Of a DNA stretch of 64,000 nt, positions 1-64,000 are shown piece by piece (the first letter of the stretch is position 1; every line of letters starts with the position of its first letter). The DNA comes from Candidatus Poseidoniaceae archaeon (GTDB taxonomy: Archaea > Thermoplasmatota > Poseidoniia > Poseidoniales > Poseidoniaceae), in NCBI GenBank assembly GCA_938084675.1, contig CALKGM010000003.1, positions 64,171 through 128,170 on the forward strand, written 5' to 3'. The position numbers and the translations under genes were made by a program. The notes beneath the pieces were generated by a model that was given only the letters and a program-made list of their open reading frames with translations, searched no databases and was not told the origin of the DNA.

Positions 1-1
1 A

Positions 2-4184
<4,183 letters not shown>

Positions 4185-4279
4185 GCCTAAGGCTCATCAT
4201 GGTGAAGCGACGCATTCAAACATGAAGGCGACCCGTGTGCAATTGCGGGGCCAACTCGGCTTGTGCAAAGGTGATGACT

Positions 4280-5536
4280 ATGAAAGAGAGTTCACTCATT
4301 TACGACTGGAATACGGTAGAATACGAATTCAGCAGAAATCCAGCAAACCACCCTCATGGTGTTTGGTTTGATGATGAGACCCTGCGCGACGGTTTGCAAA
4401 GCCCAAGCGCCCGCAACCCTACCATAGAGCAGAAAATAGAATTGCTCACCTTCATGGAACAACTTGGATTGCAAAAAGTAGACCTTGGCCTTCCCGGAGC
4501 AGGGCCATTCCATCGCAGCCACATCGATGCCATGCTCAGTCACATCAAGGAAAACGATTACTCAATCCGGCCTGGTGCCGCAGTTCGCACCTTAATGGGA
4601 GACATTGAACCTCTCGTGGAAATGCAAGCAAAGCACGAGATGGAGATTCAAGCATCAGCATTCCTTGGTACAAGCCCCATTCGTCAGTTTACTGAAGGTT
4701 GGACCATGGAGAAACTCGTCACAACCATGGAAGCTGCGGTATCATACGCAGTTGAGAACGACGTTCCGGTGATGTTTGTTACCGAGGATACAACTCGTTC
4801 CAATCCTGAAGATGTGAAAATGATCTATCAACGAGCAATGGAACTCGGTGTTCGTCGTCTGTGCGTGTGCGATACATGTGGCCATGTAACTCCAAACGGT
4901 GTTAAGAAACTCCTCGCCTTCATCGATGAAGAAGTCATCAAAGATGCAGGCTATCAACGCCGAGAAATCGAGGTAAACTGGCACGGACATCAAGACCGTG
5001 GGCTCGGGGTAGCGAACAACATTGCAGCAGTTGAAGCAGGTGCAGATGTCATTCACGGAACTGCACTTGGCGTTGGTGAGCGAGCCGGAAATGCACCGCT
5101 TGACCAAACCCTCGTTAATCTGAAACTCATGGGAGTCATTGAGAACGATTTGACCCTCTTGGACGCTTACATGCAAAAAGCCAACGAATACATCGAAGTT
5201 CCCTTGCCTCGTAACTATCCTGTCTTTGGTGAGGATGCCTTTGAAACAGGTACTGGAGTCCATGCGTCTGCCGTCATAAAGGCAATGCGAAAGGGTGACC
5301 ATTGGCTTGCTGACCGAGTTTATTCTGGAGTTCCCGCTGGTGATTTTGGTTTGAAACAAGTCATCCGTATCGGGCACATGTCGGGTCGCTCAAACATTGT
5401 TTGGTGGCTTGAACAAAATGAAATTGAAGCTTCAGACGAATTAGTGGCCCATCTCTTTGAAATTGCTAAGAGCCAAAAGAGAAACATGCTTGATGAAGAA
5501 ATTCACGCTGCAGTCTCTGCTTTTTCAAGCCAGTGA
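4280..5536 (+). CDS. LeuA/homocitrate synthase-like DRE-TIM acyltransferase or lyase
   Basis: This is a DRE-TIM metallolyase superfamily protein (about 418 aa). Members condense acetyl-CoA with a 2-oxo acid (isopropylmalate, homocitrate or citramalate synthase) or run the related lyase reaction. It shows DDETLRDGLQSPSARNP near residue 31, which holds the catalytic R and D of the family, and a metal-binding HxH in WHGHQDRGLGVANN. A glycine-rich segment follows (GTALGVGERAGNAPLD). The C-terminal LeuA regulatory domain is absent. The motifs differ from textbook LeuA (HGHQD instead of HCHND), so the substrate is not assigned. An open frame extends upstream to GTG 4235, but those residues look non-coding; AAAGGTGA fits ATG 4280. 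Confidence 0.72.
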   Translation: MKESSLIYDWNTVEYEFSRNPANHPHGVWFDDETLRDGLQSPSARNPTIEQKIELLTFMEQLGLQKVDLGLPGAGPFHRSHIDAMLSHIKENDYSIRPGAAVRTLMGDIEPLVEMQAKHEMEIQASAFLGTSPIRQFTEGWTMEKLVTTMEAAVSYAVENDVPVMFVTEDTTRSNPEDVKMIYQRAMELGVRRLCVCDTCGHVTPNGVKKLLAFIDEEVIKDAGYQRREIEVNWHGHQDRGLGVANNIAAVEAGADVIHGTALGVGERAGNAPLDQTLVNLKLMGVIENDLTLLDAYMQKANEYIEVPLPRNYPVFGEDAFETGTGVHASAVIKAMRKGDHWLADRVYSGVPAGDFGLKQVIRIGHMSGRSNIVWWLEQNEIEASDELVAHLFEIAKSQKRNMLDEEIHAAVSAFSSQ

Positions 5537-5546
5537 AGTGCTTTCA

Positions 5547-5720
5547 TTACCAAAAGTAATACACTGCTATGGCTAAAAATAGCCCTAGGAGTGTAAGCCA
5601 GTAGAGGACTTTCCCCAGACCTTTTCGACCTAACTTATCTTCAATTTTGTCCGCAACTGCAACGTAGGTATCTTCTGCCAGTTGTGGAGAGATGGTACTG
5701 GTTATGAGGTCGACTGGCAT
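5547..5720 (-). CDS. Small single-span membrane protein (57 aa)
   Basis: This short gene encodes a protein beginning MPVDLITSTISPQLAED. A charged middle (ADKIEDKLGRKG) is followed by one hydrophobic helix at about residues 38-55, and the protein ends in YYFW. An in-frame stop lies just upstream, so ATG 5720 is the only usual start. It follows the deacylase-like gene (stop at 5786) by 65 nt on the same strand and may share its transcript. The layout of an amphipathic N-terminus then one C-terminal helix suggests a tail-anchored protein. No family is recognised. The coherent protein-like composition supports it, but the short length limits confidence. Confidence 0.55.
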   Translation of the reverse strand: MPVDLITSTISPQLAEDTYVAVADKIEDKLGRKGLGKVLYWLTLLGLFLAIAVYYFW

Positions 5721-5785
5721 TTCTAGATCACGTGCTGGCTCATCCTATCGCAAATGAATATTTTCCCTTCGTTAAGGGTTTTTGA

Positions 5786-7096
5786 TCAAGATTCTTCTTC
5801 AAACTCTTTGGATTCATTCGTGATTTTTGAGCCGATCCATTCAGAATCAACGCTGCCTCCACTCCATTCCCCGTCCAATGAAATCTCACTGATTTCATGT
5901 TCCTCTCGCCAGACTGGGTCTTCTTGACTTCCATTAATAATGAATTTTCCATCTTCATCTATTTGTTCTTCCAGAAGAGAGAAGTGTTTCGAGATTGGTA
6001 AAAAGTGTCCAACTGGCATTCCTGCTGCAGTGAATGGATTAGTTGCTGCCCCGATAATGAGTCCATCTTCTGGGGCGACGATATCAACGGTCATTCCGGG
6101 AGTTCCCGGGTCGGAAATGGTGGCCAATACTTCTCCCTCTCGCATGACGCTCCCAGCACTGACAAACATGTCGAGAAGGCCTCCTTCTCCGGCACGAAGC
6201 CATCTTGAGCCGCTCGCCATGATGCGGAACCGAGGCCGATGGGGGTTTCCAGGGATCATTCGTAAGGAGCGTAAGATGTTCATTACGCCATGAACAGCAA
6301 CTTTGACGGATTCATGACCGAGATAGTCTGCACCTCCGCCTTCGTAGGTGATGACAGGAATCTCTGCTGAATTTGCTGTGCGTCGCAGGGAGCCTTTCGG
6401 GGGTGTTGAATCAAGGATGAGTTCAATTCCAAATGCTTTTGCAAGTAAGTAAGAACTTGAATGCGTGAGGTCAACACGAACTTGTGGCATATTGTCACGC
6501 CCTTTCGCTGCGCTGTGGAGGTCAATAATACCATCAGAATCTTCAATAAGATGCTTCCAGATTTGATGAGCCACACGTTTAGTTGTGGAACTCCCCGGGT
6601 CTCCAGGGAATTGTCGGTTAAGGTCGCGGCCATCTGGAAAATATCTTGATTTTGCTCTGTAGCCCGGCAAATTGAGGACAGGAACAATACGAAGTGTCCC
6701 CGCCATAGATTTTGGGTCAAGGGGGCGCCCTTCATCGGTAAATGGGTTACTCAACAAGTGAGTACAAGCAGATGGACCTGTCAATTCATCGCCATGGATG
6801 CCTCCTAAAACCGTAATACAAGGCCCCGGACGGGAACCATGAATCACCGTTACCGGAACAGGCCAAGGGTCACCTAGACTAACGTCGAGGAGAGGGAGAG
6901 GCACGGTTCTCAATGTACCCGGCTTAATTCGCTTTCGAAAGAAGCGAATGTCCCCCCATTCCGAACTCCGGTCCCATTCTGGTCGGTCTTCCGTTTGATG
7001 GGCCTTCATCGCCTCTTCAATCGCTATTTTTCGGCGTTTTGGTAGTTCATGGGCGACCCGAACCTTCCGGACCTTGGTTTTCTTACGGCCCGCCAT
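5786..7096 (-). CDS. Succinylglutamate desuccinylase/aspartoacylase-like zinc hydrolase
   Basis: This is an M14-like zinc deacylase of the AstE/AspA family (about 436 aa), which hydrolyses amide bonds of N-acylated amino acids or related metabolites. GGIHGDELTG near residue 98 supplies the zinc ligands H and E. RDLNRQFPG near 157 is the substrate-carboxylate motif, and DLHSAAKG near 193 gives the third histidine. The C-terminal half has the barrel-sandwich region usual in the family. The N-terminus is lysine/arginine-rich (MAGRKKTKVRKVRVAHE) and the last 40 residues are acidic. ATG 7096 is preferred over an upstream ATG at 7129, because a TATA-like GAAAATAG at 7131-7139 is correctly placed for 7096. 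The substrate is unknown. Confidence 0.8.
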   Translation of the reverse strand: MAGRKKTKVRKVRVAHELPKRRKIAIEEAMKAHQTEDRPEWDRSSEWGDIRFFRKRIKPGTLRTVPLPLLDVSLGDPWPVPVTVIHGSRPGPCITVLGGIHGDELTGPSACTHLLSNPFTDEGRPLDPKSMAGTLRIVPVLNLPGYRAKSRYFPDGRDLNRQFPGDPGSSTTKRVAHQIWKHLIEDSDGIIDLHSAAKGRDNMPQVRVDLTHSSSYLLAKAFGIELILDSTPPKGSLRRTANSAEIPVITYEGGGADYLGHESVKVAVHGVMNILRSLRMIPGNPHRPRFRIMASGSRWLRAGEGGLLDMFVSAGSVMREGEVLATISDPGTPGMTVDIVAPEDGLIIGAATNPFTAAGMPVGHFLPISKHFSLLEEQIDEDGKFIINGSQEDPVWREEHEISEISLDGEWSGGSVDSEWIGSKITNESKEFEEES

Positions 7097-7186
7097 GGTC
7101 TGTGCACAGCCCCCTCCATGATGAACCATACGCTATTTTCTCAGCCAAAGGCAACAACCAAAAAGTGTCACTACTGACCTTGAGTT

Positions 7187-7651
7187 ATGACTCCAGGGGT
7201 ACAACGTGAGTACGCACCATCCTCAATTTGTTTTGGTTGCGGGCCGGCAAATGAACAAGGTTTGCAAATAGATTCCCATCGGATTGAAAATGGCCTCATT
7301 CTGCATTTTACTCCAGAAGACCACCACCAAGCTTTTCCCGGAATGATCAACGGTGGAATAATCGGGACTTTGCTGGATTGTCATGGGAATTGGACAGCAG
7401 CAGTTGCTCTTATGGATTCCCAAGGTGTTGAGGAACCACCATGCACGGTTACCGCATCCTACAGTGTTCAACTTAGACGGCCTACTCCATTGAATACAGA
7501 ACTGGTTGTAACAAGTCAAGTCGAACATTTGCAAGATGACCGTGCTGAGATCTCTCTGAAACTTGAGGCCAATGGGAAGGTTTGTGCAACTGGCAAAGGT
7601 CTTTTTGTCGCTGTGAAAGAAGGCCACCCTGCCTATCATCGTTGGTCTTGA
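7187..7651 (+). CDS. PaaI-type hotdog-fold thioesterase
   Basis: This 154-aa protein has the single hotdog domain of the PaaI/4HBT acyl-CoA thioesterase superfamily. It shows FGCGPANEQGLQ at the N-terminus, the core-helix region FPGMINGGIIGTLLDCHGNWTA, and strands such as TASYSVQLRRPTPLN. The family hydrolyses short or aromatic acyl-CoA thioesters as a dimer or tetramer. It is divergent from the deacylase gene on the other strand across about 90 nt. The SprT-like gene follows after 9 nt, so these two are probably co-transcribed. The substrate cannot be read from sequence. Confidence 0.8.
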   Translation: MTPGVQREYAPSSICFGCGPANEQGLQIDSHRIENGLILHFTPEDHHQAFPGMINGGIIGTLLDCHGNWTAAVALMDSQGVEEPPCTVTASYSVQLRRPTPLNTELVVTSQVEHLQDDRAEISLKLEANGKVCATGKGLFVAVKEGHPAYHRWS

Positions 7652-7660
7652 GGTTTGTTC

Positions 7661-8188
7661 ATGGTACGCCCCAATGCATCCCAATCGCTTCGTCTTGAGT
7701 TGCTTCGTGACGAAGTGATAACCGAGATGAAGAGCCTAGGTGTTTTTTCTGTTGAGAGCCTCAATATTGCATCAACGGTAAGTTTAGGTTTGTTGCGAAA
7801 AAATTCAACACAGCGCCATGGCGTGACCCGTTGGATTCGGGAACAAGGAGAACTCATCCTGCAAACAGTAGATGTACACCCCGTCTTACTTGAACAAGAT
7901 TGGTCCAGATATGCTGCATTTGTCATCTATCATGAACTTCTTCATGCTATTGGAAACCGGTCACATAATCGGGATTTTCGCTCTTTGGAATCACTATGGC
8001 CGGATGTCGGTGCTTCAAAGCAGGGTCTTGAGTTCACCAATAAGATGCGCCTTCAGCGTGCATCATGGCTTTGGATCTGCCCACAATGTGCCATGGAATA
8101 TCCTCGTCAGCGCCCAAGCGGTGGCAAATATCAATGCCGAACGTGCCGATGTCGCCTTATTGACCGCGCCTTAAAGGACATCAAATGA
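7661..8188 (+). CDS. SprT-like zinc metalloprotease domain protein
   Basis: This 175-aa protein carries the HELLHAIGNRSHN zinc-protease motif at residues 91-103 and a C-terminal zinc ribbon (C140-x2-C143 and C159-x2-C162). That is the SprT/Spartan domain order. Spartan-type proteases digest proteins crosslinked to DNA; bacterial SprT has no firmly known role. ATG 7661 is chosen because TTGAGGT ends 6 nt upstream; an in-frame TTG at 7655 is a weaker option. The gene lies just after the thioesterase gene. Its place in a window rich in repair genes makes a DNA-protein crosslink role attractive but unproven. Confidence 0.8.
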   Translation: MVRPNASQSLRLELLRDEVITEMKSLGVFSVESLNIASTVSLGLLRKNSTQRHGVTRWIREQGELILQTVDVHPVLLEQDWSRYAAFVIYHELLHAIGNRSHNRDFRSLESLWPDVGASKQGLEFTNKMRLQRASWLWICPQCAMEYPRQRPSGGKYQCRTCRCRLIDRALKDIK

Positions 8189-8194
8189 TAAACA

Positions 8195-10270
8195 ATGGCG
8201 CATCAGGGAACACTGGGGATGGCTATGAAGAATCGTAAGGCACTCATCCTTTCGAGCCTTCTTTTCTTATCGCTGATGATTCCTATTTTGACGTTCTCAG
8301 CACAAGCAGGGATTACCTCTCTCGACGGAGGAGGGACGATGTACCTCTCCTGCCAGTCGGAAAATGAGTGTACGCTTACACCTGTCTCTATGGGGGAAGG
8401 TCAATTTACTGGACAAAGTTTTGCTTCATCCCTCCAACCGGAAACACTTTCCTTTGAGTTTGATGCAGCTCCTGCCCAACAACACCTCGCTCTCCTTCCT
8501 GAACAATTGGAATCCCTCATCGTTGACTTTAGGCACCAAACTGAAACCGGCGGGCTTTTACGCCCTGCCATTGATTTTCGCCTTATCCTCGGCCAGAGCG
8601 TGACAGATTGGTCTTTTGAGAGCGAATTTGTACCGACTTCGTCTGAGTACGAACCCTACAGGCTTGAAGATGAGTCACTTGACTTGGGGGCCAAAAGAGT
8701 TCTCTGGAAGGATGCTCAGATACGTTTGATCATGGTTGTGACCCTTGACCGACCTGGGACTTGGGAATTGAACCTGCGAGGGCCATCTAAAATCGAAATT
8801 GAAATTCCATGGTCGGTAGATGCAGACGCAGCCAACGTGGATGAACCTTCGTCAACCACTCAACCTATCAGTTCAAGTTTTGATACCGGTCATCGTGGTG
8901 CATTAGTAAGCGACGACTGGGATTGCTGGTCGTTTCCCGTTGAAGAACATGAAGTGATGACGCTTATCGTAGATTGGAAAGCAGCTCCTATTGAGATTGA
9001 GCAACCTCACGAAGTTCCGAATTTGGTGACTGAATCGGGGCGCCTATCGCCTCAGCCAGAAGTTGTGACCGAACTTATTGATGATGACTTGAGAATTATC
9101 TACCGTTGGCGGAATCTCCCTACCAATGACTACAACTTGTGCTTTAGAGGCGCTCTTGACCGTTTCCAAGAGTATTCTTGGGCGGGTTTGTTTGGGTATG
9201 AAAGTTCAGGCCCAGTTGTCTCAGAAGATTTCTCAACTGAGTCATTCTACCCCTCAGGGACTGTGCTCCTTGGGGATGAATCAGAATCCTATGTGTTGAA
9301 AGAACAAGGAATCTCGGTGCTGCTCCTTTCAATTGTCATGCTAGGAATATTCTTGCTCGTTGGTTTCCGACCAACAACATCCTATCCTCTGAGGTTTGGA
9401 ATCTTCTTACCCGGCGTGGTTTTTCTTTTCGTAGGCGGTGTCATTCATCCATTATGGTCGATTGCCGATGAAGTACAATATGAGGACGAAATAACCATTG
9501 ATGACCTCATTGAGATGCGTCTCCAACAACTATGGGATGTTTCTGCAGACGGGGTTCCAGACCAAACCCTTGTTGAACACACTGGGGCAACCTGGGGGAT
9601 TTTAGCCGGAGAGCGTCTTCAACTTCGTTTGTCCATAGAACGTGCCGTTCCCCTTCAGGACAACCGATGGCAACTGATTGTTCCGGAATTAGAGGAATTA
9701 CGCCTTGACGAATTGATTTTCGCCCAAGTTGCAAAGGGAGGGCAACAAACAGGGATACAGGGAGTCCAAGACGACCGAACAGTGCGTTTTGTACTCCTTG
9801 CAGGACGCTCGCTCGTTCTTGACCTTCTCATGTTAGAAGCGATTCTGGTGGTTGACGAACTTCCATCATCCTCTGTATTCCATATTGACACGGTCATGGT
9901 TGAAACGAGATCTGCTGGTTCATTTAACTCGCCGGTTTGGTCAACCCGACCGGCTAGTATTTCGGAAAAAGATTGGATTGGACTTCAAGGGACCTTGTTT
10001 CCACAACAAATCACCATCAGCCTTTGTGATTGTGACTTGGACCTCCTCGACGTCAGTTTTCAATCATCCCGAGGATTTGATTTGAATGATATCCCTGAAG
10101 AGAACTGGGGTTTGGAAAATGCAGATGGAATACTGCCTTACGGATCTGCGCTGATGTGGCTCGGAATGTTGCTCGGTATTGTAGCATCAACTTCTGAATT
10201 ACGTCGCTATCAAAAAGCACAACATATGGCTCAATCCTTCCATCCCGTTAGGGAAAACCAGTGGACTTGA
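8195..10270 (+). CDS. Large exported membrane protein of unknown function
   Basis: This 691-aa protein has an N-terminal signal or anchor segment (RKALILSSLLFLSLMIPIL). A long, probably external, acidic beta-rich region follows. Two hydrophobic helices lie near residues 370-410 (VLLLSIVMLGIFLLVGF and FGIFLPGVVFLFVGGVI), then a second external domain and a last helix near residue 655 (ALMWLGMLLGIVAS). I recognise no family. Cysteine pairs at both ends (YLSCQSENEC and CDCDL) could form disulphides outside the cell. The start is uncertain: ATG 8195, 8219 and 8225 are all in frame. It ends 1 nt from the convergent gene at 10272. Confidence 0.75.
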   Translation: MAHQGTLGMAMKNRKALILSSLLFLSLMIPILTFSAQAGITSLDGGGTMYLSCQSENECTLTPVSMGEGQFTGQSFASSLQPETLSFEFDAAPAQQHLALLPEQLESLIVDFRHQTETGGLLRPAIDFRLILGQSVTDWSFESEFVPTSSEYEPYRLEDESLDLGAKRVLWKDAQIRLIMVVTLDRPGTWELNLRGPSKIEIEIPWSVDADAANVDEPSSTTQPISSSFDTGHRGALVSDDWDCWSFPVEEHEVMTLIVDWKAAPIEIEQPHEVPNLVTESGRLSPQPEVVTELIDDDLRIIYRWRNLPTNDYNLCFRGALDRFQEYSWAGLFGYESSGPVVSEDFSTESFYPSGTVLLGDESESYVLKEQGISVLLLSIVMLGIFLLVGFRPTTSYPLRFGIFLPGVVFLFVGGVIHPLWSIADEVQYEDEITIDDLIEMRLQQLWDVSADGVPDQTLVEHTGATWGILAGERLQLRLSIERAVPLQDNRWQLIVPELEELRLDELIFAQVAKGGQQTGIQGVQDDRTVRFVLLAGRSLVLDLLMLEAILVVDELPSSSVFHIDTVMVETRSAGSFNSPVWSTRPASISEKDWIGLQGTLFPQQITISLCDCDLDLLDVSFQSSRGFDLNDIPEENWGLENADGILPYGSALMWLGMLLGIVASTSELRRYQKAQHMAQSFHPVRENQWT

Positions 10271-10271
10271 A

Positions 10272-10889
10272 TCACTTCTTTTCAGCCTTGTCAAGTTCTT
10301 TAGAAACAGCCTTAGTGACTTCATCAGGGTTCATCTTTGCAGCCTGAGCTGCCTTGTCAATAGATTTTGCTTCTTCATCGGTGATTTCACCATCAGCGGC
10401 TGCAGATTTAATCGCTGCCTTGACGCTCATTTCTGCTGCTTCTTCATCGGTAATACCCAGTGCTTCTTGGAAGGATTTCAATTCCTTCATTTCGGCTTCG
10501 GAGATCACGCCGTCCTCCCAAGCGGAGTCGTACGCATGGACCAAAAATTCACGGTATGCTTCTTGGTTTAGAAGCACGTCTCGAATAAGTCCGGTATCCA
10601 CACCAGTCTCTGAATTTGCCATTTCAAGCAAGGCAATGGAACGGCGGACTTCCTTTACTGCCATGTCCTTAAGTCCATGACCGGCCCAAACAGCTCCTGC
10701 TGCTGTAACCGCTGCGGCGAACCATCGCATGACGTCAGGATTGACTAAATCACCGGGTTGAACCAGATGGAAAATTCCGAGTACTGCCATCGCAGCACCG
10801 CACATAACCTCTACCCAATCATTGAGATCAGGCTCATCATCAAAGATGGACAATCGCTCTTCTACCATGGCCTCCATGTCGTCGCTCAT
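10272..10889 (-). CDS. Membrane protein with a C-terminal acidic helical domain
   Basis: This is a 205-aa protein. Residues about 25-75 hold two hydrophobic helices (EVMCGAAMAVLGIFHLV and WFAAAVTAAGAVWAGHG). The C-terminal half is a helical domain with repeated acidic loops (AWEDGVISEAEMKEL, AAADGEITDEEAKSID) that resemble EF-hand or TerB-like D-G-x-I-S/T-x-x-E patterns. This suggests metal binding or a TerB-like fold at the membrane, which is my inference. An upstream in-frame GTG at 10901 sits inside AGGTG; that AGGTG serves better as the SD for ATG 10889. It is divergent from the helicase gene. Confidence 0.7.
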   Translation of the reverse strand: MSDDMEAMVEERLSIFDDEPDLNDWVEVMCGAAMAVLGIFHLVQPGDLVNPDVMRWFAAAVTAAGAVWAGHGLKDMAVKEVRRSIALLEMANSETGVDTGLIRDVLLNQEAYREFLVHAYDSAWEDGVISEAEMKELKSFQEALGITDEEAAEMSVKAAIKSAAADGEITDEEAKSIDKAAQAAKMNPDEVTKAVSKELDKAEKK

Positions 10890-10978
10890 GTGGGTGGACA
10901 CCTACAGGTGGGACTTAGGTATGTCGGAAGTTCTCAGAAGCCGTTGTCCTTTTGGACTGTTGGCGTTGGTAGGGTACC

Positions 10979-13588
10979 ATGGAGGGCCCAATTGCTGATG
11001 TGAGCGCCCTTGGAATGCCGAAAAAATTTTCCGATTTTCTCGTGAATGAATGGGGGATAACCAACCTTCATCCCCCCCAAGCAGAGGCAGCCCCGAGCAT
11101 CTTGTCCGGAAAGAATACTCTTGTTGCAATTCCAACCGCTTCGGGAAAGTCGTTACTTGCTTACATGGCTATGGTGCAGCGCTTAAGTGAAGGTCACAAA
11201 CAATCCAAAGCGATTTACATTGTCCCGCTAAAGGCCTTGGCTATGGAAAAGTTCGATGACCTTTCTCAAATTGCTAAGGCTATGGATTTGAAAATAGGAC
11301 TCGGCATTGGAGATGCTACTGCGGAAGCCAAAAATATCGATGATTGCAATATTTTGGTCTGCACCTCTGAAAAATTAGATTCGCTGCTTAGGCACAAAGC
11401 CGAACTCGTGACGAACCTTACATGCGTTGTAGCCGATGAGTTTCATCTCATGAACGACTCAACCCGTGGGCCTACTTTAGAGATCAACTTGACCCGACTT
11501 CGCCATATCCGTCCAGACGCACAACTCATAGCACTTTCAGCAACCGTCGGGAATTGTCAAGCTCTTGCAGATTGGTTGGATGCTGATTTGGTACAGTCCG
11601 ATTGGCGCCCGGTCGCGCTAGAATACGCTACGTTCCATGATTTTCACGTGGAACCCAGAAAAATTCAATCCTCAAACACAAACCATGACCCTTCTCAGTT
11701 GAGTGCTCCACGCACACTTGAGGGACTGAAAAGTCACCCTGTTTGGAGTGTCGTCAGCGATGGCTTGGATACAAAGAGTCAGGTTCTCATGTTCGTCGGG
11801 ACACGAAGAAGTGCCCAATCTGAAGCCAAAAATCTCGCCAAGAGAGTCAAAAAAAGATTGCTCAAAGAAGACCCCGACCGCCTCAAACAACTCCAAGAAG
11901 TGGCCGACCGTTTGGAAGGAAGAAGCCAATCTAGCCTTGCTGAACAGTTGGTTCATTCAATGTCTGGTGGGGTTGGTTTTCATCACGCAGGATTGACATC
12001 AGGCCAACGGAAAGAAGTTGAAAAAGCCTTCAAATCCGGTCTTCTTGTTGCCTTGACCGCTACGCCAACACTCGCTGCAGGAGTCAACCTCCCCGCCCGT
12101 CGGGTACTCGTTCGCGACCTCAAACGCTGGGACGACGGTATGAGTCGCCCGCTTCCAGTCATGGAAGTTCGGCAGATGCTAGGTAGGGCAGGGCGACCAA
12201 AATACGACACCCGTGGAGAGGCTTGGGTGTATTGCAAAGGCACCGATGGCTGGGAAGTAGCAGATTCGGTTTCAGACCGTTATTTCTTCGGGCCTATTGA
12301 AGACATCACCTCAAAACTGGCAAATGAGCCAGCCATGAGGATGCACCTGCTCGCTAGCATTGCCACTGGCGGCTTGCTTCACAAAGGTTCGATTGAACAT
12401 TTCTTTTCATCAACCTTCCTTGGTTCCACCATGGCTCCGTCGCAACTCCGTGAACGCCTCAACACCATGCTTGATTGGCTGGTTGAGGAACGCTTCGTGA
12501 GAAAGGTTGGAATTGACGAACATTTCACTGCCCACTGGCTAAATGAAGATGTTAACTCTGAAGGTGAGGAGGCTTGGGATGATTCACTTCCAGCGTGGGC
12601 GACACCAGCCCAGGAGACCGTTGGGGTAGGATGGAGCCCAGGTCCTGTCTCATCGAAGAAATCTAACCCTCATCGGTCTGCTCACCTCAATCCCTCTCTT
12701 GGCTTCACTCCAGCCACATCTTTGGGCACTACCGGAGGTTGGGTTCAACCTTCTGCTGAAGAACCTCACAACATGAAGTATCAAGCAACACAAATGGGTG
12801 AAAGGGTGACACAACTCTACCTCGACCCCCTTTCTGCCTCTATTTTGAGAACTGGATTACGACGTGCAGTGCGGCGCTTGGTGCGTGCCGACCGGCCGGT
12901 TACCGATTTCGGATTGCTGCATTTGGCGGTAGCCACTCCCGATTTCAATTCACTTTGGGCAAAGACTGCTGACATGGAAGCCAACTCTCCAGTGTGGTTG
13001 AAGGCGAATTCGACGGAGGATGAACTGTTGGTGGATCCAGGTTATGCAGAGGCAATGCTGAGCAATGTCAAGAGCGCATGGATGGTTGAAGAGTGGACAG
13101 AGGAAGCAACCATTCGTGATCTTGAAAGCCGACTTGATGTCTCGCCAGGAGACGTTCATCATAGGGTTGACCTCATGGGGTGGCTTCTTGCAGGTGCTCA
13201 GCATGTTTTGATGGCCGATGATGTATTTTCAGACGAGCACATGCACATCATTTCTGAAATCGTTCAACAAATCAGCATTCTTCAACAAAGGGTCCGTCAT
13301 GGATGTAAAACTGACCTACTGCAACTTGTCAACATACGTCATGTTGGTCGTCAACGAGCACGTGAAATGGCTTCTTTGGGATTGCGTCAACCGAATGATG
13401 TCGCAACGATGTCAATAAAAACCAAGAATTCTCTACTCGGCTTGCGGGGTTGGGGTCCAATGCTTCTAGAAAAAATTGTCAATGAAGTTGAGCGGGTTTT
13501 GCGAAAAGCCTCATCCGATTCCAATCAACAACCAACCGTGAGAGATGATGATGTGCCACTTGAAGGTGAACGCTTTGAGGATGGTTGA
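10979..13588 (+). CDS. hel308: Hel308-type Ski2-like DNA helicase
   Basis: This superfamily 2 helicase (869 aa) acts at stalled replication forks in archaea and unwinds 3'-tailed or lagging-strand DNA. It shows a Q-motif (HPPQAEA), Walker A TASGKSLL near residue 53, the DEFH box at 153-156, motif III LSATVGN, GFHHAGLTSGQR, motif V ATPTLAAGVNLPARR and motif VI QMLGRAGRP. A C-terminal helix-hairpin-helix segment is present (NIRHVGRQRAREMASLG, GLRGWGPMLLEKIV). It is longer than the usual 700-750 aa because of a low-complexity, proline- and serine-rich insert at about residues 525-600, between the winged-helix and ratchet domains. The Cgi121-like gene follows at once. Confidence 0.93.
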   Translation: MEGPIADVSALGMPKKFSDFLVNEWGITNLHPPQAEAAPSILSGKNTLVAIPTASGKSLLAYMAMVQRLSEGHKQSKAIYIVPLKALAMEKFDDLSQIAKAMDLKIGLGIGDATAEAKNIDDCNILVCTSEKLDSLLRHKAELVTNLTCVVADEFHLMNDSTRGPTLEINLTRLRHIRPDAQLIALSATVGNCQALADWLDADLVQSDWRPVALEYATFHDFHVEPRKIQSSNTNHDPSQLSAPRTLEGLKSHPVWSVVSDGLDTKSQVLMFVGTRRSAQSEAKNLAKRVKKRLLKEDPDRLKQLQEVADRLEGRSQSSLAEQLVHSMSGGVGFHHAGLTSGQRKEVEKAFKSGLLVALTATPTLAAGVNLPARRVLVRDLKRWDDGMSRPLPVMEVRQMLGRAGRPKYDTRGEAWVYCKGTDGWEVADSVSDRYFFGPIEDITSKLANEPAMRMHLLASIATGGLLHKGSIEHFFSSTFLGSTMAPSQLRERLNTMLDWLVEERFVRKVGIDEHFTAHWLNEDVNSEGEEAWDDSLPAWATPAQETVGVGWSPGPVSSKKSNPHRSAHLNPSLGFTPATSLGTTGGWVQPSAEEPHNMKYQATQMGERVTQLYLDPLSASILRTGLRRAVRRLVRADRPVTDFGLLHLAVATPDFNSLWAKTADMEANSPVWLKANSTEDELLVDPGYAEAMLSNVKSAWMVEEWTEEATIRDLESRLDVSPGDVHHRVDLMGWLLAGAQHVLMADDVFSDEHMHIISEIVQQISILQQRVRHGCKTDLLQLVNIRHVGRQRAREMASLGLRQPNDVATMSIKTKNSLLGLRGWGPMLLEKIVNEVERVLRKASSDSNQQPTVRDDDVPLEGERFEDG

Positions 13589-13614
13589 AATCCAAGAAGC
13601 CCCTGCGCTGTAGC

Positions 13615-14184
13615 ATGGAACTTCCTCCGTTCCCTTGTGTGCCCGTGCATCTCGATGAGGCGACGCATTCATCTGGCGTTATTGAGGTGTTTCTCAAAGA
13701 GCGCCCCTCTCCCCGATGGGTCTTACTCGGAGCCCATGCAGTTCAGACCAATGCTCAATTGTGGACCGCTTGGATCAAAACCACTCGAAATGAGTTGAGA
13801 GGTACTGCTGTGGCGCGAAGTATTGATGCTGAATTTATGCGCTATCTTGCAGGCACACATCATGTATCCGAAGCATTTGCTCGTGCGGGCTATCAAGAGG
13901 GTTCGGAGGATGCTTGGATCCTCTATCTTCCACAAGCAGAATCGTCTCGTAATTCGTTAGGTCACCTTCATCCGTTCCTGCCTGAACGCGTTGCAATTCC
14001 TGAAGAACTCAGCGACCTGATGAATCAATTGAAATGGAATGCACGCGAGCCCCTTATGGACCTTTCTATAGAGGGCTCAAAGATGTTGGGCGCAGACGTA
14101 GATTCTGTGGGACTTGAAGGGCTGGAAGAGCGGCTTATTGCCCATATTTCAATGGCGGATGACCAAAGTGCTTCTCACCGATAA
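13615..14184 (+). CDS. KEOPS complex subunit Cgi121-like protein
   Basis: This 189-aa protein resembles Cgi121, the KEOPS subunit that binds tRNA 3' ends during N6-threonylcarbamoyladenosine synthesis. The match rests on the core SIDAEFMRYLAGTHHVSEAF, which corresponds to the family pattern E-L-x-x-Y-x-[AS]-G-x-R-Q-I-x-x-A, followed by a YLP strand. The C-terminal 40 residues are extra. Two starts are possible. TTG 13585 overlaps the helicase stop behind GAGGATG; ATG 13615 gives a more natural N-terminus and is used here. It lies directly downstream of hel308 and is probably co-transcribed. The fold call is moderately sure, since the sequence is divergent. Confidence 0.62.
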   Translation: MELPPFPCVPVHLDEATHSSGVIEVFLKERPSPRWVLLGAHAVQTNAQLWTAWIKTTRNELRGTAVARSIDAEFMRYLAGTHHVSEAFARAGYQEGSEDAWILYLPQAESSRNSLGHLHPFLPERVAIPEELSDLMNQLKWNAREPLMDLSIEGSKMLGADVDSVGLEGLEERLIAHISMADDQSASHR

Positions 14185-14222
14185 GGGGAGGGTTCAAAGG
14201 CTACTTGTTTTCATGGGGCAGC

Positions 14223-15665
14223 ATGGTAATGGCTGCAAACCAAGGCGAAGCCCATGTTCCTTCCACGGGACGCTATCTTGACCAAGAAAAAGTACGCAAT
14301 GCGCTCGATTCAGCCACAACACATGGTGCATCTTACGCTGAAGTCCGCTTGGTTTCCTTTACACAATCGTCCGTAGCAATGCGAGACGGCGTTCTTGAAC
14401 GTGCAATTCCAGGTCAAGAGTTGGGGCTCACGCTCCGAATTCTAGCCGACGGAGCGTGGGGGGTCCATTCAACTACCGATATTGCTTCGCTCCCCGAACA
14501 AATTGAGTCTACAACTCGCCTCGCAAAGGCAGTTGCATCCCGCAGGGCTGAAGGAGAAAAGCCGATTGGTCTTGCAGACATACCCGTATTCGTAGACGAG
14601 CACCATTGGAAATCAGAACTTGATGTACGCCATACTGAGTTGGATACAAAGATGGATTTGATGAATGATTTTTACAAGGGTGCAAGTCAACACAAGCATG
14701 TAGTATCGGTCACCACTGGTTGGAGCGATGAACACATACACACTGAACTCATGACCTCAGAAGGTATGGATCGAGCATGGTCCTTTCAACGCTCCCTTGT
14801 CCACGGCATGGTTACCGCTAGAGATGACTCCGAAGTGGTCTCTTACCGAACTCGCACTGGAGGTCAGGGCGGTCTTGAACTCATCCAAGGCGTTGATTTG
14901 ACCGCACTGGGTGAACAGGCACAAAATGCTGCACTTCGTCTGCTTAAGGCCGAACGGGCACCTTCTGGGAAAATGCCCCTTATTGCGGATAATGATTTGA
15001 CTGGCGTTTACATCCACGAGGCTCTTGGTCATCCGTGTGAGGCTGATTTGGTTGCTGCTGGTGATTCTTGTCTTGCAGGGAAATTGGGTGAGAAAATTGG
15101 AAACGATATCGTGACCGTAGTCGATGACCCGACGCTCATGGGCGGATATGGAGCCTATCCAATCGATGATGAAGGAGTCAACACCCGGGAGAAAGTCCTC
15201 ATCAAAGACGGCGTACTCACAGAATATCTCAATCATCGTGAAACTGCTCATCACTTTGGGTTGGAGCCAAACGGCGGGGCTCGGGCTCAAGACGGCTTGC
15301 ATCACCCGCTTGTCCGAATGTCCAACACCATGATTCAAGGTGGTTCACACGCAGATTTAGACGAACTAATGGAGGATGTTGAGTACGGCATCTATGCTTG
15401 TGGCACTCGTGGTGGACAGGTCGACACGGGACGTGGTTCGTTCCAGTTTGCTGCCCAAGAAGCTTGGCTTATTGAAAACGGCGAATTGACCCGTCCTCTC
15501 AAGGATGTAAGCGTTAGCGGAATGACGCTTGAAATTCTCAAGAATGTCGACGGACTTACTCGTGATGCATCCTTGGCGACCCCTGGGTTCTGCGGCAAAG
15601 GTCAGACTGTTCCAGTCGGAGATGGCGGTCCAGTCATGCGAATTCGCGAGGCTTTGGTGGGATGA
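14223..15665 (+). CDS. tldD: TldD-family metalloprotease subunit
   Basis: This 480-aa protein is the catalytic subunit of the TldD/TldE heterodimer, a zinc protease that cleaves unfolded peptides through a narrow channel. Near residue 265 it carries IHEALGHPCEAD, the HExxxH motif typical of TldD. The C-terminus has the CGTRGGQVDTGRG and FCGKGQTVPVGDGGP segments of the family. TldE follows with a 4-nt ATGA overlap, so the pair is translationally coupled. Start sites are ambiguous (TTG 14205, ATG 14223, ATG 14229). ATG 14223 is used, with GGGG 5 nt upstream. Confidence 0.92.
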   Translation: MVMAANQGEAHVPSTGRYLDQEKVRNALDSATTHGASYAEVRLVSFTQSSVAMRDGVLERAIPGQELGLTLRILADGAWGVHSTTDIASLPEQIESTTRLAKAVASRRAEGEKPIGLADIPVFVDEHHWKSELDVRHTELDTKMDLMNDFYKGASQHKHVVSVTTGWSDEHIHTELMTSEGMDRAWSFQRSLVHGMVTARDDSEVVSYRTRTGGQGGLELIQGVDLTALGEQAQNAALRLLKAERAPSGKMPLIADNDLTGVYIHEALGHPCEADLVAAGDSCLAGKLGEKIGNDIVTVVDDPTLMGGYGAYPIDDEGVNTREKVLIKDGVLTEYLNHRETAHHFGLEPNGGARAQDGLHHPLVRMSNTMIQGGSHADLDELMEDVEYGIYACGTRGGQVDTGRGSFQFAAQEAWLIENGELTRPLKDVSVSGMTLEILKNVDGLTRDASLATPGFCGKGQTVPVGDGGPVMRIREALVG

Positions 15666-17071
15666 TCATGCTACCAGATGGTGCACAAGACAGGTTACTT
15701 GCTAACGCCCAACAAATCGTTGATGCTTGCTCTTCAATCGGCGTACAACAATGGGACATCGTAGGGTTCCAATCCTACGGTCACGAACTTGACATTGAAG
15801 CCGGTAAAATCACCATGGCTGGTGGCGGTGGTGAAGGGGGATTTGGGATTCGGGTGGTTGAAGATGGCCGTTTTGGATTCGCTCATTTAGTCGACGTATC
15901 CGGGGCTGAGCGAGCAGTTCAACAAGCATTGGGCATTGCTCGCAAATCACCTTCGATTGCTCATTTTGTCCTTCCAAGCGAACAGGCCGCCACGAAGGTT
16001 GGTGGGATGTGCGATACAAATATCCTCAATCTTGGCCCTGAAGATCTGCTTGAGCAGGCTGATGCATTACTAAATGCTGTCAAAAGTGCTGATGAACGTG
16101 CTATCGTGACTGGAGGTGGCGTGGGGGTATCTGCTACGGCATCTTGTCTTCTCAACAGCGAAGGAATCCTAGAGAGTGGATTGACGACATCTCACGGGCT
16201 TGGGGTTCAAGTCACCATTGACAATGATGGAAAGATGACCAGCTCTTACCAAGGAGATTCATCAAGGACAAAGATGGTTGATGTTCCTGATTGTATTGAA
16301 CTCGCTGTAGATTGGGCCGTGCGAACTCAGAATCCGATTGAAGTTGATTCTGGGGCTTTAGATGCTCCAGTTTTGATGACGAGTGAGGGATTCTCACCTC
16401 TGTTCTCTATGGTTGTTCCTCCTGCAATGATGGGTGAAAAGTTGGTCCGAAAAGAATCTTTTTGGACGGGGAAAATGAATCAAAATGTGATGGCTGAGGA
16501 CCTCTCAATAGTCGACAACGGTCTTCTTGAAGGAGGTTTTTCCTCGGGTTCACGTGACGGTGAAGGAGTTCCAAAGCGGAAGCAAAGTTTGGTTGAATCC
16601 GGGCGATTAGTAAACATGCTTTGGTCGACTCGAGATGCAGCCCAGCAAGTTGCAGAAGGACGTATTGATGCCGCGCAATCTACCGGTTCAGCCGTAAGTA
16701 GAGGTCACCAATCACCTCCGTCAACGGGTGCCTCAGAACTCATGATGACCTCCACAAAAGCGAGTCAAACATTTGATCAAATGCTTGAACAAATGGGTGA
16801 TGGTTATGTTGTAAACAGCGTCATGGGTGCTCATACTGCTAATCCTACAAGCGGCGACTTTTCAGTTACCACAAGCAGCATTCTACGTGTTGTTGGAGGC
16901 GAAATTATTGGTCCACTCAAACAAGCCGGTCTCTCGGGGAATCTTGCAAACGCTCTCTCGGGGAATGTGATCCTTGGAGATGACGTCCGCAGACAAGGCT
17001 CGTATTCATCAGGCAGCATGCATTTGCCCGATGTGTTGTTGATGGAAGGGCTACGCGTTAACCCTGCATAA
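15662..17071 (+). CDS. pmbA: TldE/PmbA-family protease subunit
   Basis: This 469-aa partner of TldD lacks the HExxxH zinc site, as expected for TldE/PmbA. Family signatures include AGGGGEGGFGIRVVEDGRFGF near the N-terminus, the central SEGFSPLFSMVVPP, and the C-terminal GYVVNSVMGAHTANPTSGDF. ATG 15662 overlaps the tldD stop (ATGA). In bacteria the pair matures microcin B17 and helps degrade the antitoxin CcdA; the archaeal substrate is unknown. Confidence 0.92.
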   Translation: MIMLPDGAQDRLLANAQQIVDACSSIGVQQWDIVGFQSYGHELDIEAGKITMAGGGGEGGFGIRVVEDGRFGFAHLVDVSGAERAVQQALGIARKSPSIAHFVLPSEQAATKVGGMCDTNILNLGPEDLLEQADALLNAVKSADERAIVTGGGVGVSATASCLLNSEGILESGLTTSHGLGVQVTIDNDGKMTSSYQGDSSRTKMVDVPDCIELAVDWAVRTQNPIEVDSGALDAPVLMTSEGFSPLFSMVVPPAMMGEKLVRKESFWTGKMNQNVMAEDLSIVDNGLLEGGFSSGSRDGEGVPKRKQSLVESGRLVNMLWSTRDAAQQVAEGRIDAAQSTGSAVSRGHQSPPSTGASELMMTSTKASQTFDQMLEQMGDGYVVNSVMGAHTANPTSGDFSVTTSSILRVVGGEIIGPLKQAGLSGNLANALSGNVILGDDVRRQGSYSSGSMHLPDVLLMEGLRVNPA

Positions 17072-17236
17072 GTCAAGATTAGACAAAATCAAAAGCCATT
17101 CTTTATGGCCTGTCGTCGTTGGTGTAGCAGTCCATGGAGGTAAAGGGAGTGTTATATCTGAACCAAACCGCACGAAAGCCCGCAGCCTGTTCTCCGCACA
17201 GGTGTCGAACAACAATGTCTTACGGAGGGTTGCTTG

Positions 17237-18922
17237 ATGTCTGAAGAAAAGTATGCGGACTATGTTCAGGCGGTCATCAAAGAATGCCCTGATGCGAATC
17301 CAGCAGAGGTAGCCTCTGCTTTCGCAAAATACGAGGATGAATTTTACATTCCACCCCAAGATGCAATGCGCTCAGTACTTCGCCGTTTCAAGAGCGGAAC
17401 AGGTCCTGCGACCACGAGCACGACGACTCGCCAAGAACGGGAAACCAAAAAAGTCGCTACACTCACAGAATTGAGTGGCGATGACCGTGATATCGAGATC
17501 GAGGTCGCCATAGTGACACACAACATCAGGGATCAACTTATCCGTGGAGAGGAGAAGCAAATTGCATTTGGATTCCTTGAGGATAATCCTTGGGAAGAAG
17601 GAGGAACAAAAACTCGCTGGGATTACAAAGATTGGGGGCCCCACGCCAACCTTGCTGCAGGGAGTATTGTTCGCATTGAAGGTGCGAGCGTTAACGAATA
17701 CAACGGCAAAATGTCTCTTAATATCAATCAGTCTACCGGTATCGTCGTCCTCAAAGAGGGGGTTGCAACAACCGTTTCAACCAACGACCCTATTGAGATT
17801 AGCAGTGTCCCTTCAGACGGCTATATTTGCGTTGTTGGAAGAGTTCTCACCTCCCGTCCAGACCAAATTCACCGAAAGGACGGGTCAGGTTCAATTGAGG
17901 TCGTACGTGGCCGAATTGCCGACGAAACGGGAACGATTGGTTTTCTCTCGTGGGAGCCTTTTGAGCACGAAGTCGGGTCATTGCTCAAGATTGATGGCGC
18001 CCAAGTTCGTAGTTTCCGAGATACACCGGAATTAAATTTCGGACGAACAACTCGTATTGAGGTCTATCACGATGCGAACTTCTCGGATTTAGATACGCTA
18101 TCAAGCAGCACCTCTCTTTCCATCTCTCAGTTCCGTGATGGTTCAAGGGATGTAGATGCAATCGTCCAAATCACCGAATGGAATAAACGAAGTTTCACTC
18201 GTGATGGCGAAGAGAAGTTCCTATGGTCTGGGCAAATTGCAGACCCGTCTGGGCGTTGTCGAATGAGCGCCTGGCAGGAATTGCCTATTACAGAAGGAGA
18301 TTTACCAGTGACAGTTCGCCTGAAAGGTGTCCGAATTAGAGCCTGGCAGGGAATTCCAGATGTGACCGTGGACAACGCAGACCAGGTGGAAATCCTGGCA
18401 ACTCCTCCGTGGGATGAAGGCATTGACCTTAGCAATCACTCGGTTGAAGTATCACTCACAGAGATGGTCAGTGGCCCGAGTAGAGTAGGCATTGAAACCA
18501 CAGGACTTGTTGTAAGCGTTCGAGACGACTCAGGATTGATTCGTCGTTGCACGGAATGTCGCCGTGTGCTCAGAGATGGTGCATGTGCAGACCATGGGCC
18601 TAACGAAGGCAACGAAGATGTACGTCTTCGGCTTGTTGTGGATCATGATGGTTCTACCGCAGCAGTCCTTGTTAACAAAGAAGCCACTCTTTCTGCGCTA
18701 GGGATGACCTATGAAGCACTTCAAGGGTCTGTCAACGACCACGGAGATGCAGGCTTTGTTCAACAAGTTCGAGAACTTCTCCTTGGAAGGACAGTGGTCG
18801 TATCTGGACGAAGTATTGTCGATGAACAAGGGGCAATGTTGCTTTGCGATCGCTTGGAAGCACCTGCTACAGATTCACAGCTTAGAGCAACTGAGTTGCG
18901 AGCTTTGTGGGGGTGGGCCTGA
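17237..18922 (+). CDS. Replication protein A, multi-OB-fold single-stranded DNA-binding protein
   Basis: This 561-aa RPA large-subunit homologue coats single-stranded DNA in replication and repair. It shows a helical N-terminal segment (EVASAFAKYEDEF), then at least three OB folds in tandem (for example GYICVVGRVLTSRPDQIHRKDGSGS and DVDAIVQITEWNKRSFTRDG). A C-terminal zinc finger follows near residue 438 (CTECRRVLRDGACADHG). This layout matches euryarchaeal RPA of the Haloferax type. ATG 17237 is preferred over TTG 17234, because GGAGG lies 7 nt upstream. The RPA-associated protein overlaps its stop (TGATG). Confidence 0.9.
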   Translation: MSEEKYADYVQAVIKECPDANPAEVASAFAKYEDEFYIPPQDAMRSVLRRFKSGTGPATTSTTTRQERETKKVATLTELSGDDRDIEIEVAIVTHNIRDQLIRGEEKQIAFGFLEDNPWEEGGTKTRWDYKDWGPHANLAAGSIVRIEGASVNEYNGKMSLNINQSTGIVVLKEGVATTVSTNDPIEISSVPSDGYICVVGRVLTSRPDQIHRKDGSGSIEVVRGRIADETGTIGFLSWEPFEHEVGSLLKIDGAQVRSFRDTPELNFGRTTRIEVYHDANFSDLDTLSSSTSLSISQFRDGSRDVDAIVQITEWNKRSFTRDGEEKFLWSGQIADPSGRCRMSAWQELPITEGDLPVTVRLKGVRIRAWQGIPDVTVDNADQVEILATPPWDEGIDLSNHSVEVSLTEMVSGPSRVGIETTGLVVSVRDDSGLIRRCTECRRVLRDGACADHGPNEGNEDVRLRLVVDHDGSTAAVLVNKEATLSALGMTYEALQGSVNDHGDAGFVQQVRELLLGRTVVVSGRSIVDEQGAMLLCDRLEAPATDSQLRATELRALWGWA

Positions 18923-19854
18923 TGCAGCGACAACGTATCGTACGTCAGCCAGCATTCCTCATGCTCGCATCAGAATTCGGAACAGCAACGTTGAACGAGA
19001 AGGGTTCAGGAGAATTTGACCCTTCTTTCGTCATCACAAAACTAGGTTCAAAAGCCAACAGAGTTGTCGTCTGCGGACTTTTGGAGCGACTTGAAATCCG
19101 AGAAACCAGCAATGGCGCAACGCTCTACCAAGGTCAACTTAGGGACCCAACGGGCCTGCACTATTTTTCAGTTGGAGATTATAATTCTGAAACCATGCGA
19201 GAAATGTCCAGCCAATGGGCAGGTCGCACCGAAGAAGGAGAACCAATCCTTCTCATGATGACGGCAAAAACGCGATGGTACCAAACAGATGAAGGCGCTG
19301 TCTACACTTCACTACGACCTGAAGAAGCATGTGAAGTCACTCGTGATGTTTATGCGAACTGGCTCTTGGATGCATGTGAGGTTACAATGGCCCGCATGAA
19401 GGCATATACCGCCTCTTTGGAACTTGAGGCCACTATGGATGCCTACGAACGAAGTGACCTTCCAAGTGGGATGAAGGCGGGGCTTTTGGCTGCTAGAAAT
19501 CATTACGATGAAGTTGACCTTGAACCCTTCAACCTCAATTTGATGCAAGCATTAGATATTGCTGAAGGGCGAATGGCTGCGGCTACAACACCACCACCAA
19601 TGGTTCGTCTCCCCGATGGGGATGAGGCTGATGCAGAAACCGGTGACGGTGAACTCCGTGGATTCATTCTTCATGTAGTTCAGCACTTCGATCAAGGTGA
19701 TGGAGTCGATTTCAATACGATTCTCAAGAATGCAGCCGCACGTGGATATGTTCGTGAACAAGCAGAAGCAATGCTCGATGAATTGGCGGATAGTGGCGAT
19801 GTTGACGAGCCTCGTTTCGGATGGTTCAGAGCACTTAAGGTCAAAGAAGAATAA
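18922..19854 (+). CDS. RPA-associated protein (COG3390 type)
   Basis: This 310-aa protein corresponds to the archaeal RPA-associated proteins encoded beside RPA genes. It has an N-terminal OB fold (NRVVVCGLLERLEIRETSNG, LYQGQLRDPTGLHYFSVG) and a helical middle. The C-terminal winged-helix-like domain (GDGVDFNTILKNAAARGY to GWFRALKV) is the usual arrangement for the family. The ATG overlaps the RPA stop codon, so equal expression is likely. It probably forms a complex with the upstream RPA on single-stranded DNA. Confidence 0.85.
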   Translation: MQRQRIVRQPAFLMLASEFGTATLNEKGSGEFDPSFVITKLGSKANRVVVCGLLERLEIRETSNGATLYQGQLRDPTGLHYFSVGDYNSETMREMSSQWAGRTEEGEPILLMMTAKTRWYQTDEGAVYTSLRPEEACEVTRDVYANWLLDACEVTMARMKAYTASLELEATMDAYERSDLPSGMKAGLLAARNHYDEVDLEPFNLNLMQALDIAEGRMAAATTPPPMVRLPDGDEADAETGDGELRGFILHVVQHFDQGDGVDFNTILKNAAARGYVREQAEAMLDELADSGDVDEPRFGWFRALKVKEE

Positions 19855-19905
19855 TCCAACACATTCAAGTCCTTCTTGTGGTGTGGTAAGTTTAGGGGTC
19901 ACCAC

Positions 19906-20259
19906 ATGCCAGGAATTGATTTCTTTATCCGTCCCGCAACAGGTACATCAAGTTCGGATTGGTTGCGAATACCAAATGCTGACATCAAAGTCCGTATGAC
20001 CCGCAGATTGACTCGAACGGTTATTCGCGGTCAAGAGGGTGATGACCTCCACGATGAAGGTTCTGAATCTACTGTTTACACAGTTCGTGGGGAACTTTCC
20101 CTCGATGAATACAAATCTATTATCAGTATGTTCCGAACAGGACAGCCTTACATTCACGATCCGTTTGAGGAGCGTGATGTCAAGGTCATTTTCGCAGCAA
20201 TGGAATACGATAGTTCGAACGAACAATTTATGTTTGAATTGTTGGAAGATGTGATTTGA
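19906..20259 (+). CDS. Small beta-rich protein of unknown function, first gene of the pilus-like operon
   Basis: This 117-aa protein begins MPGIDFFIRPATGTSSS. It is predicted mostly beta, with a GELSLDEYKSIISMFRTGQ helix-turn and an acidic C-terminus, and no signal peptide or membrane helix. The pattern of a beta protein with a Gel-x-x-x-EYK helix reminds me of phage tail or baseplate accessory proteins, but that is only an impression. It lies 10 nt before the first T2SSF gene and so belongs to the pilus-like operon. ATG 19906 follows AGGGGT at a suitable distance. Confidence 0.68.
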   Translation: MPGIDFFIRPATGTSSSDWLRIPNADIKVRMTRRLTRTVIRGQEGDDLHDEGSESTVYTVRGELSLDEYKSIISMFRTGQPYIHDPFEERDVKVIFAAMEYDSSNEQFMFELLEDVI

Positions 20260-20269
20260 GGGATTTCAT

Positions 20270-20851
20270 ATGAGGAAACTGGAGGAGAAACGGGAACTTC
20301 TCTATGTTATTCGTACCTTGGACGTCCTGATGTCCTCCGGTGTTGGCCTTGAGGCTGCACTTCACACCATTGGCAAAGGCGGATACGGCATCATCTCCGA
20401 CGATTTTTCAGCGATGATGAAACGCTTGCTAAAAGGAACTGGTGGCGGTATCGATAAGGAGCTTAAATCCATGATGAAGAAAGCCGAATCTAAAGGTTAC
20501 AAGCGTCTTTTGAACACATTGTACACGAACGTTACTCAAAATACTGATTTGGTTGAAACTCTGAAAAAGCAGGGTGCTCGGATGGAAGAGGAGCGTACCG
20601 GAGAAGTCGAAAAATACATCGAAGAACTCGGTGGTGTGCCAGAAACCCTTCTTTCCATCGGAATGATAGGGCCGATTATTCTCGCCATCGTAGGACTTGT
20701 TCCCCAATTGATGTCTGGGGATTTGGGGGCCTTTATGTCTCTACCACCCGCATCCACCATCAATGTCGTGGTGAACATTGGATTGTTTATGACTCTTGTA
20801 GGAATGTCTCTCATTGGATTAAAAGCCCATACAAAGGACCCAGGATTGTGA
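20270..20851 (+). CDS. T2SSF-domain membrane protein, first half-size TadB/TadC/ArlJ-like platform protein
   Basis: This 193-aa inner-membrane platform protein belongs to the type II secretion/type IV pilus assembly family. The N-terminal cytoplasmic T2SSF helices (LYVIRTLDVLMSSGVGLEAAL, GYKRLLNTLYTNVTQNTDL) are followed by two membrane helices near residues 125-145 (LSIGMIGPIILAIVGLVPQL) and 160-185. It carries one T2SSF domain, where archaellum ArlJ carries two. A second half-size protein follows immediately, so the two probably make up one platform, as TadB and TadC do. Spacing to neighbours is about 10 nt on each side. Confidence 0.8.
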   Translation: MRKLEEKRELLYVIRTLDVLMSSGVGLEAALHTIGKGGYGIISDDFSAMMKRLLKGTGGGIDKELKSMMKKAESKGYKRLLNTLYTNVTQNTDLVETLKKQGARMEEERTGEVEKYIEELGGVPETLLSIGMIGPIILAIVGLVPQLMSGDLGAFMSLPPASTINVVVNIGLFMTLVGMSLIGLKAHTKDPGL

Positions 20852-20856
20852 GGTGA
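20851..20856 (+). promoter_or_regulatory. Ribosome binding site fixing ATG 20862
   Basis: AGGTGA overlaps the stop of the first T2SSF gene and lies 5 nt before ATG 20862. An in-frame GTG at 20853 falls inside this site and is therefore unlikely to be the start. Confidence 0.65.
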
Positions 20857-20861
20857 ATCAG

Positions 20862-21593
20862 ATGTTGTTTGGATTTCTAGAATCGTTTAACGATGCCCCT
20901 CTCATTTTGTACCTTGGTGTGTTCTCCATCGCTTGTATTGGCGGAGGCATTCCTCCTATGCTTGAACGCCGAAGGCGCAGAGCAATTGAAAATGAATTAC
21001 CCGGATTCCTTGAGGCACTCTCAGATTCAGTTGGTGCTGGCCGTGGTCTTCAAGAAGCAATGATGGAGCAATCAAACAGCAATGACGGCCCTCTAGCAGC
21101 CTTGCTTTCTGAAACTCTGAAGGAAAGTCACGCATCATCTTTTGAAGCAAGTCTTTCTTCCTTTGCAGCAAAAACTCGATCCAGTCAGGTCCAGCGAGTC
21201 ATGGTCCTCATTGAAACAGCGATTCAACAGGATTCTTCTCTAAGGGATATTCTTACTGACCTGAGCCGTGATTATGAACGATTGAACGATTTGATGAACA
21301 ACAGGGAAAATGAACTTCAAGGAAGAGGAATCCTCATCATCCTCTTTGTAAGCGTTGGCTTACCTGTGCTTATTGCCTTCATTGTCGGATTGTTCGCACC
21401 TGCGAGTAAAGGGTTTCAAATCTCTGGTTTCAACCAAACGTTCAGTTACTTTTTCGCCGCAGCATCCGCCATTGGTGTAGGTGTTTCAGGACGTATGATG
21501 GGTCGTCTCAAAGATACACTTTGGTGGCTCCCTCTTTGGATGACCATTTCCATGGGCCTCTATCTAGGGGCGGTAAAAGCAGTTGGAGGTTGA
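20862..21593 (+). CDS. T2SSF-domain membrane protein, second half-size platform protein
   Basis: This 243-aa protein has an N-terminal membrane helix (ILYLGVFSIACIGGGIPPM). Its T2SSF cytoplasmic domain contains ELPGFLEALSDSVGAGRGLQ, typical of TadB/TadC and archaeal pilus platforms, and two or three C-terminal helices follow (ILIILFVSVGLPVLIAFIVG, YFFAAASAIGVGVSG, LPLWMTISMGLYLG). It is the second half of the platform and precedes the ATPase by 3 nt. The four genes from 19906 form a tight operon. Confidence 0.82.
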   Translation: MLFGFLESFNDAPLILYLGVFSIACIGGGIPPMLERRRRRAIENELPGFLEALSDSVGAGRGLQEAMMEQSNSNDGPLAALLSETLKESHASSFEASLSSFAAKTRSSQVQRVMVLIETAIQQDSSLRDILTDLSRDYERLNDLMNNRENELQGRGILIILFVSVGLPVLIAFIVGLFAPASKGFQISGFNQTFSYFFAAASAIGVGVSGRMMGRLKDTLWWLPLWMTISMGLYLGAVKAVGG

Positions 21594-21596
21594 AGC

Positions 21597-22838
21597 ATGT
21601 CAGAACAAATTTTGGAACAATACGGAAGAGTCACCATTTACACCGAACCAAACCATCCTTCTCCAATTTACCACGTTGATGGAGACATCCAAGCAAACCC
21701 ATATGGAGATTTAGCGGCTTTGTTTGAAGACGATGCGCTTGAAGAAGTGATGTACAACGGTGGGACTCAGTGCGTTAAGGTCGCTCACCGTGAGCATGGA
21801 ATGTGTCGGACAAACATCTGGATTGACGATGATTCTGGTATTCAAATTTCAAAGAACATAGCATCCTACACGAATGTCCCTCTTGGGGACGGCCCAGGAT
21901 TAGTTCCTATCTTTGACGGTCGTCTTCCAGACGGTTCACGTGTAAACGGAACAATACCTCCTGTTTCTCCCGACGGCCCGACACTGACCATCCGTAAGTT
22001 CAAGGAAGATCCGTTGACAATGATAGATTTAGTTAATTTTGGAACGGTTAATTCCCGTCTTGCCGCAATGATGTGGGTATGGATTGAGGGATTGGACAGT
22101 CGGCCGGCTAACTTCGTTATTGCCGGCGGTACCGGTTCAGGTAAAACCACGACACTCAACTGCCTTGGAATGTATATTCCTTGGTCACGCCGACTTCTAA
22201 CGGTAGAAGATACTGCTGAATTGCAAGTTTACCACGACCACTGGTTGCGCATGGAGACTCGAAGGGAGCGTCCTGACGGTACCCAAGAGGTTGACATGAA
22301 TGACTGTCTCAAGTCCAGCCTTCGTATGCGTCCCGATCGCATCATCGTCGGTGAAGTACGTGGTCCTGAGTGTGCAACCTTGTTGACTGCGATGAATACA
22401 GGTCACGATGGTTCATTCGGTTCTTTGCACGCAAATACGGCTCAAGAAACCGTGACTCGCATGATTAACCCCCCAATGAACGTTCCACCAATTATGCTAA
22501 GCGGTCTGGACCTCATCATTATTCAAGCACGTCTTCACGTCAATGGACGAACGGCAAGAAAGATCACAGAAGTTGCTGAAGTAGCAGGTATGGAAGGGGA
22601 CAAGCCTCGTTTGAATGCTATCTGGAAGTATAATGCAGCAACAGACCAAATTGAAGAAACTGGAATTCCTTCAAAATTGAGAGAGACCATCTGTAACGCA
22701 GCAGGTGTGACGCCTGATGTCTTTGAACGACATGTGCGACAACGCCAAGCCATCATTGAAGATCTCGTTGAGCGCGGTATTTCTGATATTCAAACCGTGA
22801 CGTCGGTTGTTCAGAACTTCTATGCCTCGCAGCACTGA
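21597..22838 (+). CDS. Type IV pilus/Tad secretion ATPase
   Basis: This 413-aa hexameric ATPase of the GspE/VirB11/CpaF family powers assembly of pilus fibres. Walker A (AGGTGSGKTTTLN) lies near residue 175 and the Asp box (VEDTAELQ) follows. Walker B and the His box are seen in DRIIVGEVRGPECATLL and FGSLHANTAQETVTRM. Residues about 40-110 match the N-terminal domain of TadA/CpaF. The protein is short compared with archaeal ArlI. It is last in the operon and ends 2 nt from the convergent SAP-domain gene. No prepilin or prepilin peptidase is adjacent. Confidence 0.88.
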   Translation: MSEQILEQYGRVTIYTEPNHPSPIYHVDGDIQANPYGDLAALFEDDALEEVMYNGGTQCVKVAHREHGMCRTNIWIDDDSGIQISKNIASYTNVPLGDGPGLVPIFDGRLPDGSRVNGTIPPVSPDGPTLTIRKFKEDPLTMIDLVNFGTVNSRLAAMMWVWIEGLDSRPANFVIAGGTGSGKTTTLNCLGMYIPWSRRLLTVEDTAELQVYHDHWLRMETRRERPDGTQEVDMNDCLKSSLRMRPDRIIVGEVRGPECATLLTAMNTGHDGSFGSLHANTAQETVTRMINPPMNVPPIMLSGLDLIIIQARLHVNGRTARKITEVAEVAGMEGDKPRLNAIWKYNAATDQIEETGIPSKLRETICNAAGVTPDVFERHVRQRQAIIEDLVERGISDIQTVTSVVQNFYASQH

Positions 22839-22840
22839 AT

Positions 22841-24586
22841 TCATCCACGAAGGCGTTCAAGAAGTTCGTCGACCCGGTCGATTTTACCACGGACACGGGT
22901 GATGCTTTCAGAAGCATCAATGACGGATTCTGCAACTACATCCTCGACATCTTCGTGATGAGCGTCTGTCGTCTTGAAACTCTGGGCGAGTGCCTTGAGT
23001 TCTGTTACGATGGCATCAACTTCAGTTTCAGTAACCAATACGCCTGGTGCGATACGAGGAATGTCTGATGGTGAAAGGTATCCGAGTTCCGCACCGATGA
23101 TACCAGCGCATGCAAGGATTCTTGGGCGGAGGTCTACCGTGTTAACTTCGTATCCCTTTGATTCCAAAAAGCGGATGACAAGAGCTTGCTGTGGTTCCTC
23201 AAATCCGTGTTCGCTGGATTCAAGTATTGTTTGAACAAGTTCTTCAAACGATATAATATTCTTCTCAAGTCTTGCGAGTGTTGAACGCTCACTATCCATG
23301 AGGTGAACAGCACCGTGGTGGAGTATTCGCATCATTCGCTGACGGCGAAGCACTACGGGGTCGTGCAGGGCTTGAGTTTCTGCGATCTCAATATGGAGGT
23401 CAAACAATGCATGTAATCGACCGGATACACTTGGGGTGCGAAGGTCAAGGCCCATGCTTCGGGCTTCAGACTCAAAGGCCATACGCGCCTTCACTGCATC
23501 TCCTTGATGCATAGCGAGTACGTTCTCGAGGTGGTCGCGTAGAGTGCTACGGGATTGTTCAAACCGACGCAGAGCTTCTCGTTCACTCCACGATTGAGGT
23601 AGGGCATTGACTGCATTTGATTCCTGTTGCATTTGGAAATCTAATTCCATGATGGTATTTGCTATAGATTGATGCACAGGAGGTAAGTCGGTGGCGAAAC
23701 CATGGTCCGAAAGAGCGTCGATGAAGGCACTCAAGTCTGCTTGATTGGTGGTGGAACTGACCATGAGGAAATCACGAGCAAGTGCATGGATTTCCGCCAT
23801 ACGTCCTCTTAGTTCAATCAATGCAGTTTCCACCTCTAGGCTGTGGGTTTCATCCAAGTGTGTTTCTTGAATCATTGGCGGGGTGGTCGCTTCTTCGGGA
23901 ATTCTTACAGTTCTAAGTGCTTCATCTATGGTTGCAGACACCGTGGATTGAGAACTTGTGTGGCCCATTGCCGAAATATCCTCTCGCAAAATGGTTTCTT
24001 GCTCAAAGGACCAACCTGCCTCATGGTCCTCGACAAATTGTTCCACGGTTTCGGATACATCAACGGGTTCAACCTGTCCCTCAGTATGTTCTTCAAACGG
24101 TATTTCAGGAATGTTGATTTTGTCTCTTGGCCTTCGTAGACTTTTCTTGACTTTACCCCAGGCATTCTCTTGAGAGGCTAACACGCCCGCAACACGGACA
24201 AGCAATGACTGCTTATTTCCTGATAGTTTCAGATTGAGTTCCTTGCAGAGTGCGTGCAATTCATCTCTGTTCATCATGTCCAAGTTATCTGTAGTGAGTT
24301 GCTTGGGGTCGTGATAAAGGTGGAGATACATGCGCTGGCGTCGTGCTTTAATTGAACCAGATTTCTTTATGCCAAAAACGCCTAACAGCTCTCCAAGTTC
24401 AGAGTTGGGGATTTCTTTGATTCCATCTTTTGAAAGGTCCCAATGTCCGAGGACAATGTTTTGAATCAATCGTGAACGCAAAGCCTCAACTGAACCTGCT
24501 TTTGACAAATTATGCTCGTGTGCAAGAGCCTTCAAATCGTCCAAACGGGCTTGATAAAGTCCGCCTAGAAGTTCTGACTTGTCCAT
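22841..24586 (-). CDS. Triple SAP-domain, coiled-coil protein of unknown function
   Basis: This 581-aa protein opens with three SAP-like helix-extended-loop-helix motifs. They lie at residues about 15-45 (LDDLKALAHEHNLSKAGS), 62-92 (LGELLGVFGIKKSGS) and 105-136 (RDELHALCKELNLKLSGNK), and are followed by a basic stretch (KVKKSLRRPRDK). SAP domains bind DNA, often AT-rich or damaged DNA. The middle is acidic and probably disordered; the C-terminal 350 residues are helical with coiled-coil character. A TATA box and SD lie upstream, so it has its own promoter. No enzyme motif is seen. A nucleoid or chromosome-organisation role is a guess. Confidence 0.75.
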   Translation of the reverse strand: MDKSELLGGLYQARLDDLKALAHEHNLSKAGSVEALRSRLIQNIVLGHWDLSKDGIKEIPNSELGELLGVFGIKKSGSIKARRQRMYLHLYHDPKQLTTDNLDMMNRDELHALCKELNLKLSGNKQSLLVRVAGVLASQENAWGKVKKSLRRPRDKINIPEIPFEEHTEGQVEPVDVSETVEQFVEDHEAGWSFEQETILREDISAMGHTSSQSTVSATIDEALRTVRIPEEATTPPMIQETHLDETHSLEVETALIELRGRMAEIHALARDFLMVSSTTNQADLSAFIDALSDHGFATDLPPVHQSIANTIMELDFQMQQESNAVNALPQSWSEREALRRFEQSRSTLRDHLENVLAMHQGDAVKARMAFESEARSMGLDLRTPSVSGRLHALFDLHIEIAETQALHDPVVLRRQRMMRILHHGAVHLMDSERSTLARLEKNIISFEELVQTILESSEHGFEEPQQALVIRFLESKGYEVNTVDLRPRILACAGIIGAELGYLSPSDIPRIAPGVLVTETEVDAIVTELKALAQSFKTTDAHHEDVEDVVAESVIDASESITRVRGKIDRVDELLERLRG

Positions 24587-24624
24587 TCCCCTGTCACCTA
24601 CATCGGCTTTTGCCGCATTGAAAG

Positions 24625-24632
24625 CATATATG
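24625..24632 (-). promoter_or_regulatory. TATA box for the triple-SAP gene
   Basis: The palindromic CATATATG is centred about 42 nt upstream of ATG 24586. It predicts transcription starting near 24603 with a leader of about 17 nt containing AGGTGA (24594-24599), 7 nt from the ATG. Confidence 0.5.
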
Positions 24633-24695
24633 TCTTCTCTGTGAAGCGCAGGCGTGCAAGGCTATTATGAAGGCAAATCAATATGGCCGTAGCCA

Positions 24696-25796
24696 TCAAG
24701 ATTCGTCGTAATCCATCATCCTGAGGCTGGGCTCAGAAAATTCAGCTGGCATACCAGGGATGGTGCGTTTTAATTCTTCATGATCGGTGCTCATCATGGT
24801 TACAAGATTCAAAAATTCACGCAAGAGGTTGACCATTCCGATGTGGCTGTTTTCTGGAAGAACCACTCGCTCACATGCTGCAGTTATGCTTCCTGATGGA
24901 TTAAGTGTTTCAATCATCAATTCAACGCGTGGCCCACCTTTCACTGCTTTCCCTTCCGGATTCAACATTGACTCTTGAGTTGACTCGTCGCCAATTCGTG
25001 TTGCCTCTCTCAATATTGTGGAGATTTTTCTTTGTTCAACGTGTACACCAACCCGTTCATGAAGAACTGGGTCAAGACTGTCCATGATTGCATTTTCGAG
25101 GCGATATGCAAGGAATGCACTTGGGTCAAGCATGGCAGATATGTTGGAACCTACGAATCCCTTTCTAGCCACAAGTAGCGTGAATCCGTGAAGTGGAGGG
25201 GGGATAAACCGTTCTCGATTTTGGTCGCTGTCATTCCTCTGCAGGCCCAGTGTATGTCGTCGTGACTTGAACCGATAGCCTGAGTGTACGCTACGTGGAA
25301 CGATGAAGCCCTGTATCTTATCTTCAATTCTGAGTTGTTCAAACCAAGGCCACCTGTCGTCTTCATCAAGTTGAGCGTATTCTTCAGCCATTCCGAGATG
25401 TTCCGCCATATCTTTGGACGTGAATATTGTCAAGTCATAGCGGAGTCTAAGCATTTGACGGTGAAGAAGTTCTGAATCACAGACTAATATTGATTGGCTT
25501 GGAAGATATTCTGGTTTGTCATCAGATACCAAAACCCAGGTGGGCTCTTTTCTGGAGAGTAGCCCAACGATGGCAAGCCCTTCGGTGTCATAATTTTCCC
25601 AATCAAATGCGCTCATTCCTAGAATGTCGCCAGTCCCATCTTTGAGACAATTAATGGCTACTTCCATGTGTGGGAGTTGTTTCATGATGAGGTCCTGTTT
25701 CTTTCCGTGAGTTTCAACGGCCCGTTCAACATGTTGCCGCACACCATCATACTTTGATGGGGTGGTGAGAACAACGAGACGCTCACTGTTTTCCAT
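24696..25796 (-). CDS. Unknown protein with a layout resembling porphobilinogen deaminase (HemC)
   Basis: This 366-aa protein is not clearly assignable. Several segments fall in the order and spacing of HemC. LPHMEVAINCLKDGTGDILG resembles the end of the HemC HSLKD region. A VLVSDD...LPSQSILVCDSELLHRQM stretch corresponds to the GTSSLRR region, GFIVPR to the DAIVLA strand, and PPLHGFTLLVARKG to the PxxGQGALAIE strand. The conserved arginines and the cofactor-binding cysteine of HemC are not evident. It may be a HemC-like or periplasmic-binding-fold protein with another role. GAGGT lies about 7 nt before ATG 25796. It is divergent from the prenyl synthase. Confidence 0.6.
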   Translation of the reverse strand: MENSERLVVLTTPSKYDGVRQHVERAVETHGKKQDLIMKQLPHMEVAINCLKDGTGDILGMSAFDWENYDTEGLAIVGLLSRKEPTWVLVSDDKPEYLPSQSILVCDSELLHRQMLRLRYDLTIFTSKDMAEHLGMAEEYAQLDEDDRWPWFEQLRIEDKIQGFIVPRSVHSGYRFKSRRHTLGLQRNDSDQNRERFIPPPLHGFTLLVARKGFVGSNISAMLDPSAFLAYRLENAIMDSLDPVLHERVGVHVEQRKISTILREATRIGDESTQESMLNPEGKAVKGGPRVELMIETLNPSGSITAACERVVLPENSHIGMVNLLREFLNLVTMMSTDHEELKRTIPGMPAEFSEPSLRMMDYDES

Positions 25797-25877
25797 TCAA
25801 TTACCTCGGTGAGGACAGGTCCTCGCAGGTCATGGGCGGGGACGATTGGTTAAGAAGCCCACCGGTGTGGAACACCT

Positions 25878-26861
25878 GTGCGAACGGATGTAGCGGGTCT
25901 CGCAGATTCGCTTGAAGATATGCGTCAAGAGGTTGATGCAGGACTTTCTTCTCTTATCCAAAATGAAATAAAATCCGGTGCTGGAGAAGTCGCCCGAGAA
26001 GCAGGGCAAGTCTTGTTGGCGGGTGGAAAGCGCCTGCGTCCACTCTTGATTCTCCTTGCTCATCGCCTCGCAGGGGGGACGGATGATGGGGAAGTGATGC
26101 CTCTAGCACTTGCCTTTGAACTCATACACACCGCAACGCTCGTTCATGACGACATTAATGACGAGGCAAACGAACGAAGAGGAAAGCCAACCATTCACGC
26201 TCGGGCTGGACAGGCTAAAGCCGTCATTGCAGGAGATTGGCTTTTTGTCCAGGGATTCGGTCTTGGTGGCAGGTACAATGAATCAATTGTCACACTCATG
26301 GCTCGGTGCTGTGCAAACATCGCAGTCTCAGAGTTCGATCAACTTGACCACGTGTTGAATCTTGCAACAACTCCCGAAGATTACCTAAGCATCGTTCGTG
26401 GAAAAACAGCAGGCCCCTTCGCTGCTGGCTGCCATGCAGCTGGCCTCGTAGCGGGGCTCTCTGATGAAGATGCGAGAGCTCTTGAGCGCTTCGGAATGCA
26501 ACTCGGTATCGCTTTCCAACTCGTTGACGACCTCCTTGATTTGCGTGGGGATGAACGCATGGGCAAACCCCGTGGAGCAGATGTTTACGAAGGAAAAATG
26601 ACCCTTCCGCTTATTCACGCCCTAACGCTATCACACGGCAGACATCGGGAACGACTTGCAGAACTGATCGAATCGTTTGAGGACTCAAACTTTGATGAAT
26701 TGATGCGACTTCTTGACCGCTCTAGCAGTTTAGAGTACGCTGAGATTTTGGTTCGAACTCATCTCGAGCGGGCTCAGGCCGAACTTGACCGCTTTCCTCA
26801 AAGTGAGGCGAAAGAGATGATGCTTCTCATTACACAACTTGTTATGGAACGGCATGCGTAA
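25878..26861 (+). CDS. Polyprenyl (geranylgeranyl-type) diphosphate synthase
   Basis: This 327-aa all-alpha trans-prenyltransferase elongates isoprenoid chains from IPP and allylic diphosphates. It supplies C20 or longer chains for archaeal lipids, quinones or carotenoids. It shows GGKRLRP near residue 49, the first aspartate-rich motif DDIND at 91-95, and the second in LVDDLLDLRGDE. The residue five before the first motif is alanine (A86), a small side chain that in this family allows products longer than C15, so GGPP or longer fits. The start GTG 25878 has no clear SD; an in-frame ATG at 25920 would truncate the first helix. Geranylgeranyl reductase follows after 9 nt. Confidence 0.9.
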   Translation: MRTDVAGLADSLEDMRQEVDAGLSSLIQNEIKSGAGEVAREAGQVLLAGGKRLRPLLILLAHRLAGGTDDGEVMPLALAFELIHTATLVHDDINDEANERRGKPTIHARAGQAKAVIAGDWLFVQGFGLGGRYNESIVTLMARCCANIAVSEFDQLDHVLNLATTPEDYLSIVRGKTAGPFAAGCHAAGLVAGLSDEDARALERFGMQLGIAFQLVDDLLDLRGDERMGKPRGADVYEGKMTLPLIHALTLSHGRHRERLAELIESFEDSNFDELMRLLDRSSSLEYAEILVRTHLERAQAELDRFPQSEAKEMMLLITQLVMERHA

Positions 26862-26870
26862 GGTGAGTAG

Positions 26871-28016
26871 ATGAGCGTTAAGAACATTGAACACCGTCAA
26901 GTCATCATCATCGGAGCGGGTCCAGCCGGTGCTGCTTGTGCTCAACGACTTGCAGAAAAAGGTCTTGATGTCCTCATTCTAGAGCGACGTTCCATCGTTG
27001 GAAATCCGGCACAATGTGGAGAATGTATCCCGAACTGGGGAGAAGTAATTGGGACATTCAAAAATTTGGATGACCATCAATGGCTGAAAGATTACTTCGA
27101 TTTTCCGGAACGGCTTCGCCTCCATCGGCTTGACAACATGAGGGTATTTCTCCCCTCTGGAAAATCATTCAACTTTGAACTGGATGCTTTCGCAGGACAT
27201 CGCCTACAATTTGATGGATATCTTGCAGATAAAGCCGTTGCAGCGGGTGCTGAGGTGCGAATTTCAACCACTCTGAAAAACATTCAGCATCAGCGAAAAG
27301 CGAACCGTGATGTCTTGGTGACGGACCAAGGGCGCTTTTCCTGCGATTTTCTCATAGACGCATCAGGAAGTCTTGCACATGTTGGAAGACTCCGACATGG
27401 CCAAGATAAGGCAGTTCGTCCGGACGACCAAGTTCCTACTGTCTATGCCCAAGTCAGAGGGAATGTTCCCGAAACATTTGATGTCTTCTTAGGCTCAGTG
27501 GCTCCGTCAGGATATGCATGGATTATCCCAAAAGGTCCAAATTTCGCCAATGTAGGACTCGGTGTTCGGGCAGGCAAACTGAAGGGTTCACTCAAAGACC
27601 ATCTCAAGACATTTTGCGACGACTTGGGTCTTGAAATTCTCTCCATAGGCGGAGGATGGATTCCAATGGGAGGTCCAGTTCGACGGATGGTAGAAGGGAC
27701 CACATTAGCAATTGGGGACGCTGCAGGTTTGGTCATGCCAAGCAATGGCGGCGGTATTTCACAAGCGATTATTTCTGGATGCTTTGCTGCAGAAACCATT
27801 GTGAGTCATCTTGAGGATGGTACTCCTCTTGATGTGTATGAGCAGCGAGTTCGAGCATCAATGGGTAAGGCTCTGAAAAATTCACTTCGTAGTAAAAATA
27901 TGGGATATGCCTTCATGCGAGGTGATTTTGCCACCGAGGTCATTTTGCGATGTCTCGGTCCAATCGGTGGAATTCGTAGGGCGATGGAATGCGAGAAGCC
28001 GCTTTGGGTATTCTAA
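26871..28016 (+). CDS. Geranylgeranyl reductase family flavoprotein
   Basis: This 381-aa FAD enzyme saturates the double bonds of geranylgeranyl chains on archaeal glycerolipids (digeranylgeranylglycerophospholipid reductase) or related isoprenoids. The N-terminal dinucleotide-binding motif is GAGPAGAACAQRLAEKG. CGE within GNPAQCGECIPNWG matches the cysteine region of archaeal GGR. The second FAD motif is AIGDAAGLVMPSNGGGI. Its place 9 nt after the prenyl synthase, with AGGTGA before ATG 26871, supports a lipid biosynthesis pair. Confidence 0.88.
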   Translation: MSVKNIEHRQVIIIGAGPAGAACAQRLAEKGLDVLILERRSIVGNPAQCGECIPNWGEVIGTFKNLDDHQWLKDYFDFPERLRLHRLDNMRVFLPSGKSFNFELDAFAGHRLQFDGYLADKAVAAGAEVRISTTLKNIQHQRKANRDVLVTDQGRFSCDFLIDASGSLAHVGRLRHGQDKAVRPDDQVPTVYAQVRGNVPETFDVFLGSVAPSGYAWIIPKGPNFANVGLGVRAGKLKGSLKDHLKTFCDDLGLEILSIGGGWIPMGGPVRRMVEGTTLAIGDAAGLVMPSNGGGISQAIISGCFAAETIVSHLEDGTPLDVYEQRVRASMGKALKNSLRSKNMGYAFMRGDFATEVILRCLGPIGGIRRAMECEKPLWVF

Positions 28017-28087
28017 GTCAACAGAAACCACGCTAGCAACCGTCTTGCAATCGGTTGGTTCAAGTGATTTGGACTCGTCGTCCGTTT

Positions 28088-28579
28088 ATGCGAGCACGCA
28101 TTCAGCGCGACGACGAGGCCGTCAGCCCTGTCATTGCAACGGTTCTTTTGCTCGCCATTACCGTCATGCTTTCCAGCATGGTATTCGTTTTGATGCAGGG
28201 TGCGCTTACCACCGTTGAAAAGAGCGCACCACAGGCAACCGTGAGTGTGCGAGCCTTGGATAACGGTTTCCACGTCATTCGCATAACGAGCTTGGATCAA
28301 TCCGTTGACCCTGCTCGTTTGCAGTTTGATCTCCTTCCCGCTAACTTGACGCAAGATTCTCCGCTTAGAGGCCAAGTCAATGATGCGGATGTTTACGGAG
28401 TTGTGGGTTCAGATGTTTCCTTCCACGACCGTGACGCCGGATATTCTGTGACTCAGGGCGATTATTTCGTTATCGATTCTCAATCAATTGGTTCCACCGA
28501 CGGAACCTGGTCCTTCCGTCTCATTGAAGAAGCAGCAGGAGCAGTCATTATTGATGTGCGACTGCCAGCAATGGCCTAA
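28088..28579 (+). CDS. Archaeal pilin-like protein (Pilin_N/DUF1628 type)
   Basis: This 163-aa protein begins MRARIQRDDEAVSPVIATVL, the hallmark of archaeal type IV pilin-like precursors: a short basic leader, then AVSPVIATVLLLAIT and a hydrophobic helix to about residue 38. The remaining 125 residues are predicted beta-rich and lie outside the cell. Such proteins are cleaved by a PibD/EppA-type peptidase before the hydrophobic helix and assembled into filaments. It could be a substrate of the pilus-like machinery at 19906-22838, about 5 kb away; that link is inferred. ATG 28088 is chosen because upstream in-frame codons add unrelated residues. Confidence 0.8.
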   Translation: MRARIQRDDEAVSPVIATVLLLAITVMLSSMVFVLMQGALTTVEKSAPQATVSVRALDNGFHVIRITSLDQSVDPARLQFDLLPANLTQDSPLRGQVNDADVYGVVGSDVSFHDRDAGYSVTQGDYFVIDSQSIGSTDGTWSFRLIEEAAGAVIIDVRLPAMA

Positions 28580-29587
28580 TTAGCCCCCGATGAAGGACAT
28601 CTCGACTTTTTTCGTCGAATTCGTATGCTCACTTCGCTCTTCAGAATAACGGTCTGATCGTTTCACCCAAATGCTTTGTATTGCGTTTGAGATCTCATCC
28701 GAGGTTGCATTCATTCTCATCATTGATTTCAAATCGTTTCCTTTTGAAGCGAACAAGCATGTGTAAAGCGAACCATTGGCAGACAATCGGGCTCTCGTAC
28801 AATCTCCACAAAATGGCGCAGTGACCGATTCAATGCATCCAATCTCATATCCGCTGGGAAGCGTAAATCGCTTGGCTACCTCTCCTCTACTCGCAGGTGG
28901 AACTGGCGTCAATTTGCCGTGTTTGGATTCGATGGTCGTCCGGATCTCTTCACCGCTTACCACATCATTCAAGTTCCAAGCGTTGGTATTTCCCACATCC
29001 ATGAATTCAATGAACCTCAACGGGATTTCAAGTTCTTGGAATTGTTTGAGGAGAGGAAGGATTTGATCCTCATTAAGATTCTTTTTGACTACGGTGTTCA
29101 CCTTTACGCCCAAACCGACATGTTTTGCTTCAATTATTCCTTCGATAACATCTTCGGGAGTCCATTGGGTGCTGTCAGCCATGGCTTGGAATACATCAGG
29201 GTCAAGGGCGTCAATACTCACAGTGACTCGGTTCAAGCCAGCATCGTGAAGGGCTCTTGCGTTTTGTTTCAACAATGCTCCGTTTGTAGTGAGTGCAATA
29301 TCAATGGAATTGCTCAAATTACGCAGTTGTCTGATGAGGCCAATGAGATTCTTTCGTAGAAGAGGCTCTCCACCAGTCAATCGGATCTTTTGGAGACCAA
29401 GGGGTAGGATGCTTGCAACTGTTGCAGTAATCTCCTCATAGGACAGTAATTCTTCCCGAGGTAGGAACGAATGTTCGCTGTTAAAGTGCTCACGGGGCAT
29501 GCAGTAGGTGCACCTGAAATTACATCGGTCTGTCACTGATATGCGAAGGTCGCGAAGGGGTCGGCCCCGTGCATCCTTCAGCGACAT
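28580..29587 (-). CDS. moaA: GTP 3',8-cyclase MoaA
   Basis: This 335-aa radical SAM enzyme performs the first step of molybdopterin cofactor synthesis. The N-terminal SAM cluster motif is CNFRCTYC (C22, C26, C29). The second cluster cysteines lie in SVTAPFCGDCTRARLSANG and the following YTC. The C-terminus ends in IGG, and the double glycine is functionally required in MoaA. ATG 29587 is used instead of an upstream in-frame TTG at 29629. The stop abuts the convergent pilin-like gene. No other moa gene is in the window. Confidence 0.95.
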   Translation of the reverse strand: MSLKDARGRPLRDLRISVTDRCNFRCTYCMPREHFNSEHSFLPREELLSYEEITATVASILPLGLQKIRLTGGEPLLRKNLIGLIRQLRNLSNSIDIALTTNGALLKQNARALHDAGLNRVTVSIDALDPDVFQAMADSTQWTPEDVIEGIIEAKHVGLGVKVNTVVKKNLNEDQILPLLKQFQELEIPLRFIEFMDVGNTNAWNLNDVVSGEEIRTTIESKHGKLTPVPPASRGEVAKRFTLPSGYEIGCIESVTAPFCGDCTRARLSANGSLYTCLFASKGNDLKSMMRMNATSDEISNAIQSIWVKRSDRYSEERSEHTNSTKKVEMSFIGG

Positions 29588-29661
29588 AGGTTGCCCACCA
29601 CGCACGAGGTTCTTGAATCTGTATTGCAAGGGTTCATGGCGGGAAGGGGAGACAACATTTC

Positions 29662-31086
29662 ATGGGCGGGGCATGGGTAAAGCGCTGGTCCCCGGAAGGG
29701 AAAGGACATTCCAGAAGCCTTGTCGGGGCACTGAAGGTCTATCCCGCTCAATCTCTTGAAAGACTAACTTGGACGTTACCGCCATCAAAGAGCCACGCTA
29801 TTCGCCTGATGGCCCTCGGTGCCCAAGCAGAACAAACGGTCACCTTGACAGGCATGACAAATGCCGGAGATGATGCGATCTCAATGCGAAGATGTTTGTC
29901 TCAAATGGGAGTTCAGTTTGAGGATTTAGATGCTGATGGAGCCATCCTTCCCAGCACTCCAAATGCGGACTTTTTACCACATGAATTGGCCACGGCGTGG
30001 CGGATTCACGGAGTTGGTCCTCATGGTTTCAAACATCCAGTCAGCGTTCTGCACGCCGGTAACTCAGGAACAGCTCTCCGAATCCTGATGGCACTATCGA
30101 CTCGTTTCAACCGACCTGTGATGTTGGACGGTGATGCATCTTTGAGAGCCCGCCCACATGACTCTATGACCACTACCATGGCTGAATTAGGCGTCTCTTG
30201 CTCATTTGGTCACCTTGAAGAAGGCCTGCCCTTACTCGCAGAAGGCCCGTGGACACAAACTGAATCCATGACCATTGATGTCAGCACCTCAAGCCAACCC
30301 GCAACCTCTTGGATGCTTGCGTCTCCCGCATCCCCTGTCCCGATTGACGTCGTGTATCAAGGAACTCCTGTCTCCAAACGTCATGCGCACCTCACCCTCC
30401 GTCTCTGCAAGGAATTTGGAGCTCCTTTTGGAGATGCTTTACCTCAACGTCTTGAGCCTTGGATACCCCAGCCCCAACATGAAAAAATAGCGGTTCCAAA
30501 GGATATGTCACTCGCATCCTTTGGCTTCCTCGCAGCAAAAGTACTCAATATTCCAATACTCTTTGACGAAATGCCATCTCATGAAGAGGGTCTGGGTCAC
30601 GAAATCCTCCTTGAGCAGGCGGGTGCACTCGGCTTTACCGTGGATGGGAATACGCTTCAGTCAAACGCAGATGGGCAAAACGTCACACTCGACCTTTGTG
30701 ATAGTAATGATTTGATTACTCCCGTTGCTGCGATAATGGCTCTTGGTGAAGGTGGGCAAATTGCAGGGGCAGCACACGCAGCCTACAAAGAGAGCAATAG
30801 GATTACCAAAACCCTTGAACTTCTCCAACAATTTGGATTAACATGTTTTGTAAAAGAGGATGGACTTGATGTTCCAGGAAACCAAACGCTTTCGACTCCT
30901 CAATCGCTCGTATTAACTCATGATGATCACAGATTGCAAATGACTGCCCTTGTTCTGGCGTTGGGTTGTGATGGTGCGGTTACGATTCAAGGAGATACAC
31001 TTCACCGCGTTGCTGACCCTCAGGCAGTAGCCCGCTTCGTGGATGCTGGTGTACCCATTGAATCCTTTCTTTACCAACCCGAATAA
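29662..31086 (+). CDS. aroA: 3-phosphoshikimate 1-carboxyvinyltransferase (EPSP synthase)
   Basis: This 474-aa enzyme joins phosphoenolpyruvate and shikimate 3-phosphate in aromatic amino acid synthesis. It shows the N-terminal PPSKSHAIRLMALGAQA, the active-site HAGNSGTALRILMAL, GDASLRARPHDS, DLCDSNDLITPVAAI, and near the C-terminus HDDHRLQMTALVLAL. The length is slightly above the usual 430 aa because of about 30 N-terminal residues before the first conserved strand (start ATG 29662). It ends directly against the convergent mutL gene. Confidence 0.94.
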   Translation: MGGAWVKRWSPEGKGHSRSLVGALKVYPAQSLERLTWTLPPSKSHAIRLMALGAQAEQTVTLTGMTNAGDDAISMRRCLSQMGVQFEDLDADGAILPSTPNADFLPHELATAWRIHGVGPHGFKHPVSVLHAGNSGTALRILMALSTRFNRPVMLDGDASLRARPHDSMTTTMAELGVSCSFGHLEEGLPLLAEGPWTQTESMTIDVSTSSQPATSWMLASPASPVPIDVVYQGTPVSKRHAHLTLRLCKEFGAPFGDALPQRLEPWIPQPQHEKIAVPKDMSLASFGFLAAKVLNIPILFDEMPSHEEGLGHEILLEQAGALGFTVDGNTLQSNADGQNVTLDLCDSNDLITPVAAIMALGEGGQIAGAAHAAYKESNRITKTLELLQQFGLTCFVKEDGLDVPGNQTLSTPQSLVLTHDDHRLQMTALVLALGCDGAVTIQGDTLHRVADPQAVARFVDAGVPIESFLYQPE

Positions 31087-33105
31087 TTAGCCATGGCGAC
31101 CAAAATGATGGTCCAATGAATCAATGGGTATCCGAAGGGATGTTGGCCTACCGTGAACACAAGCCCATGGGTTTGGAATTCTACGCATGTCTTCCAACAA
31201 GCGTCTCATTTCGGGTAGACTGAGGGACTGGTTGGCTTTTACTGCACCTCGGCAAGCGTTCATGAATGCGATATGGTCTTTCTTGGCCTCAATGGTGGCT
31301 AAGGGCCCCTCATCTCCTGCAATGTCTTGTAATACATCAAGGAAAAATGAGCGAATTTTTTCCCCTTCAATCAATTGAGGGGACGCTTTTAGATGCCATT
31401 CCTCATCAGCGCGCTCAAGATGGAACCCTAACTCGTGCAGGCGTGATTGATTCGCATCAACAACCGCTGATTGACGTGCATCAAGATTCAAATTCAAAGC
31501 CTCAAGGCGGGATTGTGGTTCCCATAACTGCCCTGAATTCCGTAATCGTTCGAACCGAATACGCTCATGAAGTGCATGCTGGTCGATTAACAAGAGTTCA
31601 TCCTCGGCTTGAACCAGTATGTATGAGTTGGCAAATTGAGCAAGAGGTTCCATTGGAGGAAGGTCATTCAATACACCTTCAAGGGGCGCCTCTGCACTAG
31701 GTGAATGTTGTACCCCCATTCCTGCATGACGATGTAAGGCACGTTCTGCAGATGATAGGGCCGGCGCAATCGGTTTTTCTTCATCGGTTGGCAGAAGCGT
31801 CTGCCCGAGTGGGGAATGGGATACAGGACGGGGCTTCTCTTTTGCCGGTGCATCTTCAGCCATTTCTCCAGTCAACGCCAGTTGTTGTCCTGCTGCAATG
31901 GCCCATGCAGGAGGAGCACTTCGTAACGTGGGTGGTTGGACGGGGGCAGTATCGGTAAGGCCAGCAGCTTGCTGTATTGCATCGTCAGGTTTGAAAACAT
32001 CTTCTTCGGGCGTCAAGTAAGTTTCTACCAACTTTACATTTTGTCCTCCTGAAAGACCTCGCAATTCAGGTATTCCTCCCGTTGCGTCTGGTTGAGTAGG
32101 AATTGATTCGAGTGAATGGGCAATACAGCGCTCAAGTCGTTCAAGAACTCGCCAGGAATGGCGAAGTCGTACTTCCCGTTTGGTTGGATGAACATTCACG
32201 TCTACCTCTCCGGGTGGGCAAGTGAGGTTGAGAACCGCCAAGGGGTGACGCCCCTGCATGAGTCGAGTTTTGTATCCTCTGCGAACTGCCTGCAAAAACG
32301 GACCTGCAGCAACAGGCCTACCGTTGATGAGAACATGGATGTCATCACCTTTTCCACGGGTAATATCGGGCGTACTGATCCATCCCGCCCAGCGCTCTTC
32401 TCCAGGGGCGTTTTGGTCTTCAGTTGGCTGTTGCAACGGTAACATTTCATTTGCTTGGCTGCCAAGAATGTCATACAAGCGGTCCATCATATCCTCTGTA
32501 GATGGTACATTGAGAAGGCTTCTGTTTTCGCTTTTGAGGTGAAATGCAGTCTCGGGGTGTGCAAGTGCATGGCTGACGACAACGTCAACAATCCGAGAGG
32601 TTTCAGTCTCAGCCCTTCGCTGAAATGCAAGTCTTGCCGGTGTGTTTTGGAAGAGATGCTCAACGCTTATTCTTGTTCCAGCACCCATCCCAATCGGTTG
32701 GAGCGTTGATTTAACTCCGTCTTCCATGACGATTGTAGCGCCTTCCATGGCGGGAGGTCTACTTGAAATCTCTAATCTGGCGACCATGCCTATACTTGCA
32801 AGTGCCTCACCTCTGAATCCGAGTGAATTGATTTCCGCTAAATCCTTCTTTGATTGTAACTTTGAGGTTGCATGTCTATCGAGGGCTTTTGGAAGGTCAT
32901 CCGGATGAATTCCAGAGCCATTATCCTCCACAATGAGGCGGTCAAAACCACCTCGTTCAACTGTAATCGTTATTTCGGTTGAATGAGCATCAAGACTGTT
33001 CTCGATCAACTCCTTGACCACTTGGGCAGGTCGTTCTACGACTTCACCCGCAGCGATATGGCCAATGGTCGTATCGTCAAGTTGAATGATGCGACTCGGT
33101 TTCAT
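31087..33105 (-). CDS. mutL: DNA mismatch repair protein MutL with endonuclease motif
   Basis: This 672-aa mismatch repair protein has an N-terminal GHKL ATPase with ELIENSLDAHST, VEDNGSGI and GFRGEALASIG. A proline-rich linker spans residues about 370-460. The C-terminal dimerisation domain carries the nicking-endonuclease motif DQHALHERIRFE (D-Q-H-A-x2-E-x4-E) near residue 506 and CVHGRP near the end. MutL of this type makes its own nicks, so MutH is not needed. It overlaps the mutS stop by 4 nt (ATGA), so the two are translationally coupled. MutS1/MutL systems occur in only some archaea and are usually viewed as acquired from bacteria. Confidence 0.95.
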   Translation of the reverse strand: MKPSRIIQLDDTTIGHIAAGEVVERPAQVVKELIENSLDAHSTEITITVERGGFDRLIVEDNGSGIHPDDLPKALDRHATSKLQSKKDLAEINSLGFRGEALASIGMVARLEISSRPPAMEGATIVMEDGVKSTLQPIGMGAGTRISVEHLFQNTPARLAFQRRAETETSRIVDVVVSHALAHPETAFHLKSENRSLLNVPSTEDMMDRLYDILGSQANEMLPLQQPTEDQNAPGEERWAGWISTPDITRGKGDDIHVLINGRPVAAGPFLQAVRRGYKTRLMQGRHPLAVLNLTCPPGEVDVNVHPTKREVRLRHSWRVLERLERCIAHSLESIPTQPDATGGIPELRGLSGGQNVKLVETYLTPEEDVFKPDDAIQQAAGLTDTAPVQPPTLRSAPPAWAIAAGQQLALTGEMAEDAPAKEKPRPVSHSPLGQTLLPTDEEKPIAPALSSAERALHRHAGMGVQHSPSAEAPLEGVLNDLPPMEPLAQFANSYILVQAEDELLLIDQHALHERIRFERLRNSGQLWEPQSRLEALNLNLDARQSAVVDANQSRLHELGFHLERADEEWHLKASPQLIEGEKIRSFFLDVLQDIAGDEGPLATIEAKKDHIAFMNACRGAVKANQSLSLPEMRRLLEDMRRIPNPWACVHGRPTSLRIPIDSLDHHFGRHG

Positions 33106-35744
33106 GATGCGTCCTCCAGCGTAGATTTCAGGCTGTAGAGTGCATCCAGTGCCTGCCTTGGTGATAATTCATCGATATTTGTTGAGTCCAACATGCTGAG
33201 AATTGTTTCGATGTACTTTGGAAGTGGCTTTTCCTGAACAGGTTCAGAGGTTGACATTGCTGCCGCAGCGAAATAACCCATCAGACTTGCTTGCCCGTGG
33301 TCTCTTGATTGGGGAGTTCCTTGTTCCCCAGCTTTTGCACCCTGCGCTTGTTGTTCCAAAAACGCTAGCAGGTCTGTTGCCCGCTCTACCACATTTCTGG
33401 GCAAACCAGCGAGTGCAGCAACCTGAACTCCATACGATTCATCACAAGGGCCGTCAGCAACAGTATGGAGGAATCTGAGGCCACCATCAGTGCTTGCAAC
33501 CTGGACATGGACGTTGTTGAGCCCGCTCACTTGGCCTTCAAGGCCGATGAGTTGATGGTAATGGGTGGCGAAAAGCGTTCTTGACCCAACGCGCTCGCAA
33601 AGGTCTTCAGTAACTGACCAAGCGATAGATAGTCCATCAAATGTTGATGTACCCCTGCCGATTTCGTCGAGAAGAATCAGGGATTTTTCTGTAGCCCGTT
33701 TGAGGATATGAGCCACTTCAATCATTTCCATCATGAAGGTTGAGCGGCCACGTTTGAGGTCGTCACTCGCTCCCACCCGGGTGAACACTCGGTCAACCAG
33801 GCCGATTCTGGCTTTCTTTGCCGGTACAAAACACCCTGATTGGGCAAGAATAGTTGTGAGGGCTGCAGTGCGGAGGTATGTCGATTTACCTCCCATATTC
33901 GGCCCAGTGATCAGCAAGAATTTTCGTTTTGAATCCATTTTGAAATCGTTCGGAACAAACCCAGATTGAGTTTCAAGAACGGGATGTCGGGCACCTTCAA
34001 GTTTCAATGCAGTTTGTTCAACCATTTCTGGACGAGTCCATCCACGTTCTCTACTCACTGATGCAAAGCATTGCAACACGTCGATTGAAGCCACCTTGCG
34101 TGCAATTTCGGCCAGTGCGGGCGCGTGCTGAATGCAGTATGTCCTCAACTCCAAGAATTTCCTATATTCAAGTTCTTTAAGTTTTGAATCAGCCCCAAGG
34201 AGAAGGTCATCCCGTTCAATCAACTCTTCAGTCGTATAACGGGAGCCGTTTGTCATCTGCTGCTTACGTCGCCACTCTGTGGGAACCTTCTCTTCATGAG
34301 ATTTCGTGACCTCAATAAACCAGCCAATTTGGCGGTTCATTCTAACTTTTAGAGATGGAATTTCAAGTTGACCTCGTAAATCTGATTCGAGTTGAGTGAA
34401 CCATGCTTTCCCTTGTGATGTGACCTCTCTCAAACGGTCAATTTCTTGGTCAACTCCTTCCCTCAAAAGAGACCCATCTCTCAATCCAAGAGGTAATTCA
34501 TCCCTCAACGTGCCGCGAATTAGAGTAGCCATTTCAGACAAATGATCCAAATCTGTACTAAGGTGTTTCAGCAGTGGGTCATCAGCATCCAGACACCATT
34601 GCATCACTGCTGGCATTCGCTCAAGAGCCAGCGCAGTAGCGAGTACATCTCTTGCATTGCTTCGGCTGTATGACAATTGTGTTGAAAGGCGCTCCATATC
34701 CCGCATACCGTTCAAAGACTGCCTCAATCCGTCAAGCCTTCGGGCTGAACGGGACAGTGAGGCCACTGCTTGATGACGAGCATCAATGGCGCTCAATGAG
34801 GCAAGAGGGTGGAGAATCCAAGTTTTTAGCAGTCTCCTTCCCATTGCAGTTCTGCACCTATTCAGGGTGGAGAGTAAGCTCCCGTCATATTCTCCGGCCA
34901 GAGTTGAAGTGAGTTCTAGATTCTTAAGTGTGGTTTGGTCAAGAAGTAAATGGCCCTTTTCTTCTACGATTTCCACGTCCCTAATCGGGACCTCGTCTTG
35001 GATGTGTACCGTTGCGAGATAGTCTGCGGCCAGCCCTGTTGCAGAAAGTGCCATAGGGGCGTGGTCCATGTCCAAATGGCCAAGGTCGGCTACATTGAGC
35101 ATCTTGGTCAACCGTTCTTTGCTTCGTTGCTTGGAAGTCTTATGCTGGCTAACCATGACTCCTTGTAAGTTCAAAAAAATCTTACCCAATTCGGGGTGCT
35201 CTGCATCTTTTGGCGGGAGTACCCATTCGGTTGGGTTCCAGCGTTGCAGTTCATCCATTAAACGAACGAAGCGATCAGACCCTTCGTGGCTGCTGGCCCA
35301 CGCTTGGCCCGTAGACGCATCGAGGATGCAGAGGCCAACGCTCGTGTTGTCAAGTACAGTTGCAGCGAGTAGGGAGCGTTCCTCGCTCTCAAGAAGCCCC
35401 TCCTCATACAAGCTCCCTGGTGTAAATACGCGGGTTACAACCCGCTCGAGGAGTTTCGCTCCTTCTCGCAAGTTTTCTTCTTGCTCAGCGACGGTTACTT
35501 TGTGCCCAGCCCGCAGCATGGTTCGAAGGTGGTCTTCTAGTCCGTGCCAGGGGAATCCAGCCATAGGGATTGGATTTTCAGAATTCTTGTCCCGTGATGT
35601 TAATGCAAGCCCCAACACTTCTGCCGCAACAACTGCATCCTCGTGGAACAGTTCGTAAAAATCACCCATCCGGAAGAACAGAATGGTGTCAGGGTGCTCT
35701 TCTTTGATGTCAAAGAACTGGTCCATCATCCCTCTTTTCGCCAT
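33102..35744 (-). CDS. mutS: DNA mismatch recognition protein MutS
   Basis: This 880-aa MutS1 finds base mismatches and small loops and recruits MutL. The N-terminal mismatch-binding motif is FFRMGDFYELF, with the conserved Phe-x-Glu that stacks into the mismatch. Domain V has Walker A (TGPNMGGKSTYLRT, near residue 613), Walker B (LILLDEIGRGTSTFDG) and the conserved FATHYHQL histidine. The start is ATG 35744, because the upstream in-frame ATG at 35759 overlaps the SD sequence. mutL follows with a 4-nt overlap. Confidence 0.96.
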   Translation of the reverse strand: MAKRGMMDQFFDIKEEHPDTILFFRMGDFYELFHEDAVVAAEVLGLALTSRDKNSENPIPMAGFPWHGLEDHLRTMLRAGHKVTVAEQEENLREGAKLLERVVTRVFTPGSLYEEGLLESEERSLLAATVLDNTSVGLCILDASTGQAWASSHEGSDRFVRLMDELQRWNPTEWVLPPKDAEHPELGKIFLNLQGVMVSQHKTSKQRSKERLTKMLNVADLGHLDMDHAPMALSATGLAADYLATVHIQDEVPIRDVEIVEEKGHLLLDQTTLKNLELTSTLAGEYDGSLLSTLNRCRTAMGRRLLKTWILHPLASLSAIDARHQAVASLSRSARRLDGLRQSLNGMRDMERLSTQLSYSRSNARDVLATALALERMPAVMQWCLDADDPLLKHLSTDLDHLSEMATLIRGTLRDELPLGLRDGSLLREGVDQEIDRLREVTSQGKAWFTQLESDLRGQLEIPSLKVRMNRQIGWFIEVTKSHEEKVPTEWRRKQQMTNGSRYTTEELIERDDLLLGADSKLKELEYRKFLELRTYCIQHAPALAEIARKVASIDVLQCFASVSRERGWTRPEMVEQTALKLEGARHPVLETQSGFVPNDFKMDSKRKFLLITGPNMGGKSTYLRTAALTTILAQSGCFVPAKKARIGLVDRVFTRVGASDDLKRGRSTFMMEMIEVAHILKRATEKSLILLDEIGRGTSTFDGLSIAWSVTEDLCERVGSRTLFATHYHQLIGLEGQVSGLNNVHVQVASTDGGLRFLHTVADGPCDESYGVQVAALAGLPRNVVERATDLLAFLEQQAQGAKAGEQGTPQSRDHGQASLMGYFAAAAMSTSEPVQEKPLPKYIETILSMLDSTNIDELSPRQALDALYSLKSTLEDAS

Positions 35745-35749
35745 GCCCT

Positions 35750-35757
35750 TCACCTCC
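35750..35757 (-). promoter_or_regulatory. Ribosome binding site deciding the mutS start
   Basis: On the minus strand GGAGGTGA lies 5 nt before ATG 35744. The alternative ATG at 35759 immediately precedes it and reads through it, so it is not a plausible start. Confidence 0.75.
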
Positions 35758-35866
35758 ATTGCTTACGCTAGATGCGGAGGAAGTTGACGAGGGCACATGA
35801 AGGTTCTCGCCTCGGCTTGAGAAAGCGGTTCATTTGAGCAACTTCAGTGAAGGGAAGTCGGTCGGT

Positions 35867-37060
35867 TCAAAATTCACGCATTTTGTTGAATGCAGACCAT
35901 GCCATCGTTGCCAGAAGGAACGTGCCTGCGAGGATGAATAGAAGGTTCAAGAAACCTCTCCCGTTCTCTATAGAACCGTTTGCTTGGATGTCAATTGACC
36001 ACTGTGCTGGCTCCCCCGCTGCGTTGATTCCATGGAAGTGTACGAAGTCACCTTGAGAGCCTGCTACACTTGCCGAGATGGGTATGGATTTGCTCAGGAG
36101 GTGTGTTCTTAATTCACCATCTGTCCATTGTGCAATCATTGAACTTCCTGCCTCACCGATGAACCATACCGACCCTTCTTGGTCAGCAACAGCAATGGCA
36201 CATGGGGCGTCAACTTCGAAATAATCGCCTTGTGCGTCAACATGGATGCTGAGGTGTGTCCCCCCGATTACGATTCCATCTGAAACAGATTGAATGGAGT
36301 GGAAGAGGCCGCTAGGGAAGGTTTTGACTCGCTTCATGACAGGTGTTTGGTTGTCACCCTCCCAAGTAATCCATCCTATGGCGGGGGTTGGTTCAGGGCT
36401 GGCAGGGCTCGACCCGTCTGCTCCGGATGTTGTATGCATTCCAATTCCAATCCAAAGTCCAGGGGAATGAGCCTCAATATGCTGCCATTGAATTCCCGAT
36501 GTCATGGACATAGGCTCGGTAGGATTGAGTCCAACTGTGCCTCTGAATGACGTTCCTTGGCTTTCTTTGGTGAGGAAAAGGAGGTTTTCACTGTCATCTT
36601 CTGCTGCGTCGTAAATTGCAAACGACCCGTTTGCATCAGAATATACAAACGTGGTCTGTATCCTTGAAGTCAATTCAACAAGTTCATTATTCTCGATTGA
36701 AAGCATCATGTGTCCATCTTGCATTGTCTTGAGGAATGACACATTTCGGCCCTCATTCACGCCATCGGGGTTGTAGATTGCAGTCAATGAATTGTCACTT
36801 GGATGCTCAGTAAACATGTGATAGCCAGCATTAGGAGCATACACCAGGGCCGTGTATGAGTCGTTGGTGTTGGAATATTCAATATCCATTACCAATCCAC
36901 CGGCGTGCTCCGCTGTGATCGGCGTGAGTTGGTCTCCGACAAAGTGCTCAGTTCCCCCGATAGCAAAAGCACCTACAAGGATGAAGACAAAAAAGACCCC
37001 GATAGCGAGCCACTGGTGTTCGGACTCTTCCTCTAAGAGTGCCTTCAACCTGCTCGCCAT
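35867..37060 (-). CDS. Membrane-anchored, probably propeller-type protein of unknown function
   Basis: This 397-aa protein has a cytoplasmic N-terminus (MASRLKALLEEESEHQW) and a membrane helix at about 17-38 (AIGVFFVFILVGAFAIGG). A long beta-rich external region with repeated short strands, such as SVWFIGEAG and IVIGGTHLSIHV, suggests a beta propeller. A last helix near the C-terminus (FLNLLFILAGTFLLATMAW) follows. I recognise no family. The frame stays open to 37387, but that part lies antisense to the L10e promoter and N-terminus and is not real. A TATA-like GGATAAAAGC at 37091-37100 fits ATG 37060 better than ATG 37078. Confidence 0.7.
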   Translation of the reverse strand: MASRLKALLEEESEHQWLAIGVFFVFILVGAFAIGGTEHFVGDQLTPITAEHAGGLVMDIEYSNTNDSYTALVYAPNAGYHMFTEHPSDNSLTAIYNPDGVNEGRNVSFLKTMQDGHMMLSIENNELVELTSRIQTTFVYSDANGSFAIYDAAEDDSENLLFLTKESQGTSFRGTVGLNPTEPMSMTSGIQWQHIEAHSPGLWIGIGMHTTSGADGSSPASPEPTPAIGWITWEGDNQTPVMKRVKTFPSGLFHSIQSVSDGIVIGGTHLSIHVDAQGDYFEVDAPCAIAVADQEGSVWFIGEAGSSMIAQWTDGELRTHLLSKSIPISASVAGSQGDFVHFHGINAAGEPAQWSIDIQANGSIENGRGFLNLLFILAGTFLLATMAWSAFNKMREF

Positions 37061-37150
37061 ACATGCCGGTAGGGCCATCAGTCCATGAAGGCTTTTATCC
37101 AATACATGTGGTTCAAACTCGGCATCGTCTGTCGGAACATCCAATGCGGA

Positions 37151-37161
37151 GATATCATAAG
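37151..37161 (+). promoter_or_regulatory. TATA-like promoter element for L10e
   Basis: GATATCATAAG is centred about 43 nt before the L10e ATG and predicts a start near 37182, just ahead of the SD TGGAGG (37186-37191). The TCATAAG core recurs at other promoters in this window. Confidence 0.45.
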
Positions 37162-37198
37162 GGGAGCATCGGTCGCAGGCATGCTTGGAGGCATATGT

Positions 37199-37738
37199 AT
37201 GGCACGGAAACCAGCAGTAATGTATCGCCGATTGAAAGGTCCCGCTTACACTCGTCGTAAGTACATCGGTGGTGTTCCAAACAACCGTATTCATCAATAT
37301 CACGTTGGAAACCGTGTTGCCGCTGAAACTGGGCAGTTCCCAGTCGTCATTGAACTCCGTTCTGATAACGACGTTCAAATTCGCCACACTGCTCTAGAAG
37401 CAGCCCGTGTTGTATCCAACTCCACCATCCGTAAGGAAGCAGGAACTCAAGGATACTCTCTACGAATTCACACCTTCCCTCACCACATCCTGCGTGAAAA
37501 CAAACAGGCTACTGGTGCAGGTGCAGACCGTGTTTCTCAAGGAATGCGTTGCGCTTTCGGTAAGAATGTCGGAACAGCAGCTCGTGTCAAGCGTGGGCAA
37601 CGTGTGATTTCGATTCAAGTTCACCCTCAGCACTATCTCGCGGCCCGAGATGCACTTCGTAAGGCGAGCATGAAGTTCCCTACACCTTGTACCGTCCGCC
37701 TTATCCGTGGACATGAGCACCTAAAGGGTCTCATTTGA
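37199..37738 (+). CDS. rpl10e: Ribosomal protein L10e (uL16)
   Basis: This 179-aa archaeal large-subunit protein binds near the peptidyl transferase centre and the tRNA path. It begins MARKPAVMYRRLKGPAYTRR, the typical L10e N-terminus, with GGVPNNRIHQYHVGN and the conserved loop KQATGAGADRVSQGMR. TGGAGG lies 7 nt before ATG 37199. The open frame continues upstream to 37085, but those residues are not conserved in L10e. The ABCE1 ribosome recycling gene follows after about 95 nt. Confidence 0.97.
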   Translation: MARKPAVMYRRLKGPAYTRRKYIGGVPNNRIHQYHVGNRVAAETGQFPVVIELRSDNDVQIRHTALEAARVVSNSTIRKEAGTQGYSLRIHTFPHHILRENKQATGAGADRVSQGMRCAFGKNVGTAARVKRGQRVISIQVHPQHYLAARDALRKASMKFPTPCTVRLIRGHEHLKGLI

Positions 37739-37833
37739 AGCCGTAACCAATCGCTGAAAGCGAGCGGCATGGCTGCTTTTTCAACGGTCATTCAAAATAC
37801 GTTAGCCAAAAAGCAAAGCATAGGAGGGATGAG

Positions 37834-39612
37834 GTGCGAGTCGCAGTTTTGAAGGAAGACAATTGTCAACCGAAGAAGTGCAACGATGAGTGCCACGATT
37901 TTTGCCCCCCAGTTCGCAACGGACAAGAATGCATCATTCTTGACGATAAAACCGGAAAGCCTCACATTTCTGAAAGCCTCTGTATCGGCTGTGGTATCTG
38001 TATCAATAAGTGCCCACATGATGCGTTGATCATTGAAAATCTACCAAGTGAACTTGAATCGGATATGATTCACCGATTCTCAATGAATGGATTTCGCTTG
38101 TTTCGCCTCCCGACGCCCTCCAAAGAAAGCGTTGTTGGAATCCTCGGGCCAAACGGGATGGGTAAGTCTACTGCAATCAATGCACTTTCTGGAAGAACCA
38201 TTCCGAATTTAGGAGATTGGATGGATACTGAACCGGAATGGGATTCGGTGATAGAATCTCTACCTCGTGGCGAGTTACGAGATTTCTTCATTGCTGTTCA
38301 AGCAGGGAACATTCGGGTAGCAGTCAAACCACAGAACGTGGATCGTCTGCCAAAACGGGTCAAAGGAACCGTTCGTGAATTGTTGACGAAAGTCGATGAA
38401 CGCAATATTATGGTTGAAACCACCGAAGATTTGGGAATTGACCACCTCCTTGATCGAACCATCCAGCAACTCTCAGGTGGTGAATTGCAACGTATGGCAA
38501 TCTGTGCAACCATACTCAGAGATGTTGACGTGTATTTCTTTGATGAGCCTTCATCCTATCTTGACATTCACGAAAGAATGCGAATCGTTCGAATCATCCA
38601 AAAACTTGCTGAAGTAAAGCGTGTCATCGTTATTGAACACGATTTAGCGGTTCTGGACGTTCTTGCTGATTTGGTTCACATTGTGTATGGAAAAAAGGGT
38701 GCATTTGGAATCTTTACTCCTGCCCGCTCAACTCGCCAAGCCATCAATTCCTATCTTGATGGATTCCTGCCCGAGGAGAACGTACGAATTCGGGATAAGC
38801 CCATCAAATTCCTGCGTCATCGTGACCGAAGTGCAGAAATCGGAACTCCAGTCGTAAGCTGGGGTGGTCTTGAGAAAACATTAGGTGAGTTTAAACTTAC
38901 ATCCGGGGATGGCGCAGTCCATCGCTCAGAAGTAGTTGGCGTTGTTGGGCCAAACGGTACTGGCAAAACTACGATGATCAAACTTCTCGCTGGTGAGCAC
39001 GAATATGACGGAGGCTGGGTTACTGCAGATGCAAAAATCTCATACAAACCTCAGCATATTGATGTGGATATTGACGGCTCAGTTCAACTTTGGCTTGATA
39101 GTGAACTCGGTCCACGGTGGCGCAGTGGTGAATTCAATGTCAACGTGATTCGCGCCTTGGGAGTTGACCAATTACTGCCAAAGCGTGTCAAGAAACTATC
39201 TGGTGGGGAACGCCAAGCGGTTTCTATTGCCATTTGCTTGGGAAGAGATGCAGACCTCTATCTCCTGGATGAACCCTCAGCACATTTGGACGCAAACGCG
39301 AGGATGGAGGCTGCTAAAGCTATCCGTAGAACCATGGAAGCCAATGAAAAGTCAGCCTTTGTCATTGATCACGATGTCTATTTCATTGACATTGTATCCG
39401 ATTCTCTCCTTGTCTTTGAAGGCGAAGGAGGTGTCCAAGGAAAGGCAACTGGGCCCTTTGACCTGCGAGAAGGAATGAATCGCTTTTTGTCAAGTGTGAA
39501 TGTAACCTTCCGAAGAGATCACGATTCTCGTCGACCACGAATTAACAAGGGCGAGAGCAGAAAGGATCGTGAACAACGTAACGTTGGTGATTACTATTCT
39601 TACGATGCATGA
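37834..39612 (+). CDS. Ribosome recycling ATPase ABCE1/Rli1
   Basis: This 592-aa twin-ABC protein splits ribosomes after termination together with aRF1/aPelota. The N-terminal iron-sulphur domain has two cysteine sets, CQPKKCNDECHDFCPP and CIGCGICINKCP. ABC domain 1 has Walker A GPNGMGKST, signature QLSGGELQRM and Walker B YFFDEPSSYLD. Domain 2 has GPNGTGKTT, LSGGERQAVS and LYLLDEPSAHLD. All catalytic parts are intact. The start is GTG 37834 behind GGAGGGATGAG. It sits with L10e, a translation context. Confidence 0.96.
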   Translation: MRVAVLKEDNCQPKKCNDECHDFCPPVRNGQECIILDDKTGKPHISESLCIGCGICINKCPHDALIIENLPSELESDMIHRFSMNGFRLFRLPTPSKESVVGILGPNGMGKSTAINALSGRTIPNLGDWMDTEPEWDSVIESLPRGELRDFFIAVQAGNIRVAVKPQNVDRLPKRVKGTVRELLTKVDERNIMVETTEDLGIDHLLDRTIQQLSGGELQRMAICATILRDVDVYFFDEPSSYLDIHERMRIVRIIQKLAEVKRVIVIEHDLAVLDVLADLVHIVYGKKGAFGIFTPARSTRQAINSYLDGFLPEENVRIRDKPIKFLRHRDRSAEIGTPVVSWGGLEKTLGEFKLTSGDGAVHRSEVVGVVGPNGTGKTTMIKLLAGEHEYDGGWVTADAKISYKPQHIDVDIDGSVQLWLDSELGPRWRSGEFNVNVIRALGVDQLLPKRVKKLSGGERQAVSIAICLGRDADLYLLDEPSAHLDANARMEAAKAIRRTMEANEKSAFVIDHDVYFIDIVSDSLLVFEGEGGVQGKATGPFDLREGMNRFLSSVNVTFRRDHDSRRPRINKGESRKDREQRNVGDYYSYDA

Positions 39613-39654
39613 TGGGAAAGCACACTTCATGACCATGTTGACCGAGGGGTTGCC

Positions 39655-41397
39655 ATGCCAGTAGGTCAGCCGCCGCTTGGTGGCCCTCTCGGCCGCTCAA
39701 GAAATCGGCTTTCTGCAAGCGCTTTGACAACGTACCTTCGTTGTGAAAAGCAGTGGTTTTTGGCTTATCAAGTGGGTTTGCACGGCCCACTTCGCCCATC
39801 GCAAGTGGCGGGGATCGTGCTTGAGGATGCTCTATGTGAATTGTTTATGATGCACCCACCTCTCCTTCATTCAGAACAAGAACTCCTTGATTGGGCCGAA
39901 CCGCATATTGAAACTCAGGCTAAGAAAGCACATGATGATGGGCGAAAGGACTGGGATGATAGTTTGTGGACAGAAGACGGGGCGTCTTGGGATGATGTCG
40001 CCCTTGAAACATTCGTAGAACGGATACGCGGAGGCTTTCTACTGTTTTTAGAAGAAGTAAAGCGGTGTTTTGAGGAAAACGGTGGTCCTTACCTCGAAAC
40101 AAGAAGAAGTGGTGGTCAACCCTTTTCTGTACCTGAGCCATCTTGGGGAACAATTCCAGTTTTTCCTCGTTCAGAAAAAGTACCGGACATGGACTTGAGG
40201 CAATGGGACATTGAACAATCTCCAACATGGTCCAATCCAGGCGATCCAGTAACCTGGAACGAGGCCTGGGAATGTGCTCGGCCTTGGGTCAAAGACCCCC
40301 GTGTACACCAGCCTCAACGCCTCTACAGTCCCGATGGTTGGGCTTCTGGTGAATTGGACCTTGTGCTACGTTGGGACGGTACACTACGCATTGTTGATAT
40401 CAAATCGGGCTCTTCAGAATCTTCCTTTGCGGCATCTCTAGAGCATCAATTGCGCTTCTATTCTTGGCTCTGGTCCCAAACACATGACGGGGAGCGGGTT
40501 GACGGTATGGAGGGTTGGTACCTCTCTGGCCCCGAGCGGGTCCTGTATGCACCTCCAAACGAAGTAGAGATTGAATCTCTTACTGCATTCTACATGGAAC
40601 AACATCACGCCATGCAAAGCCTCGCCGAAGGCGTTGTAGCCTTCCCGACATCACCCAAATCCGCATGTTCGGGAGAGGCTGCTGGTTGCTTCTGGTGTCA
40701 GGTTTCTCGGAGTGAGTCGTCCGAATGGAATCTTCACGAATCGCTTCAATGGATTTCAGAACTCTCCTTGCCCGCTATCTCCTCACCCTATGCTCCCTTG
40801 TCCAGTATTCAGGGGAGGGTTTCAGTCAAAGGAACACTCTCAGGTGCATGGGGTCCGCTGCCAAATCATTTCTCTGAACCGGTTCTTGGTGCAGTTTTGG
40901 TGGGAGGGACTCAACATATTGCGCTTGAGGAAAGTGAACCGGGTTCATTTCCCACTCTTCACCAAATTGAACAAAAAAATGTTCTCGTTCACAATGCTCT
41001 TCCAGGGGTTTGGAGGGACCAACCGAGACTTTATGTCGATAAGGGCACTGAAATCATTCCAATTGAGGATGTAGAGGACGGCGATCCAATCGAGGTAACT
41101 CGTCTCGGTTTGTTGCGCACTCGAGCTAATGTCAAAGGATATGTTTTGTCCATCCGACGGCGGAGTGGTCGTAGAATTGATGGGAAACCATGGAGCATGG
41201 TGGCCTTTATGTTGTGGGACGGCACTCATGTGGCGGAAGTTGTCGCTTTTGGGAACAGTATCAATCAACGAATTTTAAATTTGAAACCGGGTTCCTTAGT
41301 GGCCATGACTGGTGTAGAAATCGGATGGCGCTCAGGTTTGCTTCAATTACGAATAGATTCCAGGAAAACTCGCATGGAACCAACGTTCTTGCGATGA
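39655..41397 (+). CDS. Cas4/Dna2/AddB-like PD-(D/E)XK nuclease with iron-sulphur cysteines and C-terminal OB fold (first paralogue)
   Basis: This 580-aa protein combines three parts. A RecB-family nuclease core shows GELDLV (E233, D235), VDIKSG (D248, K250) and HQLRFY (Q265, Y269, the QxxxY motif). A split cysteine set, C30 (YLRCEKQW) with C338, C345 and C348, matches the 4Fe-4S clasp of Cas4, AddB and Dna2. A C-terminal domain (NVKGYVLSIRRRSG to LLQLRIDSRK) looks like an OB fold. No helicase domain is present. It would be expected to cut or resect DNA ends, an inference from the family. SD GAGGGG lies before ATG 39655. The paralogue follows directly, and the pair lies downstream of ABCE1. 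Confidence 0.8.
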   Translation: MPVGQPPLGGPLGRSRNRLSASALTTYLRCEKQWFLAYQVGLHGPLRPSQVAGIVLEDALCELFMMHPPLLHSEQELLDWAEPHIETQAKKAHDDGRKDWDDSLWTEDGASWDDVALETFVERIRGGFLLFLEEVKRCFEENGGPYLETRRSGGQPFSVPEPSWGTIPVFPRSEKVPDMDLRQWDIEQSPTWSNPGDPVTWNEAWECARPWVKDPRVHQPQRLYSPDGWASGELDLVLRWDGTLRIVDIKSGSSESSFAASLEHQLRFYSWLWSQTHDGERVDGMEGWYLSGPERVLYAPPNEVEIESLTAFYMEQHHAMQSLAEGVVAFPTSPKSACSGEAAGCFWCQVSRSESSEWNLHESLQWISELSLPAISSPYAPLSSIQGRVSVKGTLSGAWGPLPNHFSEPVLGAVLVGGTQHIALEESEPGSFPTLHQIEQKNVLVHNALPGVWRDQPRLYVDKGTEIIPIEDVEDGDPIEVTRLGLLRTRANVKGYVLSIRRRSGRRIDGKPWSMVAFMLWDGTHVAEVVAFGNSINQRILNLKPGSLVAMTGVEIGWRSGLLQLRIDSRKTRMEPTFLR

Positions 41398-41452
41398 TGA
41401 GGCAGGGAGCCTTGCGTGAGAATTGAAAAGGGGTGGGCTCAGGTTTACCTCT

Positions 41453-43306
41453 ATGCCCGTCCAACTCGCAGATGCAACTACAGACACAGTTGGCCCCTAT
41501 TTGCGACTCTCGGCAAGTCAGGTTAACACCTACAAAGCCTGTCCACGGCTGTGGTATTATGAGAAAGTCTTGCGATTCCGCATGCCGCAAATTCCGGTTC
41601 TCTTTGTAGGCCGTGCAGTGGAAGAAGCCGTATGTAGGGTCTTGAGGGAATCTCCTGCACTTATCCACGCGTCTGCTCCTTCGGATGCTCACGACCCTTC
41701 CCCTCTTGACGAGGATGGTCTTCCAGACCGTAACACGGCCACTGGATGGCCTTCGCAGATGCTCATGCCGCTGGCCGAACGTGATGTGCCTGCCTCAAAA
41801 GAGGAATTACTTGAATGGGCTATGGCAAGATGTGAACGGCATCTCCCTGTTGCTCTCGAGAGGGTACGGCTCGAATGGGAAGGGGACGATAGGAAAGCAG
41901 GTGATTGGAAGAGCGTTGACACAAACCGATGTCTTGAGATGACCAAAGCAGGGCTTCGTTTCCATATCGATGAAGTTGAACGTTGCTTTACTGAAAAAGG
42001 AGGCCCTGGTTTGCAGTCATGGCGTGACGGAGTACGACCTCAATGGCCGGCACCAGACGGCTTTTCCTTTGACTCATTTTCCAGTGGGCACCCATTCGCT
42101 GGCTCCGGCGACCCAAGCTGGTTGGAGTCATGGGAGGTCTCTCGGCCATGGTTTGTTGATCCAGATGCTGCTAAATTTTCCATGAACGCCATACACCCCG
42201 ACCATTGGTTTCAGGGAGAATACGACCTGGTCTACAATTGGGATGGGGCAATCACCATCGTTGATTTGAAAGCCAGCCTTGGTGCGAACGACCGTTCTGG
42301 AGATTATGTTCGCCAACTCCGCATGTATGCAATGCTTTGGTACATCACCCACGAGCGCTCTGAAACCGTTGCATCTCTCCAAATTTGGTATTTGGGACAC
42401 CCCTCAATCAAGCACATAGATGCCCCCTCTATAGAGGAATTACAAACAATGGAGGGCGAACTACAACAAATGTGGGTGGACCTGAAGAAGGAAAAACCAA
42501 CGCGTGATGAATGCCCCCCAGAGCCTGCACCAATGCGAGGCTTTGCTCCTGGAGGTAAGCCAAAAGAGCCACCTCAGATGGTTCGATGTGATCGCTGTGA
42601 TTGGAGCGAAGTATGTCCTGCTGGTGGGGGTTCAGATGAAGCACCTCTACCCGAATCGCTTCAATTGCCCGGATTTTCTGGAATGACGCGCATTGACGAA
42701 ATAGGCTCGCTGAATCCACGTGCAAGTATCCGGGGTGAACTCTTCAGTGTGAGCATCGCTAGTGGTGGAAAGCCACCCAAAATAGTCATTCAACAGGGAC
42801 ACTATTTTGCAAATGTCAATATTATTTCTCACGATCATCGTGATGGCGGTAATACTTGGCCAGATGGCCTGAAAAAAGGAGATGAGGTTCTCGTAGAAGA
42901 TGCAATTTTCTCTACAAACTGGAAAGGAGAAATCGTTCTGAAAATTGACCCGTTTGCTCGTGTCGTATTGGATGATTCTCCACATGAAGATTCTCACGAC
43001 CTTATGGCTTATAACGCGAGAAGAAATGTAGGCGGTCGGATCGTTTACACCTATGAAAAGAGCGGAGTGAGTCGGAATGGAAAGACCTGGCGGCGGCGTG
43101 GTTTGATGTTGATGGACCATACTGGGGCCATGAAGGTTGAAGGTTGGTTCGACGATTGGAACAATCAATTTGGCATGGTTGAAGTTGGCGATATCGTGGT
43201 CATTGCTAACCTTGGTCTCGATGCTTGGGCTACTGAGGTTCGTGGAGATTATTCAAAGCAATCACGGCTTCAAATCATTGAGCGAGTTGACCGCTCAACC
43301 TCCTGA
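41453..43306 (+). CDS. Cas4/Dna2/AddB-like PD-(D/E)XK nuclease with iron-sulphur cysteines and C-terminal OB fold (second paralogue)
   Basis: This 617-aa paralogue of the preceding gene has the same order of parts. The opening SASQVNTYKACPRLWYYEK contains C30. The nuclease motifs are GEYDLV (E256, D258), VDLKAS (D271, K273) and RQLRMY (Q288, Y292). The remaining cluster cysteines are C379-x2-C382-x5-C388, the exact spacing seen in Cas4 and AddB. A C-terminal OB-like domain follows (GGRIVYTYEKSGVSRNGKTW to EVGDIVVIANLG). Upstream in-frame TTG 41423 adds unrelated residues, so ATG 41453 is used. The 3' end overlaps the convergent ThiS-like gene by 12 nt. Confidence 0.8.
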   Translation: MPVQLADATTDTVGPYLRLSASQVNTYKACPRLWYYEKVLRFRMPQIPVLFVGRAVEEAVCRVLRESPALIHASAPSDAHDPSPLDEDGLPDRNTATGWPSQMLMPLAERDVPASKEELLEWAMARCERHLPVALERVRLEWEGDDRKAGDWKSVDTNRCLEMTKAGLRFHIDEVERCFTEKGGPGLQSWRDGVRPQWPAPDGFSFDSFSSGHPFAGSGDPSWLESWEVSRPWFVDPDAAKFSMNAIHPDHWFQGEYDLVYNWDGAITIVDLKASLGANDRSGDYVRQLRMYAMLWYITHERSETVASLQIWYLGHPSIKHIDAPSIEELQTMEGELQQMWVDLKKEKPTRDECPPEPAPMRGFAPGGKPKEPPQMVRCDRCDWSEVCPAGGGSDEAPLPESLQLPGFSGMTRIDEIGSLNPRASIRGELFSVSIASGGKPPKIVIQQGHYFANVNIISHDHRDGGNTWPDGLKKGDEVLVEDAIFSTNWKGEIVLKIDPFARVVLDDSPHEDSHDLMAYNARRNVGGRIVYTYEKSGVSRNGKTWRRRGLMLMDHTGAMKVEGWFDDWNNQFGMVEVGDIVVIANLGLDAWATEVRGDYSKQSRLQIIERVDRSTS

Positions 43307-43495
43307 AGAGATGGTTGTGACAAGCAATTCAATATCTTGGTTGAGCCGTGTTGAGTGGGGCAGAACAGTTCCCTCATAACTCACAATGACCATGGAGGGG
43401 AGGATTTCTGAAGCAAGCAATGCTTCGCGAACTGTTGTTCCAGGTGCAAACGAACTTGAAATCTCGACGTCCCTTCCGTGAAACCGTACTTCCAT
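43295..43495 (-). CDS. ThiS/MoaD/SAMP-like beta-grasp sulphur carrier
   Basis: This 66-aa ubiquitin-fold protein begins MEVRFHGRDVEI, has the central GTTVREALL helix and the NQDIELLVTTISSGG end. The C-terminal Gly-Gly is the site activated by E1-like enzymes. Such proteins act as sulphur carriers for tRNA thiolation, thiamine or molybdopterin synthesis, or as protein modifiers (SAMPs). The frame stays open upstream to 43693, but that portion is antisense to tRNA-Ser. A TATA-like GTCATAAGC at 43517-43525 places transcription at about 43495, fitting a leaderless start; ATGs at 43510-43516 are alternatives. No E1 gene is nearby. Confidence 0.75.
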   Translation of the reverse strand: MEVRFHGRDVEISSSFAPGTTVREALLASEILPSMVIVSYEGTVLPHSTRLNQDIELLVTTISSGG

Positions 43496-43516
43496 GATGC
43501 GGCTAGGCATCATCAT

Positions 43517-43525
43517 GCTTATGAC
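43517..43525. promoter_or_regulatory. Shared TATA-like element between ThiS-like gene and tRNA-Ser
   Basis: GCTTATGAC on the plus strand (GTCATAAGC on the minus) lies about 30 nt before the tRNA-Ser 5' end and about 26 nt before ATG 43495 of the divergent ThiS-like gene. It could serve one or both directions. Confidence 0.4.
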
Positions 43526-43550
43526 GGTCGCGCTAAAGCCCTGTGATAGA

Positions 43551-43633
43551 GCCGAGGTCGCATAGCCCGGTATTGCGGTGGATTCGAAATCCACTGTCCC
43601 TTGGACGCGGGGGTTCAAATCCCTCTCTCGGCG
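43551..43633 (+). tRNA. tRNA-Ser (anticodon CGA)
   Basis: An 83-nt class II tRNA folds cleanly. The acceptor stem GCCGAGG pairs with TCTCGGC (one G-U) and the discriminator is G73, as expected for serine. The anticodon stem GTGGA/TCCAC encloses the loop TTCGAAA, giving anticodon CGA for UCG codons. The long variable arm (TGTCC, CTT, GGACG) is characteristic of tRNA-Ser. The T stem GGGGG/CCCTC closes a TTCAAAT loop. There is no intron and CCA is not encoded. It lies between the convergent PAC2 gene and the divergent ThiS-like gene. Confidence 0.95.
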
Positions 43634-43673
43634 CTCTTCATCTGAATGGTTGACTTTTTTTGAGGAGGCCCAA

Positions 43674-44429
43674 TCACATATAGAACGCATCATGAGACGC
43701 TGACATTTCTGCTACTAAATCCATTTTCTTCTTTGGTGCAATCTCTTCTAAACGACGCTTAAGCCATTCGTTTCCTTCCTGCGGAAGCTTCAATCCAAGA
43801 GTAAACCATCGGTCAAGATGTTCAATCATTCGCTGAGATGCGAGGATGTCTCCGCTTGCTCCTACTGTTGTGGTAATGGCGCAACTCGTGTTTAATCCGA
43901 ATAACGGCCCCATTGAGGCAATCAATGCAGCGACTCCAATTGCTCCTGCTTTCGGTTCATCTCTGCGGACATCAACCCCCATTGATTCCATTTCTATCCG
44001 ATGGCTGGCAGAACTTGCGATCATGAATGTATCTTTACGTTCGGGTGAGTCCGCCATGCCAGCAAGAACAATCACATTACTGACGCCTTGTTCTTGGAAA
44101 AACAGCATTAATTCTTCCGCCATCTGACTTTGTGCACTCGAATCATTGGGTTGTGATGGGCCAGTGAGAGTTAGCAGACGTGTACCGCTTTGAGTTTGTA
44201 CCCGTGAAAGTGTTAGGTGAGGCGGGGAGAGCAAACCATCTTCGTCTAATTTAGCAAGAGGGGGGAGTCCTGACGGATGGAGTCGAGCAATGACGTCGGT
44301 TGGGTTCAGTTTCCACAAACTCTCAATTGCAACCTTGCCAACGTTGCCAACTCCTGGGAAGGCAAGCAACATCACTTCATCAGTGCCGATTGAAGACGAG
44401 CCGTTTCTCCATTCAATTCTAAGGGTCAT
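43674..44429 (-). CDS. PAC2-family (proteasome assembly chaperone-like) protein
   Basis: This 251-aa protein of the PAC2/COG2047 family is related to eukaryotic proteasome assembly chaperone 2. Characteristic segments are LLAFPGVGNVGKVAIESL at the N-terminus, NVIVLAGMAD in the middle, and AIGVAALIASMGPLFGLNTS followed by GASGDILASQRMIEHL. It is the last gene of the L44e-S27e-aIF2a-Nop10 cluster, where PAC2 proteins are often found in archaea. It may have its own promoter: CATTATAGC at 44454-44462 is well placed for a leaderless start at 44429. The archaeal function is not established. Confidence 0.88.
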   Translation of the reverse strand: MTLRIEWRNGSSSIGTDEVMLLAFPGVGNVGKVAIESLWKLNPTDVIARLHPSGLPPLAKLDEDGLLSPPHLTLSRVQTQSGTRLLTLTGPSQPNDSSAQSQMAEELMLFFQEQGVSNVIVLAGMADSPERKDTFMIASSASHRIEMESMGVDVRRDEPKAGAIGVAALIASMGPLFGLNTSCAITTTVGASGDILASQRMIEHLDRWFTLGLKLPQEGNEWLKRRLEEIAPKKKMDLVAEMSASHDAFYM

Positions 44430-44519
44430 GAACTCGCGAACGAGTCAAAGCGCGCTATAATGTTTGAGTAATGAGGGGTGACTGAGAAAGGGGTTTGGAG
44501 GCTATGCTCCGTTGCCGCT

Positions 44520-44759
44520 TCACTCTTCTTCTTCAGCAGCGGTGTCCATCATGACCTTCAATGATGGAAGGGTTGGAAGATTCTCACTCCACGATGATTC
44601 CTCAACACCGTTCATCTTGCGGCGCAGAGATGCTCTATGGTCTTCAGGAGACCACTTTAACGGGGCAGCAGCCTGAGCTCGCTCTCCACATTGAGGGCAG
44701 GTTGTACTAAGCCCAAAGGCTTGGCAGGTTAGGCACTGTTGTAGGATTTGACGGGCCAT
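44520..44759 (-). CDS. nop10: Nop10-like H/ACA ribonucleoprotein component with acidic C-terminal extension
   Basis: This 79-aa protein is the small Nop10 subunit of the H/ACA RNP that guides pseudouridine formation with Cbf5, Gar1 and L7Ae. The N-terminal zinc ribbon is complete (C9, C12, C21, C24), and KWSPEDHRASLRRKM matches the conserved P-x-x-[FW]-S-P-x-D region. Most archaeal Nop10 proteins are about 55-60 aa; here about 25 extra residues end in AAEEEE. ATG 44759 lies just after the aIF2a stop. A GTG at 44768 overlapping that stop is an alternative start. Confidence 0.85.
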   Translation of the reverse strand: MARQILQQCLTCQAFGLSTTCPQCGERAQAAAPLKWSPEDHRASLRRKMNGVEESSWSENLPTLPSLKVMMDTAAEEEE

Positions 44760-44764
44760 TGTAT

Positions 44765-45553
44765 TCACTCTCGTTGTGCGTTTGCTTCTCCACCTGCAGC
44801 CACCATGTGGTCAATGACCGAACGTGTTGCTTGGTCCCAAAGGGTTTCTGCAATTTTGAAATCCGGTGCTCGGAGTTCAAGGCGATAGGATGGTGCTCCG
44901 TCATAAAAACACTTGACTTCGGTTTCTTCTTCAGTGTTTGACAAAGATTCAGCAGAAAGTAGTGCTTCCCGAATCACTGAAACACCTTGTGTGTTGTTGA
45001 TGCTCAGCGTTAGGATGCCTCTTAGTTCTACAAAGGCGGGAATAATGTTTTCAATTGCTATTTCAATAAAAGGAGCGATCCAATCGCCTTCAAATCCAGC
45101 GTTTGTCAAACCGTTTTCCTGCATGGCTGCTTCTTCAAAGGCAGCATAGAGAGTGCCAAATGCGTCGATGAGTTCGTGGCCTTGCGCTTGGATTTGTTCA
45201 GGAGTCCATGAGACCTTTTCGCCCAGAACCTTGAGGAGTTGGTGTGCTCTTTGTTCGTTCTTCCACTCTTGAAGACGAGCACGTCGTCGTTCTTCTGAAA
45301 CGGATTTGAGAGAAAGTTCCAATGAACTCCCATCTTTACGAGTTCGCATTACTTTGCAAATCAGGCGCTGGCCTTCACGAACAAATCCTCGTATGTTTTT
45401 GACCCATCCACTTGCGATTTCGCCAATGAAAATGAATCCTTCAATGCCGGGGAATTCGTCAAGGTCGACGTAGGCGCCGTTTTGTTTAACATTCTTGACA
45501 GTAGCAACAACAAGCTCCCCTTCATCGGGGGGTGCGACAGGATTGGTACTCAT
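44765..45553 (-). CDS. Translation initiation factor aIF2 alpha subunit
   Basis: This 262-aa alpha subunit of aIF2 delivers initiator tRNA to the small ribosomal subunit with the beta and gamma subunits. It has an N-terminal S1 domain (GELVVATVKNVKQNGAYVDL to VKNIRGFVREGQRLICKVMR), a helical domain, and a C-terminal alpha-beta domain ending RSVIDHMVAAGG. ATG 45553 is chosen because upstream in-frame residues overlap the S27e gene. The order S27e-aIF2a-Nop10 is conserved in euryarchaea. Confidence 0.93.
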   Translation of the reverse strand: MSTNPVAPPDEGELVVATVKNVKQNGAYVDLDEFPGIEGFIFIGEIASGWVKNIRGFVREGQRLICKVMRTRKDGSSLELSLKSVSEERRRARLQEWKNEQRAHQLLKVLGEKVSWTPEQIQAQGHELIDAFGTLYAAFEEAAMQENGLTNAGFEGDWIAPFIEIAIENIIPAFVELRGILTLSINNTQGVSVIREALLSAESLSNTEEETEVKCFYDGAPSYRLELRAPDFKIAETLWDQATRSVIDHMVAAGGEANAQRE

Positions 45554-45569
45554 GGGAGGCTCAGCCTCC

Positions 45570-45740
45570 TCATTCAAGCGCTTCAACAACGGTACATCCG
45601 ACCAACTCTGCCTTTCCGCCAGAGGGTTTGGTCAAGGTTGCACTGCAAACATCGCATGCGATTGCAGTGGTGGCGCGGGAAAAGATCGTTGATTCGTTAC
45701 CGCAATCTCGGCAACTCACTTTTAGGAAACTGTTTGTCAT
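45570..45740 (-). CDS. rps27e: Ribosomal protein S27e
   Basis: This 56-aa small-subunit protein has a C4 zinc ribbon, VSCRDCGNES and AIACDVCSATL (C10, C13, C29, C32), followed by the typical GGKAELVGCTVVEALE end. GAGGTG lies about 9 nt before ATG 45740. It sits 10 nt after L44e and just before aIF2a, its usual archaeal position, which supports the call despite the short length. Confidence 0.93.
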   Translation of the reverse strand: MTNSFLKVSCRDCGNESTIFSRATTAIACDVCSATLTKPSGGKAELVGCTVVEALE

Positions 45741-45750
45741 CTTTTACACC

Positions 45751-46035
45751 TCACTTGTCAACCAATTCGAATTTCTTAGCACGCTTGCACGGAGCATAGT
45801 GGGCTTTGCCAGTTTCAGTGCACCGGTAGAGAATATTGACTCGCTTGGTTGGCTTTTCGCGACCGTCAGGCTTTGGACGTGGGAAACCACGGTATCCAGC
45901 CATGACACGACGGAAACGACGCTGACCCCAGCGAAGTTCGGAGGCGCGTCGCTTCTTAACGCGCTCAACGGTGTGCATGGTATGCTTGCCAGCAGAAGGA
46001 CTGTAGCGCTTGACTTGTCGGGGTCGCTTTACCAT
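45751..46035 (-). CDS. rpl44e: Ribosomal protein L44e lacking zinc-finger cysteines
   Basis: This 94-aa large-subunit protein lies near the E site. Recognisable parts are GKHTMHTVERVKKRRAS, the basic RRFRRVMAGYRGFPRPKP, and the end GKAHYAPCKRAKKFELV. The zinc ribbon is degenerate. The usual first CxxC reads SPSA (YSPSAGKHT) and the second CxxC reads CTET, leaving one cysteine plus an extra one in APCKR. ATG 46035 has AGGTG 7 nt upstream, and a TATA box lies at 46071. It is the first gene of the L44e-S27e-aIF2a-Nop10 cluster. Confidence 0.93.
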   Translation of the reverse strand: MVKRPRQVKRYSPSAGKHTMHTVERVKKRRASELRWGQRRFRRVMAGYRGFPRPKPDGREKPTKRVNILYRCTETGKAHYAPCKRAKKFELVDK

Positions 46036-46070
46036 ATGTAACACCTAAGCAGTCAGCCCACAGAGGTCGG

Positions 46071-46080
46071 GTATTTATGG
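46071..46080 (-). promoter_or_regulatory. TATA box for the L44e cluster
   Basis: On the minus strand CCATAAATAC is centred about 41 nt upstream of the L44e ATG. It implies transcription from about 46050 and a leader carrying the AGGTG ribosome binding site. Confidence 0.5.
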
Positions 46081-46165
46081 CTGCCGACATCGTTTCTGTG
46101 AATAATCGGCTCACTGCGTAAATGCTCAAGGGATTATTCATAAGGTTTTTCGCACTGGCTGTGGT

Positions 46166-46963
46166 ATGGAAGAGACGGTACTGGCCTTCTTTTTCTTCTG
46201 GGTGCCGGGGTTCATCACCGTCATGGGGGCTTTGATGTTCCTCTTTACAAAGTCAAGTGCGACCGGTCGCGCCGGACAAATTCTTGTTGGAGTCGGCCTT
46301 CTTGCAATTCTGTTGGCTCCATGGACCATCCCATTTTCACCGTCGAGTAGTTTTGGTCATTTTATCGGAAGTATTGTCGGGCCGACTGCCCTCATCGCCG
46401 TCGGCATTTACAACCTTTCTTTTTCAGGCAACGTCCCTATCGGGCGTCTCTCTGCATCCGAGCGCCGGAGTGGAATCATTATGATCATGCTCGGCGTCAT
46501 TTGGTTTGAGGGGATGCACTGGTGGATCTTGACGCCAACATATCCAAACGAGGTAAACGGCTATTGGTTTATCTTCTGGAGTACAACGCTCTTGGTCTCG
46601 AGTGGATTGGCAACAGGGGCGATTATGTTGACGCGCCAGGTTGGAGTTAACCGCGTCCAAGAGCAACGATTGCTCACCGTAGTTTTGGTGATGCTGGTCA
46701 GTTTGGTCCTCCTTGGCTTTGCGTTTGATGGACCCAATGTCAGTGCAACACAATTTGCTCATGAGTTCTGGCTGGCCGGAGCAGATGTATTCGGCATGTT
46801 GGTCGGATTTAGTTTAGCCATTCTCATGTTCGCCTTTGTGATTGCTTTCTACGAATCTCAACTTCCTGAGCCTTCCCGATTACCTGCGCCTACGAAGGAT
46901 GAACTTACTCTTGCGGCGGAAATCATTGCTGCTCACACGGACGGGGGTTCCTTGGATGAGTGA
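46166..46963 (+). CDS. Polytopic membrane protein of unknown function
   Basis: This 265-aa protein has about seven predicted membrane helices, for example VLAFFFFWVPGFITVMGALMF, ILVGVGLLAILLAPW, LTVVLVMLVSLVLLGFAF and VFGMLVGFSLAILMFAFVI. A short cytoplasmic acidic tail follows. No family is recognised and no catalytic motif is visible. TTCATAAGG at 46138-46146 is centred about 25 nt before ATG 46166, so the message may be leaderless. The next membrane-protein gene overlaps the end by 8 nt, suggesting the two products work together. Confidence 0.78.
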   Translation: MEETVLAFFFFWVPGFITVMGALMFLFTKSSATGRAGQILVGVGLLAILLAPWTIPFSPSSSFGHFIGSIVGPTALIAVGIYNLSFSGNVPIGRLSASERRSGIIMIMLGVIWFEGMHWWILTPTYPNEVNGYWFIFWSTTLLVSSGLATGAIMLTRQVGVNRVQEQRLLTVVLVMLVSLVLLGFAFDGPNVSATQFAHEFWLAGADVFGMLVGFSLAILMFAFVIAFYESQLPEPSRLPAPTKDELTLAAEIIAAHTDGGSLDE

Positions 46964-47420
46964 CCAAGAACCTCGTGCCAGCCTTTTGGTATTGGGGGCT
47001 AGCTTCCTGTTCTTCCCGTTGGTTCTTTGCGGCCTCGCTCTTGCGCTACACGGGCATGTCACCAACGGCGCATTCATACGTTTTGCCAATTCACTTCTCA
47101 CCTCGTACACGATTGCATCGTTTGTACTCCTCTTCTCCCTCTTTGTTTACGGCGATAAGCGTAAACGGCCAATTGCACCCTTAGTTGGTATGCTTGGAGC
47201 GGCTCTTGTCGGCGTCATGGTTTCGTTCATGTTTCTCTCCCAAGGAGATTTGCTCATGGAGGCAAACGGGTCAATTCGTGCACAGGTTCTTTCGAATATC
47301 ATTCGGTTCTCGACGACACTTATTGCCGTCTTTATCAGCGCCCTTTTGGTTGGTGGTATTTCCTTCGCTTCACTCATGAACAGCCCTGCTAAGCAACATA
47401 TTTTCAGCGAGGAAGAGTAA
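46956..47420 (+). CDS. Small membrane protein paired with the preceding gene
   Basis: This 154-aa protein has about four predicted helices (LLVLGASFLFFPLVLCGLALA, YTIASFVLLFSLFVYG, LVGMLGAALVGVMVSFMF, LIAVFISALLVGGISFASL) and a short acidic end. Its ATG lies inside the last codons of the upstream gene, so translation is probably coupled. No family is recognised. The strong overlap implies a two-component membrane complex, which is my inference. Confidence 0.75.
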   Translation: MSDQEPRASLLVLGASFLFFPLVLCGLALALHGHVTNGAFIRFANSLLTSYTIASFVLLFSLFVYGDKRKRPIAPLVGMLGAALVGVMVSFMFLSQGDLLMEANGSIRAQVLSNIIRFSTTLIAVFISALLVGGISFASLMNSPAKQHIFSEEE

Positions 47421-47446
47421 TTCGTTCACCGGATGCTCTGCCGTTG

Positions 47447-47457
47447 ATTTCATAAGG
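47447..47457 (+). promoter_or_regulatory. TATA-like element upstream of L37e
   Basis: GATTTCATAAG lies about 40 nt before the L37e ATG and contains the TTCATAAG core also seen upstream of 46166. It predicts initiation near 47477. Confidence 0.45.
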
Positions 47458-47491
47458 AAGAGGTCGGTGGACTGCTCCACAGGGTGGTTAA

Positions 47492-47671
47492 ATGTCCAAG
47501 GGTACACCGTCAATGGGAAAGCGTCAGAAGACCACTCACCTACGTTGCCGCCGCTGTGGCCGCAACGCATATCACAAGCAAAAGAAGGTCTGTTCTTCCT
47601 GTGGATACGGCGAAACCGCACGAATGCGTAAATTCAACTGGTCCAAGAAATCTCACCGTCCTAAGGCTTGA
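47492..47671 (+). CDS. rpl37e: Ribosomal protein L37e
   Basis: This 59-aa zinc-ribbon ribosomal protein opens [19 protein letters not shown], a typical L37e start. Its four cysteines are intact (CRRC and CSSC), with [13 protein letters not shown] between them and the basic end [20 protein letters not shown] lies upstream of ATG 47492. PurF follows after 62 nt. Confidence 0.96.
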
Positions 47672-47733
47672 TTCTTGCGAATCAATCGCAACGATAAGAA
47701 GCAGGCATGGCTTAGTAGCGATGAGGCGACACC

Positions 47734-49275
47734 ATGTGCGGTATAATCGGTCTAGTTGGTCGGCAAGGATTTCATGTGAATCAATTGCTGTATGACGGCT
47801 TAACAGTACTCCAACATCGCGGTCAAGATGCCGCTGGAATCGTTACTGATTACGAGAGCAATTTCCGTCTTCGGAAATCAAATGGATTGGTTTCTGACAT
47901 TTTCTTTAAACGCCACATGATGAGGTTACAAGGCAATGTTGGAATTGGCCATGTAAGGTACCCTACTGCTGGGTCGTCCTCTCGGGCAGAAGCCCAACCA
48001 TTCTATGTCAATTCGCCTTACGGTATCGCTCTTGCTCACAATGGGAATTTGACCAACGCCGATGAATTGGCGATCATGCTACGTGATGAGTACATGCGAC
48101 ACATCAACACTACCAGTGATTCTGAATTGTTGTTGAACATGTTAGCCGTTGAAATCGGACATCGCTCACGTGCCCTCAAAATTGAAGGAAATCCTCACAT
48201 CAATATTGAAACAATTTTTGGTGCAGTATCCGCTCTTCACGAACACGTTCGTGGTGGTTATGCATGCATTTCCGTCATATCTGGTTACGGAGTGCTGGCA
48301 TTCCGAGACCCAAATGGCATTCGTCCGCTTGTCTTCGGAAAGCGAGAAGTCGAAGGGGAAGAAGAGTACATGGTGGCGAGTGAATCGGTAGCCTTGACGG
48401 CTCTTGGGTTCGATGTTATTCGTGATGTGGCTCCAGGTGAGGCGATTTTCATCAGTTCATCGGGACATCTTTTCACCCGCCAGTGTGCTCCAAAGCGTTC
48501 CTATTCACCTTGTATCTTTGAATTCGTTTATTTTGCTAGGCCAGATTCTGTCATTGACGGAATTTCCGTATACCAGGCTCGTCTAAATCAGGGGCAACGA
48601 CTCGCAGAACGTCTTCTAGAAGAATGGCCAGACCATGACATTGACGCTGTGATCCCAATCCCAGACTCTGGAAGAATTGCAGCCTTGCAAATGGCCAATT
48701 CATTGGACCTGCCTTACCGAGAAGGCTTTGTCAAGAATCGTTACGTTGGGAGGACATTTATCATGCCCGGTCAAGCATTGCGCGAAAAGTCAGTACGGCG
48801 TAAATTAAACGCCATTGAACACGAATTCAAGGGCAAAAACGTTCTTTTGGTTGACGATTCAATCGTTCGCGGCACGACGAGTGCTCAAATCATTGAAATG
48901 GCGCGTGAAGTTGGTGCAGCTAAAGTCTACTTCGCTTCAGCCGCTCCACCAGTTCGCCATCCAAATGTCTACGGCATTGACATGCCGGCAGTGAATGAAT
49001 TCATTGCCGACGGAAAAACTGTTGAAGAGATTGGCGATGTCATCGGCGCAGACCGCTTGTTTTACCAAACATTGGAAGACTTAGTGGATGTTACCTGGAA
49101 TGACCAGGCAGGAATTGACCGCTTTGATTCAAGTTGTTTTGATGGCGATTATGTTACCGGCGACATTGACAAAGCATACCTCGACCGACTTGATTTCGCC
49201 CGAAATGATGCTGCTAAAAATCAGTCCCATGATGATGATGCCGTCATCGATCTCCACAACGATGAAGAAAACTGA
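47734..49275 (+). CDS. purF: Amidophosphoribosyltransferase
   Basis: This 513-aa enzyme makes 5-phosphoribosylamine from PRPP and glutamine, the first committed step of purine synthesis. The class II glutamine amidotransferase domain begins MCGIIGLVG, where Cys2 becomes the N-terminal nucleophile after Met removal; [11 protein letters not shown] follows. The C-terminal phosphoribosyltransferase domain has the PRPP loop [16 protein letters not shown]. The last 30 residues are an acidic extension. Its length is usual for the family. Confidence 0.96.
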
Positions 49276-49334
49276 GACCGCGTACTTGCCCAACTTGTGC
49301 GAGGCCTTTTCTAAGGTGTAGCACAGCACCTTCC

Positions 49335-50978
49335 ATGCTCTTCACACGTGGCGCTTCTCGATTGGTTGAATCCGAAGGGAAGGTAAGCCATCTGATGTTT
49401 GATGAAGCGACCGCACATCTTACTTGGGTTGAAGGCACAAGGCGAATACATATCGCCATTCTTGACGAGAATGACCAATGCAAGATGACCTCGGTTTTTG
49501 AGCATAGAAATGATGTATCCTCTCTGCAGTTTCATCGCAATCAATTGGTTGTTGGCGATGAAATTGACGGCCTTGTATTCTATGATTTAGAGGGCAGTAT
49601 TTTGGGGCAGCAAGCCATAGATGCTGGGGTGGTACAATGTGTTCCTTGGGGTCAATGTTTGGTAGTTTTGGACGGCCTTGGACAACTTCTCTCTGTAAAA
49701 GATGGGCAAACAGTCTCATCTTTGTCCTCTAAATTTGGATTTGAGGACATCATCATGATGGACGCTTCAGGTGACAGCATCTACATTGCACAGCAAAACG
49801 GAGCAGTGCATTGTCTTGACGAGGATGCAATTCTATGGTCACGACCCATGCGAGGGACGATTGGAGAGCGAATTACCGGCATGGGGTTGACTGAACAGGG
49901 TAACTTTTTCTTGACTCGGGAAGGACACGCGTTGGTTGCTGGTGATGAGGAAGCCATTGAACTTGAATTATGGTCGAAGGGTGAACTTATTCTTCGTGAT
50001 GAATTACGTATGCGACTACTTACATCCTGCACAGGGGCGGTGGGCTCCTACCTTGGATTTGATAATGGGGAGGTTCATCATCTCCAAGAAGACGGTTCGC
50101 TAAAACTCATAATGGAAACTCAACATCCCATTTTTTCCTTAGTTCACACGCAGGGGACTGTTGCCGCAAGTTCTTGGTTCTTCATTCATGGAATAGACGC
50201 TAACGGTCCAGTCTGGAAGGTGGAGCATCAAGGAATGGCGCAATGGCTTCACACAGATCGTCAACGAGGGCGTATTTATTTTGCAGGTGATGATCAAAAT
50301 GATTACACCGACGCAGAACCTATCGGATGGATTGACCTAAAGGGAGAACTGATTGAAATGGACCCTACAGAATTATCGCTGTGGTTTACCACAACATCTG
50401 AATCCATGGGGCTGAATGCTGAAGAACTCTACAACGGGAACGATGACGACGTTCTTGCTCTTCTTACCGAAACGGAACGGGAATCAATGAATACTCAAGA
50501 GATGAACAACGGGGAGCTGGACCTTCTTCTGAATGCAATGTCCAACGACATCAGTCCGACGTCAGAACCTCAATCTTCGTTAATGGCTGATGAATCCGAT
50601 TTGTTAGACGCACTCAACAACCCCACCGAATCCATGTTGATGCAAGAGGATGAGGATGAGTTGTTCGAGGCCCTGTCATCTCAGCATGATGAAATCCTCA
50701 AACCACAAGCATCAGCAGGAGACGACCAGCGCCTAAGAGCGGATGATGATGGAACCTGCGTGGTATTGTTGAACGGTAACGGAACGTTTGACCCCCATCA
50801 GCAAGTAAAATCATGGTCATGGATTGAAGCCTCCGGAAGAGAAATTGCAACAACCTCACAGGTCCGATTGAAATTACCACTTGGCGTTCACTCGTTTGAG
50901 TTACGCGTTGTTGACCAGCAAGGTGGATGGACTTCAGACCGGCTTACAGTTACAGTTTTGGAAGGCTCAACCTCATGA
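49335..50978 (+). CDS. Probable intracellular beta-propeller protein with C-terminal PKD-like domain
   Basis: This 547-aa protein has no signal peptide. Residues about 1-340 form repeated short beta-strand blocks typical of a WD40/PQQ-type propeller (for example NQLVVGDEIDGLVFYDLEGS and DSIYIAQQNGAVHCLDED). Residues about 370-455 are acidic and probably disordered (LDLLLNAMSND, LLDALNNPTE). The last 85 residues look like a PKD or Ig-like domain (LNGNGTFDPHQQVKSWSWIEA to VHSFELRVVDQQGGW). The MBL hydrolase gene overlaps its stop by 4 nt. No family or function is recognised. Confidence 0.7.
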   Translation: MLFTRGASRLVESEGKVSHLMFDEATAHLTWVEGTRRIHIAILDENDQCKMTSVFEHRNDVSSLQFHRNQLVVGDEIDGLVFYDLEGSILGQQAIDAGVVQCVPWGQCLVVLDGLGQLLSVKDGQTVSSLSSKFGFEDIIMMDASGDSIYIAQQNGAVHCLDEDAILWSRPMRGTIGERITGMGLTEQGNFFLTREGHALVAGDEEAIELELWSKGELILRDELRMRLLTSCTGAVGSYLGFDNGEVHHLQEDGSLKLIMETQHPIFSLVHTQGTVAASSWFFIHGIDANGPVWKVEHQGMAQWLHTDRQRGRIYFAGDDQNDYTDAEPIGWIDLKGELIEMDPTELSLWFTTTSESMGLNAEELYNGNDDDVLALLTETERESMNTQEMNNGELDLLLNAMSNDISPTSEPQSSLMADESDLLDALNNPTESMLMQEDEDELFEALSSQHDEILKPQASAGDDQRLRADDDGTCVVLLNGNGTFDPHQQVKSWSWIEASGREIATTSQVRLKLPLGVHSFELRVVDQQGGWTSDRLTVTVLEGSTS

Positions 50979-51769
50979 AGGACCTCCACCTCCGAGAGGC
51001 TATGGCCCTCACAAATCCTTGGATTGAGAATTTCTTTGTTGGTCCACTTCAGATGCGGTGTTCAGTGGTTACAGATTCTAAAACAGGAGACACCATCATC
51101 ATAGACGGCGGCGATGAACCTCAACGCCTTATCGACTGGATTGAATCATTTTCTGGAAGCGGACCAGATTGGTCAACAGGCCCTAGCACGCCGGAAGAAG
51201 CCTCCGAGGCAGGCATTCCCAAGCGGAAGGTTGTGGCTTTGGTCAATACACATGCTCATTTTGACCACAGCGGTTTCATTCCGGTTCTCAAGGCTCACTA
51301 CGGAGTAGATTGGTTCTTACATCCAGACGATACAATGCTTCAAACTCTGGCACAAACATCTGGAATGCGTTACGGGCTTCAACTACCGGTGCCTGCAGTA
51401 GCAGACGAAGCACTCGTTGCCTCACAATGGCATTCATTTGGCTCTATCTCGCTTCAAGCACTCCATACGCCAGGTCATACACTTGGGGGATGCTGTTTAC
51501 TCGTGGAAGTCAACGGTGCACCGAATCATATTTTCGTAGGAGATACGTTGTTTGCTGGTTCAGTTGGCAGAACCGACATCCCGCATTCTGGTGGCGACTT
51601 TGAGCTCCTTGCATCCTCAATCCACACACAATTATGGCCGTTGGAATTGGACACTGTCGTCCATCCGGGGCACGGTCCATTGACAACAATTGGTCAAGAA
51701 AGAGCATCAAACCCATTTGTTGGGGACCAAGCCGGAAGCGGCGTGTACGGTTTTGGTAAGTACGCTTGA
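50975..51769 (+). CDS. Metallo-beta-lactamase-fold hydrolase (glyoxalase II-like)
   Basis: This 264-aa dinuclear zinc hydrolase has the NTHAHFDHSGFI metal motif (HxHxDH) near residue 93. Further ligands are in LHTPGHTLGGCC, FVGDTLFAGSVGRTD, and the last histidine in VVHPGHGPLTTIG. This set is closest to hydroxyacylglutathione hydrolase and persulphide dioxygenase-like enzymes. ATG 50975 overlaps the stop of the propeller gene (ATGA); ATG 51002 is an alternative that matches the conserved N-terminus better. The stop abuts the convergent etfA gene. Confidence 0.85.
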   Translation: MKDLHLREAMALTNPWIENFFVGPLQMRCSVVTDSKTGDTIIIDGGDEPQRLIDWIESFSGSGPDWSTGPSTPEEASEAGIPKRKVVALVNTHAHFDHSGFIPVLKAHYGVDWFLHPDDTMLQTLAQTSGMRYGLQLPVPAVADEALVASQWHSFGSISLQALHTPGHTLGGCCLLVEVNGAPNHIFVGDTLFAGSVGRTDIPHSGGDFELLASSIHTQLWPLELDTVVHPGHGPLTTIGQERASNPFVGDQAGSGVYGFGKYA

Positions 51770-52702
51770 TCAGCCCATCATAGTCTGGAACTGCGCTTGT
51801 AGTACCGGAAGTGCTTCTTCCCATGTTGCGACGATTCCATAGTCAGCATGCTTGAAGATTGGTGCGTCAGCATCTTTGTTGATGGCGACAATGTATCTTG
51901 AGGAACGCATTCCAGCAAGGTGCTGAATGGCTCCTGATATTCCAACTGCGATGTAGAGGTTGGGGTTGACAGTTTTTCCCGTTTGTCCAACTTGCATGGA
52001 GTGTGGAATTGCTTCCCACGTATCTACTGCAGCACGGGAGGCTCCGACTGCTGCCCCGATGGTGTCAGCAACTGCTTCAAGGTGAGTGAAGTTGTCTGGT
52101 GAGCCCATACCACGTCCTCCGGAGATGACGATATTTGCTTCAGAAACATCAAGGCGTTCAGATGCTCGAGCCATGAATTCTTGTACTGAGGTCGCTACAT
52201 CTCCCGTTGTATCAACGACGGAAACGCTGGTTTGCCCTCCTTCTTGGACAGGCGTGAACACGTTGGAACGAACCGAGACCACACTGGCGCTGCCAAGTGC
52301 TACGGTTTGCATGGCCTTTCCGGAGTAGACCGGTGATGTCACGTGGTTACCCTCGATCTTCACTACGTCCTGTACGACAGGGAGGTTGCGGCGAGCCGCG
52401 ATTCGTGCTGCCAAGTCCTTTGACTGAGGTGACGCTCCGGTAACGATGGTTCCCTGAGGCATGATTGCATCTAGAGCGGATGCCCATCCGGCGGCGTCAT
52501 AGTTTTCGAAAGCAGCGGATTTCGCTGCAATAAGGCCGGAGATTCCGGACCAAGAAGTAGCGCTATCTGCTGCTCCAGCATCAGTACAGGGCACAATAAG
52601 TGTTGGTTCTGCTCCAAGTGCACAGGCAGCTGCTACGAGTTCAGCAGTGCTTGGATGGATGGTGTTGTTGTTCATTTCTGCAATTACAATCGTTTCACTC
52701 AT
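51770..52702 (-). CDS. etfA: Electron transfer flavoprotein alpha subunit
   Basis: This 310-aa FAD-binding subunit of ETF accepts electrons from acyl-CoA dehydrogenases and passes them to the quinone pool. The C-terminal FAD domain shows ISGGRGMGSPDNFTHLEAVAD, VGASRAAVDTW, QVGQTGKTVNPNLYIAVGIS and AINKDADAPIFKHADYGIV. The beta subunit lies 9 nt upstream. A partner, glutaryl-CoA dehydrogenase, is encoded about 5 kb away. Confidence 0.95.
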   Translation of the reverse strand: MSETIVIAEMNNNTIHPSTAELVAAACALGAEPTLIVPCTDAGAADSATSWSGISGLIAAKSAAFENYDAAGWASALDAIMPQGTIVTGASPQSKDLAARIAARRNLPVVQDVVKIEGNHVTSPVYSGKAMQTVALGSASVVSVRSNVFTPVQEGGQTSVSVVDTTGDVATSVQEFMARASERLDVSEANIVISGGRGMGSPDNFTHLEAVADTIGAAVGASRAAVDTWEAIPHSMQVGQTGKTVNPNLYIAVGISGAIQHLAGMRSSRYIVAINKDADAPIFKHADYGIVATWEEALPVLQAQFQTMMG

Positions 52703-52711
52703 GGTATCACT

Positions 52712-53449
52712 TCACAATACGTTGGCCTCATCCCGGAGCAGTTGTGCTACTTCTGCAGCTGCTTGGCCACCTTGGTAGGACTTTCCTGCAGGTTTTGCGG
52801 GAGGGAGGGATTGGCTTACGACGGTAGCCGTGGAGGGAGGTGCTTCAATTGTGCGAACATCTACAGCAGCTTTCTTTGCTTGCATTATTCCCTTGATGTT
52901 TGCCTTTCGAACTTTGAAACTTCCCTTGTCGCACGACACAACTGCTGGAAGTGGTACATCGAGGCGGACATTGCCACCGTTACCAGGGGCGGTAACCGAA
53001 AGGCCACCGTCGAAACTTGCAGAGATTACATTTGAGGCTGAGGACCAGCCGAGGCGCTCGGCTACACCGGGTCCTGTTGAGCCGGCGCCGGTATCTGCAG
53101 CGGATTTCCCACAGTAGACCACTTCAGCACCGAGGCTAGAAATGGCTTCTTTGAGCACTGTTTGTAGAGCATTGGTGTCCATTGAATCCGATGATTCAAT
53201 ACGAACAATATTGTCGACTCCCATGGCCTTTGCATCCTTGAGGATTTTTTCTGACGCTGGTCCTCCAACCGTCAAGGCGGTTACTTCGCCACCAGCGGCT
53301 TCTTTGTGGAGTAGCGCAGTTTCTAGCGCAAATTCATCATAGGGGCTCATGACCATTTTCACAGCAGACAAGTCAACGGTTTGGCCGTTGATGGCTATCT
53401 TGGCGTTGGTATCAGGGACTTGCTTTACAAGGACGACAATGGTTGGCAT
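52712..53449 (-). CDS. etfB: Electron transfer flavoprotein beta subunit
   Basis: This 245-aa AMP-binding subunit of ETF begins MPTIVVLVKQVPDTNAKIAI and has the conserved SPYDEFALETALLHKE. KSAADTGAGSTGPGVAERLG and VSCDKGSFKVRKANIKGIM follow. ATG 53449 is used because GAGTGA lies upstream and the three residues before it are not conserved. It forms an operon with etfA. It is divergent from the MCM-N gene across about 157 nt. Confidence 0.95.
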   Translation of the reverse strand: MPTIVVLVKQVPDTNAKIAINGQTVDLSAVKMVMSPYDEFALETALLHKEAAGGEVTALTVGGPASEKILKDAKAMGVDNIVRIESSDSMDTNALQTVLKEAISSLGAEVVYCGKSAADTGAGSTGPGVAERLGWSSASNVISASFDGGLSVTAPGNGGNVRLDVPLPAVVSCDKGSFKVRKANIKGIMQAKKAAVDVRTIEAPPSTATVVSQSLPPAKPAGKSYQGGQAAAEVAQLLRDEANVL

Positions 53450-53606
53450 GGGGGTCACTCATCCGAGTACGGATGGATGAACCACCGGCATCCAATTCAT
53501 GAACCTTGTCACCGTTGCATATGGGTCAAAGATGGCCTGATTTGGTGGGCCAAGTTTGATGTCAATCCGCCAAGACTATGAACCTTCAACAAAGCGGTAG
53601 AATTCC

Positions 53607-54464
53607 ATGCCAGCAGAAGAACCCATTGACCTCGGTGAGAAAGATCAGAACTTGCTTGCAGCATGGCGAATCCTATTCGAAAAGGAGTATTCGGCTGAAA
53701 TTAAGGACTTAGAGGGCCTGGAAATGAATGTGTTCGGCTTTGAAGTACAACACGATGTCATGGCGAAAGATAAGTTCCTCAAAACTGAATTCCACCTCAA
53801 TCCAGCAAGGACCCTCTCTATGGGTGACAAGGTCTTGAAGGAACAATTTGACCAAAATGGAGTTCTTACTCGTCCGGTTGTCAGGGTCGTGAATTTGAGC
53901 GAAAACTACCATCGAACCATGGATGAACTTCGAATGCGAGACCGAGACAGGCTTCTCTACGTAGATGTGAAAATTGCCCACGTATCTCATCCATACGGCT
54001 GGCTCAAGTCGGCGAGTTACAAATGCAGGGATTGTGGAACTCCGACAGAAGTAAAACAGCGTAGGGCTAGGGAGCGGGAAAGTCCGAGCGTTTGCGGTAT
54101 TTGTCTTCAAAAATCGTTGGATGCTATAGACACGAAGGATATTCCAATCGCTCACTTCTATCCTCGGCCTAATTTCCGAATGTTAATTGATGAGTGCTAT
54201 TATGAAGATGTTCAAGACGTATCAATGCGGCAAATCAGTTACAACAAGGATCACCATTTGATTCAGTGCTCAGCAAAATTCGAATTAATCGGGACACTGT
54301 CTGATGACCTCGTGGGTGATGTAGAGAGTTCATCCTTCATGCGAGTCAACGGTATTCTCAGAGTACAACCCATTCCGACCCGAAACTTTGCTAAAGATAC
54401 ACGCCGTTTGCTCTCAATAGACGTCATCAGCGTCGAACCCTTACCTATTATTGATACTAAGTAG
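53607..54464 (+). CDS. Stand-alone MCM N-terminal-domain-like protein (no AAA+ motor)
   Basis: This 285-aa protein looks like the N-terminal half of the replicative helicase MCM. A helical subdomain spans about 1-115 (LAAWRILFEKEYSAEIKDLEG). Next comes an OB-fold strand pair with a four-cysteine zinc ribbon (C140-x2-C143 and C163-x2-C166, in YKCRDCG and CGICL). A segment LSDDLVGDVESSSFMRVNGI then matches MCM patterns such as DDLV-x6-G-x-x-V-x-V-x-G-I-L, and the end reads IDVISVEPL. MCM Walker motifs are absent and the stop is clean, so this is not a truncated fragment at a contig edge. It could bind DNA or MCM itself. Confidence 0.68.
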   Translation: MPAEEPIDLGEKDQNLLAAWRILFEKEYSAEIKDLEGLEMNVFGFEVQHDVMAKDKFLKTEFHLNPARTLSMGDKVLKEQFDQNGVLTRPVVRVVNLSENYHRTMDELRMRDRDRLLYVDVKIAHVSHPYGWLKSASYKCRDCGTPTEVKQRRARERESPSVCGICLQKSLDAIDTKDIPIAHFYPRPNFRMLIDECYYEDVQDVSMRQISYNKDHHLIQCSAKFELIGTLSDDLVGDVESSSFMRVNGILRVQPIPTRNFAKDTRRLLSIDVISVEPLPIIDTK

Positions 54465-54466
54465 GT

Positions 54467-55612
54467 TTATGCTTGCATAAGTGCAGTAACGGCGTTAAGG
54501 GCGTCAGGATTTGCATCAAAATATGCCTCAACAGATTGCAAACCTTTTGCAAGTCCATCAGCAACTCCAAATTTTGCGTCAAGTGGGTGCAAGGTGCCGT
54601 TAGTCACTGCTTCTTTGAATGCCTCAAGGGTAGTCCATGTACTCGGTTCTCCGAACCGCGGGTCAGGTGTCACCACTATTTCTCCGAACTCGGGCAGTAC
54701 AATGTGTTCGGCAAGTTCGTAAACAGGTGAGTTTTGATCTTCAGGGTCCAAGTATGCTTTTCGCATTTTCTTACGAATTCGTTCATGGGTGTCGTGAAGA
54801 AGCAGCGCGCCTGCAGGGTCAGATTTCGACATTTTGTGGTCAAAGGATTCCATCCGACTACCAGATGCTTTGAGTGATGAAATGATAGGGGTGTGGAGGC
54901 AAGTTGCCTTTTCCCATCCATACTTCGAGGCAACATCTCTCATGAACATGTGAGCCTTTCGTTGGTCCATGCCTCCGATTGCAATGTCAATGTTCATTTC
55001 GAATATATCAGCGGCCTGCATAGCGGGATAGTAGAATTTTGAGAGGTCATGGTCTGAAGAAGCCTCGTCCCTACCCATGATGGTAAACGTCTTGCGGACC
55101 ATAGCCAGCGTGGCTCCCTTTGAACAGCGTAGGACACGGGCCCAGTACTCGCTGGATTCCATTACTTCGCTTGCCCACTTGAACTGGAGTTGTCCAGGTC
55201 CGGGTCCCTCTGGAGGGTTACCCAAGAGGGCCCTAAAGGTCTCCTCCATGTACCGTGCAGTGGTCTGGATTGCATCCATATCGCCTCCGAATTTGTCATT
55301 CACCCATGCGTGCCAGTCGGCTAGGAAGACGAGAACGTTGGTATCTGCGTCGAGCATTCTACGTAGTTGGAGCGACAGTACCTTCCAGCCGATGTGAGCC
55401 TTTCCACTTGGTTCAAATCCAACATAACATCGGATAATACCGTCTCCGGATGTTGAGGTGTCTTCAGTCAAACACTTCACGAGATGCTCTAATCCAACTA
55501 CTTCGTCAACGTGACCAACGATCATTCCAAGCCGTTCTTTCTTCTCTGAGGAAAGTTCATTGATTTCAGGAATCCGCTCCATAAAAGCATCCAATGGATT
55601 CTCTGCTGCCAT
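54467..55612 (-). CDS. tyrS: Tyrosyl-tRNA synthetase, archaeal type
   Basis: This 381-aa class I synthetase charges tRNA-Tyr. The HIGH-like motif is KAHIGW in RCYVGFEPSGKAHIGWK, and the KMSKS loop is HKMSKSDP. FYYPAMQAADIFEMNIDIAIGG and GMDQRKAHMFMRDV match TyrRS better than TrpRS. GAGGGTGA lies before ATG 55612. It follows the DUF5611-like gene by 10 nt on the same strand, and ends 2 nt from the convergent MCM-N gene. Confidence 0.92.
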   Translation of the reverse strand: MAAENPLDAFMERIPEINELSSEKKERLGMIVGHVDEVVGLEHLVKCLTEDTSTSGDGIIRCYVGFEPSGKAHIGWKVLSLQLRRMLDADTNVLVFLADWHAWVNDKFGGDMDAIQTTARYMEETFRALLGNPPEGPGPGQLQFKWASEVMESSEYWARVLRCSKGATLAMVRKTFTIMGRDEASSDHDLSKFYYPAMQAADIFEMNIDIAIGGMDQRKAHMFMRDVASKYGWEKATCLHTPIISSLKASGSRMESFDHKMSKSDPAGALLLHDTHERIRKKMRKAYLDPEDQNSPVYELAEHIVLPEFGEIVVTPDPRFGEPSTWTTLEAFKEAVTNGTLHPLDAKFGVADGLAKGLQSVEAYFDANPDALNAVTALMQA

Positions 55613-55622
55613 AGAATCACCC

Positions 55623-56144
55623 TCAAAAGAGGTCGTTTAGTTTCTTGACTTGGCCTTCAGACGGAGGAGTTCCCGCGTCAACCATGCCTTGCAACTTCTC
55701 GATAAGTTCGTGTGCCTTTGCTTGTGTTTCTGCGGAGACATCCATTAGTTCCATGGCTTTATGAGCCATTTTGATAGCGGATTTAGCTTTTGAGAACTTC
55801 TTTGCTTCTTCCTTAGCCTTGTCCCCACGTTGTTTTGCAGAGTATCCCGTAGCTTCGTCCAAAAATCCAGACCACCGGCGGCGGGATTCCATGGCCATCT
55901 CCCGGCCATTTTCTCCTTCTAGGAATTCGCCAAGAGCGCTTCCTTTGAGCTGTTCTACATCAACTGCGAGTTTACCTGCTGCGTCAAAGGACCCTTGAAC
56001 CATCACCAAAAGTCCGTATGAGCCCGTGAATACGCCATCGGCGTCCACATTGATGTTTTCAAAATATTGGGTTGCGAGTTTTGCCAACCCTGCATTTCCG
56101 CCCATCGTCTTTTGCACGCCTCTCTTTACAGCAAATCGCTCCAT
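55623..56144 (-). CDS. DUF5611-like protein
   Basis: This 173-aa protein begins MERFAVKRGVQKTMGGN and has the FLDEATGYSAKQRGDKAKEE motif. As I recall it, that resembles the F-x-E-A-T-G-x-x-A-K-x-R region of the archaeal DUF5611 family. An alpha-beta N-terminal domain of about 110 residues is followed by lysine-rich helices. The function is unknown. It precedes tyrS by 10 nt, probably as one transcript. A TATA-like GCTTATGTC at 56167-56175 suggests a leaderless start at 56144. Confidence 0.7.
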   Translation of the reverse strand: MERFAVKRGVQKTMGGNAGLAKLATQYFENINVDADGVFTGSYGLLVMVQGSFDAAGKLAVDVEQLKGSALGEFLEGENGREMAMESRRRWSGFLDEATGYSAKQRGDKAKEEAKKFSKAKSAIKMAHKAMELMDVSAETQAKAHELIEKLQGMVDAGTPPSEGQVKKLNDLF

Positions 56145-56262
56145 GGTTTAGCGAAGCACACCTTTGACATAAGCATCACCGTTCAACTTGCTGAAATGAC
56201 GGGATAGTGAAGGGGCATATTTCGTCGGAGAGACTTTGATACATGGGCTGGTGCATCGGGGT

Positions 56263-57450
56263 ATGGGCGTACGCAAGTTTGCACTCTTCGTTCTTCTCTT
56301 ATTCCTCATACCAACAGTTTCAGCTGAAGCGGTCACGCGTATTGAGTTAAGCGATGCTGGAGTTTTAGGAGAGACCGATTTGGGAATAAAAGTAGGCGAA
56401 GTTTCTCCGGATGGTTCCTCGGTTCTTATCGCAGGAATTAACGGGTATGCTCGCGTTCTTTCAGCTACAGCGGCTGACGATCGGTCCAAGGATATTGAAC
56501 TACTAACCGCTCGTGATTCAACCGTTCAAGATGTTGCATGGCATCCACGGGGCAACACTGCACTTTTGATGGGTGGAGAAGGACTTGCTCTTCGCTATGA
56601 TACATTCGACCATGGCGTCACATTTGTCAACGATTCTTTCTCAGTATTGGGCTACGACCTTTCTGCTGTAGACTGGCGGTCAGCAGGAGACTACGCTTAC
56701 GTTGGTTCTGAAGATGGAACCCTTTGGAAGTTTGCAGAGCATACTGGCTTTCAATCCCTCAATTCCACGAGTACGAGTCAAATCACAGATATTTCCTGCC
56801 ACCCCAATCCCAACTACAACGTATGCTTCGTGTCAAGTCTTGAGGACGGTATTGGTGTTATTGACCGAGACCATAAATTGACTTGGATGTCTGGGACGGT
56901 CACCGAAACTTGGGTTGGAGTTGAGTGTTCAGACATCACCTTGAACGAATGTGTTGCGTTTGCTAGTGGACTTCGTAGCAAAGCCCTCCGCATCAATACC
57001 ATCGATGCGAGTCAATCCTACGGGAAAGAAACATTGATGTTTGATTTATCTTCTGGAGAACAAATCGATGTAACTGTAGGCCATGATGGCTCAAGTCTGG
57101 TCCACATGGCTCCGTTTTCGCTGCTTCGTTATGAACCAAAAACCAGCGAAGCATTCACGGTTCTCATGGCGGAAGATGCGGCTGAGTGGGATTCTGTTAT
57201 TGCTGGTAGGACAATCAGCGTGATTTGGGAGACCGGTATGAACAAAGGATTCATTGTAACCGAATTTGGCAATATCGTTGCCTTCTCCCCGCTCCTTGAA
57301 GAAGTCGATGCAAACATCATGACAGTACTCGTGCTTGGTGCCGTTGCAGTTTCCGTACCCGGTGTCATTCTTGGACTTGTTTACATGAACAGTACATGGC
57401 TTCAACGCAAGTACAAACAGTGGCGTTTCCCTAAGAAAAAAAGCAAATAA
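56263..57450 (+). CDS. Exported membrane-anchored WD40-like propeller protein
   Basis: This 395-aa protein has a signal peptide (MGVRKFALFVLLLFLIPTVS, probably cut near AEA). Repeated WD40/YVTN-like blocks follow (VGEVSPDGSSVLIAGINGYA, DVAWHPRGNTALLMGGEG, AVDWRSAGDYAYVGSEDGTL). Near the C-terminus a membrane helix (TVLVLGAVAVSVPGVILGLV) is followed by a basic cytoplasmic tail (RKYKQWRFPKKKSK). The propeller would face outside. No family function is recognised. ATG 56263 is used because upstream in-frame codons from TTG 56236 do not extend the signal peptide sensibly. Confidence 0.75.
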   Translation: MGVRKFALFVLLLFLIPTVSAEAVTRIELSDAGVLGETDLGIKVGEVSPDGSSVLIAGINGYARVLSATAADDRSKDIELLTARDSTVQDVAWHPRGNTALLMGGEGLALRYDTFDHGVTFVNDSFSVLGYDLSAVDWRSAGDYAYVGSEDGTLWKFAEHTGFQSLNSTSTSQITDISCHPNPNYNVCFVSSLEDGIGVIDRDHKLTWMSGTVTETWVGVECSDITLNECVAFASGLRSKALRINTIDASQSYGKETLMFDLSSGEQIDVTVGHDGSSLVHMAPFSLLRYEPKTSEAFTVLMAEDAAEWDSVIAGRTISVIWETGMNKGFIVTEFGNIVAFSPLLEEVDANIMTVLVLGAVAVSVPGVILGLVYMNSTWLQRKYKQWRFPKKKSK

Positions 57451-57516
57451 TCCTTTCCGGATGAAGGGTTATGTTGATGAAGCACGCGCGTAGCCATCAT
57501 GCTGAGGGAGACTGCT

Positions 57517-58692
57517 ATGGAGCCGTTTGAAGGATTAGATTTCTACGATATAGAAAGCCTACTGACCGAAGAAGAAATTATGATTCGGGATTTGGTTCGA
57601 GAGTGGGTTGACGAAGAAGTCATTCCAAAAATTGAGCAAGCATGCGAAGACGGTGTCTTTCTTGACGAATGGCGAGTTGCCCTAGGCGAGATGGGAGTCC
57701 TCGGTGCTCCGCTCAAAGGCTATGGGTGCCCGGGCCTTTCTTACGTCGCATATGGTTTGATTTGCCAAGAACTTGAACGTGGGGACAGTGGACTCCGTTC
57801 TTTCGCCTCTGTGCAAGGATCCCTTGCGATGTATCCAATATGGGATTTTGGAAGCGAAGAACAGAAGGAACATTACCTGCCAAAGATGGCCTCCGGCGAA
57901 TGGGTTGGATGCTTCGGACTAACCGAACCTGATTACGGTTCAAACCCAGGTGATATGATTACTAAGGCGGAAGACAAAGGCGACCATTACCTCCTCAACG
58001 GGGCCAAGATGTGGATCACCAACGGAACCATCGCTGATGTAGCTGTGGTTTGGGCAAAACTTGACGGCGTCATCCGTGGCTTCATCGTTGAGAAGGGCGA
58101 TGAAGGATTCACTGCTCCTGAAATGAAAGGCAAGCACTCACTGAAAGCAAGCGTAACCAGCGAACTGGTCTTCCAGGATTGTAAGATTCCAAAAGACCGT
58201 ATGCTCCCAGATGTCAAAGGTCTTCGTGGCCCATTCTCGTGCCTAAACAACGCCCGATACGGTATCTCATGGGGTGCCCTTGGTTCCGCAATGGCTTGTT
58301 TCCACAGTTCGAAAACATACGCACTTTCACGAATTCAATTTGATCATCCAATTGCATCGTACCAACTGATTCAAAACAAATTGGCCTGGATGCTAAGGGA
58401 AATCACAAAAGGACAACTCCTCGCCTACCACCTCGGTAAGAAAAAGGACGATGGAACTTGGTTCCCCGAGCAAATATCTCTAGCGAAAATGAATAACGTT
58501 GACATCGCTTTGGAAATAGCACGCGTCTCTCGGGACATCCACGGTGCCAATGGAATCCTTGACGAATACCCAATTATGCGCCACATGGCTAATCTAGAGT
58601 CGGTCAAAACCTATGAAGGAACACATGACATTCACAACCTTATTCTTGGTCGTTACATCACTGGAATTCAAGCCTTCACACGAAACGCTTGA
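57517..58692 (+). CDS. Glutaryl-CoA dehydrogenase-type acyl-CoA dehydrogenase
   Basis: This 391-aa flavoprotein is of the glutaryl-CoA dehydrogenase branch, which oxidises and decarboxylates glutaryl-CoA to crotonyl-CoA in lysine and tryptophan breakdown. It shows ARYGISWGALGSA, SRIQFDHPIASYQLIQNKLA, and the catalytic glutamate in TYEGTHDIHNLILGRYITG, all close to known GCDH sequences. FAD-site segments (CFGLTEPDYGSNPGDM, KMWITNGTIADV) are present. GAGGGAG lies 7 nt before ATG 57517; ATG 57499 is upstream in frame but overlaps that site. Electrons would go to the ETF encoded at 51770-53449. Confidence 0.9.
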   Translation: MEPFEGLDFYDIESLLTEEEIMIRDLVREWVDEEVIPKIEQACEDGVFLDEWRVALGEMGVLGAPLKGYGCPGLSYVAYGLICQELERGDSGLRSFASVQGSLAMYPIWDFGSEEQKEHYLPKMASGEWVGCFGLTEPDYGSNPGDMITKAEDKGDHYLLNGAKMWITNGTIADVAVVWAKLDGVIRGFIVEKGDEGFTAPEMKGKHSLKASVTSELVFQDCKIPKDRMLPDVKGLRGPFSCLNNARYGISWGALGSAMACFHSSKTYALSRIQFDHPIASYQLIQNKLAWMLREITKGQLLAYHLGKKKDDGTWFPEQISLAKMNNVDIALEIARVSRDIHGANGILDEYPIMRHMANLESVKTYEGTHDIHNLILGRYITGIQAFTRNA

Positions 58693-58717
58693 TTTCACTG
58701 GAAACATCTCAGTTCGT

Positions 58718-60241
58718 TCAACTCGAGCAAGAGAGCATTGAACAACCTACGCGGTGACGTGCCCACTCCGGTCGCTTTTGAAACCACATTGCCTCAAATT
58801 GAGGTTGTTCTGAATATGGATCTTTGAGAAGGGTATGGAGTTCTTCAGCAACAGAGAAGTCACCCTCTTCAGCAGCATCAATCGCAAGTTGGGCCATCCA
58901 GTTTCTCAAGACATACTTTGGATTATTTTCGAGCATTGTTTGACGGTTTGGACTTTGGCCAGTACGCTCCCACCATCGCAGAAGCCATTCGCCCCATGCA
59001 TCTTTTGGTATGGTCAAAGGGTCGTAGAACGCGTCCTCTAACAGTTCAATAGATGGTGTTTCAATTGAAGAAAGAAGTCGGAAAAATATTGTCATGTCCG
59101 TTTCAACTCTTTGCAATAATGCATTCAAATCTCTAACCAGTGCCTCATCATCTTCAATCCAGTTTCGAAATCCGAGTTTGTTCGCCCACATTGTGTTGTG
59201 CAGTTGTGCAAATTTGACCGTGTAGGCCTCCAATACATCGTGGAGGAGTTCTGGGTCATCCATCAGCGGGACCATTGCCTCAAGAAGGCGTGCAACGTTC
59301 CAGGCTCCAATTTGGGGTTGCTGACCGTAGCAATACCGACTTCTTCCAGCATCGGTAGTATTTGGTGTCCATCCTGGGTTGTAATCTTCCAACCAGCCAT
59401 AAGGGCCGTAATCAATAGTTAATCCGTGTATGGACATGTTATCGGTGTTCATGACTCCGTGGACAAAACCTACTCGCATCCAATGTGAAATCATGACAGC
59501 TGTTTGCTCAGCAATGTGTGATAGCCATCTGACGCGAGAACCATCATCTTCAGCGGAATGGTTTGGAAAGTGATGCCTCAATGTATGGCTTACAAGTGCT
59601 TGCAAGGTTTCATGATCTCCGTTAGCGGTGTGGATTTGGTAACTTCCAAACCGAAGAAAACTAGGTGCTACTCGACATACAACCGCTCCATCTTCCGGGG
59701 CTGGATTGCCGTTGTAGAGGACATCACGCACGACTTGTTCCCCTGTGGTTACCAATGAAAGCGCTCTGGTGGTAGGTACGCCCAAATGCTGCATTGCTTC
59801 ACTGCAAAGAAATTCACGAAGTGAAGAGCGAAGGACGGCTTTACCATCTGCAAAACGCGAGTAGGGCGTGTGGCCTGCTCCTTTGAGTTGTAATTCAACG
59901 ACTTCATCTTCCAACTGAAGTTCACCTAATGTAATGGCTCTTCCATCTCCGAGTTGATTCGCCCATGAGCCGAATTGATGCCCTCCATAACGCTGGGAAT
60001 AAGGATCCATCCCAGCAGTGACCATTTCTCCTCCAAGAACTCGTCCATCAGGGCGTTCAAGACCTAACTTCAGTCCCATTTCATCCGACCACATCCGAAG
60101 TTCAGGTGAGGGGGGAGGTGAGGGTTTTACTCGTGACCAGCATGCATTGGGGACTTGACGTGATTTACCACCCACTTCGGAGTCGCCTGGAGTTTCTTCA
60201 AGAAATCGGGTGAGCCACTTTAGTGATTCAAAGGTGGCCAT
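58718..60241 (-). CDS. selO: SelO/YdiU-family protein AMPylase
   Basis: This 507-aa pseudokinase-fold enzyme transfers AMP from ATP to protein hydroxyl groups, mainly as part of redox control in bacteria and mitochondria. It shows AGMDPYSQRYGGHQFGSWAN, QLKGAGHTPYSRFADGKAVL, and the metal-binding GVMNTDNMSIHGLTIDYGP with DYNP. The C-terminus ends in SCSS, matching the cysteine forms; eukaryotic forms have selenocysteine there. SelO is common in bacteria and unusual in archaea, so transfer is likely. It lies 54 nt downstream of a squalene/phytoene synthase gene on the same strand. Confidence 0.92.
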   Translation of the reverse strand: MATFESLKWLTRFLEETPGDSEVGGKSRQVPNACWSRVKPSPPPSPELRMWSDEMGLKLGLERPDGRVLGGEMVTAGMDPYSQRYGGHQFGSWANQLGDGRAITLGELQLEDEVVELQLKGAGHTPYSRFADGKAVLRSSLREFLCSEAMQHLGVPTTRALSLVTTGEQVVRDVLYNGNPAPEDGAVVCRVAPSFLRFGSYQIHTANGDHETLQALVSHTLRHHFPNHSAEDDGSRVRWLSHIAEQTAVMISHWMRVGFVHGVMNTDNMSIHGLTIDYGPYGWLEDYNPGWTPNTTDAGRSRYCYGQQPQIGAWNVARLLEAMVPLMDDPELLHDVLEAYTVKFAQLHNTMWANKLGFRNWIEDDEALVRDLNALLQRVETDMTIFFRLLSSIETPSIELLEDAFYDPLTIPKDAWGEWLLRWWERTGQSPNRQTMLENNPKYVLRNWMAQLAIDAAEEGDFSVAEELHTLLKDPYSEQPQFEAMWFQKRPEWARHRVGCSMLSCSS

Positions 60242-60295
60242 ATACCAAGCACGATGGCCGGCGTTTTGAACGTGTGGTTCGCCTCAGTTTGTTCT

Positions 60296-61594
60296 TCAAA
60301 CCGAGGGCAAAATCCCTACTCGTGCGAGTGCGCCCCAAACGGGGTCCAAGAATGCAGGAAGGAAACGGTGACGCAGATATACTGCGGCGGCAAGAGAAAT
60401 CTTCTGCACTTTGTTGAGTTTGACTCGCTTGGTGAACATGTCACCTTGTTGCTTCTCAATTTGCCTGAGAATCTTGTCATAGAATGCAATCATGGCTGCG
60501 GGTGAATATCGTGACCTTCTGGGGAGGAGTGGCAACAGTTGTCTTGCCTCTTCCAAATATGTTCTTGCACGTGCAGCATAACTTCGAACGTAAGGTTCCC
60601 AATGCTTGTTGAGGACAATCTTACCATCGAGTTCGGCCTCAGTCATACCGTTGCGTTCCAATTCATTCAAAGGAAGGTATACTCGGTCCCGCTGGATATC
60701 TTCTCCGACATCTCGCAGTACGTTTGTCAATTGCATGAAAATACCCCATGATTCTGCGAATTTCTTTGCTCTTGGGTCTTCATATCCATAGATTTCGATG
60801 CACATAAGGCCGACAACAGAGGCGACTCTGTAGCAATAAACGTAAAGTTCATCGAAATTCCTGTATCGGTTGTTGTAAAGGTCGTCCTCCATGCCGGAGA
60901 TCAAATCATCAAATACATCCTTAGGGATACTGTAGCGGTCAACAGTGTCCTTGAGTGCGAGGAAAACGGGGTCGGTAGAATAGACCTCGTTATAGCAGGT
61001 TGAGAGTTTCTTTCTGAAGAAGAATAGTTGTGTAATTTTGTTGAGATAAGCATCTTCGTCGAGAATTGTGCCTCTGTTCTGTAACGCTTCAAGTTCCGCA
61101 CGGTAAGACATTGCCTCAGGGTCTGATTCGCCTTGACTTCCAGGGAATCGGTCTGCCCAATCGCCGTCAGCGATGTCGTCTGCACGACGGCAGAATGCAT
61201 AGATGGCACACATGGACATTCTTTGTTCGTCCGGGAGATATTTGAAGGAGTGGTAGAAGTTTCCAGCCTCTCTCATCGTGAGTTCTTCACAGTAGCGGTA
61301 AGCGAGTTTGAGTAGTTCTGCTGGCGGCCGCTCGGACCAAATGGGAGCATCCAGGTATTCAAACGGATCAACGAGTTCGTTCTTCTCCCCAACAATCCCA
61401 ATGTAAGAAGCTCCTTCCCGCAATGCTTCCATTGCAGTCAAACTCACTGCTTTCACAGCATCCCGAGCCAGTGTGACACCGGCACGCAGGCGCTCTAGGG
61501 TGCCTGGGTGCTGAACCTCTTCCTCGCCGCTTCGTGATGAAGCGTTCCCCTTGAGAGGGAAAAGAAGGTCGAGAGGTTTCCGTCGTTCCAGCAT
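60296..61594 (-). CDS. Squalene/phytoene synthase family protein (first of two)
   Basis: This 432-aa head-to-head prenyltransferase has the first aspartate motif in CRRADDIADGDWAD (D139, D143) and the second in LTNVLRDVGEDIQRDRVYLP. It carries about 90 extra N-terminal residues, which are unusual, and an extended C-terminus. The family condenses two FPP to presqualene/squalene or two GGPP to phytoene. With a polyprenyl synthase elsewhere in the window, a carotenoid (retinal precursor) or squalene role is plausible. The product cannot be assigned from sequence alone. It follows the second paralogue by about 120 nt. Confidence 0.87.
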   Translation of the reverse strand: MLERRKPLDLLFPLKGNASSRSGEEEVQHPGTLERLRAGVTLARDAVKAVSLTAMEALREGASYIGIVGEKNELVDPFEYLDAPIWSERPPAELLKLAYRYCEELTMREAGNFYHSFKYLPDEQRMSMCAIYAFCRRADDIADGDWADRFPGSQGESDPEAMSYRAELEALQNRGTILDEDAYLNKITQLFFFRKKLSTCYNEVYSTDPVFLALKDTVDRYSIPKDVFDDLISGMEDDLYNNRYRNFDELYVYCYRVASVVGLMCIEIYGYEDPRAKKFAESWGIFMQLTNVLRDVGEDIQRDRVYLPLNELERNGMTEAELDGKIVLNKHWEPYVRSYAARARTYLEEARQLLPLLPRRSRYSPAAMIAFYDKILRQIEKQQGDMFTKRVKLNKVQKISLAAAVYLRHRFLPAFLDPVWGALARVGILPSV

Positions 61595-61715
61595 GCTAAC
61601 CGATGGTCCCTCGCGCCGCTTGTTTATGAGACCTCCTCTTCGGGGTGCAAATCTCAGCGCAGGCGTTCAGCGATGTAAGTATTAAATTACTGAGACTCGT
61701 TACTTCTATAGAATA

Positions 61716-62732
61716 TTACTTGTCTCTGTTTTTCTCAAGAAGACGACGAACTCCACCGGGGATTAAAATTGCTCGGAGTAATTTCCGAGCGTAGGTTTTC
61801 ATTTCGTCACGAGTTACTTTAATTCGTTCTTCTGAATTGAGAATGTTTCCCGTTCTAAGGAGGGTAACCGTTCTTTGTCCGATCAATACTGGGAGCATTG
61901 TAGATGCCTTGAGTCGGAATTGTGTTTCTGGAATCATGCGGATGTAATCTGTTGCAGCCTCAAGATGTTCATTGGTTAAGTCAAGATAAGCGTCATAGAT
62001 TGGGCGGAACGATTCAAGGTTGGCTTCATCCATGAGGTCTTCTGGGTTTAGACCATGTTCTTGCAATACTTCAGACGGGATATAGCAGCGACCAAAACGA
62101 AGGTCTTCGGGTATGTCTCGTAGAATGTTAATCATTTGCAATGCTTTACCAAACCGAATTCCTTTTTCATGGAATATTTTCTCGTCTTCAGGTGACAGTT
62201 TCATCAGGTGCGTAAGGGACATCTCTGTCCAAAAAACACCAACACAACCGGCGACTCGAAAAGCGTAATCGTCCAATTCCGAGTCATTCGCAAGTGAGGA
62301 AATACTTCCTCCTTCTTTCGCAACCCCAAATCGTTGTAGGTCCAATATTTGCCCCCCTACAATGATGTCCAAGCATGAGAGGATTCGTTGCCGGTCGCCT
62401 TCATCATAATCCTTGAGCCCTTCAACCACGTCGTCAACATTCCGCAGCAGTTCGGCTTCGTGTTTGTTTGTTTGTATCTCTGCTAGTTTCATGAAATCAG
62501 GTCGTGTTTGAGAACGACCCTGTGCGAACTCATTGTAAGCGCTAAGGGTTTCAAGAAGTACCTCAGTTTCACCATGCTTTGAGTCAGCGATGGTGTCCGC
62601 CACTCGTGCAAGGAGATAGAGCAAACCAATTTGACCCCTGATTTTTTTGGGAAGATACTTCAATGTAGGATAAAACGACCGAGAGGTTCTCTCCAGCAAA
62701 CCGTCTATTTTTGGATTGGTCAAGACTGCCAT
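61716..62732 (-). CDS. Squalene/phytoene synthase family protein (second of two)
   Basis: This 338-aa protein of the same family has aspartate motifs ARVADTIADS (D46, D50) and NILRDIPEDLRFGRCYIP. Its sequence is distinct from the neighbouring paralogue and closer in length to single-domain squalene or phytoene synthases. AGAGGGGA lies before ATG 62732. Two adjacent family members recall the HpnC/HpnD pair that makes squalene in some bacteria. An alternative is one phytoene and one squalene synthase. No desaturase is within the window. Confidence 0.87.
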   Translation of the reverse strand: MAVLTNPKIDGLLERTSRSFYPTLKYLPKKIRGQIGLLYLLARVADTIADSKHGETEVLLETLSAYNEFAQGRSQTRPDFMKLAEIQTNKHEAELLRNVDDVVEGLKDYDEGDRQRILSCLDIIVGGQILDLQRFGVAKEGGSISSLANDSELDDYAFRVAGCVGVFWTEMSLTHLMKLSPEDEKIFHEKGIRFGKALQMINILRDIPEDLRFGRCYIPSEVLQEHGLNPEDLMDEANLESFRPIYDAYLDLTNEHLEAATDYIRMIPETQFRLKASTMLPVLIGQRTVTLLRTGNILNSEERIKVTRDEMKTYARKLLRAILIPGGVRRLLEKNRDK

Positions 62733-62894
62733 TCGGTCCCCTCTCTTGGACCCAGTCTGCTCCTGCGAATGAACGTATGTGTTAGAAACATAATTTGCGC
62801 AATAGCGATATGCTGAAGGAACGATGCAAAGAGGGGGGATTTGTCGGAATCCTTTAGGAAGGGTCGCCCAAGCGTAGCCCTAGGAGGGGAACGT

Positions 62895-64000
62895 GTGAAT
62901 TGCGGCTCATGTGCAGTGGTCATCCCCGATGACAGTATGTTTTGCCCTGAATGCGGCGCACGTCAAGACAATTCGATGGCTGGTGGATTCAATCCTCCTC
63001 CTGCTCAAAACCTACCTCCTTTCCCACCTCAGCGTTCCTTTGACCCCGTTTCGGGACAGGAACAGAGGATTCAACAAGAAAACAACATGAATCAAATGGG
63101 GCACATTCCTCAAGACATGTTGCAAGGAATGGCACAAGGAATCCAGCAAAACCAAAACCTTCCTCCTGGAGTTTACCCTAATCAGCCGCTGCAAGGTGGT
63201 TTCCCTCCAACCCAATTTCCTCCTCAACAACAGCAGCCACCACAACGATCGAATGTAGCGCCTGTATCTGATATGCCTACATTACCTCGTGGACCGTCCA
63301 TTGCAAGTGGGGCTGCACCAACCAATCACGGCAATGTTTCTCCGATGAACCCAGGAGGGACCAAGATTGCTCAAAATCCAGCCGCATCACCAACTGACGC
63401 CATGGTAAACCGTCTTGCTGAGGCAGAACGGGCAGTTAAGGATGAACGCAGAAGTCAGTGGCTCTCAATGAATCAATCCCCGGCATCAAGCGTTCTCGCT
63501 AACCTTGGAGGCGGAGAACTTCCAGCCCACCTTCGTGGTGGTAGTGATGTGAATAATCCTGCAGCTGAGATCATGGCTGGAGCACTTGGCCAAACATCCA
63601 ATGATGCTCCAAACGATGCCCTTCTTCGCCGCATCTCTGAGGTGGCTATTCGCCGAGTGGCTCGAAAGAGAGGTGTTGCAGTTGAGGCTCCTCAAACCAA
63701 ACTCAACGATGATGTCTTTGAAGTGAACGTGACTTATGTCGATGATGGACGCGTTCTTGACACACCCGAAGATCTAACTCAAGCCTTCGAACATGCAATT
63801 CAAACCGAACTCGCACTCAAGGGCTATGACATGACCTGTGCCGTATCCATGTTTCGCTCTAAAGACGGGAAGACAGAAAAAATCGGAGCAGAACCAGAGG
63901 AAGATATGTTCGCTTGCGAGATATGTGACGGCCTGGTGAAAGACAGCGATCCAACTTGCCCGCATTGTGGCGCAGTATTCGAAGAGGAAGAGGAAGAAGA
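62895..64000 (+). CDS. Double zinc-ribbon protein with a proline/glutamine-rich linker (cut by window end)
   Basis: The reading frame opens at GTG 62895, 7 nt after AGGAGG (62882-62887), and runs to the window end with no stop. It starts with a zinc ribbon (NCGSCAVVIPDDSMFCPECG). A long disordered stretch rich in P, Q and N covers about residues 25-180 (FPPTQFPPQQQQPPQRS). A helical or alpha-beta domain follows near 215-320 (DALLRRISEVAIRRVARKRG, VFEVNVTYVDDGRVLDTP). A second zinc ribbon (CEICDG to CPHCG) then leads into an acidic run where the sequence ends. No family is recognised. The complete length is unknown. Confidence 0.75.
   Translation, partial: MNCGSCAVVIPDDSMFCPECGARQDNSMAGGFNPPPAQNLPPFPPQRSFDPVSGQEQRIQQENNMNQMGHIPQDMLQGMAQGIQQNQNLPPGVYPNQPLQGGFPPTQFPPQQQQPPQRSNVAPVSDMPTLPRGPSIASGAAPTNHGNVSPMNPGGTKIAQNPAASPTDAMVNRLAEAERAVKDERRSQWLSMNQSPASSVLANLGGGELPAHLRGGSDVNNPAAEIMAGALGQTSNDAPNDALLRRISEVAIRRVARKRGVAVEAPQTKLNDDVFEVNVTYVDDGRVLDTPEDLTQAFEHAIQTELALKGYDMTCAVSMFRSKDGKTEKIGAEPEEDMFACEICDGLVKDSDPTCPHCGAVFEEEEEE

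Follow-up and report, generated by a model that had tools for sequence, protein, structure and literature searches.

Adjacent, paralogous, putative archaeal nucleases with fused tandem RPA-type OB folds: candidates for helicase-free DNA-end processing in Poseidoniales

What might two adjoining nuclease-type genes do in an archaeon when no helicase gene is found in their neighbourhood? The question is raised by a locus of Poseidoniales, abundant archaea of the surface ocean whose DNA end processing is largely unstudied. Gene A (39655..41397, + strand, 580 aa) and gene B (41453..43306, + strand, 617 aa) lie next to each other in the window, i.e. the whole 64 000-nucleotide stretch of DNA that was analysed. 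A is predicted to encode a PD-(D/E)XK nuclease, and B an iron-staple PD-(D/E)XK nuclease, each with two C-terminal OB folds; the initial annotation was borne out in that the two genes are adjacent at the coordinates it gives, and they share a strand. Upstream lies an ABCE1/RLI-type ABC ATPase gene (37834..39612, + strand), which ends 42 nt before A. It is probably co-transcribed with A in family f1, which is Poseidoniaceae according to named loci, and in the A-bearing genomes of family f2, which we take to be Thalassarchaeaceae; its product has no part in the mechanism considered below. For B, the ATG at 41453 is a more likely start than the TTG at 41423, because the resulting MPV start is conserved. 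The genome is Poseidonia-like (order Poseidoniales, Marine Group II): Poseidoniaceae records, Ca. Poseidonia alphae among them, share 92-99% identity with the B protein.

Both proteins match PF12705 above the cut-off (E 2e-15 for A and 1e-14 for B), and the homology between the two extends along their length (24% identity, E 8e-39). Judged from these similarities, they are RecB/Cas4/AddB-type PD-(D/E)XK nucleases and ancient paralogues of each other, as had been proposed. The catalytic core of A (40348..40461, + strand) consists of GELD (residues 232-235), D248-x-K250 and Q265-x3-Y269, and that of B (42215..42328, + strand) of GEYD (255-258), D271-x-K273 and Q288-x3-Y292. Both thus carry the GExD, (D/E)xK and QxxxY motifs of the PD-(D/E)XK RecB-like superfamily and, column gaps aside, these residues are unvarying in 83 of 83 A and 109 of 109 B sequences. 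The earlier statement that all nuclease motifs are kept nevertheless requires a qualifier, since motif I reads G-x3-E in every A and B sequence, where a His (G-x3-H) is expected in Cas4 and AddB; the Glu at this position could mean an altered use of metal. RecB-family exonucleases were among the matches in a Foldseek search of a viral library, and the B profile matched a Cas4 structure of the PDB (4r5q, E 0.004) over residues 15-65.

An N-terminal Cys followed by CxxCx5C is the order published for AddB and Cas4 under the name of iron staple (PMC7430649, PMC3466216). It is found in all relatives of B: Cys30 (41540..41542, + strand) is present in 107 of the 107 sequences that have the column, and C379-x2-C382-x5-C388 (42587..42616, + strand) in 109 of 109. 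A four-cysteine clasp had been attributed to both proteins; it is invariant in B, but drifting in A. The first staple cysteine of A, Cys30 (39742..39744, + strand), is kept in 81 of 83 relatives and replaced by Gly in genus g9. The C-terminal ones in the window, C338, C345 and C348 (40666..40698, + strand), form a shifted pattern, Cx6CxxC, in which the final C of CxxCx5C is missing and an upstream C is used instead. This displacement of the third staple position is seen in the A proteins of Poseidoniaceae; the canonical pattern occurs in A proteins from several f2 genera, and in genus g9 all four cysteines have disappeared from A, with the active site retained. An intact staple would be expected to bind a [4Fe-4S] cluster.

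The initial annotation had also placed one OB-like domain at the end of each protein; the fold was right, but there are two per protein, not one. AlphaFold2 models of A (pLDDT 87.5, pTM 0.86) and B (pLDDT 91.8, pTM 0.87) show two OB folds C-terminal to a nuclease. In A, they are at 40819..41064 (about residues 389-470, from AF2 strands and Foldseek) and 41122..41385 (about 490-577, from AF2 and Foldseek), both on the + strand, the second being the best-conserved part of the protein. In B, also on the + strand, they are at 42689..42982 (about 413-510, from AF2, with a weak match to the OB protein Ta0387, 2k75) and 42995..43282 (about 515-610), the latter of archaeal RPA/SSB type. The top Foldseek matches of both models in the PDB were the tandem OB folds of RPA70, Teb1, POT1 and HIN-200. 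In addition, hmmsearch of the PDB linked OB fold 2 of B to the Replication factor A structure 8aa9 (Pyrococcus RPA, E 2.9e-7), and ORFs resembling archaeal RPA matched the B profile in other Thermoplasmatota (E 6e-10 to 1e-6), which agrees with the RPA-like character suggested for the tails. The relation to tandem OB folds of RPA/SSB is clear in sequence for OB fold 2 of B, and in structure for A and for OB fold 1 of B.

The genes around A and B include those for RLI, eIF2-alpha, a Nop10-like and an aL44-like protein, all of translation, so that an RNA substrate is also possible. A and B could then be RNA- or tRNA-processing nucleases with OB folds of the anticodon-binding type, encoded together with ribosome and translation genes; the sub-threshold match of A to PF01336 (tRNA_anti-codon OB, E 0.029) points the same way. 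We consider this very unlikely, because the OB profile of B best matches RPA/SSB, PF01336 also takes in other nucleic-acid-binding OB folds and, to our knowledge, no iron-staple RecB-family enzyme acts on RNA.

It had been assumed that the known relatives of A and B work with a helicase or serve CRISPR adaptation, which overlooks two stand-alone iron-staple nucleases. EXO5, a [4Fe-4S] nuclease of one domain, acts on open-ended ssDNA in a direction enforced by RPA (PMC8710748), and Sso0001 is a Cas4-family 5'-3' ssDNA exonuclease whose gene lies away from CRISPR loci (PMC3466216). By analogy, EXO5 is the closest functional counterpart of A/B: like B, it is an iron-staple nuclease without a helicase domain, its N- and C-terminal cysteines bind [4Fe-4S], and it works in partnership with RPA (PMC8710748). 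The differences are that EXO5 is a single nuclease domain devoid of OB folds, whereas A and B have two fused RPA-type OB folds, carry a Glu in motif I and occur as a paralogous pair in archaea; the Exo5 family of Pfam was not reported for either protein in a Pfam scan up to E 1. With Cas4 and solo-Cas4 proteins such as Sso0001 they share the N-terminal Cys and CxxCx5C, the RecB motifs and the existence of CRISPR-independent members. However, they are about three times longer than Cas4, their motifs I and II are some 200 residues apart, they have the tandem OB folds, and they score 28.7 (B) and 12.1 bits (A) with TIGR00372 (Cas4), for a family cut-off of 65 bits. AddB likewise has an iron-staple nuclease in which the cysteines follow one another in the same order, but the inactive SF1 helicase-like domains that precede its nuclease are missing from A and B, the models of which contain the nuclease and OB folds only. 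DNA2/Bad enzymes resemble A and B in that the iron-staple nuclease shares one chain with a beta-barrel domain (shown for DNA2; PMC8710748); in place of their C-terminal SF1 helicase, absent from A and B according to the Pfam scan and the models, there are two RPA-type OB folds. Finally, archaeal RPA/SSB is related in sequence to OB fold 2 of B, which differs in being fused to a nuclease. Within the scope of our searches, three features appear new: the joining of such a nuclease to tandem RPA-type OB folds, the existence of an ancient pair of paralogues and an apparent split of constraint between the two.

The absence of a helicase, another point of the initial annotation, holds for the neighbourhood but not for the genome: nearly every Poseidoniales genome sampled has an unlinked AddB-AddA-like operon. 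In the host genome this is on contig 11, the window being on contig 3. Its AddA-like protein (1.6-1.7 kaa) combines UvrD helicase and PDDEXK domains and resembles TIGR02785 (AddA/RecB similarity) with E 1e-41, below the cut-off of the model; the preceding gene encodes an AddB-like protein of 1.2 kaa that has a PDDEXK domain at its C-terminus and weakly resembles AddB. From these two proteins it follows that the host has an AddAB-like helicase-nuclease, unlinked to A/B. AddAB is known as a bacterial machine, and the literature searched, with subscription papers outside its scope, held nothing relevant on AddAB or RecB in Marine Group II. The possibility that A and B are copies of the nuclease domain of the host AddB or AddA was rejected, hhalign giving weak profile similarity only (probability 46 and 2, respectively).

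B, and A with it, could still be an accessory nuclease or loader acting in trans for this complex or for another helicase, e.g. Hel308. The phylogenetic range is the same as that of the AddB-like family, which 62 of 64 sampled Poseidoniales possess and which no genome sampled from the rest of the phylum was seen to have. Whole-genome searches gave a UvrD-type helicase in 16/16 Poseidoniales vs 0/15 genomes of family f3 (probably Marine Group III), and B is likewise missing from f3, where the profile search found no relatives of it. There is also the precedent of EXO5, which acts with the BLM helicase (PMC8710748). However, AddA and AddB have PDDEXK domains of their own, and AddB four conserved cysteines of its own; the genes are unlinked; and the co-distribution may stem from one ancestral gain each, in which case it counts as a single event. 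We therefore hold an accessory role to be rather unlikely.

That a CRISPR partner is lacking was confirmed: a search for Cas1, the controls of which worked, gave 0/16 Poseidoniales, and a CRISPR link was rejected on this ground. A and B might, nonetheless, be antiviral or mobile-element nucleases comparable to a solo-Cas4 defence gene, because there are weak PADLOC matches to the DruK and Cas4 profiles, and archaea commonly carry solo-Cas4 or solo iron-staple nuclease genes whose role is unknown (PMC5704561). Against this stand the absence of Cas1, the vertical transmission of the gene pair and its fixed housekeeping neighbourhood, which rules out a defence-island gene. A viral origin was discarded as well, since a profile-derived scan of viral contigs yielded no close relatives and tblastn against phages no match. 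On balance a defence function seems highly improbable.

A or B was detected in 203 of 244 genomes of the class (single-sequence search with B), and nearly every Poseidoniales genome sampled has one or both. As far as we searched, which for the profile search means the phylum, the two families are restricted to Poseidoniales. Candidate relatives elsewhere in the phylum were weak matches only; in the 12 genomes opened, all of them were to the OB region and mostly in RPA-sized ORFs. In the tree, A is apart from B and both families of the order are found on each side, so the duplication is older than the f1/f2 split. The pair is adjacent in all Poseidoniaceae genera examined bar g9, and in f2 genera g15, g17, g19 and g22; among 80 named f1 loci it is adjacent in 75, a further 3 have a split A frame and the last 2 end at contig edges. 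In genus g10, a DsbB-like gene is inserted between A and B. The expectation that the genes would be linked elsewhere was thus met in Poseidoniaceae and these four genera, but not in seven f2 genera that have B without A (g12, g13, g14, g16, g18, g20, g21), nor in g9, which has A without B. Since either gene may be absent, an obligate form of the heterodimer that had been envisaged is contradicted. In g9, a DEDDh exonuclease gene (PF00929), homologues of which are present at other sites in the other genomes, is directly 3' of A; this arrangement, with an A devoid of cysteines, is consistent with an exonuclease role. As for the suggested association with RPA, Hel308 or MutSL, it does not hold as a rule: MutS/MutL genes occur close to A/B in Poseidoniaceae only, and no RPA or Hel308 gene was seen in those neighbourhoods that were examined.

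Genera with and without A amount to a natural experiment on the division of work between a nuclease and its ssDNA-binding module. In 23 genomes with both genes, the mean pairwise identity of the nuclease, OB1 and OB2 was 0.41, 0.46 and 0.52 for A, and 0.44, 0.25 and 0.27 for B; in 13 B-only genomes, it was 0.57, 0.54 and 0.66 for B. When pairs were matched for a nuclease identity of 0.45-0.55, OB1/OB2 of B reached 0.51/0.63 without A vs 0.30/0.40 in f1 with A, and those of A in f1 0.57/0.62; sequence pairs are not independent of one another in this contrast, and the loss of A behind it is probably a single event in one clade. The OB folds of B-only proteins are closer to those of A. These values suggest that the tail of B is relaxed where A is present, clearly so in Poseidoniaceae, and constrained without A, the tail of A being always constrained; in f2 there are few comparable pairs from paired genomes, and relaxation is not clearly seen. 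The opposite constraint in turn suggests that A takes over the DNA-binding duty where it is present, the direction of any such handover between A and B being presumptive.

A partnership looser than an obligate heterodimer thus gains indirect support. The heterodimer of the initial annotation could also be retained in a conditional form, as a stable A-B complex only where both exist, in which the OB folds of A serve as an RPA-like platform and the nuclease of B cuts the bound DNA end. The adjacency in named loci and the OB constraint, opposite in A and B and evident in B where A is absent, would fit. Yet neither subunit needs the other, as the B-only genera and g9 indicate, and both active sites are kept, which is needless for a platform subunit; we regard such a complex as possible but doubtful. 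With similar reserve we entertain a related description, a duplicate split into an RPA-like platform (A) and an iron-staple cutter (B) that jointly form a helicase-free DNA-end nuclease, both tasks falling to a B with strongly constrained OB folds in genomes devoid of A.

The reading that we prefer, to which we give about an even chance, is that both proteins work as ssDNA nucleases of the iron-staple class (EXO5/Cas4/AddB/DNA2-type) that need neither a helicase nor ATP and have a tandem RPA-type OB tail fused to them. The tail would capture single-stranded DNA and feed the captured end to the staple-bound core, which would trim it in chromosome maintenance, be it end processing, flap removal or fork restart; the enzyme would resemble an EXO5 supplied with an RPA of its own. 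B could be the catalytic specialist, with its invariant staple and a nuclease better conserved than the tail when A is present, and A the DNA-binding specialist, with OB folds better conserved than the nuclease, a drifting staple and an intact active site. Genomes with both would probably use them in one pathway, perhaps joined in a loose complex, and in genomes devoid of A the whole job would fall to B. Helicase-driven resection of breaks would be left to the separate AddAB-like complex. An exonuclease of either polarity, 5'-3' or 3'-5', would be compatible with the sequences.

The candidate end-processing toolkit of these archaea would then comprise the order-specific nuclease/RPA-fusion pair and the AddAB-like complex; NurA was not found in the genomes sampled (0/16 Poseidoniales). 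Searches for Rad50/Mre11 gave PF13476 matches everywhere, mostly in long frames of SMC/Rad50 size, and in the search for HerA the DUF87 matches in Poseidoniaceae were frames of 500-900 aa.

Genes A and B both open with Met-Pro-(Val) (window 39655-39663 and 41453-41461, respectively), and the proline at position 2 does not vary across 83 A proteins and 107 B proteins, despite an A versus B identity of only 24%. In genus g10 (genome G107) the two genes are separated by an intervening DsbB-like gene (locus L181:6637-7212), and in three Poseidoniaceae MAGs gene A lies in two frames beside an intact B (L104:2173-3950, L140:2218-3981 and L150:2222-3981), which is a frameshift, from assembly or decay. 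Genus g9 is missing B altogether (L183:4559-7242 and L184:5778-8455); its A retains the active site, has lost all the staple cysteines and is abutted by a gene for a DEDDh exonuclease (DnaQ-type, PF00929).

Nearly all sampled Poseidoniales carry, in addition, an AddB-AddA-like operon encoding proteins of ∼1.2 and ∼1.65 kaa, found in the host genome at L163:3917-12555 (contig 11 of G000) and also at L164, L170 and other loci; none was found among the phylum's other sampled genomes. As sampled, this is an AddAB-type machine fixed across one archaeal order. In one f3 genome, from outside Poseidoniales, NurA adjoins a HerA-type ATPase gene (L161 and L198; contig 13 of G001), and the sampled Poseidoniales differ in this respect.

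A tRNA-Ser(CGA) gene (window 43551-43634, + strand) overlaps the reading frame of a small MoaD/ThiS-like ORF (43295-43693, - strand), and because of this overlap the longer start of the ORF is probably wrong.
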